Positions 1-37,664 of a stretch of DNA of 37,664 bases are shown here, piece by piece (position 1 is the first letter of the stretch; the number at the start of each line of letters is the position of its first letter). Under the pieces are notes generated by a model. It saw only the letters and a list, made by a program, of their open reading frames with translations, ran no database searches and was not told where the DNA came from. The DNA is from Clostridiales bacterium (GTDB taxonomy: Bacteria > Bacillota > Clostridia > TANB77 > SIG350), in contig SVGE01000009.1 of assembly GCA_015056545.1 (NCBI GenBank), positions 1 through 37,664 of the forward strand, written 5' to 3'. The position numbers and the translations under genes are program-made.

Positions 1-222
1 ACAAAGAACTTAAGAATATATTACGAAAAAACGTAGTATAGTCTTAGGTTCTTTTAGTTTGCCAAAATTAAAAACAAATATTTTGGAAATAATAAAAATA
101 AAGAACTGAAGGAAGGAGGGTAAATAAAAAATAAAAAAACTACAACAAAACAGTTGAAGTAAAACTAAAAGTGTTATACAATAAAATTGTATAATAACAA
201 ATTTAAATTTTAAAGGAGGAAA
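1..222 (+). promoter_or_regulatory. Conserved structured leader of prepilin-like cassette 1 (5' end cut by window)
   Basis: This is the 3' two thirds of a leader also present at 28095-28485 and 37318-37664. In order it holds hairpin A (3-55), hairpin B (CCAAAAT 62-68 with ATTTTGG 80-86), a strong Shine-Dalgarno-like GGAAGGAGGG (111-120) with no ATG behind it, hairpin C (TTATACAAT 174-182, loop AAA, ATTGTATAA 186-194) and the working RBS AAAGGAGGA (212-220). The frame ending AAG AAC TTA AGA ... ACG TAG at 35-36 matches the end of the conserved leader frame in the other copies. The promoter, leader start codon and poly-G tract lie left of the window. Confidence 0.7.
3..55 (+). terminator. Hairpin A, terminator-like attenuator of cassette 1
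   Basis: The outer stem pairs AAAGAACTTAAGA (3-15) with TCTTAGGTTCTTT (42-54), with one G-U pair. The inner stem pairs TATTACG (19-25) with CGTAGTA (32-38) around an A-rich loop, and a short U run follows. The same structure recurs at 28261-28314 and 37482-37533, and the third copy changes a G-U pair to A-U, which supports an RNA fold. Whether it stops transcription is inferred. Confidence 0.55.
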
Positions 223-228
223 ATGATT

Positions 229-1080
229 ATGAAAAATTTAAGTAAAAGAGCTGGAATCAGCTTAGTAGCTTTAATCGTAACAATAATTGTATTAATAATA
301 TTAACTGCTGCAGTTATAGTTACGTTTATGGAAGGTGGTATAATAGACAGAGCAAAAGAAAGTGTATTTAAAAGTGATATAAGAACATATCAAGAAATAT
401 TAGCAGTAAAAAGAGCAGAGGAACAAATAAAACTAGCAACAGGAAATGGAGAAGAAGATTTAAAATTAATAGACAAAACAATAAGTGGTGAAGCGATAAA
501 AGGAATATTACCAGAATTTAAAGAAGAAGAATATGGAGAATTAATAGAAGTAGTAAATGGAGCAATAGTAGCAAAAAAAGAATTAGATGAAGAAATTTTG
601 CAAGAAAAATGGTTAATAGACTTAGGAATAAAAACAGCACCAGTAGAAGGTAAGGACTATGCAGTAGGAGAAGAAGTAAGTATAACAGATAGTGATGGAG
701 TAGAACATAGTTTTTATGTTATGGAAGATAGCGGAAGAACATTAACATTATTAGCAAAAGGAGCAATAAATACAACTACATATACACAAGAAAATCCAAA
801 TAGTATTGAATTTTCAAGTGCAGACTATTGGTGGGACTATGAAGCATGGAAATTATTACCAGATTTTAGTGATTATAATTTAAATGATATAACAAAAGTA
901 CCAGAAGGAACAGAGGTATATGCTTTAAAAACAGCGATAGAATATGGAGAAAAATTAGGAGGAACAGGAAGATTAATGACAAGAGAAGAAGCAGAAAGTT
1001 GGAAAGATGGTGGAGATTTAGAAACAAAATTGTATGAAGCAGGTAATTATTGGATTGGGACTGCTAATGTACGGTGGTGA
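229..1080 (+). CDS. Prepilin-like surface protein, cassette 1, C-terminus lost by frameshift
   Basis: The product resembles a type IV prepilin/pseudopilin: a short basic leader (MKNLSKRAG), then a hydrophobic helix beginning ISLVALIVTIIVLIILTAAV, followed by EGGIIDRAKESVFKSD. The residue at mature position 5 is Ala, not the usual Glu, so it is a divergent pilin-like export signal. The first 90 or so residues are nearly identical to the protein at 28486, but the distal domain differs completely. ATG 229 is preferred to ATG 223 because it sits 9 nt after AGGAGG and matches copy 2. The ORF ends at TGA 1078-1080 just after a GNYWIG motif, and the expected last 40 or so residues continue in another frame to 1189. 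Likely exported and surface exposed; function unknown. Confidence 0.75.
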   Translation: MKNLSKRAGISLVALIVTIIVLIILTAAVIVTFMEGGIIDRAKESVFKSDIRTYQEILAVKRAEEQIKLATGNGEEDLKLIDKTISGEAIKGILPEFKEEEYGELIEVVNGAIVAKKELDEEILQEKWLIDLGIKTAPVEGKDYAVGEEVSITDSDGVEHSFYVMEDSGRTLTLLAKGAINTTTYTQENPNSIEFSSADYWWDYEAWKLLPDFSDYNLNDITKVPEGTEVYALKTAIEYGEKLGGTGRLMTREEAESWKDGGDLETKLYEAGNYWIGTANVRW

Positions 1081-1189
1081 ATCTGTGTGGACTGTATATG
1101 GTAATGATAGGTACTTGGAATTAAGTTTTCATTACAGTTCTAATATGGTTCGTCCAGTAATAACAATCTCAGAGTCTGCAGTCAACTAA
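1066..1189 (+). pseudogene. Out-of-frame C-terminal tail of the cassette 1 prepilin-like protein
   Basis: Read one base out of frame from the upstream ORF, this stretch encodes GGESVWTVYGNDRY, then LSFHYSSNMVRPVITI and a TAA at 1187-1189. The VRPVITI motif is the counterpart of LRPVVTL at the end of the copy 2 protein, which also follows a GNYW motif. Removing one base near 1065-1071 would join the two frames into a normal-looking C-terminal domain. It is either an inactivating frameshift, a phase-like switch, or an assembly error. Confidence 0.65.
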
Positions 1190-1214
1190 GCTAATATATT
1201 GAAAATCTAATTAG

Positions 1215-1242
1215 AAGATACGATGTAGGGTCGTATCTTTTT
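1215..1242 (+). terminator. Rho-independent terminator of cassette 1
   Basis: AAGATACGA (1215-1223) pairs perfectly with TCGTATCTT (1231-1239) around a 7-nt loop, and the right arm runs into TTTTT. The sequence after it (CTTTTTATATG...TGTGGGTTA) resembles the downstream flank of cassette 2 near 29874-29896. Confidence 0.85.
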
Positions 1243-1315
1243 ATATGCTTATGTGTGGGTTAATGTCGTATTATGGAATTATTAAAAAATATTTCATATT
1301 TTTATACTTTTACTA

Positions 1316-1343
1316 TTGACAAAAACATACAGACATGATATTT
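1316..1343 (+). promoter_or_regulatory. SigA-type promoter of the hrcA operon
   Basis: A perfect TTGACA (1316-1321) is followed after 16 nt by GATATT (1338-1343), a weak -10. It lies directly upstream of the CIRCE operator, as expected for the heat-shock operon. Confidence 0.6.
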
Positions 1344-1354
1344 TTATATAGAAT

Positions 1355-1381
1355 TTAGCACTCGAAGCGAATAAGTGCTAA
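1355..1381 (+). promoter_or_regulatory. CIRCE operator (HrcA binding site)
   Basis: TTAGCACTC (1355-1363), a 9-nt spacer, and AAGTGCTAA (1373-1381) match the CIRCE consensus TTAGCACTC-N9-GAGTGCTAA except for one base. HrcA bound here represses the heat-shock operon, so the operon is autoregulated. The operator ends 14 nt before the hrcA start codon. Confidence 0.93.
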
Positions 1382-1395
1382 AAAGAGGTGATATA

Positions 1396-2409
1396 ATGTT
1401 AAATGATAGAAAGAAAAAAATACTGCAAGCTATTGTTGAAGATTATATTGATAATGTGCAACCAGTTGGGTCTAAGACATTAGTTGAAAACTATAATTTA
1501 GGTGTTAGTCCAGCGACTATTCGTAATGAAATGGCAGAACTTGAAGAAATGGGGTATTTAGACAAAACACATATTTCTTCTGGAAGAGTACCATCAACAT
1601 TAGGATATAGATTTTATGTAGATAGTTTACTTCAAACAAGTAATTTAAATGTTGAAGAAATTAATCTTTTAAAAAACAATATAGAAAATGAAATATTAGA
1701 AGTTAGTCAAATAGTTAAACATATAAGTAAAACAGTATCAGATATAACTAATTATACAGTTGTTTCAACTGGTCCTAATATTAAGGATGCTGTTATAGAT
1801 GATATTAAATTAGTTCTTTTAAATAATAATATGTTATTAATAATTGTACTTACAAAAGAAACAGCTATTAAACAAACAATTATTCAATTAGATGAAGATG
1901 TTTCTGAAGAAGTAATTAGTAAATTAAACAATTTATTAAGAGCTAAACTTAATGGTATTTATGTTAAAGATATAGAAAAAGATGCTATTAAATATGTAAA
2001 TAATGAATTATCTAATTATTTACGTATATTAATACCAATATTAAAAGAAATAACTAATATTTTAGATAATGCTGAAGTAGTATTTGATGGAGCAAATAAT
2101 ATATACAAGCATCCAGAATTTAATAGTCCAGATTTGGCAAAGAATTTCTTAGATACATTAGAAGAAAAACAAATTATGTTACAAGCATTAAATGTTGAAG
2201 ATGATGATATTAAAATATATATTGGTGATGAAAATTATTCACCTGAATTTAAAGATTTATCTTTAGTAACATTTAAATGTCCACAAAATTTAGGTATTGT
2301 TGGAATTATTGGACCAACTAGAATGGATTATGCAAAAGTAATATCAGTTGTAAAATATATAAAAGAAATATTAGATAATAGATATAAAGGAGGATATATT
2401 GGTGAGTAA
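1396..2409 (+). CDS. hrcA: Heat-inducible transcription repressor HrcA
   Basis: This repressor of class I heat-shock genes binds CIRCE and depends on chaperonin for folding. The N-terminal winged helix is visible at residues 4-70 (RKKKILQAIVEDYIDN, then GSKTLVENYNLGVSPATIRN, then HISSGRVPS), followed by a GAF-like domain ending LGIVGIIGPTRMDY, typical of HrcA. Length is 337 residues, normal for the family. ATG 1396 with RBS AAGAGGTGAT is chosen over the in-frame GTG at 1375, which lies inside the CIRCE element. It is the first gene of hrcA-grpE-dnaK-dnaJ and overlaps grpE by 8 nt, suggesting translational coupling. Confidence 0.95.
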   Translation: MLNDRKKKILQAIVEDYIDNVQPVGSKTLVENYNLGVSPATIRNEMAELEEMGYLDKTHISSGRVPSTLGYRFYVDSLLQTSNLNVEEINLLKNNIENEILEVSQIVKHISKTVSDITNYTVVSTGPNIKDAVIDDIKLVLLNNNMLLIIVLTKETAIKQTIIQLDEDVSEEVISKLNNLLRAKLNGIYVKDIEKDAIKYVNNELSNYLRILIPILKEITNILDNAEVVFDGANNIYKHPEFNSPDLAKNFLDTLEEKQIMLQALNVEDDDIKIYIGDENYSPEFKDLSLVTFKCPQNLGIVGIIGPTRMDYAKVISVVKYIKEILDNRYKGGYIGE

Positions 2410-2920
2410 AAAAGAAAAAATTGAAAATGAAGAATTAGAAAATCAAGAAACAAACGAACAAGAAGAAATAATTGCAAAATTAAAAAATGATTATGAAGCA
2501 AAGTCTGAAGAAGCTGCAAAAAATTATGAAGCACTGCAAAGGTTAATGGCTGAATTTGATAATTACAAAAAAAGAAGTGCAAGAGAAAGAGAAAGTTTAT
2601 ACAATAGTTTAGTTGGAGATATTATATTAGATTTCTTAGAGATAATAGATAATTTAGATAAAGCTATTGAAAGTGCAGAAGAAAGCAGTTTTAAAAAAGG
2701 TATTGAATTAATAAGAAAACAATTTATTGATACACTAAAAAAATATAATGTTGAGGAAATAAAAGCATTAAATGAAACATTTGATCCTAATTATCATGAA
2801 TCAATAAATCATGTTGATGATGACCAATACGGAGAACAAGAAGTAATTGAAGTATTTAGAAAAGGATATAAATTAGGAGATAAAGTTATAAGATATGCAA
2901 TGGTTAAAGTTGCTAATTAA
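2402..2920 (+). CDS. grpE: Nucleotide exchange factor GrpE
   Basis: GrpE releases ADP from DnaK. The protein has a long acidic coiled coil at the N-terminus (residues 1-55), then the typical AEFDNYKKRSARERE segment, KGIELI and FDPNYHESI, and ends with a beta domain (EVFRKGYKLGDKVIRYAMVKV). Length is 172 residues. GTG 2402 is favoured, 8 nt after AAGGAGG (2387-2393); TTG 2399 is an alternative. The start lies inside the last codons of hrcA, so the two are probably translationally coupled. Confidence 0.95.
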   Translation: MSKKEKIENEELENQETNEQEEIIAKLKNDYEAKSEEAAKNYEALQRLMAEFDNYKKRSARERESLYNSLVGDIILDFLEIIDNLDKAIESAEESSFKKGIELIRKQFIDTLKKYNVEEIKALNETFDPNYHESINHVDDDQYGEQEVIEVFRKGYKLGDKVIRYAMVKVAN

Positions 2921-2927
2921 TGGTTAT

Positions 2928-2949
2928 AATAAAGCGAGGCTTTATTTAC
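2928..2949 (+). terminator. Weak intra-operon hairpin between grpE and dnaK
   Basis: AATAAAGC (2928-2935) pairs with GCTTTATT (2939-2946) around a GAG loop. It has few GC pairs and a poor U tail, so it may act as an mRNA stabiliser or partial attenuator rather than a full terminator. Confidence 0.4.
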
Positions 2950-3005
2950 ATATATAGTCACAAAAGATATTTATATATATTTAAAATTTTAGGAGGTTTT
3001 TAATT

Positions 3006-4859
3006 ATGGGAAAAATTATAGGAATTGATTTAGGAACTACAAATTCATGTGTAGCAGTTATGGAAGGTGGAGAACCAGTTGTAATACCTAATGCAGAAGG
3101 TAATAGAACTACAGCTTCTGTTGTTGCATTTTCAAAAAATGATGAAAGATTAGTAGGACAAATTGCAAAAAGACAAGCTGTTACTAATCCAGACAAAACT
3201 GTTATGTCAATAAAAAGAGATATGGGAACAGATAGAAAAGTTAAAATAGATGATAAAGCATATACACCACAAGAAATTTCAGCAATGGTTTTACAAAAAT
3301 TAAAAACAGATGCTGAAAACTATTTAGGACAACCAGTAACGCAAGCTGTTATTACAGTACCTGCATATTTTAGTGATAGCCAAAGACAAGCAACAAAAGA
3401 TGCTGGTAGAATTGCTGGTTTAGAAGTTTTAAGAATTATAAATGAACCAACAGCTGCTTCACTTGCTTATGGATTAGATAAAGGTGAAGAACAAAAAATT
3501 ATGGTTTATGACTTAGGTGGTGGAACATTTGACGTATCAATATTAGATATTGGTGATGGTGTATTTGAAGTTTTAGCAACAAGTGGTAATAATAGATTAG
3601 GTGGAGATGATTTTGATGAAAGAATCATGAAATACTTGGTTGATGAATTCAAAAAAGATCAAGGTATTGATTTATCTAATGATACAAGTGCAATGCAAAG
3701 ATTAAAAGAAGCTGCTGAAAAAGCTAAAATTGAATTATCTGGTGTTAACCAAACAAATATCAATTTACCATTTATTACAGCAGATGCAACAGGACCAAAA
3801 CATATGGATATTACATTAACAAAAGCTAAATTTGAAGAATTAATTGATGATTTAGTACAATCTACAATTGAGCCAGTTAAACAAGCATTAGCAGATGCGA
3901 AATTAACAACAGACCAAATAGATAAAATATTAATGGTTGGTGGTTCTTCAAGAATACCACTAGTACAAGAAACAGTTAAAAAAATAACTGGCAAAGATTT
4001 AGAAAAAGGAATTAACCCAGATGAATGTGTTGCTATTGGTGCAGCAATTCAAGCAGGTGTATTATCTGGTGATGTTAAAGATTTAGTATTATTAGATGTA
4101 ACTCCATTATCTTTAGGTATTGAAACATTTGGTGGTGTATTTACTAAATTAATTGAAAGAAATACAACTATACCAACTAAAAAATCACAAGTATTCTCAA
4201 CAGCAGCAGATGGTCAAACATCAGTTGAAATACATGTTCTTCAAGGTGAAAGAGAAATGGCTCAATTTAATAAAACTTTAGGAAGATTCCAATTAACAGG
4301 AATCCCAGCAGCACCAAGAGGAATTCCACAAATTGAAGTAACTTTTGATATAGATGCTAATGGTATTGTTCACGTATCTGCTAAAGATTTAGCTACAAAT
4401 AATGAACAAAGAATAGATATTACAGCAAGTTCAAATTTAACAGAAGAACAAATTAAACAAGCTGTAAAAGAAGCAGAAGCACATGCTGAAGAAGATAAAA
4501 AAGCTAAAGAAGAAATAGATATTAGAAATAAAGCAGATTCTTTAGTATATAATACAGAAAAATCATTAAAAGAAATTGGTGATAAAATTAGTGCTGAAGA
4601 AAAAGCAAAAATTGAAACAGAATTAGATAATGTTAAAAATGCATTAAAAGGAACAGATGTAGAAGCTATTAAAAATTCAACAGAAGCATTAACACAAGAA
4701 TTCTATAAATTATCTGAAAAATTATATAGCCAAGTTAACCAAAATGCAGGAGCAGAAGCAGGTGCTGATACAACTGCAGAAGCTAATAATGGAGATAATG
4801 TATATGATGCAGAATATAAAGTTGAAGAAGAAACAAATCCTAATGAAGAAAATAAATAG
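3006..4859 (+). CDS. dnaK: Chaperone protein DnaK (Hsp70)
   Basis: This ATP-dependent chaperone works with DnaJ and GrpE in protein folding. The nucleotide-binding domain opens with [18 protein letters not shown] (residues 4-21), contains [36 protein letters not shown] and [19 protein letters not shown], and is joined by the linker [18 protein letters not shown] to the substrate-binding domain and helical lid. Length is 617 residues, normal for Gram-positive DnaK. The C-terminal tail is acidic ([15 protein letters not shown]). ATG 3006 has AGGAGG 11 nt upstream. It is controlled through the CIRCE site upstream of hrcA. Confidence 0.98.
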
Positions 4860-4875
4860 GTTTTAGCAAAATATA

Positions 4876-4902
4876 TTAAGGCACGATAAAAACGTGCCTT
4901 AA
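4876..4902 (+). terminator. Intercistronic hairpin between dnaK and dnaJ
   Basis: TTAAGGCACG (4876-4885) pairs with CGTGCCTTAA (4893-4902) around a 7-nt A-rich loop. There is no real U tail. It could lower dnaJ expression relative to dnaK or protect the upstream mRNA 3' end. Confidence 0.55.
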
Positions 4903-4945
4903 TTATTAGGAATATAAATATTAAAATTGGAGGAAAATTTAAAAA

Positions 4946-6091
4946 ATGGCTGAAAAAAGAGATTATTATGAAGTGTTAGGTGTAAATAAAAATGCAACAG
5001 ATGATGAATTAAAAAGAGCATATAGAAAAATGGCAAAAAAATATCATCCAGATGCTAACCAAGATAATAAGGAAGAAGCAGAAGTAAAATTTAAAGAAGT
5101 TAATGAAGCATATGAAACATTGAGTGATAAACAAAAAAGAACTATGTATGATCAATTTGGACATAATGCAGCTAATGGATTTAATGGAACAGGTGGATTT
5201 GGAGGCTTTAATGGTTTTAGTGGTGGCTTTAGTGGATTTGAAGGTTTCGAAACAGATTTTGATATGAGCGATATTTTTGGTTCTTTTTTTGGTGGTGGTT
5301 TTTCTAATACAAGAAAAAAATCAAATGGTCCACGTAAAGGTCAAGATATAAAAGTTGGAGTAGAAATTACATTTGAAGAAGCGGCTTTTGGCGTTCAAAA
5401 AGAAATTTCTATTTCAAGAGATGAAGAATGTGATAGTTGTCATGGAAGTGGTGCAAAACCTGGAACAAACCAAACAACATGTTCTCAATGTGGAGGATCT
5501 GGTCAAGTAAGATATACTCAAAATACAATACTAGGTCAAATAATGTCTACAAAAACTTGTCCAAAATGTAATGGTGAAGGAAAAATAATTGAACATCCTT
5601 GTGATAGTTGTAGAGGAAAAGGAACAGTTAGAAAGCAAAAGAAAATTACTGTATCAATACCAGCTGGAATAGATAATAGTCAAACAATATCTATTAAAGG
5701 AGAAGGACATAAAGGAACAAAAGGTGGTCCTAAAGGAGATTTATACATAACAGTATATGTAAAAGCACATTCTGTATTTAAACGTAAAGGTGATGATATA
5801 TTCTCATCAGTTAAAGTTCCATTTACAGTAATGGCAATGGGTGGAGAAATAGACATAGATACTTTAAATGGTAAAGTAAAATATAAGATACCTGAAGGAA
5901 CACAAACTAATACAGTATTTACTTTAAAAGGTGAAGGAATCAAAAATATATATGGTAGAGGACAAGGAAATTTAAATGTAACAGTAGTTGTAGATATACC
6001 TAAAAAACTAACAAATGCTCAAAAAGAAATATTAATGCAATTTAATGAAACAATAGGAGTAGAAAATAAGAAAAAAGGTTTTTGGGGTTAA
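4946..6091 (+). CDS. dnaJ: Chaperone protein DnaJ (Hsp40)
   Basis: This co-chaperone delivers substrates to DnaK and stimulates its ATPase. It has a J domain (residues 5-70) with the HPD motif at 34-36, a Gly/Phe-rich linker (about 75-125), four zinc-binding CxxCxGxG repeats ([32 protein letters not shown]) between about residues 150 and 220, and a C-terminal substrate-binding domain. The 381-residue length is usual for a full type I DnaJ. RBS GGAGG lies 13 nt before ATG. It is the last gene of the heat-shock operon, followed by a strong terminator. Confidence 0.97.
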
Positions 6092-6108
6092 TTTATGGTA
6101 ATAAATAT

Positions 6109-6145
6109 AGCAGTTATTCGAAGTAAAAGAATAACTGCTTTTTTG
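6109..6145 (+). terminator. Terminator of the hrcA-grpE-dnaK-dnaJ operon
   Basis: AGCAGTTATTC (6109-6119) pairs with GAATAACTGCT (6129-6139) and is followed by a run of T (6140-6144). Confidence 0.9.
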
Positions 6146-6156
6146 TTTTATAGGGG

Positions 6157-6285
6157 ATAGACCAATTTACTGATGTCAGTAAATTGGTTCAAAATAAGGA
6201 ATTGTCGATTGTAATAGTTAATATTAGTGGTTTTGAACGTTTTGTCGATGCCGACAAAACGATAAATAAAATAAAAAGAAAAGGA
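6157..6285 (+). pseudogene. Two degenerate dinD-like fragments with palindromes
   Basis: From 6160 one frame reads DQFTDVSKLVQNK and, further on, SGFERFVDADKTINK. Both resemble the SEFDHFTDVSKTIK segment of the dinD gene just downstream. At DNA level both are palindromes: ACCAATTTACTGA/TCAGTAAATTGGT (6161-6173, 6176-6188) and CGTTTTGTCG/CGACAAAACG (6238-6247, 6252-6261). There is no start codon and an in-frame TAG precedes the stretch, so this looks like remnant duplication or a set of operators rather than a gene. Confidence 0.45.
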
Positions 6286-6295
6286 GAAGATATTT

Positions 6296-7117
6296 ATGAA
6301 TAAAATAGAAATTAATAATAAAAGTTTTGAAGATATAAAACATATTGATGAAAATGGTGTTTAGTTTTGGTATGCAAGGGAGTTAATGAAAGTATTAGAA
6401 TATACAAATTGGCAAAACTTTGAAAAGATAGTTTGTAAAGCAAGAATATCTTGCCAAAACAGTGATATTAGTGAGTTTGATCATTTTACTGACGTCAGTA
6501 AAACGATCAAGATGCCTAAAGGCGCAGAGAAAACAATTATAGACTATAAATTAACTCGTTATGCTTGTTATCTTATAGCTCAAAATGGTGATAGTAGAAA
6601 GAAAGTAATTGCACTTGCACAAACATATTTTGCTATTCAAACTAGAAAACAAGAAATTAGTGAAAAAGAATATAGTTTGCTTACAGAAGATGAAAAAAGA
6701 TTTTATCAGAGAAATTTAACTAAGAAAGGAAATTATTCACTTAATCAAACAGCTAAAAAATCGGGTGTTAAAAATTTTGATAAATTCCATAATGCAGGAT
6801 ATAAAGGGTTATATAATGGAGAAACAGCAGATGATATTGCTAAAAGAAAAGGTTTAAGATATAGAGAAGATATTTTAGATAATATGGGGAGCGATGAACT
6901 TATAGCTAATTTATTTAGAATTTCACAAACAGAGCAAAAACTAAAAAGAGATAATGTAGATACCGAAAAAGAAGCATGCATAGCACATAATAAAATTGGA
7001 AAAATAGTTAGAAAAGCTATTAAAGAAATGGGAGGAACTATGCCAGAAGATTTACCTAAACCAGATAAAAGTTTAAAACAATTAGAAAAAGAAAATAACA
7101 AAACTTTGAAAGAATAA
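6296..7117 (+). pseudogene. dinD: Damage-inducible protein D (DinD-like), interrupted by an in-frame TAG
   Basis: The protein matches DinD, an SOS-induced protein that in E. coli inhibits RecA filaments. Recognisable blocks are NWQNFEKIV, LTRYACYLIAQNGDSRK, QTYFAIQTRKQE, DEKRFYQRN, MGSDELIANLFRISQTEQKL and EMGGTMPEDLP. The natural start is ATG 6296 (RBS AAGGAGA), giving FEDIKHIDENGV, followed by TAG at 6362-6364 and then FWYARELMKVLEY in the same frame. The E. coli protein has Glu where the TAG stands, so one G-to-T change in GAG explains it. The open stretch after the stop could restart at ATG 6386 as a 243-residue protein lacking the first 30 residues. No LexA-like box is evident. Confidence 0.85.
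6479..6510 (+). repeat. Palindrome within dinD coding sequence
   Basis: TTTTACTGACGTCAGTAAAA, embedded in codons for HFTDVSK, is a perfect 20-bp palindrome with partly complementary flanks (TGATCA/CGATCA). It closely resembles the palindrome at 6161-6188 upstream of the gene. It could be chance from codon choice, a hairpin, or an operator. Confidence 0.45.
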
Positions 7118-7293
7118 GAAAGGAGAAATAATTAGATCATTGGATCACTATTGTCAGTAAGCCAATAAAAAAAGAGTATTCAGTTATTTGAAAAATTAGA
7201 ATAACTAAATATTATAAAAAATACAATATAATTTCTTTACATTTTGCAATATAAATGTTAATCTAAATATAGAAAATATACGCAGGAGGAATA

Positions 7294-7529
7294 ATGATGG
7301 CTCTAAGTAAAGAATATTATAAAGAATTATATAAAGAATTATCAGTTGATAAATTAAAGAAAAAATTAAAAGCAATAATAGTTTCATAAACAAAATATTC
7401 TTAATGCTTTTAGAACATGGTAATAAGAAAAAAGATGTAGATGATAATAGTCCTATATCTGATAATGAAACTGAAAATGAAGCAATTAAAGAATTAATTA
7501 TAGAAAAACAGAAAATGGATTTAAAATAG
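7294..7529 (+). pseudogene. Small broken ORF (two fragments in different frames)
   Basis: With a good RBS (CAGGAGG, 7283-7289), ATG 7294 opens a 31-codon ORF (MMALSKEYYKELYKELSVDK...) ending at TAA 7387. A second frame continues through FINKIFLMLLEHGNKKKD to TAG 7527-7529. The second frame is already open at about 7370, so one indel in the A-rich stretch 7355-7375 would give a single protein of about 77 residues, helical and charged. I do not recognise it. It may be a decayed partner of the upstream dinD-like gene. Confidence 0.4.
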
Positions 7530-7567
7530 TATTAAGTCAAGAATAATAATTATAATTATTATGTCAA

Positions 7568-7714
7568 ATGTTAACCACAACTCTGTTTGTGGTATATAAA
7601 TGCACAGGTGAGCAGATGTAACTCGCAACCCTACTTGCGACAAATTAATGCGTAGGTGAACAAATGATAAAATCTACCTTGTTTGAGGTGGATTTTATAA
7701 TGAAAGGAATAATT
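7568..7714 (+). repeat. Tandem array of three 48-bp hairpin-RBS-ATG units upstream of rsmE
   Basis: ATG codons at 7568, 7616 and 7664 are spaced exactly 48 nt apart, with the next at 7715. Each unit consists of ATG, a distinct hairpin, then AATG and an SD. Hairpins: ACCACAA/TTGTGGT (7574-7580, 7587-7593), TCGCAA/TTGCGA (7623-7628, 7635-7640), ATAAAATC.ACCT/AGGTGGATTTTAT (7667-7679, 7685-7697). SDs: AGGTGA at 7606 and 7654, AAAGGA at 7703. The stem sequences differ but the layout is kept. The second unit opens with ATG TAA, a start directly followed by a stop. Confidence 0.65.
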
Positions 7715-8455
7715 ATGTTAAAATTTTTTGTAAAAAATGAACAAGTAAATGAAGAAATAATTGAAATAATAGGGCAAGATGCAAAACATATGCAAAAAGT
7801 ACTTAGATTAGAAGTAGGAGAAATACTAAATATTACAGATGAAAGTCGAAACACATATAAATGTTCAATTGTTGAATTTAAAGATGAAAAAGTTATATGT
7901 AATATTTTAGAAAATGTTGAAGAAGATAATGAAAATAAAATAAATATATCTTTATTTCAATGTTTAGCTAAATTTGATAAAATGGATTATATTATTCAAA
8001 AGGCTACAGAGCTTGGTATATATGATGTTTATCCAGTTAGTAGCAAACGTGTTGTAGTTAAATTAGATGAAAAAGGTAAGGTTAAAAAAGTAGAAAGATG
8101 GCAAGCAATTTCAAAAGAAGCAGCTAAACAATGTAAAAGAACATATATACCTGAAATAAAAAATGTAATTTTTTTAAAAGATATTTGCAATTTGGTACCA
8201 AAGTATGATATTATATTAGTGGCTTATGAAAATGATAAAAGTTCATTGAAAAAAGTCTTACAAGAAATGAAACAAAATATACAAAATATTGGGATAGTAA
8301 TTGGACCTGAAGGTGGTTTTGATGAAAGTGAAATTAAACTTCTAAATCAATATGAAAATGTGTATTTAGTGTCATTAGGAAATAGAATACTTAGAACTGA
8401 GACAGCATCAATTTCATTAATTAGTAATATATTATATGAATTTGACGAAATTTAG
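7715..8455 (+). CDS. rsmE: 16S rRNA (uracil1498-N3)-methyltransferase RsmE
   Basis: This SPOUT-class enzyme methylates U1498 of 16S rRNA using S-adenosylmethionine. The N-terminal PUA-like domain (MLKFFVKNEQ, then GQDAKHMQKVLRLEVGE) is followed by the knotted domain with KFDKMDYIIQKATELG, KEAAKQCKRTYIPEI, VIGPEGGFDESE and LGNRILRTETA, all family hallmarks. ATG 7715 follows AAAGGA at good spacing and gives 246 residues; the in-frame ATG 7664 would add 17 residues that belong to the hairpin array. In many Clostridia rsmE follows dnaJ and prmA; here the dinD island sits between dnaJ and rsmE and prmA is absent. Confidence 0.93.
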   Translation: MLKFFVKNEQVNEEIIEIIGQDAKHMQKVLRLEVGEILNITDESRNTYKCSIVEFKDEKVICNILENVEEDNENKINISLFQCLAKFDKMDYIIQKATELGIYDVYPVSSKRVVVKLDEKGKVKKVERWQAISKEAAKQCKRTYIPEIKNVIFLKDICNLVPKYDIILVAYENDKSSLKKVLQEMKQNIQNIGIVIGPEGGFDESEIKLLNQYENVYLVSLGNRILRTETASISLISNILYEFDEI

Positions 8456-8470
8456 AAAGGGGATTGTTAA

Positions 8471-8878
8471 ATGAAATTAGCAGATGTATTTAAAAACGAA
8501 AAAAAGAGAGATAGAATATTAGGAAATAGTATATTATTTTTATCATTTGAATTATTATTATATATAGTCTATTTTGAAACTTCACTATCTATAAATTTTA
8601 AAATGATAAGTTTTATATTAGCAGGAATAATTGCAATTATATCTATAATATTATTTGCTTTAGGAATAGGTAATAAAAATAAAAGAAATATAGTATATGG
8701 AATAGAATTTTTAATACTAGCTATATTTGTAGCAATGGCATTTCCTATATTAGCTATTATGCCAGCTATATATAGAATAGGAAGATTCCCAATTTTAGAA
8801 TTTGTTCCATTTATAGCATTTTTAGTTTATTATCCAGTGAAAATAATAGTAATGATAAAAAATATGTTAAAGAATTAG
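8471..8878 (+). CDS. Hypothetical four-helix membrane protein
   Basis: This 135-residue protein has four hydrophobic segments at about residues 18-37, 44-65, 73-95 and 107-128, separated by short basic loops (GNKNKRN). It starts with a soluble MKLADVFKNEKKRDR segment. RBS AAAGGGG precedes ATG by 9 nt. It is 15 nt after rsmE and 9 nt before yicC, so it is co-transcribed with both. I do not recognise a family. Confidence 0.75.
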   Translation: MKLADVFKNEKKRDRILGNSILFLSFELLLYIVYFETSLSINFKMISFILAGIIAIISIILFALGIGNKNKRNIVYGIEFLILAIFVAMAFPILAIMPAIYRIGRFPILEFVPFIAFLVYYPVKIIVMIKNMLKN

Positions 8879-8887
8879 GGTGTTAAA

Positions 8888-9766
8888 ATGATAAAAAGTA
8901 TGACAGGTTATGGAAAAGGTGAATTTGTTGGAAATAACCGTAAATATATAGTTGAAATTAAATCAGTTAATCATAAATATTTAGATTTTAATTTTAAAAT
9001 GCCAAAAGCACTAAGTATTTTTGAAGATAATATTAGAAAAATATTAAGTAAAAATATTACAAGAGGTAAAATTGATGTAAATATTAGATTTGAAAACTTT
9101 AGTGATATTGGAAAAAATATAAAAATTGATGATGAATTGCTTAATCAATATTTAAGTGAATTTGATAGAATATCTAAAAAATATAATATTAAAAACGATA
9201 TTACTTTATCAAATATAATTGAATTAGATAATATTTTGAAATTAGAACAAGATGAAGAAGAAAATGATGTTATTTTAAATGAATTAACAAAAGCTATTGA
9301 TTTAGCTATAGAAAACTATATTGAAATGAAAAAAGTTGAAGGCAAAAAAATTGCTGAAAATATGGAAGAAAAATTAATAACATTAGAAGAGAATATAAAT
9401 AAAATAGAAAAATTATCTGAAAAAGTAGTAGATGAATATAAAGAGAGAATTGAAACTAGATTAAAAGAGTATATTAGTGAACATGATATAGATTATACTA
9501 GAATTCTTACTGAAATAGTTATTTTTGCAGATAAAATGACAATTGATGAAGAAATTATTAGATTTAAATCACATATTAATCAATTTAGAAAAGAACTAAA
9601 TTCAGATAATTCAGTTGGTAAAAAATTAGACTTTATTATTCAAGAAATGAACAGAGAAACAAATACAATTGGTTCAAAAACTAATTGTTTAGAAATTACT
9701 AATTTGGTAATATTAAATAAAGCAATTAATGAAAATATACGTGAACAGATTCAAAATATTGAATAG
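8888..9766 (+). CDS. yicC: YicC family endoribonuclease
   Basis: The start [12 protein letters not shown] is the hallmark of the YicC/YloC family, linked to RNA turnover. Further hallmarks are [17 protein letters not shown] near residues 25-40 and the C-terminal [20 protein letters not shown] (residues 253-272). Length is 292 residues as usual. It lies 11 nt upstream of remA, as in the Bacillus order yicC-remA-gmk-rpoZ, but no gmk follows here. The middle part is rich in Glu and Lys and predicted helical. Confidence 0.93.
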
Positions 9767-9777
9767 GAGGAATTGTT

Positions 9778-10047
9778 ATGAAATTAATTAATATTGGATT
9801 TGGTAATATTGTTTTTGCAAATCGTGTAATAGCAATGGTAAGCCCAGAATCAGCACCTATTAAAAGAACAATTCAAGAAGCAAGAGATAAAGGAAATTTG
9901 ATAGATGCTACTCAAGGTAGAAGAACAAGAGCAGTAATTATTATGGATAGTGAACATATTGTTTTATCTGCATTGCAACCAGAAACAATAGCAGGTAGAT
10001 TAGATAAAGAATTAGAAGATATTACTAGTGAAATTGTAGAAGAATAG
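9778..10047 (+). CDS. remA: Extracellular matrix regulator RemA (DUF370)
   Basis: RemA is a small DNA-binding protein that activates matrix genes in Bacillus subtilis. The sequence has [20 protein letters not shown] (residues 5-24), [20 protein letters not shown] and [20 protein letters not shown], which are diagnostic. It is 89 residues long. RBS GGAGG lies 8 nt before ATG. It sits between yicC and rpoZ with gaps of about 11 nt. Confidence 0.95.
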
Positions 10048-10058
10048 GAGTGTAGATT

Positions 10059-10256
10059 ATGATAGTTAGACCTAAATTAACAAGTTTAATGGAAAAAGTA
10101 GATAGTAGATACACATTAGTATCTGTTGTAGCTAAAAGAGCTAGACAATTAACTGAAAGTGATGAAAGATTAGTTGAAACTGAAAACGGATGTAAAGTTT
10201 CAGAAGCATCTGAGGAATTAGCAGAAGGTAAAATAGAATATACAAAAAATAGTTAA
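10059..10256 (+). CDS. rpoZ: DNA-directed RNA polymerase omega subunit
   Basis: Omega helps assemble RNA polymerase. The protein starts MIVRPKLTSLMEKVDSRYTL and contains VSVVAKRARQLTESDE, the conserved omega motif. At 65 residues it is short but within the Clostridia range. It follows remA by 11 nt; the gmk gene that usually lies between the two is missing. A terminator follows. Confidence 0.93.
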   Translation: MIVRPKLTSLMEKVDSRYTLVSVVAKRARQLTESDERLVETENGCKVSEASEELAEGKIEYTKNS

Positions 10257-10265
10257 TATTAAATA

Positions 10266-10295
10266 ATGCCAAGAGTAGTACTTTTGGCATATTTT
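10266..10295 (+). terminator. Terminator after rpoZ
   Basis: ATGCCAAGAG (10266-10275) pairs with CTTTTGGCAT (10281-10290) with one G-U pair, followed by ATTTTT. The rimO RBS lies only 12 nt further, so some read-through into rimO is possible. Confidence 0.8.
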
Positions 10296-10313
10296 TAGAT
10301 AAAGGAGTAAAGG

Positions 10314-11618
10314 ATGTATAAAGTAGGATTTATATCATTAGGGTGTTCTAAGAATTTAGTAGATACTGAAATGATAATAGGATTAATGAAAAATGCAAAT
10401 TTTGAAATAGTAAATAATGAAAAAGATTCAGATATTATAGTTATAAATACTTGTGGCTTTATAAATGATGCTAAAGAAGAATCAATTAATACAATATTAG
10501 AAATGATTGAGTATAAAAACAAGAAGTGCAAATACATTATTGTAGTTGGTTGTTTAGCAAAAAGATATAAACAAGAATTAGAAAAATTAATTCCAGAAGT
10601 AGATTTATTTATAGGCCCAGATGAATATAATAATTTGCCACAAATATTAAATAATTTAATACAAAGCAAAGAGAATGAAATTAAAGGGAATTTAACAGAT
10701 ATAGATAGAGTAATTACAACACCTAAATATATGGCATATTTAAAAATTGCGGAAGGTTGTGATAATAGATGTACATATTGTGCAATACCAGCTATTAGAG
10801 GTAAATATATTAGTAGGCCTATTGAATCAATTATTGAAGAAGCAGAAAAATTAAATAAAAATGGGGTTACAGAATTAGTTGTAATTGCACAAGATACTAG
10901 TAAATATGGAATAGATATTTATGGTGAATATAAGCTAGATGTGTTAATGGAAAAACTAGCAAAAATAGGGTTTAAATGGATTAGAATGTTATATACATAT
11001 CCAGAATCAATAAACAAAAGACTTATTAAAGTAATAAAAGATAATCCAAATATTTGTCCATACTTTGATATACCAATTCAACATATTTCAAATAATGTAT
11101 TAAAAAGAATGGGAAGAAAAACAAGTAAAGAGCAAATAGCTCAAACTATAGAAGATATTAGAAAAGAGCTTCCAAATGTAGTTCTTAGAACTACTGTAAT
11201 GGTAGGCTTTCCAGGTGAAACACAAGAAGATTTTGATGAATTATATAGTTTTGTTAAAAATACTAGATTTGATAGATTAGGTGTTTTTAAGTATTCAAAA
11301 GAAGAAAATACACCAGCTGAAAAGTTGAAAGGACATCTGCATCATATGACTAAATTATCTAGATATAATAAAATTATGCAGTTGCAACAAAAAATATCTT
11401 TAGAAAATAATGAAAATAAAATTGGTAATAAGTATATCATGCTTGTTGAAAATATTCGTGGAAATATAATACTTGGAAGAACATATATGGACTCACCAGA
11501 AATAGATGGTATGGTTAAGTGTAAAAATGATAAAAATAAAAAAATTAATATTGGGGATTATATAGAAATTGAAATAACTAATTGCAATGAATATGATTTA
11601 TATGGTAAAGTAATATAG
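10314..11618 (+). CDS. rimO: Ribosomal protein uS12 (aspartate-C3) methylthiotransferase RimO
   Basis: RimO is a radical SAM enzyme that adds a methylthio group to Asp of ribosomal protein S12. The N-terminal MTTase domain has its three cluster cysteines at 11, 47 and 80 (SLGCSKN, INTCGF, VGCLAK). The radical SAM cluster is CDNRCTYC (Cys149, 153, 156), followed by AIPAIRGKYISRP. MVGFPGETQEDFDEL and a C-terminal TRAM domain complete the 434-residue protein. The SRP motif and overall pattern favour RimO over MiaB. ATG 10314 follows AAAGGAGT. Confidence 0.93.
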   Translation: MYKVGFISLGCSKNLVDTEMIIGLMKNANFEIVNNEKDSDIIVINTCGFINDAKEESINTILEMIEYKNKKCKYIIVVGCLAKRYKQELEKLIPEVDLFIGPDEYNNLPQILNNLIQSKENEIKGNLTDIDRVITTPKYMAYLKIAEGCDNRCTYCAIPAIRGKYISRPIESIIEEAEKLNKNGVTELVVIAQDTSKYGIDIYGEYKLDVLMEKLAKIGFKWIRMLYTYPESINKRLIKVIKDNPNICPYFDIPIQHISNNVLKRMGRKTSKEQIAQTIEDIRKELPNVVLRTTVMVGFPGETQEDFDELYSFVKNTRFDRLGVFKYSKEENTPAEKLKGHLHHMTKLSRYNKIMQLQQKISLENNENKIGNKYIMLVENIRGNIILGRTYMDSPEIDGMVKCKNDKNKKINIGDYIEIEITNCNEYDLYGKVI

Positions 11619-11628
11619 AGGTGGAATT

Positions 11629-12645
11629 ATGAAACTGCAAGATTTAGAAAAATTTAGAGACAATGAAGGTTTTATTGATTTTGATAAAATTTTAAAGTTA
11701 TATGAAAAAGGGTTAATAGACGGATTTCAAGAAGGTTTGCCAGAAACTAGAGGAAGTGCAGAAAAATTTAAACATTGGTTTGAATTAGAGGATTGTGATA
11801 TTTTAGCTAGATCTACTATGTTTACAGATGAGATAGCTACATATACAGAATATGCAGAATTAATTACAGAAGAATTAGCAAAACAAGTTGAAATACCATG
11901 TGCACATTATGATTTAATAAAAGTTAATGGAATAAATGGAAATCTATCTGTTAATATTATTGAAGATGAAGATAGACAATCTCTTACAGCATTATCCCAA
12001 AATCAAGCAAGTTTAGAAGTTATGAAAGGTTCAACAATAGATGAAGTTATAGAAAAGATTAATTATTTTAGTGTTACACAAGGGATTGAAAGAGATAGCA
12101 TAAAAAGTATAAATAGAGAATTAATAAAAAGAGTTATTTTTGATATATATACAATGCAAACAGATAGGCATTTAGGTAATATTTCTTTATTATATGATGG
12201 TGACGAATTAAAACTTTCACCACTTTATGACAATGAATGTTCACTTATGCTTGATAAAACTAAAAGTGATATAGATGATATTTTAAAAAGCGAAGATAAA
12301 GATAAAAAAATAAAGATATATGCTTCACTTCAAGAAGGATGTATAAATCTTGATGATGAAGATAGAACTATTGACTCAGCTGGTTGGGAAGATATGTTAT
12401 ATTTCTTATGTGATGAACCAGGATATGCTAGAGATTTTGCTAAAGAATGTTCAACAAAACTAAATATTGATAAAGCTATAGAAAATGTTGAAAAAAGAAT
12501 TGGAGCTGAAATACCAAAACAAGCAAAAGAATTCGCAACATTAGGTTTTAATCAACGAAAAGAAAGTATTGAAAATGCTTTAATGCTAGATATAGATGTT
12601 GAAATGGAAGGATTTGATAATGATGATGATGAATATCCTATATAA
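11629..12645 (+). CDS. HipA/CtkA-like protein kinase
   Basis: This 338-residue protein has the HipA-type catalytic core. TDRHLGN (residues 178-184) gives the catalytic Asp179 and metal-binding Asn184, and SPLYDNECSL (197-206) gives the DFG-equivalent Asp201. It lacks the N-terminal subdomain of full HipA (about 440 residues), matching the length of HipT or CtkA-type kinases. RBS GAGGTGG precedes ATG. Two small proteins that resemble each other follow immediately and may supply the missing N-terminal part. No HipB-type DNA-binding protein is seen nearby. Substrate unknown; toxin function is inference only. The C-terminus is very acidic (EMEGFDNDDDEYPI). Confidence 0.7.
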   Translation: MKLQDLEKFRDNEGFIDFDKILKLYEKGLIDGFQEGLPETRGSAEKFKHWFELEDCDILARSTMFTDEIATYTEYAELITEELAKQVEIPCAHYDLIKVNGINGNLSVNIIEDEDRQSLTALSQNQASLEVMKGSTIDEVIEKINYFSVTQGIERDSIKSINRELIKRVIFDIYTMQTDRHLGNISLLYDGDELKLSPLYDNECSLMLDKTKSDIDDILKSEDKDKKIKIYASLQEGCINLDDEDRTIDSAGWEDMLYFLCDEPGYARDFAKECSTKLNIDKAIENVEKRIGAEIPKQAKEFATLGFNQRKESIENALMLDIDVEMEGFDNDDDEYPI

Positions 12646-12658
12646 AGATTATAATATT

Positions 12659-12913
12659 ATGAGAGTATTATATAAAGATAATATTTTTTATACAAATATT
12701 AGTTTTGAAAATATAACTAAAGCTAAAAAAGAAGGCTTTTTAGTTGGTAATATTGCTGATACTAAGATTATGTCTAATAAATGTCCTGAATTTATCTTAA
12801 ATAGAATTAATATAGATTCAAATAATATAGAAGATATAAAAAAAGAAATATTAAAAAATGATGCAAAACTTCAAACAGATAAAATATCTATAAAAATACT
12901 TGAAAGTAATTAA
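12659..12913 (+). CDS. Small protein, possible HipA N-terminal-like (HipS-like) subunit
   Basis: This 84-residue protein reads MRVLYKDNIFYTNISFENI, then KAKKEGFLVGNI and a C-terminal KLQTDKISI. It clearly matches the protein at 12991 (KAKREGLQVGTL, RLQTDKFSF). The pattern recalls short Firmicutes proteins with a GGRLPTD-like end that sit beside HipA-like kinases. The ATG at 12659 lacks a good RBS; an ATG at 12596 in the same frame overlaps the kinase but has no family support. Function as kinase partner or antidote is inferred from position. Confidence 0.55.
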   Translation: MRVLYKDNIFYTNISFENITKAKKEGFLVGNIADTKIMSNKCPEFILNRINIDSNNIEDIKKEILKNDAKLQTDKISIKILESN

Positions 12914-12928
12914 TTATTGTGTTATAAT
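12900..12928 (+). promoter_or_regulatory. SigA promoter for the 12991 gene
   Basis: TTGAAA (12900-12905), 17 nt, TATAAT (12923-12928) with an extended TGT just before the -10. It overlaps the end of the preceding gene. The promoter at 19506-19534 has the same build. Confidence 0.65.
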
Positions 12929-12990
12929 CTATAATGCGATAAAATTATGTAAACGAAAACCAGGCCTATATATTAGAAGGGGGGATAGTA

Positions 12991-13287
12991 ATGCGTATGC
13001 TTAAAGTGTACTGGAAAAACATTGAAGTTGCAGAACTTTCTATGAGTGATGAAAAAAAGTTTGAGTATACACTTATTATACCGAACTTAAGAAAAGCTAA
13101 ACGGGAAGGTTTGCAGGTAGGCACTTTGTTAAATACAGACTTTAACGAAGATTTTCCTGAATGGATTATTGACAGGGTGCCTAAGAATATACTCAATGAT
13201 GGAGAAGAAGCAAGCTTTAAGTGGCTTGCAGAAACAGGTGGAAGATTACAGACAGATAAGTTTTCGTTTGTTGAAGAAATTGCTTAA
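12991..13287 (+). CDS. Small protein, possible HipA N-terminal-like subunit (second copy)
   Basis: This 98-residue protein (MRMLKVYWKNIEVAELSMSD...) is a paralogue of the one at 12659. Its start resembles HipA N-terminal domains (LKVYWKN-x-VAELS, then FEYT), followed by KAKREGLQVGTL, FPEWIIDRVPKN and AETGGRLQTDKFSF. RBS AAGGGGGG lies 6 nt before ATG. Codons such as CGG, CGT and GCC are more frequent than in the 12659 gene, and it has its own promoter, so it may have a different origin. A strong terminator follows. Confidence 0.65.
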   Translation: MRMLKVYWKNIEVAELSMSDEKKFEYTLIIPNLRKAKREGLQVGTLLNTDFNEDFPEWIIDRVPKNILNDGEEASFKWLAETGGRLQTDKFSFVEEIA

Positions 13288-13322
13288 AAAATAAGCTCAC
13301 ATTTTTGTGAGCTTATTTTTTA
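13288..13322 (+). terminator. Terminator after the HipA-like cluster
   Basis: AAAATAAGCTCAC (13288-13300) pairs with GTGAGCTTATTTT (13307-13319) with a T-rich loop and tail; near symmetric, so it could work on both strands. Confidence 0.9.
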
Positions 13323-13394
13323 TATATATCATATAATCTTACGGATAGCAATAAAAGAAATTAAAAATTATTAAGAAGAAAAATTGTTTTTCTA

Positions 13395-13424
13395 TTGATT
13401 ATAAATATATACAAGTGATATAAT
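13395..13424 (+). promoter_or_regulatory. Promoter of the metK operon
   Basis: TTGATT (13395-13400), 18-nt spacer, TATAAT (13419-13424). No SAM riboswitch is visible in the short leader before metK. Confidence 0.65.
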
Positions 13425-13465
13425 CATCTTGAAAATATAATGTGAAAAAGGAGGTAATAATTAAT

Positions 13466-14578
13466 ATGTATAATAAGTATTACTTTACTTCAGAAAGTGT
13501 TACAGAAGGACATCCGGATAAATTATGTGATTATATTTCAGATAGTATATTAGATGAATTTTTAAAGCAAGATCCAAATTCACGAGTTGCTGTTGAAACA
13601 TTTGCTTTTAATAATAATATAACTATTGCAGGACAAGTTACTTCAAATGGAAAAGTAGACATTGAGAATTTAGTTAGAGAAAAAATAAAAGAAATTGGTT
13701 TTGATAATTCATTAACAGATATGGATTATAAGACATGTACAATATATGTAGATATAGCTAGGCAAAGCCCAGATATTGCCATGGGTGTAGATGTTGGTGG
13801 AGCAGGTGATCAAGGAATAATTTTTGGATATGCTAGTGATGAAACAGATGAATATATGCCATATGCAATATATGTTGCACATAAATTATCTAAAAGATTA
13901 ACAGAAGTTAGAAAAACAGGAGAAATATCATATTTGAGACCAGATGGAAAGGTACAAGTAACTGTTGAATATGAGAATAATCAGCCTAAAAGAATTGAAA
14001 CAATATTAATATCTACTGAGCATTTAGATAATATTTCTATGGATAAATTAAAAAAAGATTTAATTGAAAAAGTAATAAATAGTGTTGTAGATACAAATAT
14101 GATAGATGAAAATACGAAAATATATGTAAATCCAACTGGTAGATTTGTAATAGGTGGACCGCTTGGAGATACAGGTTTAACAGGTAGAAAAATAATTGTA
14201 GATACATATGGAGGATATGCTAAACATGGTGGTGGAGCATTTTCAGGAAAAGATGCTAGTAAAGTAGATAGGTCTGCGGCATATATGCTTAGACATATTG
14301 CTAAGAATATAGTTGCAAATGGTTATGCTAAAAAATGTGAAATTCAAGTTTCTTATGCAATTGGAATGAAAGAACCTCTTTCAATATTTATTGATACATT
14401 TGGAACAAGTGAAAAATCACAAGAAGAACTAGTTGAAATTGTAAGAAATAAATTTGATTTAACACCAGCAGGTATTATTAATTATTTAGATTTAACAAAA
14501 CCAATATATTCAAAAACTACAAATTATGGACATTTTGGTAAAAAAGATTTACCATGGGAAAAAATAATTGAAATGTAG
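13466..14578 (+). CDS. metK: S-adenosylmethionine synthetase MetK
   Basis: MetK makes S-adenosylmethionine from methionine and ATP. Motifs include [20 protein letters not shown] (residues 6-25), [32 protein letters not shown] and [20 protein letters not shown], covering the methionine, ATP and metal sites. It ends [14 protein letters not shown]. Length is 370 residues, slightly short for the family. ATG 13466 with AAGGAGG at 13448-13454 is preferred over the GTG at 13442. It is the first gene of a run through pgsA and ligA with gaps of only 8-14 nt. Confidence 0.97.
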
Positions 14579-14590
14579 GGGGGGATAGAT

Positions 14591-15094
14591 ATGAAAAATA
14601 AAAAGGTAATAGGAATTATATTACTAGCTATATTAATAGTAGGATTAATGGTAATAGGATATTTAAAATTTTCAAAAAATAATGATTATATATATAAAGA
14701 AGAAAAAAATATAGAAGAGTTTATTATAGATAATGAGAATAAATATCTAATTAGAACAAATGATCAATTTATGACAATGCAAAATGATGGTGGTTCACAT
14801 GTTGATACATATTATGAAATTGATTTAGCAAAGAAAGCATCAATAAAAAAGCAAGATAGATATAAAGGGTTTGAAGGTTGGGTATATCAAGGAAAAGTTT
14901 TAAATAAAAAAGTTTTAACTGATAAAGAAATATCAGATTTAAAAGAAATATTTGATAACATAATAGCAAATAAAGACTCAAAAGTTGAAGATAAATTAGA
15001 TTTTAGTTATTATACATTATCTACAAAAGATTATGAAGAAATTAAGATATATGATAAACAAACAAAACAAGATATTTTGGAAATAGTTGAATAG
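14591..15094 (+). CDS. Hypothetical membrane-anchored protein
   Basis: The 167-residue protein has one N-terminal transmembrane helix (about residues 6-26, IGIILLAILIVGLMVIGYL) after a KNKK basic start, so the rest is probably extracellular. The outer part is charged, with Lys/Glu-rich segments and no cysteine. RBS GGGGGG is 7 nt upstream. It lies between metK and pgsA in the same run of genes. No family recognised. Confidence 0.7.
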   Translation: MKNKKVIGIILLAILIVGLMVIGYLKFSKNNDYIYKEEKNIEEFIIDNENKYLIRTNDQFMTMQNDGGSHVDTYYEIDLAKKASIKKQDRYKGFEGWVYQGKVLNKKVLTDKEISDLKEIFDNIIANKDSKVEDKLDFSYYTLSTKDYEEIKIYDKQTKQDILEIVE

Positions 15095-15105
15095 GAGTGA
15101 TTTTT

Positions 15106-15702
15106 ATGAATTTAGCAAATAAATTAACATTAATGAGAGTGATTTTAATACCATTTTTCGTAATATTCGCATTTGTGAATTTGCCAGGTGAATTTTTAGG
15201 AATGACAACATCACAAATAATAATGCTTGCAATATTTATAGTTGCAGCAATAACAGATAAATTAGATGGATATATAGCAAGAAAATATAATATGATAACT
15301 ACATTTGGAAAATTCTTAGATCCATTAGCAGATAAGTTATTAGTAAATACTGCATTAATTTTATTAGTTGGTGTTTTAAAATTGCCAGCATGGATAGCTG
15401 TAATAATTATTGCAAGGGAGTTCATAATAACAGGTGTTAGATTATTAGCAGTTGAAGATGGTAAAGTAATTGCAGCAAATATTTGGGGAAAAGTAAAAAC
15501 AGTTACTCAAATGATAGCTATTATACTTATGTTAATAGATAAATATGCTTTTGGAGCATTTACATATGTTAATTTAACAGGTTTTGAGTTAGGATTAAAT
15601 ATAGTATCAACAGTTATGATGAGTATTGCAACAATAGCTACAATTTTTTCATTAATTGTATATTTAAAAGATAGTAAAGATATTATATTAAAAACAAAAT
15701 AA
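15106..15702 (+). CDS. pgsA: CDP-diacylglycerol-glycerol-3-phosphate 3-phosphatidyltransferase
   Basis: PgsA makes phosphatidylglycerol phosphate from CDP-diacylglycerol. The CDP-alcohol phosphotransferase motif D-x2-DG-x2-AR-x8-G-x3-D-x3-D is complete: Asp51, Asp54, Gly55, Ala58, Arg59, Gly68, Asp72, Asp76. The start MNLANKLTLMRVILIPFF is typical, and four or more membrane helices follow. Length is 198 residues. ATG 15106 follows AGGAGTG; GTG 15097 would overlap the RBS. It is 11 nt after the preceding gene. Confidence 0.94.
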   Translation: MNLANKLTLMRVILIPFFVIFAFVNLPGEFLGMTTSQIIMLAIFIVAAITDKLDGYIARKYNMITTFGKFLDPLADKLLVNTALILLVGVLKLPAWIAVIIIAREFIITGVRLLAVEDGKVIAANIWGKVKTVTQMIAIILMLIDKYAFGAFTYVNLTGFELGLNIVSTVMMSIATIATIFSLIVYLKDSKDIILKTK

Positions 15703-15713
15703 AGGTGGAAATA

Positions 15714-17687
15714 ATGGAAAATATAAAACAAAAGATAGTAGATTTAGTTAAAGAATTAAATTATTATTCATATAAATATTACACAGATGATGAAAATGTT
15801 GTAAGTGATTATGAATATGATATGAAAATGCAAGAACTTAAAAATTTAGAAGCTCAATATCCAGAATTAATTCAACCTGACTCACCAACACAAAGAATAG
15901 GTGATGTTACATTAGATAAATTTGAGCAAGTAGAGCATAAAGTAAAGCTTCAAAGTCTGCAAGATGTTTTTACATTAGATGATGTAAGAGAATTTATGGT
16001 AAAAATAGATGAAGGATATTCAACAGATTATGTTGTTGAAACTAAAATAGATGGATTATCTGTTGCATTAGAATATGTTGATGGAATATTTGTAAGAGGA
16101 GCAACTCGTGGTAATGGTAGTATAGGAGAAGATGTAACAAATAATTTAAAAACAATAAAAACAATACCACTTTCACTTCCTGAGAAAATAAACATAATTG
16201 TTAGAGGAGAAGTATTTATATCTAAAGAAAATTTTGAAAAAATAAATGAAGAAAGAGAACTTTTAGGTGAAAAGTTATTTGCTAATCCGAGAAATGCAGC
16301 AGCTGGTTCTCTTAGACAGTTAAATAGCAAGATAGCTGCTAAAAGAAAGTTAGATATATATATTTTCAATATTCAAGAATGTTTAGACAAGAAATTTGAG
16401 ACACATTATGATGGATTAATGTATTTAAAAAAATTAGGTTTTAATGTTAATCCAGGTATATATTTGTGCAAAACAGTTGATGAAGCAATTAAGAAAATTG
16501 AAGAAATAGGGGAAGAAAGAGGAGTGCTTTCTTATGAAATGGATGGTGCTGTTGTAAAAGTAAATGATATTCAAATTAGAGAAGAATTAGGAGAAACTAG
16601 TAAAGTACCTAAATGGGCTATTGCATATAAATATCCACCAGAGAAAAAAGAAACAAAAATAAAGGAAATATTATTTCAAGTTGGAAGAACAGGTGTTATT
16701 ACACCACTTGCTATATTTGATACAATAAGATTAGCAGGTTCTAATGTATCTAAAGCAACACTTCATAATTTTGATTATATTACGCAAAAAGATATACGTG
16801 TAGGAGATACAATTATTGTTCAAAAAGCAGGAGATATTATACCAGAAGTTGTAGAAAGTATTAAAGAAAAAAGAGATGGAACAGAGCAAATAGTTGAAGT
16901 TCCAAAAGTATGTCCTGTGTGTGGAAGTATAGCAACAAGAGATGAAGAAGAAGTTGCAATTAGATGTAATGGTATAGAATGTCCAGCACAACAACTTAGA
17001 AGTATTATACATTTTGCAACAAGAGATGCAATGGATATTGAAGGTTTAGGACCGGCTTTAGTTAGTCAACTTATTCAAACTAATCAAATAAAAAATATTG
17101 CAGATATATATTATTTAGAATTTAATAATATCGTAGATATGGAAAGAATGGGAGTAAAATCTGCAAATAATTTACTTAAAGCTATTGAAAAAAGCAAACA
17201 AAATAGTTTAGATAAATTAATAAATGCATTTGGAATAAGACATATTGGGAAAAATACAGCTAAAATATTAGCAAATGAATTTGAAACATTAGATGATTTA
17301 ATGGATGCAAATGTATTTGAACTTGCAAGTATTAATGAAATAGGAGAAAAGATAGCTGTTTCAATAAAAGAATTTTTTGAAAACCCTCAAACATTAGATT
17401 TAATTAATAGATTAAAAAATGCAGGTGTTAATATGAAAGCTGAGAAAAAGGAAATAACAGATGAAAGATTTTTAAATAAAACTTTTGTAATAACTGGAAC
17501 ATTATCTAAACCACGTAATGAGTTTGTAAGTATTATTGAAAGTTTTGCGGGAAAAACTTCTAACAGTGTTTCTAAAAAAACAGATTATGTATTAGCAGGT
17601 GAAGAAGCTGGAAGTAAATTAGATAAAGCTAATGATTTAGGTGTAAAAGTAATAAGTGAAGATGAGTTTAATGAAATGATAAGATAA
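15714..17687 (+). CDS. ligA: NAD-dependent DNA ligase LigA
   Basis: LigA seals nicks in DNA during replication and repair. The N-terminal domain has YYTDDENVVSDYEYD. The adenylation domain has the active Lys111 in TKIDGLSVALEY and ATRGNGSIGEDVTNN. An OB fold, a Cys4 zinc site (CPVCGS and CNGIEC), helix-hairpin-helix repeats and a C-terminal BRCT domain (LNKTFVITGTLSKPRNE) complete the 657-residue protein. ATG 15714 follows AAAGGTGG; GTG 15705 lies within that RBS. 11 nt after pgsA. Confidence 0.97.
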   Translation: MENIKQKIVDLVKELNYYSYKYYTDDENVVSDYEYDMKMQELKNLEAQYPELIQPDSPTQRIGDVTLDKFEQVEHKVKLQSLQDVFTLDDVREFMVKIDEGYSTDYVVETKIDGLSVALEYVDGIFVRGATRGNGSIGEDVTNNLKTIKTIPLSLPEKINIIVRGEVFISKENFEKINEERELLGEKLFANPRNAAAGSLRQLNSKIAAKRKLDIYIFNIQECLDKKFETHYDGLMYLKKLGFNVNPGIYLCKTVDEAIKKIEEIGEERGVLSYEMDGAVVKVNDIQIREELGETSKVPKWAIAYKYPPEKKETKIKEILFQVGRTGVITPLAIFDTIRLAGSNVSKATLHNFDYITQKDIRVGDTIIVQKAGDIIPEVVESIKEKRDGTEQIVEVPKVCPVCGSIATRDEEEVAIRCNGIECPAQQLRSIIHFATRDAMDIEGLGPALVSQLIQTNQIKNIADIYYLEFNNIVDMERMGVKSANNLLKAIEKSKQNSLDKLINAFGIRHIGKNTAKILANEFETLDDLMDANVFELASINEIGEKIAVSIKEFFENPQTLDLINRLKNAGVNMKAEKKEITDERFLNKTFVITGTLSKPRNEFVSIIESFAGKTSNSVSKKTDYVLAGEEAGSKLDKANDLGVKVISEDEFNEMIR

Positions 17688-17701
17688 AGGAGAAATATGA
17701 A

Positions 17702-18145
17702 ATGAAAAAGATTATAATCCCAATAGTTATAATAATAGGTGTAATGATTATATTATGTGGTATAATAATGGCTGGAGAAGCAAAGAAAATAATTAATGAA
17801 AATAAGGAAGTTACAATGCAAATAATACAATATGATAATTCTGATAATACTGAAAAAGTAGTAAAAGAAATACAAATAAAAACAGATGATTTTATTGAGT
17901 TAGATAAATATGATGGTAACAATATTAAAATATTAGAAATAACAGATGAATATGTTAAAGTTTCTAGAGAGAAAACAAGATATAACATAATTAATGATCT
18001 ATATATGGAATTTGAACCATATATAGAAAACTTAGTAGAAGAAATTGAATATAATATAGTTACACCATGTAATATAGATGACCCACATCCACTTATGGAA
18101 TATGCGCAAGCTAGATATTATTATAGTTTGAAATTTGTTAGATAG
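17702..18145 (+). CDS. Hypothetical protein with N-terminal membrane anchor
   Basis: 147 residues: KK, then a hydrophobic segment (about 4-24, IIIPIVIIIGVMIILCGIIM), then a charged extracellular part rich in Asp, Glu and Ile. A start-stop mini-ORF ATGAAATGA at 17697-17705 overlaps the start. It is 14 nt after ligA and 8 nt before the next gene, so it belongs to the metK-ligA run. No family recognised. Confidence 0.65.
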   Translation: MKKIIIPIVIIIGVMIILCGIIMAGEAKKIINENKEVTMQIIQYDNSDNTEKVVKEIQIKTDDFIELDKYDGNNIKILEITDEYVKVSREKTRYNIINDLYMEFEPYIENLVEEIEYNIVTPCNIDDPHPLMEYAQARYYYSLKFVR

Positions 18146-18153
18146 GAGAATAT

Positions 18154-18378
18154 ATGTATACAATTGAACAATTTATTAATGAATTAAATGAAGGATATAT
18201 ATTTGAATTTAGATATATGGAAAAAACACATAAGGTAATGAGTTTTGATAAAAAGTCGTATGTTATAAAGAAATTCACAAATGATAATAAAAGTGAAAGG
18301 GAAGAGTCTAGTATTGTAGAAGAAAAAGTATTAAAAGAAATGTGGAAAGATATTTCAGATATTACTTATTCTTACTAG
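18154..18378 (+). CDS. Hypothetical small protein
   Basis: 74 residues, charged, with no membrane segment (MYTIEQFINELNEGYIFEFRYMEKTHK...). RBS AGGAG at 18144-18148 is shared with the end of the previous gene. The 3' end overlaps by 17 bp the convergent Cys-rich mini-gene at 18362-18511. Function unknown. Confidence 0.6.
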   Translation: MYTIEQFINELNEGYIFEFRYMEKTHKVMSFDKKSYVIKKFTNDNKSEREESSIVEEKVLKEMWKDISDITYSY

Positions 18379-18511
18379 GATTTTCAAAATATATACATTT
18401 AGATTCTAAATTGAGATTATTAGTATTTTGGCAAGGTTTATTTAAATTATTTAAAGTGCATTTTCCATCTTGCTGATAAATACAATTAGAAGTACAATTA
18501 ATATTAACCAT
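18362..18511 (-). CDS. Cys-rich mini-protein with start codon inside a hairpin
   Basis: A 49-residue protein on the minus strand, with spaced cysteines: NCTSNCIYQQDGKCTL, then CQN and ESKCIYFEN. The C-x3-C-x6-GKC pattern resembles small Clostridial proteins of unknown function, some likely metal-binding. RBS AGGTGA (18516-18521 on the minus strand) is well placed before ATG 18511. It lies 35 nt downstream of nth on the same strand. The ATG lies in the 3' arm, and the RBS partly in the loop, of a perfect 15-bp hairpin. Confidence 0.65.
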   Translation of the reverse strand: MVNINCTSNCIYQQDGKCTLNNLNKPCQNTNNLNLESKCIYFENPSKNK

Positions 18512-18540
18512 AATATCACCTAAAAGATATTATGGTTAAT
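18503..18540 (-). promoter_or_regulatory. 15-bp inverted repeat covering RBS and start of the Cys-rich mini-gene
   Basis: ATTAACCATAATATC (18503-18517) and GATATTATGGTTAAT (18526-18540) are perfect complements with an 8-nt loop. On the minus strand the loop and first stem bases hold AGGTGAT and the 3' arm holds the ATG. In RNA this would hide the start codon. It also sits 6 nt after the nth stop codon, so it may mark the end of the nth message. Confidence 0.6.
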
Positions 18541-18546
18541 TTATTG

Positions 18547-19185
18547 TTATTTATTCATATTAATATAATATTTACAAACTTTATTTAATTTACATTCTTC
18601 ACATTTAGGATTTCGAGAGTCGCATGTTTGTCTTCCGTGTGTTACTAATATTAAATTAAGTTTTTGCCAATATTTTTTATCTACTAAATTTATTAAGTCT
18701 TGTTCAATTTTAGTAGGTTCTGTTTTATCTGATATTCCTAAACGATTACATATTCTTTTAGCATGTGTATCAATTGCAACACCAACAGGTGCTTTAAAAG
18801 CATCTGCTAATATACAATTAGCACTTTTTCTACCAATACCAGCAAGAGTTTGAAGGTCTTCCATATTATCTGGAACAATTCCATTAAAATTATCTAGTAA
18901 TTGCTGACTAGCTTTTTTTATATTTTTAGCTTTATTCCTATAAAAACCGCAAGAATGTATCATTTCTTCTATTTTTTCTGTATCCATATTAGCAAAATGT
19001 TGAGGTTTGTTATATTTATCAAATATATTAGCAGTTACTTCATTTACTCTTTTATCTGTACATTGTGCAGCTAGAATTAAGCAAATAAGTAATTCAAAAG
19101 GTGATGAAAAATTTAAAGTAACATCAACTTCTGGATACATTTCTATTAATATTTTTACAATTTCTTCAGCTTGTTTTTTATTCAT
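18547..19185 (-). CDS. nth: Endonuclease III
   Basis: A DNA glycosylase/AP lyase that removes oxidised pyrimidines. The helix-hairpin-helix LAGIGRKSANCIL contains the catalytic Lys120; the second catalytic residue is Asp139 (VAIDTHAKR). The 4Fe-4S cluster cysteines follow the C-x6-C-x2-C-x5-C pattern (188, 195, 198, 204). Length is 212 residues. ATG at 19185 has AGGGTG 7 nt upstream; GTG at 19194 would fall in this RBS. Confidence 0.96.
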   Translation of the reverse strand: MNKKQAEEIVKILIEMYPEVDVTLNFSSPFELLICLILAAQCTDKRVNEVTANIFDKYNKPQHFANMDTEKIEEMIHSCGFYRNKAKNIKKASQQLLDNFNGIVPDNMEDLQTLAGIGRKSANCILADAFKAPVGVAIDTHAKRICNRLGISDKTEPTKIEQDLINLVDKKYWQKLNLILVTHGRQTCDSRNPKCEECKLNKVCKYYINMNK

Positions 19186-19257
19186 AATTGTCACCCTTTC
19201 ACAATATATTAATATAATATATTAAAAACAAGAAAAAGTAAAGATTAGGTGATAGAT

Positions 19258-19401
19258 ATGTGGATAAAAAGAATATTAGGATTAGCAGCAATAGGAATAG
19301 GTATAGGAATTATGATGGTACTGTTTATGCCAATTTCAGTACTATTCTTTTTAATAGGTGTAGGTTTGCTTATATTTGGAAGTAATTGCTTTTTCCATTA
19401 A
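19258..19401 (+). CDS. Small hydrophobic membrane protein upstream of spoVM
   Basis: A 47-residue protein with two hydrophobic stretches (IKRILGLAAIGIGIGIMM, then ISVLFFLIGVGLLIFG) ending SNCFFH. RBS TTAGGTGAT is 4 nt before ATG. Its stop is 15 nt before the spoVM start, so both are likely in one transcript. It is not long enough to be called by standard length cut-offs. Function unknown; a sporulation role is suggested only by its neighbour. Confidence 0.55.
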   Translation: MWIKRILGLAAIGIGIGIMMVLFMPISVLFFLIGVGLLIFGSNCFFH

Positions 19402-19416
19402 TGGAGGTGAGAAAAA

Positions 19417-19485
19417 ATGAAAGTTGTTGTATATAAAGCTCCTAATTTTTTAAAAGGATTTTTAAAAATGATATTTAAGATATAA
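19417..19485 (+). CDS. spoVM: Stage V sporulation protein SpoVM
   Basis: A 22-residue peptide, MKVVVYKAPNFLKGFLK followed by MIFKI. The family (26 residues in B. subtilis) is a short amphipathic helix with a basic, Pro-containing start that binds the curved forespore membrane and anchors the SpoIVA coat base. Here the MKVVV start, Pro9, Phe11-Leu12, Lys13-Gly14 and the basic-hydrophobic alternation fit well. RBS GGAGGTGA is strong and 6 nt from ATG. Identification rests on pattern and size only, since the peptide is so short. Confidence 0.75.
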   Translation: MKVVVYKAPNFLKGFLKMIFKI

Positions 19486-19505
19486 ATAATTTTAGTCATA
19501 TTTTG

Positions 19506-19534
19506 TTGAAATAACTACATAATTGTGTTAAAAT
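19506..19534 (+). promoter_or_regulatory. SigA promoter for the LRV-like gene pair
   Basis: TTGAAA (19506-19511), 17 nt, TAAAAT (19529-19534) with TGT immediately before the -10, nearly identical to the promoter at 12900-12928 (both have ATTGTGTTA in this region). Confidence 0.65.
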
Positions 19535-19590
19535 TTAAAAGGTTAAAAAAATACCCATAATCAAACTAAATTTTTTAGGGGGAAGTAATA

Positions 19591-19896
19591 GTGGTAAAAG
19601 AAATAACAAACTACAAGGAACTAAAAGAAAAAGCAGATAGTGATTGGAATATACATCGGATAGCAGCAGCACAAAGTGATATTGCTACAGAAGGAATATT
19701 AAGAAAGCTTTCAAATGATATAAGCTGGGTAGTTAGACTCAATGTAATAAAAAATTCAAATCTTTCAGATGATTTATTAGTTGAAAGATTTAAAGAGGAA
19801 AAAGATGCAGTTGTTTTAAAACAAATAATGGATAAACTGGAAGAAAGAAACTTAGGCCATTATTTAAAAGTAAGATTTTCAGGAGGTAAAGCATGA
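19591..19896 (+). CDS. LRV/HEAT-like helical repeat protein (first of a pair)
   Basis: 101 residues with a repeat signature IHRIAAAQSDIATEGILRKL, then SNDISWVVRLNVIKNSNLSD, resembling leucine-rich-repeat-variant or HEAT-like repeats (AAxxxxxxxxxLxxLxxDxxWVVRxxVxxNxxxxxxxL). It starts at GTG 19591 after GGGGGA. It overlaps the next gene by 4 bp (ATGA), a sign of translational coupling. Probable protein-protein interaction role; no specific function known. Confidence 0.65.
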   Translation: MVKEITNYKELKEKADSDWNIHRIAAAQSDIATEGILRKLSNDISWVVRLNVIKNSNLSDDLLVERFKEEKDAVVLKQIMDKLEERNLGHYLKVRFSGGKA

Positions 19897-20180
19897 GACC
19901 ACTAACGTTAAAAGATTTTAAAGCTCTTCGGGAATTAGCATGTAGCAAAGATATAAATGATAGACTAAAAGCTGCTCAGTGTGAATTTGCACCCAAAAAA
20001 GTTTTAAGTTTTTTATCTGAAGATACGGAATGGATAGTAAGATTGTCTGTTTCTATGAATTCAAATATTACAGAAAATTTATTAAATACAATGAAAAAAA
20101 GAGAAAAAGAAGTAATTGTATTAAATCAGATTAATGCAGAATTGGAGCATATTCGAAGTATGAAAGCATTAAACAGATAA
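19893..20180 (+). CDS. LRV/HEAT-like helical repeat protein (second of a pair)
   Basis: 95 residues, paralogous to the preceding protein: DRLKAAQCEFAPKKVLSFL, then SEDTEWIVRLSVSMNSNIT. RBS AGGAGG (19881-19886) lies in the preceding gene. The pair probably arose by duplication and may form a complex. Codons such as CGG and CTT contrast with the A-ending codons of neighbours. Confidence 0.65.
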   Translation: MRPLTLKDFKALRELACSKDINDRLKAAQCEFAPKKVLSFLSEDTEWIVRLSVSMNSNITENLLNTMKKREKEVIVLNQINAELEHIRSMKALNR

Positions 20181-20188
20181 AATATTAA

Positions 20189-20224
20189 CAAATAGGTATA
20201 AATAGTTTTATTTATACCTATTTG
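20189..20224. terminator. Bidirectional terminator between convergent genes
   Basis: CAAATAGGTATAAATA (20189-20204) pairs perfectly with TATTTATACCTATTTG (20209-20224), loop GTTT. T-rich tail on the plus strand. It separates the LRV-like pair from the minus-strand gene ending at 20271. Confidence 0.85.
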
Positions 20225-20270
20225 TTGTTTTAAAAATAATAGTAGAATAAAAGCGTAAAATAGTTATTAA

Positions 20271-21206
20271 TTATTTAAATTCAATATAATTTTTTTCTTC
20301 TAATTCTGTTATATAAACTTTTCTTATACTATTTATTTTCCAATTAATTTTTGAATTTATAATACTGCCGCAATAATCACATTTTAAATCTATTTTACTA
20401 ACAGGAGCTCCGCAGTTTTTACATTCTTTTATATCAGAAATATGACGATTATTTTTAACAAATATTACATTAAATTTTTGACAATTATGATTATTATAGG
20501 AGTTCCCGTTTGAATCAGTTTTAAAACTATCAAAATCAACATCCATAATAGCCGAAACAGTTTGAGCATGTCCATAATTATCTATATCATCTATTGTTAT
20601 ATTATTTTTATAAAAATTTCTATAAATAGATTTTTCTTTTGTTTTTTCAAAATAATTTAATTTATTTGATACAACATGAAAATGTAAACTAGTACATATT
20701 GATGATAGTGTACTATAGTCAATATTAGAATAAGCATTTAAATATGTGATAAAAATAGTATACAATTCTTCTTTAAAAAGAGAAGGATTAAGTATCCCAT
20801 TTTTTTCTAAAATAACATCAGGAATATTTTTATTAGGAATATATTCATGGTCTTTTTTATAGAATTTTTTATTAGTCTTATAACTATATTTTTTATTAGA
20901 TATATGTATATATTTATTTGAATCTAAAGTATCATTTTTGTTTTCAAATATATTATAATTTGATGAGTTCGATATAAGTGGAATTATAATAAATGCTCCT
21001 ATAAATATAGTGAAAAAGTCTAAAATACAAATAAATGGATTAATAAAATTACCTATAAAAAGTACTATAGCTCTAATGAAGAAATATTTAAGGAATGTAT
21101 CTTTAAAATTTTCAGGATTTTTAATTTTAGCTAAAGGCATTAAGAAAAAAACAGACATATGTATAGAACAAAATAATTCCATAAATAAAGCTATATCAAT
21201 ATTCAT
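20271..21206 (-). CDS. TIM44-like zinc-ribbon membrane protein
   Basis: The 311-residue protein begins with two to three hydrophobic segments (residues 3-25, 43-62, 63-80). Residues 140-235 look like a TIM44/NTF2-type domain (FKEELYTIFITYLNAYSNID, then GHAQTVSAIMDVDFDSF). A four-Cys zinc ribbon follows (CKNCG...CDYCGS, residues 262-280). RBS AAGGAGGAATT is 6-7 nt before ATG. Related proteins in Clostridia are annotated as zinc-ribbon transport-like proteins without known function. It is downstream of rpmB but after its terminator. Confidence 0.55.
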   Translation of the reverse strand: MNIDIALFMELFCSIHMSVFFLMPLAKIKNPENFKDTFLKYFFIRAIVLFIGNFINPFICILDFFTIFIGAFIIIPLISNSSNYNIFENKNDTLDSNKYIHISNKKYSYKTNKKFYKKDHEYIPNKNIPDVILEKNGILNPSLFKEELYTIFITYLNAYSNIDYSTLSSICTSLHFHVVSNKLNYFEKTKEKSIYRNFYKNNITIDDIDNYGHAQTVSAIMDVDFDSFKTDSNGNSYNNHNCQKFNVIFVKNNRHISDIKECKNCGAPVSKIDLKCDYCGSIINSKINWKINSIRKVYITELEEKNYIEFK

Positions 21207-21283
21207 AATATAATTCCTCCTTTTTAGATATTATAGGTTTATTTTATCAATTATTATTTAAATTGTCTAGCAAAAAAATAATA

Positions 21284-21315
21284 TAATAAAAAAACTCATT
21301 TATAAAATGAGTTTT
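21284..21315 (-). terminator. Terminator of rpmB
   Basis: AAAACTCATTT (21291-21301) pairs with AAATGAGTTTT (21305-21315). On the minus strand the stem is followed by TTTTTTT, so it ends the rpmB message. Confidence 0.85.
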
Positions 21316-21351
21316 AATATAATCATAAGCTTATCATCATATACTAGTTTA

Positions 21352-21534
21352 CTAGTCTTCTTTTTTACTTGTTCTTAAACATTTAGCACAAACAGTTATT
21401 TTTTTCTTTTCTCCGTTTATTAATGTTTTAACAGTTCTTAAATTTGGACTCCAAGTTTTAGCTGATCTTCTATGTGAATGGCTTACTTGATTAAAAAATA
21501 CTTTTTCTTTTCCACAAATTGCGCATTTTGCCAT
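21352..21534 (-). CDS. rpmB: 50S ribosomal protein bL28
   Basis: A 60-residue ribosomal protein. It has the zinc-binding form with two CxxC pairs (Cys4/Cys7, Cys49/Cys52) and the segment VSHSHRRSAKTWSPNLRTVK. The RBS AAGGAGGTG precedes ATG. Monocistronic, with its own terminator. Confidence 0.97.
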   Translation of the reverse strand: MAKCAICGKEKVFFNQVSHSHRRSAKTWSPNLRTVKTLINGEKKKITVCAKCLRTSKKED

Positions 21535-21703
21535 TTAAAGCACCTCCTTCATTTTTCTAAAACATTGCAGTAATAATTCTAGCATAAATATTAAATAAAT
21601 ACAAGTGCAAAAAGCAATTTTTTTTGGAAAAGTAGCGAAAAAAAGAAAATTATCAGTAAAAATAAAAATATATTTATTTTAAATATAGATTACTAATATA
21701 TAT

Positions 21704-21735
21704 GTCGAAATGTTCTTAACATTCGACTTTTTTTT
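21704..21735 (+). terminator. Orphan plus-strand terminator upstream of spoIIA
   Basis: GTCGAAATGTT (21704-21714) pairs with AACATTCGAC (21718-21727) with one bulged A, followed by a run of nine T. No plus-strand gene precedes it: rpmB is on the other strand. The transcript it ends, if any, would arise in 21540-21700. Confidence 0.75.
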
Positions 21736-21739
21736 ATGA

Positions 21740-21766
21740 AGGAAAAGAAATATTAATGTTTAATAT
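21740..21766 (+). promoter_or_regulatory. Candidate SigH promoter of the spoIIA operon
   Basis: AGGAAAA (21740-21746), 14-nt spacer, TAATAT (21761-21766). The SigH consensus is AGGAWWW then GAAT, and B. subtilis spoVG has the same 14-nt spacing. The spoIIA operon is SigH-dependent in Bacillus, and a matching site lies before spoVG at 30009-30035. Confidence 0.5.
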
Positions 21767-21792
21767 ATTAAATGTAGAAAGGGAGGTATTTT

Positions 21793-22125
21793 ATGGAAAT
21801 AACAATGGATAAGGAAAATAATATTTTAATAATCAAATTACTAGAAGATATTGATCATCATAGTTGTGAATATATTAAAAGAAGGAGTGATTATGAAATT
21901 AATAAATGTAGACCTAAAAAGGTTATATTTGATTTAGAAAAAGTAAGTTTTATGGATAGTTCGGGTATAGGGATGATACTTGGAAGATACAAATGTATTA
22001 TTAGAAATAACGGAAGATTAGGTTTAGTAAATGTAAATAGTAATGTTAAAAGAATATTTGAAATGTCAGGTATTTTTAAAATAATAGACTTATATCAAAA
22101 TATTGATGAAGTAATTATTGCTTAG
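21793..22125 (+). CDS. spoIIAA: Anti-anti-sigma factor SpoIIAA
   Basis: SpoIIAA frees SigF from SpoIIAB in the forespore. The 110-residue STAS-domain protein has the phosphorylation motif MDSSGIGMILGRY (Ser56/Ser57 after Asp55), and the earlier FDLEKVSF strand. RBS AGGGAGG is 7 nt from ATG. It is the first gene of spoIIAA-spoIIAB-sigF. Confidence 0.95.
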   Translation: MEITMDKENNILIIKLLEDIDHHSCEYIKRRSDYEINKCRPKKVIFDLEKVSFMDSSGIGMILGRYKCIIRNNGRLGLVNVNSNVKRIFEMSGIFKIIDLYQNIDEVIIA

Positions 22126-22134
22126 GAGGTTATG

Positions 22135-22557
22135 ATGGAAAATATAATGAAATTAGAATTTTTAAGTAAATCAAGCAATGAGTCATTTGCAAGAGTTGCC
22201 GTGTCTGCTTTTGTAGCACAATTAGATCCAACAATAGACCAAATTGCAGATATAAAAACAGCTGTATCAGAAGCTGTTACCAATAGTATAATACATGGTT
22301 ATGAAAATGGTGAGGGTGTTATTAAAATTGTATGTAAGATTATAGAAAAAACAGTTGAAATTGAAATATCAGATACAGGAAAGGGAATAGAGAACATAGA
22401 GCTTGCTAAACAAGCATTATATACATCAAAACCAGATTTAGAAAGATCTGGTATGGGCTTTACGATAATGGAAAGTTTTATGGATAGTTTAGAAGTTGAG
22501 TCTTATGAAGATTTAGGTACAAAAATAATTATGAAAAAAACAATATCAAATAAGTAA
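22135..22557 (+). CDS. spoIIAB: Anti-sigma F factor SpoIIAB
   Basis: SpoIIAB is a GHKL-type serine kinase that binds SigF and phosphorylates SpoIIAA. The N box is [20 protein letters not shown]; the G1 motif is [10 protein letters not shown]; the G2-like motif is [13 protein letters not shown]. The ATG at 22135 sits 5 nt after AGGAGG; the ATG at 22132 is too close. The RBS overlaps the spoIIAA stop, so translation is coupled. 140 residues. Confidence 0.95.
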
Positions 22558-22597
22558 TTTGATAATACATATTTTACAAAAGAGGAGATTTTGACAT

Positions 22598-23314
22598 ATG
22601 ACAAAAGATTTAAAATTAACAATAATGAAGGCACAAAACGGAAGTAAAGAAGCAATGTCAAAACTATTAGATGAAAATATAAATTTAGTATGGAATATAG
22701 TAAAAAAATTTAATAATAGAGGATATGATAAAGAAGATTTATTTCAAATAGGATGTGAAGGCTTTATTAAAGCTATAAAAAGATTTAATTTTGATTTTAA
22801 TACAGAATTGTCGACATATTTAGTACCAGTAATTATGGGAGAAATAAAAAGATTTATTAGAGATGATGGTATTATTAAAGTTAGTAGAAGTATAAAAGAA
22901 TTAAGTTATAGAATATATGAATGTAGGGAAAAATATTTTAAAGAAAAAGGAAAAGAAATAACTATAAGTGAACTTTCTAAAATATTAGAAATAAGTGAAG
23001 ATGATATTATTGAAGCTATTGAATGTAATGTTAAACCAGAATATATTGAAAGTACAGTGGGAAACAATGAAGATGGACTTACTATTTTTGATAAACTTTC
23101 TACTAATATTAATGAACAAGAAGTTAGTACAAATAATTTATTAATAAAACAATGTTTAGAAGAACTTAATGATAGAGATAAACAAATAATTCTTTTACGC
23201 TATTATAAGCAAAAAACACAAACAGAAATTAGTAAAATACTCGGAATATCTCAAGTTCAAGTTAGTAGAATAGAAAAGAAAATATTAAAAGGGTTAAAAC
23301 AAAAAATAGCTTGA
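22598..23314 (+). CDS. sigF: RNA polymerase sporulation sigma factor SigF
   Basis: The first forespore-specific sigma factor. Region 2 is seen in NLVWNIVKKFNNRGYDKEDL, then FQIGCEGFIKAIKRF and ELSTYLVPVIMGEIKRFIRD. Region 3 is VSRSIKELSYRI. Region 4 ends the protein: LNDRDKQIILLRYY and TQTEISKILGISQVQVSRIE. 238 residues. RBS AGAGGAGA, 40 nt after spoIIAB. The genes that often follow in Bacillus (spoVA) are absent. Confidence 0.95.
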   Translation: MTKDLKLTIMKAQNGSKEAMSKLLDENINLVWNIVKKFNNRGYDKEDLFQIGCEGFIKAIKRFNFDFNTELSTYLVPVIMGEIKRFIRDDGIIKVSRSIKELSYRIYECREKYFKEKGKEITISELSKILEISEDDIIEAIECNVKPEYIESTVGNNEDGLTIFDKLSTNINEQEVSTNNLLIKQCLEELNDRDKQIILLRYYKQKTQTEISKILGISQVQVSRIEKKILKGLKQKIA

Positions 23315-23355
23315 TTTATTTATTTTTTGTGATATTATATAAATATAATAAGTAC

Positions 23356-23394
23356 AATATAATAGAGTATGATAAAATCTATTATATTTATTTT
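23356..23394 (+). terminator. AT-rich inverted repeat between sigF and murL
   Basis: AATATAATAGA (23356-23366) pairs with TCTATTATATT (23378-23388), followed by TATTTT. Only one GC pair per arm, so it would be a weak terminator or attenuator just before the RBS at 23395. Confidence 0.4.
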
Positions 23395-23405
23395 GAGGAG
23401 ATTTT

Positions 23406-24779
23406 ATGGAAAAGATTAGTAATTACCCATTATTTAATAATTTAAGAAACGAATATACTAAATTTATATACAAACAATATAATATAATTGAAGAAAAAGA
23501 TAGAGTAGTTTTAGAATATATATATAATTTAGATGAAAAAATTGAATTTAAAAATGTTATAACAATATGGAAAAAAGAATTTAAATATATATTAGATTTT
23601 AATGATGAATTGATTAAATCAATAGTATTTAATATAGGTATAGCAGAAGCTATAAGTTACTATAAAACTACATGTTCAAAAATATTTGAAATTAAGTGTG
23701 GTTACTTAGATGATTATCAAAAAAAATGGTGGGAAAAATTAATATATAATGGATTAGGTGAACTAAGATATTTAAATAGTTTTGAGCAAGTGCCAATAGA
23801 TGAGTTCATAACAATAATTTCAGAAAATACAAAAGAAATAGAGATAGATAAATCAAAATATGAGAATATACAATTTAATGGTAATTTAATTCCAGTAGGT
23901 GGAGGAAAAGATAGTATTGTAACTATCGAACTATTAAAGGACTATGACAATAATCCATTTGAATTTTATCATAAACGCAAAGCTTCATATGATACTTGCA
24001 AAGTTGCTGGTTTTAAAAATAAAGATATTTTTGAAGTAGACAGAAAGTTAGATGATAAATTGTTTGAACTTAACAAACAAGGATATATTAATGGGCATAT
24101 TCCAATATCTTCTGTTATGAGTTTTGTATCATATTTGTCAGCTTTACTTATTGGAAAAAAATATATAGTTTTATCTAATGAATCAAGTAGTAATGAGGGG
24201 AATATAGAAGGGACAAATATTAATCATCAATATTCAAAAAGTTATGAATATGAGAAAGATTTTAATGAATATGTAGAAAAATATTTTATAAATAAAGTTA
24301 AATATTTTAGTTTATTAAGACCAATTAGTGAATATCAAATTACAAAACAATTAACTAAATATGAGAAATATTTAAATATTTTTAGAAGTTGTAATGCTGG
24401 TATAAAAGAAAATATGTGGTGTACTAATTGTCCTAAGTGCGTTTTTGTATACATATTATTATTACCATTTTTAGGTGTAGAAAAAAATAGAGAAGTATTT
24501 GGAAAAGATATTTTAGATGATGAAAATATAGAAATACATTTTAGAAAACTTATTGGTTTAGAATATGAAAAACCATTTGAATGTGTTGGTACAAAAGAGG
24601 AAATTATTTTTGCTTTAAAAGAGTATATAAATAAAAATGAAAAATTACCTATATTAGTTGAAAAATATAAAGAATATATACAAAATTATATAATAGATAT
24701 AGACTATAATACTTTATATAATGCAGAAAATTTTATTCCAGATGAATATTTAGAAATATTAAAAAAAGAAATATATTAA
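23406..24779 (+). CDS. murL: UDP-MurNAc-L-Ala-L-Glu epimerase (MurL-like)
   Basis: MurL epimerises the L-Glu of UDP-MurNAc-L-Ala-L-Glu to D-Glu, an alternative to glutamate racemase for making peptidoglycan. The 457-residue protein has an ATP-binding PP-loop IPVGGGKDS (residues 162-170), the motif SNESSSNEGN (257-266), NHQYSKSYEYEKDFNEYV, LRPISEYQITKQL, RSC (Cys329) and WCTNCPKCVFVY with Cys339, 342 and 345, which I recognise from the MurL family. RBS GAGGAGA. It follows sigF by 91 nt. The partner MurD2, which ligates L-Glu, is not in the window. The call is by remembered motifs, not by alignment. Confidence 0.7.
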   Translation: MEKISNYPLFNNLRNEYTKFIYKQYNIIEEKDRVVLEYIYNLDEKIEFKNVITIWKKEFKYILDFNDELIKSIVFNIGIAEAISYYKTTCSKIFEIKCGYLDDYQKKWWEKLIYNGLGELRYLNSFEQVPIDEFITIISENTKEIEIDKSKYENIQFNGNLIPVGGGKDSIVTIELLKDYDNNPFEFYHKRKASYDTCKVAGFKNKDIFEVDRKLDDKLFELNKQGYINGHIPISSVMSFVSYLSALLIGKKYIVLSNESSSNEGNIEGTNINHQYSKSYEYEKDFNEYVEKYFINKVKYFSLLRPISEYQITKQLTKYEKYLNIFRSCNAGIKENMWCTNCPKCVFVYILLLPFLGVEKNREVFGKDILDDENIEIHFRKLIGLEYEKPFECVGTKEEIIFALKEYINKNEKLPILVEKYKEYIQNYIIDIDYNTLYNAENFIPDEYLEILKKEIY

Positions 24780-24780
24780 A

Positions 24781-24907
24781 AATGCACAATTATTGTGAAA
24801 ATTGAACAAAATTTTACTTGAAATGCACAATATTTCACAAAAACTGACAAAAATTATAGAATTTAATATAAAAATGCACAGAATTTTGAAAAAACTGTGC
24901 ATTTTTA
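24781..24907 (+). terminator. Terminator after murL, with three AATGCACA repeats
   Basis: AAAATGCACAG (24871-24881) pairs with CTGTGCATTTT (24895-24905), T-rich tail. The arm sequence AATGCACAAT also occurs at 24781-24790 and 24822-24831, so earlier copies could compete for pairing with the right arm. Confidence 0.8.
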
Positions 24908-24956
24908 TATTTAGAATAGAAAATACAAAGATATATATGCAAATTTAAAAAACATG

Positions 24957-24986
24957 TTGACAGTTATATATAAAAAATCATATAAT
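24957..24986 (+). promoter_or_regulatory. Promoter of the M-box/mgtE transcript
   Basis: Perfect TTGACA (24957-24962), 18-nt spacer, perfect TATAAT (24981-24986). Confidence 0.8.
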
Positions 24987-25011
24987 ATATACATAAGAGA
25001 AAATTTAATAA

Positions 25012-25155
25012 TTCGGTAGGTGAGGCTACTACAGGGATACGGGTTGCTACCGCGAAATAGTGGAGACACTATTAGTTGGTTAGCAGGATATGTCGAATTA
25101 AGGCATATTCTAATGCAACTTCATTGCCCTGCAAAGCTAAAACTTGAACGATGAA
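25012..25155 (+). ncRNA. M-box (ykoK) magnesium riboswitch
   Basis: The stretch GGTAGGTGAGGCTACTACAG (25016-25035), then GGGTTGCTACCGCGAAATAG, GTTAGCAGGAT, TAATGCAACTTC and TTGCCCTGC has the conserved blocks of the M-box. This RNA binds Mg2+ and turns off Mg2+ transporter genes when Mg2+ is high. It is followed by an intrinsic terminator and then mgtE, the expected layout. Confidence 0.92.
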
Positions 25156-25181
25156 TATAATTATAATATAAATGAAAGTAT

Positions 25182-25220
25182 AAGTATCATTGTTTAAGTT
25201 AATGATACTTTTTATTTTTT
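25182..25220 (+). terminator. Expression-platform terminator of the M-box
   Basis: AAGTATCATT (25182-25191) pairs with AATGATACTT (25201-25210), then TTTATTTTTT. It ends 2 nt before the mgtE RBS AGGAGGGG. In low Mg2+ an alternative fold should prevent it. Confidence 0.88.
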
Positions 25221-25234
25221 AGGAGGGGATAAAT

Positions 25235-26566
25235 ATGAAAGAAAAAATATTAGAATTATTGGAAAACAAAAAATTTAATGAGTTAAAACAAATACTAGTA
25301 GAAGAAAATATACAAGATATTGCTATACTTTTTGAAGAATTAAATAAAGAACAAATAATACTTGTATATAGATTAATTCCAAAAGATATGGCAGCAGAAG
25401 TATTTACATATTTGGAACCTGAATATCAAGAAAAATTAATAAACATGCTTTCTGATGAAGAAATTAAAAATGTAGTAAATAATATATATATAGATGATAT
25501 GGTTGATTTAATTGAAGAAATGCCATCAAATGTAGTAAAAAGAGTATTAAAAAATGTAAAACAAGAACAAAGAAAAATTATAAATGAATTTTTAAATTAT
25601 CCATCAGATAGTGCTGGTAGTATGATGACAATTGAATTTGTTGATTTAAAGGAAAACATGACAGTAGAGCAAGCTTTTCAAAAAATAAAGAAAATTGGAC
25701 TTAATAAAGAAACAATATATACATGCTATGTTTTAGATATGAGTAGAAAACTTATAGGGTTAGTTTCTGTAAGAGACTTGTTATTAGCTGAAAAAGATGA
25801 CAGTATTAAAGAAATAATGGAAACAAATATAATAACTGTTAATACTTTAGATGATAAAGAAGAAGTTGTTAAAAAGTTTGAGAAATATGACTTTATTGCA
25901 CTTCCAGTTGTAGATAAAGAAGAAAGATTAGTTGGTATAATTACAATAGATGATGCTATTGATGTATTGCAAGAAGAAACAACAGAAGATTTTGAGAAAA
26001 TGGCAGCTATGATACCATCAGAAGAAACATATTTTAGAACAGGAGCTTTTACACATGCTAAAAATAGAATTATATGGCTTTTAGTTTTAATGTTATCTGC
26101 AGCAATTACAGGGGAGATAATAACATATTATGAATCTGCTTTTGCAACACTTCCATTATTAGTTGCATTTATTCCAATGATAATGGGAACAGGTGGTAAT
26201 TGTGGTTCACAAGCTTCAACTCTTATTATTCGTGGTTTAGCAATGGATGAAATTAGATTAAAAGATTTTTGGAGAGCTTTGTTTAAAGAATTAAAAGTTT
26301 CAATAATTGTTGGTTTAGTACTATTTTTAATAAATGGTATACGAATAGTAGTTCAATATAATGACTTTAAACTTGCAATAGTAACAGGGTTAGCACTTAT
26401 TGCAACAGTTATATTAGCAAAATTATTAGGATGTATTCTCCCAATGGTTGCTAAAAAAATAAAACTTGATCCAGCTATTATGGCTGCACCACTTATTACA
26501 ACAATAGTTGATACATGTTCAGTTTTAGTTTATTTTAGTATAGCTGTTGTTATTATGGGAATATAA
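25235..26566 (+). CDS. mgtE: Magnesium transporter MgtE
   Basis: A Mg2+ channel/transporter. It has the N-terminal superhelical domain (residues 1-130, with VYRLIPKDMAAEVFTYL), two CBS domains (about 135-255), a plug helix, and five membrane helices (about 280-443) with TGGNCGSQASTLIIRGLAM and PMVAKKIKLDPAIMAAPLIT, hallmarks of the pore. Length 443 residues. Controlled by the M-box riboswitch upstream. Confidence 0.96.
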   Translation: MKEKILELLENKKFNELKQILVEENIQDIAILFEELNKEQIILVYRLIPKDMAAEVFTYLEPEYQEKLINMLSDEEIKNVVNNIYIDDMVDLIEEMPSNVVKRVLKNVKQEQRKIINEFLNYPSDSAGSMMTIEFVDLKENMTVEQAFQKIKKIGLNKETIYTCYVLDMSRKLIGLVSVRDLLLAEKDDSIKEIMETNIITVNTLDDKEEVVKKFEKYDFIALPVVDKEERLVGIITIDDAIDVLQEETTEDFEKMAAMIPSEETYFRTGAFTHAKNRIIWLLVLMLSAAITGEIITYYESAFATLPLLVAFIPMIMGTGGNCGSQASTLIIRGLAMDEIRLKDFWRALFKELKVSIIVGLVLFLINGIRIVVQYNDFKLAIVTGLALIATVILAKLLGCILPMVAKKIKLDPAIMAAPLITTIVDTCSVLVYFSIAVVIMGI

Positions 26567-26580
26567 AAATATATAAAAGA

Positions 26581-26615
26581 AAATCTTATAGAACAAAGTC
26601 TATAAGATTTTTACT
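26581..26615. terminator. Bidirectional terminator between mgtE and murC
   Basis: AAATCTTATAGA (26581-26592) pairs with TCTATAAGATTT (26599-26610), with T tail on the plus strand and T-rich sequence on the minus strand. The two genes converge here. Confidence 0.85.
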
Positions 26616-26619
26616 TTAT

Positions 26620-28017
26620 TTATTTTACGATATATTGGCTTAATTTAGTAATAGTTCCAGCACCAATTGTTAAGATTATATCAGCCTTATTTGTATTAGT
26701 ATTTAAATATTTTGCAATATCTTCAAAAGAAGAAATATATATTGATTTATTAGGTGTTTTCTCGTTAATTAGATCTACTAATATTTGAGATTTTACTGTT
26801 CCATCGTCTATTTCTCTAGCAGCATATATATCTGTTACAATAACAATATCTGCATTATCAAAACAAGTAGAAAAATCATTTAATAAATTTTTAAGTCTTG
26901 AATAAGTATGTGGTTGGAAAATTGCATATACTTTGCCATTTTCTTTTTTCTTAACAGAATTAAGCAAAGCTTTTACTTCTGTTGGGTGATGTGCATAATC
27001 ATCAATTACAGTAGCTTCAGTTATAGTTCTTCCTTTAAATTCAAATCTTCTTTTAGTTCCAGTAAATTTAGCTAAACCAGTTTTAATTGTTTCAAAATCA
27101 ATATTATGAGCTATACATGTTCCAATTGCACTACAAGCATTAGAAATGTTATGAATACCTGGAACATTTAATTTGATATCTTTAATAATATTATTTTTAT
27201 ATTTAACATCAAATATACCAAATCCATTATCATCATATCTAATATTATATCCATAAATATCTGCATTTTCATCTTTTAAACTATATGTGTAAATATTAAT
27301 ATCTTTTCTCATGTTTTTTAATATATCTACACATTCAACATTATCTATATTTATTATTAAGTTACCCTTAGTAGGCAATATATTAGTAAACTTTATAAAA
27401 GATTGTTTTATTTGGTCAATTCCACTAAAATAGTCTAAGTGTTCTTCTTCAATATTTAATATTATTTCTGTTTGAGGATAAAAACTTAAAAAACTATCTA
27501 CATATTCACAAGCTTCAATAATAAAATAATCAGATGTTCCAACTTTATAATTTCCATCTATTTGAGATAGAACTGAACCTATTTGAATAGAAGGATCTAA
27601 CATCGCTTCAATAAAACATAAAGATATCATACCAGTTGTTGTTGTTTTACCATGTGTACCAGATATAGCTATTGTTTTAGAATATAATTTGGTTAATTCA
27701 CCTAAAAATTCAGCTCTTTCCATTATTTTAATACCTAATTCTTTTGCTTTTAAAAGTTCAGGATTATCTTTAGAAATAGCAGCTGTATATACAACTAAAT
27801 CAGGTGAAACAATATTATTTGCATCATGACCAATATATATTTTGGCTCCTTGTTTTTCAAGTTTTTCTGTCATTTCAGATTTAACTCCGTCTGAGCCACT
27901 TATTTCATAACCCCAACTTAAAAGTATAGAGGCAATCCCACTCATACTAACTCCGCCTATACCTATCATATGTATTTTTTTGTAATTAATATTTTCTTTC
28001 AAATTATCACTTCCCAT
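26620..28017 (-). CDS. murC: UDP-N-acetylmuramate-L-alanine ligase MurC
   Basis: MurC adds L-alanine to UDP-MurNAc in peptidoglycan synthesis. It has the UDP-binding IHMIGIGGVSMSGIASILL (residues 15-33), ATP-binding GTHGKTTTTG (120-129), EACEYVDSFL, and DDYAHHPTEV with the conserved His pair. 465 residues. The ATG at 28017 has no good RBS; a TTG at 28002 preceded by GGAAGTGAT may be the true start and would shorten the protein by 5 residues. It stands apart from other mur genes. Confidence 0.95.
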   Translation of the reverse strand: MGSDNLKENINYKKIHMIGIGGVSMSGIASILLSWGYEISGSDGVKSEMTEKLEKQGAKIYIGHDANNIVSPDLVVYTAAISKDNPELLKAKELGIKIMERAEFLGELTKLYSKTIAISGTHGKTTTTGMISLCFIEAMLDPSIQIGSVLSQIDGNYKVGTSDYFIIEACEYVDSFLSFYPQTEIILNIEEEHLDYFSGIDQIKQSFIKFTNILPTKGNLIINIDNVECVDILKNMRKDINIYTYSLKDENADIYGYNIRYDDNGFGIFDVKYKNNIIKDIKLNVPGIHNISNACSAIGTCIAHNIDFETIKTGLAKFTGTKRRFEFKGRTITEATVIDDYAHHPTEVKALLNSVKKKENGKVYAIFQPHTYSRLKNLLNDFSTCFDNADIVIVTDIYAAREIDDGTVKSQILVDLINEKTPNKSIYISSFEDIAKYLNTNTNKADIILTIGAGTITKLSQYIVK

Positions 28018-28102
28018 ATTTTAATATATGCATATTATATATTTTTAATATGAATTTATCAATAGAAGTGTAAAAAGAAGTATAAAAAACAATAAAAAAC
28101 TA

Positions 28103-28131
28103 TTGAAAAGTTAAAATACCTATGATATATT
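28103..28131 (+). promoter_or_regulatory. Promoter of prepilin-like cassette 2
   Basis: TTGAAA (28103-28108), 17 nt, TATATT (28126-28131) with TGA directly before, an extended -10. Cassette 3 has TTGAAA, 17 nt, TACTAT at the matching place. Confidence 0.65.
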
Positions 28132-28156
28132 ACAAAATGAAAGCAGGTGAAAGAAA

Positions 28157-28228
28157 ATGTCAAATAAAACCAGTACAAAGTGCCATAAAGTGCTAAATAC
28201 TAGGGGGGGGGGGATGTTTATAGTATAA
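28157..28228 (+). CDS. Leader ORF of cassette 2, interrupted at a poly-G tract
   Basis: ATG 28157 with RBS AGGTGA (28145-28150) opens MSNKTSTKCHKVLNTR, then Gly codons from the G tract. With the 11 G present it ends GGGMFIV at TAA 28226-28228. With 9 or 12 G it would continue DVYSIKTSLIDMQ, then KNIENLRIYYEKT to TAG 28291-28293, a peptide of 44-45 residues. The conserved start, RBS and stop in cassette 3 support translation. The peptide sequence itself resembles nothing I know, so it is probably regulatory. Confidence 0.6.
   Translation: MSNKTSTKCHKVLNTRGGGMFIV
28203..28213 (+). repeat. Poly-G tract, 11 residues
   Basis: Eleven G in a genome region of very low GC, flanked by AATACTA and ATGTTTATAG. 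Cassette 3 has ten G at the same place. Homopolymers of this length slip readily during replication. Read number may also be misjudged in assembly. Confidence 0.9.
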
Positions 28229-28260
28229 AAACATCTTTAATTGACATGCAAAAAAATATA

Positions 28261-28314
28261 GAGAACTTAAGAATATATTACGAGAAAACGTAGTATAGTC
28301 TTAGGTTCTTTTTT
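28261..28314 (+). terminator. Hairpin A of cassette 2, terminator-like
   Basis: GAACTTAAGA (28263-28272) pairs with TCTTAGGTTC (28299-28308); inner stem TATTACG/CGTAGTA (28276-28282, 28289-28295). Six T follow (28309-28314), so it has the form of an intrinsic terminator. The stop codon of the long leader frame (28291) lies just 3' of the loop. Confidence 0.6.
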
Positions 28315-28485
28315 GCGCCAAATTAAAAAACATATATTTTGGCAATAATAAGATAAAGGACCAAGGAAGGAGGTAATAAAAAGGAAAATAAAAAACTACA
28401 ACAAAACAGTTAAAGTAAAACTGAAAGTGTTATACAATGAAATTGTATAATAACAAAAGATTAGATTTTAAGGAGGAAAAAGAAT

Positions 28486-29709
28486 ATGAAAAATTTAAAG
28501 AATAGTAGAACATCAGGTATAAGCTTAGTTGCACTAATCGTAACAATAATTGTATTAATAATATTAACTGCTGCAGTTATTGTAACTTTTATGGAAGGTG
28601 GAATAATAGATAGAGCAAAAGAAAGTGTATTTAAAAGTGATATACGAACATATCAAGAAATATTGACAGTAAAAAGAGCTGAGGAACAAATTAAACTAGC
28701 AACAGGAAAAGGAGAAGAAGAATTAAAATTAATAGACAAAACAATAAGTGGAGAAGGAATAAAAGATATAATACCAGAATTTAAAGTAGAAGAATATGGA
28801 GCAATAGTACAAATAGTAGATGGAGTATTAGTATTAGGAGAAGGATATGAAAGTGCAACAGACCTTCAAAAAGAATGGTTAGAAGATTTAGGAATTAGTG
28901 CGGGAGAAGAAAATAATGAAGGAATATCATTAGTTAGTGTTGCAAAAGTAGGAAATTATGTAGATTATAATATAGTGGGTGAAACAGATACAATAGTAGA
29001 AGAAGATAGAGGATGGATATATAAATATACTAATGGTATAGTGAGTTATGAAATAGGATATCAAGATATAATGTGGAGAGTATTAAAAAATGATGGAAAT
29101 ACAGTAACATTAGTAAGTGCAGAGCCAGTAGAACTTATAAATCTATCTGGAGAAAATGGATTTATAAAAGGGCCAGATAGATTAGATGAAATATGTTTTA
29201 AAGTATATGGTGGGAGAAACTTAAAAATAGAAGATGTAAATGAAGTACTAGGAGTGGAACCGGTTCCAACTTATATTAATTCTGAAGTGATAGAAGTAAC
29301 AAAAAAATTCGGAACAACTTTAGGAGATGTAATAGCAGAGGAAGAATATGATGTAAGTAGTTGGATTAGTAAACCAGAAAATTATGAGGAACTAGAGTTA
29401 GTATATTTTTATAATCAATCAAGTTGTACAGAAGTAAGTTATGAAGTGCAAGATATGATATTTGGCAAGGGGAACTATTGGTTATCTTCAACTGCTGCTG
29501 GGGTATTTTTTGCCATGGGGCGTGCAGATTTTGATGTATTCTATGTAATGGACACAGCTGTTAGTTATGATGTATTATATTATTCGGATGGAAATGAGTC
29601 TGAAAATTATCATGGTTTGCGCCCAGTAGTTACTTTAAGCTCTAATATCAAAGTAGCAGAAGAAACAGGAGATGGAACTAGTGCAGAAAAACCATGGATA
29701 TTAAAATAA
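28486..29709 (+). CDS. Prepilin-like surface protein, cassette 2
   Basis: 407 residues. Basic leader (MKNLKNSRTSG), then ISLVALIVTIIVLIILTAAV and EGGIIDRAKESVFKSDIRTY, almost the same as copy 1 to about residue 95. Mature position 5 is Ala rather than Glu. The distal part differs from copy 1: IMWRVLKNDGNTVTLVSAEP, a central acidic region, GKGNYWLSSTAAG and YHGLRPVVTLSSNI, ending GDGTSAEKPWIL. The YWLxS...RPVV pattern is common in Clostridial surface proteins with a DUF6273-like or C-type-lectin-like fold. Probably processed by a prepilin peptidase and exposed on the surface. A-ending codons dominate (ATA, GCA, GAA). RBS AAGGAGGA is 9 nt from ATG. Confidence 0.85.
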   Translation: MKNLKNSRTSGISLVALIVTIIVLIILTAAVIVTFMEGGIIDRAKESVFKSDIRTYQEILTVKRAEEQIKLATGKGEEELKLIDKTISGEGIKDIIPEFKVEEYGAIVQIVDGVLVLGEGYESATDLQKEWLEDLGISAGEENNEGISLVSVAKVGNYVDYNIVGETDTIVEEDRGWIYKYTNGIVSYEIGYQDIMWRVLKNDGNTVTLVSAEPVELINLSGENGFIKGPDRLDEICFKVYGGRNLKIEDVNEVLGVEPVPTYINSEVIEVTKKFGTTLGDVIAEEEYDVSSWISKPENYEELELVYFYNQSSCTEVSYEVQDMIFGKGNYWLSSTAAGVFFAMGRADFDVFYVMDTAVSYDVLYYSDGNESENYHGLRPVVTLSSNIKVAEETGDGTSAEKPWILK

Positions 29710-30008
29710 GGAAAAAGTGAGTAGCACGTAAGACGTGGTAATGTTAAGAATAAGAAGAAAAATATAAAGTATAGCAAATATACATATTACGTAACGAAAT
29801 AAAATAAATGAAATATATAGATATTAAATGGAAATAACATTAGTAACGTAATGAAGGTAAAGCATAAACTATATCTTTTTATATATTTGTGGTTGGTAGT
29901 ATGATTAAAAAAAAGTTATTTGTTTTTTAGATTATATTTAACTTGAAAAATAGTAAACTAAGATAATATGTATATCAAAAATTTGTAAAATTTTTTTGTA
30001 AAATTAGA
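29710..30008 (+). other. Non-coding flank between cassette 2 and spoVG
   Basis: No ORF seen. It holds a small hairpin CACGT/ACGTG (about 29727-29739), two TAACG-containing blocks (TATTACGTAACG near 29786 and AGTAACGTAATG near 29840), and ATATCTTTTTATAT...TTGTGGTTGG, which resembles the terminator flank of cassette 1 (1236-1260). A clear terminator for cassette 2 was not found. Confidence 0.45.
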
Positions 30009-30035
30009 AGGGAAAAACAAAAAAATGACGAATAT
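30009..30035 (+). promoter_or_regulatory. Candidate SigH promoter of spoVG
   Basis: AGGGAAA (30009-30015), 14 nt, GAATAT (30030-30035). The B. subtilis spoVG SigH promoter has AGGATTT, 14 nt, GAATTG. A small hairpin TTAGC-GCAA-GCTAA (30042-30055) lies in the predicted 5' UTR. Confidence 0.6.
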
Positions 30036-30091
30036 ATAAATATTAGCGCAAGCTAAAAATTTTTACATATTATGAAAGGCGGTGCAGTTTA

Positions 30092-30376
30092 ATGCAAATT
30101 ACAGAAGTAAGATTAAGAAAAATGACTAAAGACAGTAGATTAAAAGCTATTGCAAGTATCACTTTTGATAACGAATTCGTTATTCATGACGTAAAAGTTA
30201 TCGAAAAAGAAAAAGAAGATGGAGTAGAATTATTTGTAGCTATGCCAAGCAAAAAAAATCCAGTAAGTGGAGAATTTAAAGATATAGCTCATCCAATTAA
30301 TGCTGATGCAAGAAAGAAAATTGTTGATGCAGTAATGGAAAAATATAATAATCCAGATGAAGAATCTGCTGAATAA
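30092..30376 (+). CDS. spoVG: Septation regulator SpoVG
   Basis: A small regulator of septation and stress, known to bind nucleic acid. The protein starts [20 protein letters not shown] and contains [16 protein letters not shown] and [20 protein letters not shown], diagnostic of SpoVG. 94 residues. RBS AAAGGCGGTG is close to consensus. Monocistronic, between a SigH-like promoter and a terminator. Confidence 0.97.
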
Positions 30377-30395
30377 TTAAGTAGTATAAAACAAG

Positions 30396-30429
30396 TGGAG
30401 TGAGTAGTTATCTACTCATTCCATTTTTT
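30396..30429 (+). terminator. Terminator of spoVG
   Basis: TGGAGTGAGTAG (30396-30407) pairs with CTACTCATTCCA (30412-30423), with one G-U pair, loop TTAT, then TTTTTT. Confidence 0.9.
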
Positions 30430-30448
30430 GAATATAAAAGGAGTTTTT

Positions 30449-31225
30449 ATGAATAAGATACAATATTTTGATTCACATGCACATTATGATGACAAATGCT
30501 TTGAAAGTGATTTAGATGAAGTTTTAACTAATTGTTTTGAGTGTGGCGTTACTAAAATAGTTGATGTTGGATATAACAAGGAAACATCAATTAAAGCAAT
30601 TGAACTTGCAAATAAATATGATTTTGTTTATGCAACAGTAGGTCATCATCCAGAAGAAGTGTATAGTGACACAAATTTAGAATATATATATGAATTAGGA
30701 AAAAAAGAAAAAGTTGTTGCTTTAGGTGAAATTGGGTTAGATTATCATTGGGATAATGATAAAGTTTTGCAAAAAAAGTTTTTTATAGAGCAAATAGATA
30801 TTGCAAATGAACTTAATTTACCAATAATAATACATAATAGGGAAGCAGATATGGATATATTAAATATATTAAAAAATGAGAAAAAACCTAAAGTTGATGT
30901 TGTTTTTCATTGCTTTTCTTCAAGTGGAGAAATAGCAAAAGAAGTTCTAAAAAATGGATGGTATATTTCTTTATCTGGAACAGTTACATTTAAAAATGCA
31001 CGAAATTTACATCAAATTGCATATGATGTTCCATTAGATAGATTATTTATTGAAACAGATTGTCCATATTTAACACCAGAGCCATTTAGAGGAAAACGTA
31101 ATGACTCATCTAAAGTTATTTATGTATGTAATAAAATTGCTGAAATAAAAGGATTAGAGAATGAAATTGTAGCAAAACAAACTTATGAAAATGCTTGCAG
31201 ATTTTATAATATAAAGGAAGTGTAA
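30449..31225 (+). CDS. tatD: TatD family metal-dependent DNase
   Basis: A TIM-barrel hydrolase. Metal ligands are seen in DSHAHYDD (His10, His12), GEIGLDYHWD, IIHNREAD, VFHCFSSSGE and FIETDCPYLTPEPFRGKRN, the full TatD pattern. 258 residues. ATG 30449 follows AAAGGAG; the TTG 30428 falls in the previous terminator. It is directly followed by a GME-fold-like gene (1-nt gap). Confidence 0.95.
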   Translation: MNKIQYFDSHAHYDDKCFESDLDEVLTNCFECGVTKIVDVGYNKETSIKAIELANKYDFVYATVGHHPEEVYSDTNLEYIYELGKKEKVVALGEIGLDYHWDNDKVLQKKFFIEQIDIANELNLPIIIHNREADMDILNILKNEKKPKVDVVFHCFSSSGEIAKEVLKNGWYISLSGTVTFKNARNLHQIAYDVPLDRLFIETDCPYLTPEPFRGKRNDSSKVIYVCNKIAEIKGLENEIVAKQTYENACRFYNIKEV

Positions 31226-31226
31226 T

Positions 31227-31973
31227 ATGAATTTTGTAGAATGTCCTAATATACCAAATAAAAAAGTGTCTAAAGTAATTGTAGATTATAGGATAAGTGA
31301 AGAAAGTGAAAAATGTTTAAATACTATAGGAATTGAATGTATAAAAACAAAAAAATGTAATAGTGTATATGATGAAATATCTGGACATACAGATATACAA
31401 TTAATTCATTTAGGAGAAAATGAGTTAATTGTAGAAAAGAGTATGTATAATGAGTATAGTGAAATATTTAAAAATATAGATGTTAATCTAATAAAAGGAG
31501 ACACTATACTTAAAGATAAATATCCATTAGATATTGCATATAATGGATGTATTATTGGAAATAAATTTATACATAATTTAAAATATACAGATGAAGTATT
31601 ATTAAATAAAATTGAACAAAAAGGTTTTAGATTAATAGATATAAATCAAGGATATTCTAAATGTAGTATTTCTGTAGTCAATGGGAATAATATAATAACA
31701 AGTGATAGAAAAATTGAAAAAGAACTTTCAAAATATTTAAATGTGTTATATATTGAAAATGAGGATAATATAAAACTTGGTAAAATGCAAGGATTTATTG
31801 GTGGTGCAACAGGATTAATTTCTCAAGATGTTTGGTGTATAAATGGAGATATAAATAGACTAAAGAATTGCAATAAAATATTAGATTTTTTAAATTTAAA
31901 TAATATCAAAGTAATGTGTTTAAATGATTCAGAAGTTATAGATATTGGTTCAATTTTACCAATTATATATTAA
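31227..31973 (+). CDS. DUF6873-like protein, possible GME fold
   Basis: A 248-residue soluble protein with DINQGYSKCSISVVNGNNII (residues 138-157), then TSDRKIEKEL and GKMQGFIGGATGLISQDVWC, followed by INGDINRL. This pattern matches a Clostridial family linked to the guanidino-group-modifying enzyme fold (DUF6873), whose activity is not known. RBS AAGGAAG is within the tatD end. Assignment is from memory of the motifs. Confidence 0.5.
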   Translation: MNFVECPNIPNKKVSKVIVDYRISEESEKCLNTIGIECIKTKKCNSVYDEISGHTDIQLIHLGENELIVEKSMYNEYSEIFKNIDVNLIKGDTILKDKYPLDIAYNGCIIGNKFIHNLKYTDEVLLNKIEQKGFRLIDINQGYSKCSISVVNGNNIITSDRKIEKELSKYLNVLYIENEDNIKLGKMQGFIGGATGLISQDVWCINGDINRLKNCNKILDFLNLNNIKVMCLNDSEVIDIGSILPIIY

Positions 31974-32027
31974 ATGAATAAAATTATGAAAAATACCTAC
32001 ACTATATATTAGTATAGGAGGAATGAT

Positions 32028-32456
32028 ATGGGAAATATAGATAAAAAAACATTAAAAAATATTTATCAAGCTAGTAAAATGGGACTTGACTCTGTTGAAT
32101 ATATTTATCCAAAAGTAGAAGACAAAGAATTAAAAAAAGATTTGGATGAATATAAAAGAAAATATCATGATATTATAGGTGAAACAAGATATAGACTTGA
32201 TTTAATGAAATCAGAGCCAGAAGATTATAGTCCTATGGTAAAGGTAATGTTATGGACAGGAATACAAACTCAAACAATGATGGATACTTCTTCAAGTCAT
32301 ATAGCTGAATTATTAATAAAAGGAAGCTCAAAAGGAATAGTTGAAATGACTAAAGATGTTAATAATGATTTAGTTGATGAAAATGTAAGAAAAATTGCAA
32401 ATACACTTATTCATTATGAAAAAGAAAATATTGATAAAATGAAAAAATATTTATAA
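32028..32456 (+). CDS. Hypothetical helical protein (ferritin-like bundle)
   Basis: A 142-residue protein predicted to be all helix: LKNIYQASKMGLDSVEYIYP, DLDEYKRKYHDIIGETRYRL, MVKVMLWTGIQTQTMMDTSS and KIANTLIHYEKENIDKMKKY. Four helices with spaced Glu and His resemble the ferritin-like or DUF2383-type arrangement, but no clear metal motif. RBS AGGAGGA. Its own transcript is likely (gap of 54 nt). Confidence 0.6.
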   Translation: MGNIDKKTLKNIYQASKMGLDSVEYIYPKVEDKELKKDLDEYKRKYHDIIGETRYRLDLMKSEPEDYSPMVKVMLWTGIQTQTMMDTSSSHIAELLIKGSSKGIVEMTKDVNNDLVDENVRKIANTLIHYEKENIDKMKKYL

Positions 32457-32461
32457 AAGTA

Positions 32462-32490
32462 TTGCATTTTATTGTAAAATGTAATATAAT
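32462..32490 (+). promoter_or_regulatory. Promoter for the four-paralogue cluster
   Basis: TTGCAT (32462-32467), 17 nt, TATAAT (32485-32490). Confidence 0.55.
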
Positions 32491-32555
32491 ATTTCTCCAC
32501 GAATTTATATTGTTATAGGTTCAATAAATTTTTTATTTGAATTGGAGGAAGATTA

Positions 32556-32939
32556 ATGAATCACAAAACTTACTTAGGATATCGGAGAAGTTTAAATCGA
32601 AATCAAACACAGCAAAACCAAATGGTTATTTCAATTGGTAACAAAGAAAATCCTTTGAATAAGCTTATTGCAACTTTAAAAAGCTTCGGAGATTTTTCAA
32701 TTGCATATTTGTCATCTGAATATGTTAAGAAAATGAAAGAAATGGATGTTTTATCATATGAAAATGATGAATGTTTGAAAATAAAAAACGAAGAAGAAAA
32801 GTTGTCTATGAGACTTACAAAACAGCACGGTGGAGATTATGTTTTAAGCAGTTTGCAAAATGGAGACTTAACATTTATTGGCGAGAAAAAGTATTGTAAA
32901 ACTGTTTTACAGTTTAAATTAAAATGTGAACAAGTCTGA
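32556..32939 (+). CDS. Unknown protein, first of four tandem paralogues
   Basis: 127 residues. Shares with the next three the layout of a helical N-half with (Y/F)LSSEYVKKMKEM (compare YFSEEYLEFVKPM and LYLSEEYFNFIRPL) and a beta-rich C-half (LSMRLTKQHGGDYVLSSLQNGD). It is the most divergent of the four and has its own terminator. RBS TTGGAGGA. Codons (CGG, CTT, AGC) are less A-biased than in the flanking genes. No family recognised. Confidence 0.7.
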   Translation: MNHKTYLGYRRSLNRNQTQQNQMVISIGNKENPLNKLIATLKSFGDFSIAYLSSEYVKKMKEMDVLSYENDECLKIKNEEEKLSMRLTKQHGGDYVLSSLQNGDLTFIGEKKYCKTVLQFKLKCEQV

Positions 32940-32945
32940 GCATAA

Positions 32946-32978
32946 AAAAGGTAGTTAGAGCAATCTAATTACCTTTTT
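32946..32978 (+). terminator. Terminator after the first paralogue
   Basis: AAAAGGTAGTTAGA (32946-32959) pairs with TCTAATTACCTTTT (32964-32977), one G-U pair, loop GCAA, then T. Confidence 0.85.
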
Positions 32979-33015
32979 ATAAATATATTAAAACATACTT
33001 TAGGGGTGATAAAAG

Positions 33016-33393
33016 ATGTGTTTTAAAATGTATAGTGCGTTTATAAGCAATATTGAAGGAAAAAACATTGTACAATTAAAACCAAATGAAAAAAAGTTTG
33101 TAAGAGAATTATTTTGGACAATACTTGAAAACAGCAGAGTATATTTTAGTGAAGAGTATTTAGAATTTGTTAAACCTATGTTTAATTATGTTTATCAAAA
33201 TGAGAAAAATGAACTAATACTTGAAAATGCTCGGTTTCATGAAGGTTTAAGTATAAGAGTTCAAGAAGTGTGCTCGGGAGAATCGGTAGAAAAAGCTTAT
33301 GCTTTAAGGCAAATAAAATCAACTGGTATAGATTATATTCCTAAAAAAGAAGGAAAAGGAGTAATTTTAAAACTTAAAAAAATACATAAATAA
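33016..33393 (+). CDS. Unknown protein, second of four tandem paralogues
   Basis: 125 residues. KKFVRELFWTILENSRVYFS then EEYLEFVKPMFNYVY, followed by a beta-rich part with LSIRVQE and ending KSTGIDYIPKKEGKGVILKL. Close relative of the next protein (IASLFLALLWTNKLYLSEEY and SSGIFFTGNKENKGPVYEL). RBS GGGGTGA. Cytoplasmic, no signal. Function unknown. Confidence 0.7.
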   Translation: MCFKMYSAFISNIEGKNIVQLKPNEKKFVRELFWTILENSRVYFSEEYLEFVKPMFNYVYQNEKNELILENARFHEGLSIRVQEVCSGESVEKAYALRQIKSTGIDYIPKKEGKGVILKLKKIHK

Positions 33394-33414
33394 AACACTT
33401 AAGGAGGACAAAAG

Positions 33415-33786
33415 ATGGATAGCAAAAAATACGGAGTATATCAGAAAAACATTAAAGAGGAAAGCAATATAAAGGTTCTTCAAACAACAGAGGAAAAAAC
33501 TATAGCAAGTCTTTTTTTAGCTTTGTTATGGACAAATAAATTGTATTTGTCAGAAGAATACTTTAATTTTATTCGACCACTGTTTAAGAAAGTTTTTGAG
33601 GAAGAGCTTAAAGAGGATCAAACAATAGTTGTTTTGGTAGGAAATTACTTGTATCCTAATTTAACGATAACTCTTGAAAAAAACAAAAATGAAGAAAGAT
33701 ATTTTGTAAAAAGTATTACTTCATCAGGGATATTCTTTACAGGTAATAAAGAAAACAAAGGACCTGTTTATGAACTTAGAATGTAA
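33415..33786 (+). CDS. Unknown protein, third of four tandem paralogues
   Basis: 123 residues; same domain as the second copy, with LSEEYFNFIRPLFKKVFEEE and YFVKSITSSGIFFTG. RBS AAGGAGG is 8 nt from ATG and 21 nt lie between the two genes, so they are co-transcribed. Confidence 0.7.
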   Translation: MDSKKYGVYQKNIKEESNIKVLQTTEEKTIASLFLALLWTNKLYLSEEYFNFIRPLFKKVFEEELKEDQTIVVLVGNYLYPNLTITLEKNKNEERYFVKSITSSGIFFTGNKENKGPVYELRM

Positions 33787-33805
33787 TAAGTAAGGAGTGT
33801 TTAAA

Positions 33806-34213
33806 TTGAATAATATGAATTATTCAGTGTTTAAGGAAGGTAAACCATCAACTTCGAGTATATCTTTTACTCCAGAGCAAAATGAGTTTATGAAAAAACT
33901 TTTGGCTGCAATGTTGGAAAGTAAAGATGTGGCATTTTCTAAAAAATACTTGGAATATGTAAAAACTCTTTTTGATGAGATACATATTATCAAAAAAGAA
34001 AATGGAAAAGAATGTGCGAGTGAAGTTCTTCAATTGAAAAATACATATTCAGATTTTGAAGTTAAACTTCGTGTATGTTCTTTTGACAATAAGCTCTATG
34101 GCACTATATATGTACTTTTTGATTTTGAATCTGGAGGTTTAACATATAATAGCAGTCTTTCTTCTGGTAAAAGAATAACTTTTAAAACTGCAGAAGAAAT
34201 GGAAGAAGAATAA
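33806..34213 (+). CDS. Unknown protein, fourth of four tandem paralogues
   Basis: 135 residues; FMKKLLAAMLESKDVAFSKK then YLEYVKTLFDEIH aligns with the helix pair of the other copies, followed by LQLKNTYSDFEVKLRV. TTG 33806 is preferred, 8 nt after AAGGAG; GTG 33797 overlaps the RBS and ATG 33815 is 17 nt away. It ends in an acidic AEEMEEE tail and is followed by a terminator. Confidence 0.65.
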   Translation: MNNMNYSVFKEGKPSTSSISFTPEQNEFMKKLLAAMLESKDVAFSKKYLEYVKTLFDEIHIIKKENGKECASEVLQLKNTYSDFEVKLRVCSFDNKLYGTIYVLFDFESGGLTYNSSLSSGKRITFKTAEEMEEE

Positions 34214-34214
34214 G

Positions 34215-34253
34215 AAAATATAGCTGGGATAAATATCCTGGCTATATTTTTTG
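34215..34253 (+). terminator. Terminator of the paralogue cluster
   Basis: AAAATATAGCTGGGAT (34215-34230) pairs with ATCCTGGCTATATTTT (34235-34250), with mismatches in the middle, then TT. Confidence 0.85.
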
Positions 34254-34311
34254 TTCTAAAAAGAAACAACTAATAATATTATGAAATATAAAGTGTTTTG
34301 GAGGGAATAAT

Positions 34312-35166
34312 ATGAATGAGAAAATATTTATAATATTATTTATATGTATAATAATAGGTTTAGGAATTTTTGTAGGAATAACATATTCAAATGATTATGA
34401 AGAAACAAAAAATATAGAAAGATTAGAAGTAAGACTTGGAGATAAATTTGATTTAATAGAGGAATATAATAATAAATATATATTAGATTATAGGCAAGCA
34501 GATTTAGATAAAGATAATATAGTAGATGATATTTTATTAATTGGAGATAAACAAAAAGTAAGTGATAATTTTGCTAATAATATGTTAGTAATTGTACGTA
34601 ATTGTGCTAATGGAAAAATGTATGAATATAATTTAGAAGGGCTTGAAGGATATCGAGCACATATTGAAATAAGTAGATTAACAAATAGTGAAGTACCAGA
34701 TATTTTATTTACAACAGATAGTGGCCAAAAGAAAAAACAAAAGCAGTTTATTATATTAAAATATTCAAAAGGCAAATTTGAGCAAATTTTTGATTTAGAG
34801 AAAGATAAAGGTATAGAGTTAATAGGAAAATATAAAGATGAATATATAGCAGAAATTGAGATTAAAAATTTAAATAAAACAATTAATTTAGACTTAAAAG
34901 ATAAAAAAGATTTTTATCAAAAAAATAATGTATATGATATTAAAAATAAATTAGTTAATAATGAAGTAAAAATACAATCTAAAACAATAGATAGTTTAGA
35001 ACAATATGTTTTTGAAGATAATACAAATGGTATAATAACAACACAAAAAGTTATTGGAATAAATAGGACAGATATATTAGATGAAATAAAAACAGTATGG
35101 AAAATAGATAATAATAAACTAACAATAATATCTATTGAAGGACAAAGATGTGGAAAGATATTGTAA
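34312..35166 (+). CDS. Membrane-anchored protein with FG-GAP-like motif
   Basis: 284 residues. One N-terminal membrane helix (residues 4-24, IFIILFICIIIGLGIFVGIT), so the rest is probably outside. ADLDKDNIVDDILLIGD (residues 63-79) has the Asp spacing of calcium-binding FG-GAP/VCBS-type repeats, and VPDILFTTDSGQKKK could be a second. The C-half is beta-rich and charged. RBS GGAGGGA. No precise family. Confidence 0.6.
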   Translation: MNEKIFIILFICIIIGLGIFVGITYSNDYEETKNIERLEVRLGDKFDLIEEYNNKYILDYRQADLDKDNIVDDILLIGDKQKVSDNFANNMLVIVRNCANGKMYEYNLEGLEGYRAHIEISRLTNSEVPDILFTTDSGQKKKQKQFIILKYSKGKFEQIFDLEKDKGIELIGKYKDEYIAEIEIKNLNKTINLDLKDKKDFYQKNNVYDIKNKLVNNEVKIQSKTIDSLEQYVFEDNTNGIITTQKVIGINRTDILDEIKTVWKIDNNKLTIISIEGQRCGKIL

Positions 35167-35216
35167 AAGAAAGTTTCAAATGATATAATTCAAAAGAAGG
35201 GAGATGAAATAAAAAT

Positions 35217-35780
35217 ATGAGTAAATTAATATGGAAAAGTGGAACAATGTTATATCCAATTCCAGCAGTAATGGTAAGTTGTGGTAGTATGGAAAAACCT
35301 AATATAATAACAATTGCATGGACTGGAATATTAAATTCAGACCCAGCTATGACATATATATCAGTAAGAAAAGAAAGATATTCACATAAATTAATAAGCG
35401 AAAATAAGGAATTTGTAATAAATTTAGTATCAAAAGATTTAGCTAAAGCAGCAGATTACTGTGGTGTTCGTTCTGGCGAAAAAGAGGATAAATTTAAAAC
35501 ACTAGGACTTAATACAGAAAAAGCTGAAAATGTATCAGCACCACTAATAAAAGAAGCTCCTGTAAGTATTGAATGTAGAGTAGAGAAAGTAATTGAGTTA
35601 GGAACACATGATATGTTTATGGCTAAAATATTATCTGTTGATGTTGAAGAAAAATATCTAGATGAAACAGGTAGATTTGATATGGAAAAATGTGATTTAG
35701 TCGCATACTCACATGGACAATATTATACATTAGGTGACAGATTAGGTAAATTTGGTTTTTCTGTTGAAAAGAAAAAATAA
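35217..35780 (+). CDS. Flavin reductase-like FMN-binding protein
   Basis: 187 residues. The sequence AVMVSCGSMEKPNIITIAWT (residues 18-37), then DPAMTYISVRKERYSHKLIS and FVINLVS is typical of the flavin-reductase-like/FMN-binding split barrel, and DYCGVRSGEKEDKFKTLGL also fits. The substrate is unknown; relatives reduce flavin or carry FMN. RBS AAGGGAGATG. Confidence 0.85.
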   Translation: MSKLIWKSGTMLYPIPAVMVSCGSMEKPNIITIAWTGILNSDPAMTYISVRKERYSHKLISENKEFVINLVSKDLAKAADYCGVRSGEKEDKFKTLGLNTEKAENVSAPLIKEAPVSIECRVEKVIELGTHDMFMAKILSVDVEEKYLDETGRFDMEKCDLVAYSHGQYYTLGDRLGKFGFSVEKKK

Positions 35781-35834
35781 CAAAATTATGAATAAAATGG
35801 AATTGCCTGACTATAATAAATAGTAGGTGATTAC

Positions 35835-36068
35835 ATGAAAGAAAATAATAATGAGAATTTTAATAATATAGATAATAATGAATTAATTAAAAATTTTAAT
35901 CAAGCTAAGAAAGATTTGAAATGGGCAGAAAATAATTATCAATTTGCACAATCTGTTGAAGCTATAGATTATTATATATATCAAATAAAAGCAAGCCAAG
36001 CTAAATTTGATAATATACTTAAACAAATAAAACAATTAGGAAAAGTAGATGTAGTGCAAGAAAACTAA
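35835..36068 (+). CDS. YaaL family protein (DUF2508)
   Basis: 77 residues, helical and charged, with NFNQAKKDLKWAENNYQFAQ then AIDYYIYQIKASQAKFDNIL. The pattern (A..DL..A..NF..A.....ID..IY.I.A...KFD.L) matches the YaaL/DUF2508 family, which in Bacillus and Clostridia is found beside bofA, as here. Confidence 0.8.
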   Translation: MKENNNENFNNIDNNELIKNFNQAKKDLKWAENNYQFAQSVEAIDYYIYQIKASQAKFDNILKQIKQLGKVDVVQEN

Positions 36069-36110
36069 TTTATAATTATTCATAAATTATCTATAAAAGG
36101 AGGATAATTT

Positions 36111-36368
36111 ATGAATACAGTTTTAACATTTATATTAACAATAATAGTTTTGTTTGTAATATTAAAAATTGTTTCAGCACCATTTAAATTAATAATTAAA
36201 CTAATATTAAATTCAATAATTGGTGGACTTCTTATATATGTTGTAAATCTAGTTGGTGCATCATTTGGAATTAGTATAGGACTTAATTTATTTACAAGTA
36301 TTTTTGTAGGCTTAACAGGTATTCCTGGAGTTATTATATTAATTATTTTAAATATGTTTATATTATAA
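36111..36368 (+). CDS. bofA: Pro-sigma-K processing inhibitor BofA
   Basis: BofA holds the SpoIVFB protease inactive until engulfment is complete. The 85-residue protein is almost all membrane segments and ends GLTGIPGVIILIILNMF; the GIPG motif and the LNSIIGGLLIYVVNL segment are characteristic. RBS AAGGAGGA. It follows the YaaL-like gene by 42 nt. No SigK, SpoIVFA or SpoIVFB gene is in the window. Confidence 0.9.
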   Translation: MNTVLTFILTIIVLFVILKIVSAPFKLIIKLILNSIIGGLLIYVVNLVGASFGISIGLNLFTSIFVGLTGIPGVIILIILNMFIL

Positions 36369-36371
36369 GAA

Positions 36372-36410
36372 AAAGGATATATAGTTCATAACGAATTATA
36401 TATCCTTTCT
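36372..36410. terminator. Bidirectional terminator after bofA
   Basis: AAAGGATATATA (36372-36383) pairs with TATATATCCTTT (36397-36408); the inner bases also pair partly. T-rich on the plus strand and serves the convergent gene ending at 36415. Confidence 0.85.
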
Positions 36411-36414
36411 TTTA

Positions 36415-37191
36415 CTAAATTGCTCTAAGAAGCGGTACTCCTTTTTTGAAAGCTACAATTGTTGCTTTTTCAATATCACCGATTTCTACAAAAGAACTTT
36501 TTATTATTAAATAACCTTTTAAATTTAATCCGAGGAAGGAGCAATACCATGAGTTTGCTTCCTTTTTCTTATCTACTGAAACTGCATATGTACTATTTAT
36601 TGAAAGTCCGAATTGAGGACAATCTGCATAATTAAGTGACCATGATTCAAACTCTTTATCAAATCCTTCAACTTTTAAGTTAATAATTTGGTCTTTTTCA
36701 AATACTGCGTTAAAATCTTTTTCAAAAGATTTTACAAGCCGATGAGGTGGTATAAAACATTCAACACCTCCGCCGATATCTACCAATATTCCCTTATCAT
36801 ATATATTTGTAACTTTAGCCTGAATAACATCTCCAGGATTAAAATTTTCATGTTGCCACTCATTTGCTTCTGTTTGAACACAAGCACGATTAAGAGTGAA
36901 TCCTTTGTTAGGATTATAGTCTTCGATTTTGTAGTTAATTATTTTTCCTTCGAGAGAGTGAGCTACAGCGAATATCCGGTTATTTGAAATATTTTTTCTT
37001 GGCATCCAACCTGTAATACCGAAACCTAAGTCGACTAAAAGATATTCAGCATTTGTAGGACAATGTTTAACTCGTCCATAACAAATACTTTTACTTTCCA
37101 TTGCTTCAAATAATTCGTTCATCCGTTCTTCTTCGGATGACGCTTTTGTTAAAGCAATATTCATCTCCGGTAAATACAACTGCTTTTTCAT
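36415..37191 (-). CDS. S1 RNA-binding domain protein
   Basis: 258 residues. Two S1-like OB folds: about 36-85 (ICYGRVKHC, LLVDLGFGITGWMP) and about 115-170 (NFNPGDVIQAKVTNIYDKGI, LVDIGGGVECFIPP), followed by a third less clear domain. The ATG at 37191 is preferred, 9-10 nt after AAAGG; ATG 37200 touches the RBS. Codon use (CGG, CCG, GGA) is less A-biased than in bofA. Likely RNA-binding; role unknown. A minus-strand promoter with TGGTATAAT lies near 37254-37263. Confidence 0.75.
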   Translation of the reverse strand: MKKQLYLPEMNIALTKASSEEERMNELFEAMESKSICYGRVKHCPTNAEYLLVDLGFGITGWMPRKNISNNRIFAVAHSLEGKIINYKIEDYNPNKGFTLNRACVQTEANEWQHENFNPGDVIQAKVTNIYDKGILVDIGGGVECFIPPHRLVKSFEKDFNAVFEKDQIINLKVEGFDKEFESWSLNYADCPQFGLSINSTYAVSVDKKKEANSWYCSFLGLNLKGYLIIKSSFVEIGDIEKATIVAFKKGVPLLRAI

Positions 37192-37323
37192 ATGTATCAT
37201 CCTTTCATTAAAAAAATTTAATAAAATTAAAATAATTCAATTTTACCCGAATTTTATTATACCATAAAAAACAAATTATGTAAATTAGTTTAAGAAAAAA
37301 AGTTGAAAAAAGAAGAAAAACTA

Positions 37324-37352
37324 TTGAAATGATAAACTACTTATGATACTAT
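37324..37352 (+). promoter_or_regulatory. Promoter of prepilin-like cassette 3
   Basis: TTGAAA (37324-37329), 17 nt, TACTAT (37347-37352), with TGA before the -10. Aligned to the cassette 2 promoter. Confidence 0.65.
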
Positions 37353-37378
37353 ACAAACAAGAAAGTAGGTGTAAGAAA

Positions 37379-37444
37379 ATGTCAAATAAAACCAAAGTAA
37401 TATGCCAGAAAGTGCTAAATACTAGGGGGGGGGGATGTTTATAG
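37379..37444 (+). CDS. Leader ORF of cassette 3, interrupted at a poly-G tract
   Basis: ATG 37379 (upstream AGGTGT in the RBS position) opens MSNKTKVICQKVLNTR. With the ten G present it ends GGGCL at TAG 37442-37444. With 9 or 12 G it would continue DVYSIKTSLIGMP, then KNIENLRIYYDKT to TAA 37512-37514. Start, length and final residues match cassette 2. Confidence 0.6.
   Translation: MSNKTKVICQKVLNTRGGGCL
37425..37434 (+). repeat. Poly-G tract, 10 residues
   Basis: Ten G, at the same place as the 11-G tract of cassette 2. The length difference between otherwise near-identical leaders shows the tract varies. Confidence 0.9.
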
Positions 37445-37481
37445 TATAAAAACATCTTTAATTGGCATGCCAAAAAATATA

Positions 37482-37533
37482 GAGAACTTAAGAATATATT
37501 ACGACAAAACGTAATGTAGTCTTAGGTTCTTTT
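37482..37533 (+). terminator. Hairpin A of cassette 3, terminator-like
   Basis: GAACTTAAGA (37484-37493) pairs with TCTTAGGTTC (37520-37529), then TTTT; inner stem ATTACG with CGTAAT, fully complementary here whereas the other copies have G-U at one pair. Confidence 0.55.
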
Positions 37534-37664
37534 GTTTTGCCCAAATTAAAAAAATATATTTTGGCAATAATATAATAAAGAACTGAAGGAAGGAGGAGAA
37601 AATAAAACAAAAAAACTACAACAAAACAGCTTAGGTAAAACTAAAAGTGTTATACAATAAAATT

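Follow-up and report, generated by a model that had tools for sequence, protein, structure and literature searches.

What is a long run of G doing inside a short leader open reading frame (ORF) in front of a surface-protein gene? The question is raised by a locus in a 37,664-nucleotide stretch of DNA from a Clostridiales bacterium, which we call the window. An earlier note, made from the letters alone, had suggested that slippage of the tract decides whether a ribosome covers one arm of a terminator-like hairpin and lets transcription enter the gene. We found that the leader, the G tract, its frames and the hairpin (hairpin A) are real, and that the observation is far larger than first reported.

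Organization of the locus

The window holds an internal cassette of the long leader type and further cassettes at both of its ends. Their features are as follows.

28103-28131, forward strand: sigma-70-type promoter, TTGAAA-N17-TATATT with TG before the -10 hexamer (10 of 12 matches; kept in nearly all copies of the cassette)
28145-28149, forward strand: Shine-Dalgarno (SD) sequence AGGTG of the leader ORF
28157-28228, forward strand: leader ORF in the assembled 11-G frame, from ATG 28157, peptide MSNKTSTKCHKVLNTRGGGMFIV; the closed (putatively OFF) frame
28203-28213, forward strand: poly-G tract, 11 G (7-13 G in the paralogous copies)
28214-28228, forward strand: early-stop segment with TAG 28221-28223 and TAA 28226-28228; altered variants of the segment keep the stops
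28214-28293, forward strand: alternative (putatively ON) frame, entered with 9 or 12 G, open across arm 1 of hairpin A as far as its stop, TAG 28291-28293
28260-28282, forward strand: hairpin A, arm 1 (hairpin A -24.3 kcal/mol, z -8.4)
28289-28311, forward strand: hairpin A, arm 2, leading into a T run (TTCTTTTTT); terminator-like
28317-28343, forward strand: hairpin B (GCCAAA..TTTGGC), -6.4 kcal/mol, z -3.2; lies between arm 2 and segment 3 where the leader is of the long type
28356-28368, forward strand: segment 3 (AAGGACCAAGGAA), putative antiterminator strand, potentially pairing with the outer part of arm 2
28486-29709, forward strand: prepilin-like surface protein gene, N-terminal MKNLKNSRTSGISLVALIVTIIVLIILTAAVIVTF, preceded by a 5' UTR
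37323-37664, forward strand: second cassette, with promoter, leader ATG 37379, 10-G tract 37425-37434 and hairpin A 37481-37532; cut by the contig end
5-1080, forward strand: first cassette, truncated by the contig start; retains the part from hairpin A on, and a prepilin-like gene (229-1080)

Most of what had been read from the letters stood. A leader ORF with a ribosome-binding site does run into 11 G, the copy at 37379 does have 10, and the cassette at the window start keeps hairpin A together with the last part of the open frame. With 11 G as assembled, the leader that begins at 28157 ends shortly after the tract, at the TAA of the early-stop segment; this stop begins 13 nt past the tract, slightly beyond the 12 nt that had been given. 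With 10 G the stop would be the TAG of the same segment. Only 9 or 12 G would connect the leader to a frame open for 26 codons, which crosses the 5' arm of hairpin A and ends just inside its 3' arm. The terminator-like character of the hairpin held as well, while the six T described after it occur only in this copy and a few others.

The prepilin-like proteins of the window had no match in Pfam or NCBIfam. A small inverted repeat lies right after the G tract (28214-28234), and its bases covary in some copies; on its own it has -0.8 kcal/mol and is not more stable than shuffled sequences, and therefore we assign no role to it. The sole match in an Rfam scan was an unrelated and ordinary M-box magnesium riboswitch (RF00380, 123.6 bits) at 25005-25162 on the forward strand.

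A family of leaders in one genome

The leader has 36 matches in the genome (1.45 Mb in 17 contigs); two of these are short, and the family has about 34 copies. In 31 distinct copies the tract could be read; in the one assembly consensus it has 7, 8, 9, 10, 11 or 13 G, most commonly 10. A copy of the leader immediately precedes every one of the 29 genes closely related to the prepilin-like gene (E below 1e-33), and the five leaders with no gene are all at contig ends. Many contig ends fall inside cassette copies (window positions 1 and 37664 and ends of contigs C1, C7, C11, C12, C13, and C16), so the repeats broke the assembly and further copies may exist.

The 31 copies share the SD motif GGTG, the start codon and 15-16 codons before the tract, and this part of the ORF is interrupted in none of them. 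Its changes, 5 synonymous and 19 non-synonymous as compared to 27 and 91 possible, include no stop codon, and the encoded amino acids appear to be under no clear constraint, as expected of a cis-acting leader.

A post-tract frame broken in most copies, which the earlier note had named as evidence that would speak against its reading, was not what we found. Of the three post-tract frames, one and only one passes arm 1 of hairpin A and ends inside the hairpin, and this holds in 30 of 30 complete copies. The arm begins at +46 to +49 from the tract and the open frame stops at +74 to +101, while the other two frames meet stops at +9 to +26. As assembled, four of these copies are in the open state and 26 in the closed state, as compared to one third open if the state were neutral; the shortage of open frames may reflect selection or the assembly consensus.

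The two early stops and the one open frame persist even where, as in several copies, the stretch from tract to hairpin has indels or a replaced segment. For example, TGTTCTATAGAATAAG takes the place of ATGTTTATAGTATAAA in variants of the stop-bearing segment, with the stop pattern kept. In some copies, 1-nt indels before the arm bring the open frame to where the TAA of the arm is avoided, and in L011 and L026 a 1-nt deletion shifts the open frame to a different G number. A coding continuation after the tract, which would give a fused protein, was considered and rejected: indels shift the peptide frame in several copies and openness is kept, so the post-tract peptide itself is not conserved. 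In no copy does a frame join the leader to the prepilin gene.

Hairpin A and its T run are at the right place in all copies. The hairpin is AU-rich, and its T run reads TTCTTTTnTTT in most copies; the corresponding U run is modest and often interrupted in most copies of this genome.

A putative antiterminator strand

In 27 of 28 copies, segment 3 offers a partner for arm 2, at a constant spacing downstream of hairpin A. The pairing covaries in the short leader type (TTAGGTTC with GAACCTA, TTAAGTTC with GAACTTA), where arm 1 stays constant and uses G-U pairs while arm 2 and segment 3 change together. We take segment 3 as a likely antiterminator strand, with less confidence than the other steps because most copies of the long leader type have a mismatch in this pairing.

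At a fixed downstream place (28356-28374 in the window, with equivalents in other copies) there is also an arm-1-like segment. It overlaps a strong SD-like AAGGAGG, behind which the long leader type has no obvious start codon.

Related leaders in the order and beyond

The exact leader pattern was absent from 85k named genomes, so the leader sequence may be private to the species or genus. Two relatives from the same family lack a poly-G leader. When 143 genomes of the order were scanned for runs of at least 9 G, a few genomes showed several. We read nine poly-G copies in a genome from another family (G003), and two, both before type IV prepilins, in G007. These G runs lie inside SD-led leader ORFs of unrelated sequence, upstream of strong intrinsic terminators, and the genes behind them are mostly of the secreted or type IV prepilin kind. 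In every copy of the two genomes, one frame continues beyond arm 1 to a stop in the loop or the 3' arm, and both remaining frames end within 3-21 nt. The same architecture thus recurs with unrelated sequences.

It also recurs with a different repeat unit. In G002, a genome of the same family, prepilin-like genes (L108, L111, L114, L117, L120, L123, L126, and L129) are found behind leader ORFs with (AC)8-10, followed by a terminator, and most of these loci have the geometry of the poly-G type. Tracts of the (AC) type occur in 52 of the 143 genomes of the order, and a single genome can have as many as dozens of matches. In named genomes we found at least 118 (AC) stretches; among the matches listed, the titles are those of uncultured Clostridia, Clostridium or Clostridiaceae MAGs, some of them from roe deer omasum and goat rectum.

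Other loci look different. In G001, which is in the same genus as G002, prepilin-like loci (L107, L110, L113, L116, and others) have no long simple repeat nearby; either the switch was lost there or control is of a different kind. A class-wide poly-G scan returned mostly ordinary in-gene tracts, and in other Clostridia we noted in-gene poly-G contingency loci with one frame open for more than 700 nt (L198, L200, L202, L209, L211, L213-L215, L221, L224, and L227). Runs of 8-11 G in G121 (L177-L179), near the starts of and between several repeated, possibly phage-tail-like genes, are a different kind of phase-variable locus. L201 in G147 has a similar look and was rejected, as it leads into no gene.

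Statistical support for the arrangement

In total, 232 distinct tracts were collected, of which 120 have a leader start and a callable terminator and form 41 sequence clusters. The arrangement was defined strictly: exactly one frame extends beyond the middle of arm 1, both others stop at least 5 nt before it, and the tract is not an in-gene one. Summed as cluster fractions, the strict arrangement reached 22.2 of 41, as compared to 7.0 expected when the spacer was shuffled with dinucleotides kept (z 6.6). A leader, a terminator and the strict arrangement came together at 93 of 232 tracts and at 3 of 3000 random positions. About half of the 41 clusters miss the strict definition, in part through miscalled terminators or tracts inside a gene.

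Among the 93 arrangements, the stop of the open frame is in the loop or arm 2 in 74, and the assembled repeat number gives an open frame in 15 and a closed one in 78. A downstream ORF was readable in 86 cases. By our reading of the sequences, 65 of these genes are prepilin-like, and the rest are mostly secreted or membrane-anchored in appearance, with one resembling a sugar aminotransferase.

Proposed mechanism and alternative explanations

A phase-variable, translation-controlled transcription attenuator is very probably the best explanation of the locus. Slippage in the leader, as the earlier note had proposed, has strong comparative support in the 30 of 30 paralogous copies, the unrelated poly-G leaders and the (AC)n leaders. 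From this pattern we infer slippage in the cell, ribosome blocking, terminator activity and the outcome for gene expression. Each prepilin-like gene would have a promoter of its own, from which transcription passes a leader containing a translated mini-ORF, and this ORF runs into the slippery poly-G run. In two of the three frames, the ribosome would stop within 9-26 nt after the run and remain about 30 nt away from hairpin A; arm 1 could then pair with arm 2, hairpin A would form, and transcription would end (OFF). In the third frame (9 or 12 G in the window copy) the terminator could not form, because the ribosome would read through the 5' arm of hairpin A and stop inside the hairpin, and transcription would continue into the surface-protein gene (ON). 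The downstream antiterminator segment would probably take up arm 2 in the ON state. Slippage during replication would alter the number of G, and each copy would be switched independently.

Since Rho is encoded in the genome, the early stop codons could also act by polarity: an early stop would leave the leader RNA untranslated for Rho to terminate, and the long frame would shield the RNA. Many copies have a weak U run after hairpin A, which agrees with this route. We nevertheless consider it unlikely, as a strong hairpin and a T run rightly placed in all copies fit an intrinsic terminator, the G003, G007, and AC families have canonical terminators, the ON frame stops within the hairpin and not further on, and the RNA left untranslated is short and rich in A. 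Both polymerase and ribosome can slip on runs of 10 G, and slippage at the RNA level (by the polymerase or by ribosomal frameshifting) would produce a constant mixture of frames and not a heritable switch. That the paralogous tracts differ in DNA length (7-13 G), that the (AC)n of relatives is not a classical slippery sequence, and that the inverted repeat after the tract, at -0.8 kcal/mol, is too weak for a convincing frameshift stimulator make this reading quite improbable.

The tract might instead serve recombination, in the manner of the pilE G4 of Neisseria gonorrhoeae, and shuffle cassettes among the approximately 34 repeated loci; the many near-identical 5' regions before divergent genes and an assembly broken by repeats are in line with this. 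However, a single run of G does not amount to a pilE-like G4 motif, the run sits inside an SD-led ORF with frame logic, and (AC)n replaces it in relatives, so that such a role seems highly improbable. It is barely credible that the tract is the target of a trans-acting sRNA whose binding is tuned by tract length, with the frame being irrelevant. RepG and tlpB in H. pylori (PMC8295292) are indeed a case of an mRNA leader with a variable G repeat, but the frame-and-terminator geometry here is kept in all copies, the uninterrupted SD-led ORF in 31 copies is given no reason, and the (AC)n of relatives with the same geometry speaks against sRNA pairing as a general mechanism.

Novelty and significance

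The earlier note knew of no described example, and this claim was wrong, because Danne et al. 2014 (PMC3894217) demonstrated the mechanism in S. gallolyticus pil1 and pil3 with GCAGA repeats. The kind of mechanism is already known from these two Streptococcus pilus operons. Our literature search for poly-G or dinucleotide versions found Danne et al. alone. As far as the searched literature shows, the mononucleotide and dinucleotide versions are new, together with the presence of about 30 loci in one small genome, the order-wide recurrence, the unrelated leaders, the interchangeable repeat units and the possible antiterminator.

A broader reading, which we find moderately probable, is that frame-controlled attenuation serves as a general switch for pilin-like and other surface proteins across a whole order of gut Clostridia. 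Dozens of loci per genome would switch independently, the slippery unit (a G run or AC) would be freely swapped under a retained geometry of frame, stop and terminator, and some loci would have a trp-like antiterminator strand. A mechanism from two Streptococcus operons would appear as a genome-wide regulatory layer in uncultured gut Clostridia, and with about 30 independent ON/OFF switches one clone could show very many combinations of pilin-like surface proteins. Expression states could be predicted from metagenome reads, because the ON frame is readable from the sequence, and this would open the surface heterogeneity of uncultured gut bacteria to tests that need no cultivation. The exchange of one repeat unit for another, with the geometry unchanged, also offers a natural test of the attenuator's requirements.

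Comparison with known systems

In the pil1 leader ORF of S. gallolyticus, GCAGA repeats change the reading frame: the short frame stops upstream of the terminator hairpin (OFF), and the longer frame, ending in or after it, leads to high pilus expression. Mutants of the start codon and the terminator behave as this mechanism predicts, and pil3 has the same design (PMC3894217). Several features of the pil1 type are also found here, namely an SD-led leader ORF with a simple repeat, a predicted terminator hairpin between leader and gene, and early as opposed to late frame stops; the short frame is again the predicted OFF state, the frame that reaches into the terminator the predicted ON state, and the controlled genes are again of the pilus or pilin kind. 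The two systems are not entirely alike. S. gallolyticus has a pentanucleotide in two sortase-type pilus operons, with proof from mutants, whereas the system described here is known from sequence, has poly-G or (AC)n in front of about 30 dispersed prepilin-like genes in one genome, recurs throughout an order of Clostridia with unrelated leader sequences, and has a possible antiterminator segment.

As in attenuation of the trp type, translation of a leader peptide would choose between a terminator and, probably, an antiterminator pairing. In contrast to trp, the input would be a heritable repeat length, which sets the stop that is met, in place of amino-acid supply or a stalled ribosome. Regulatory codons at which a ribosome would stall, such as a series for a single scarce amino acid, were not found before the hairpin; the Gly codons of the leader arise solely from the G run, and His-Thr replaces them in the AC leaders. 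The G repeat of H. pylori tlpB is likewise variable and likewise in an mRNA leader, but it acts by pairing with the RepG sRNA (PMC8295292) and not through a reading frame. Ordinary in-gene poly-G contingency loci share homopolymer slippage, surface genes and ON/OFF frames with the leaders described here. In those loci the tract is part of the regulated gene, whereas here it lies in a separate leader and would act through the terminator.
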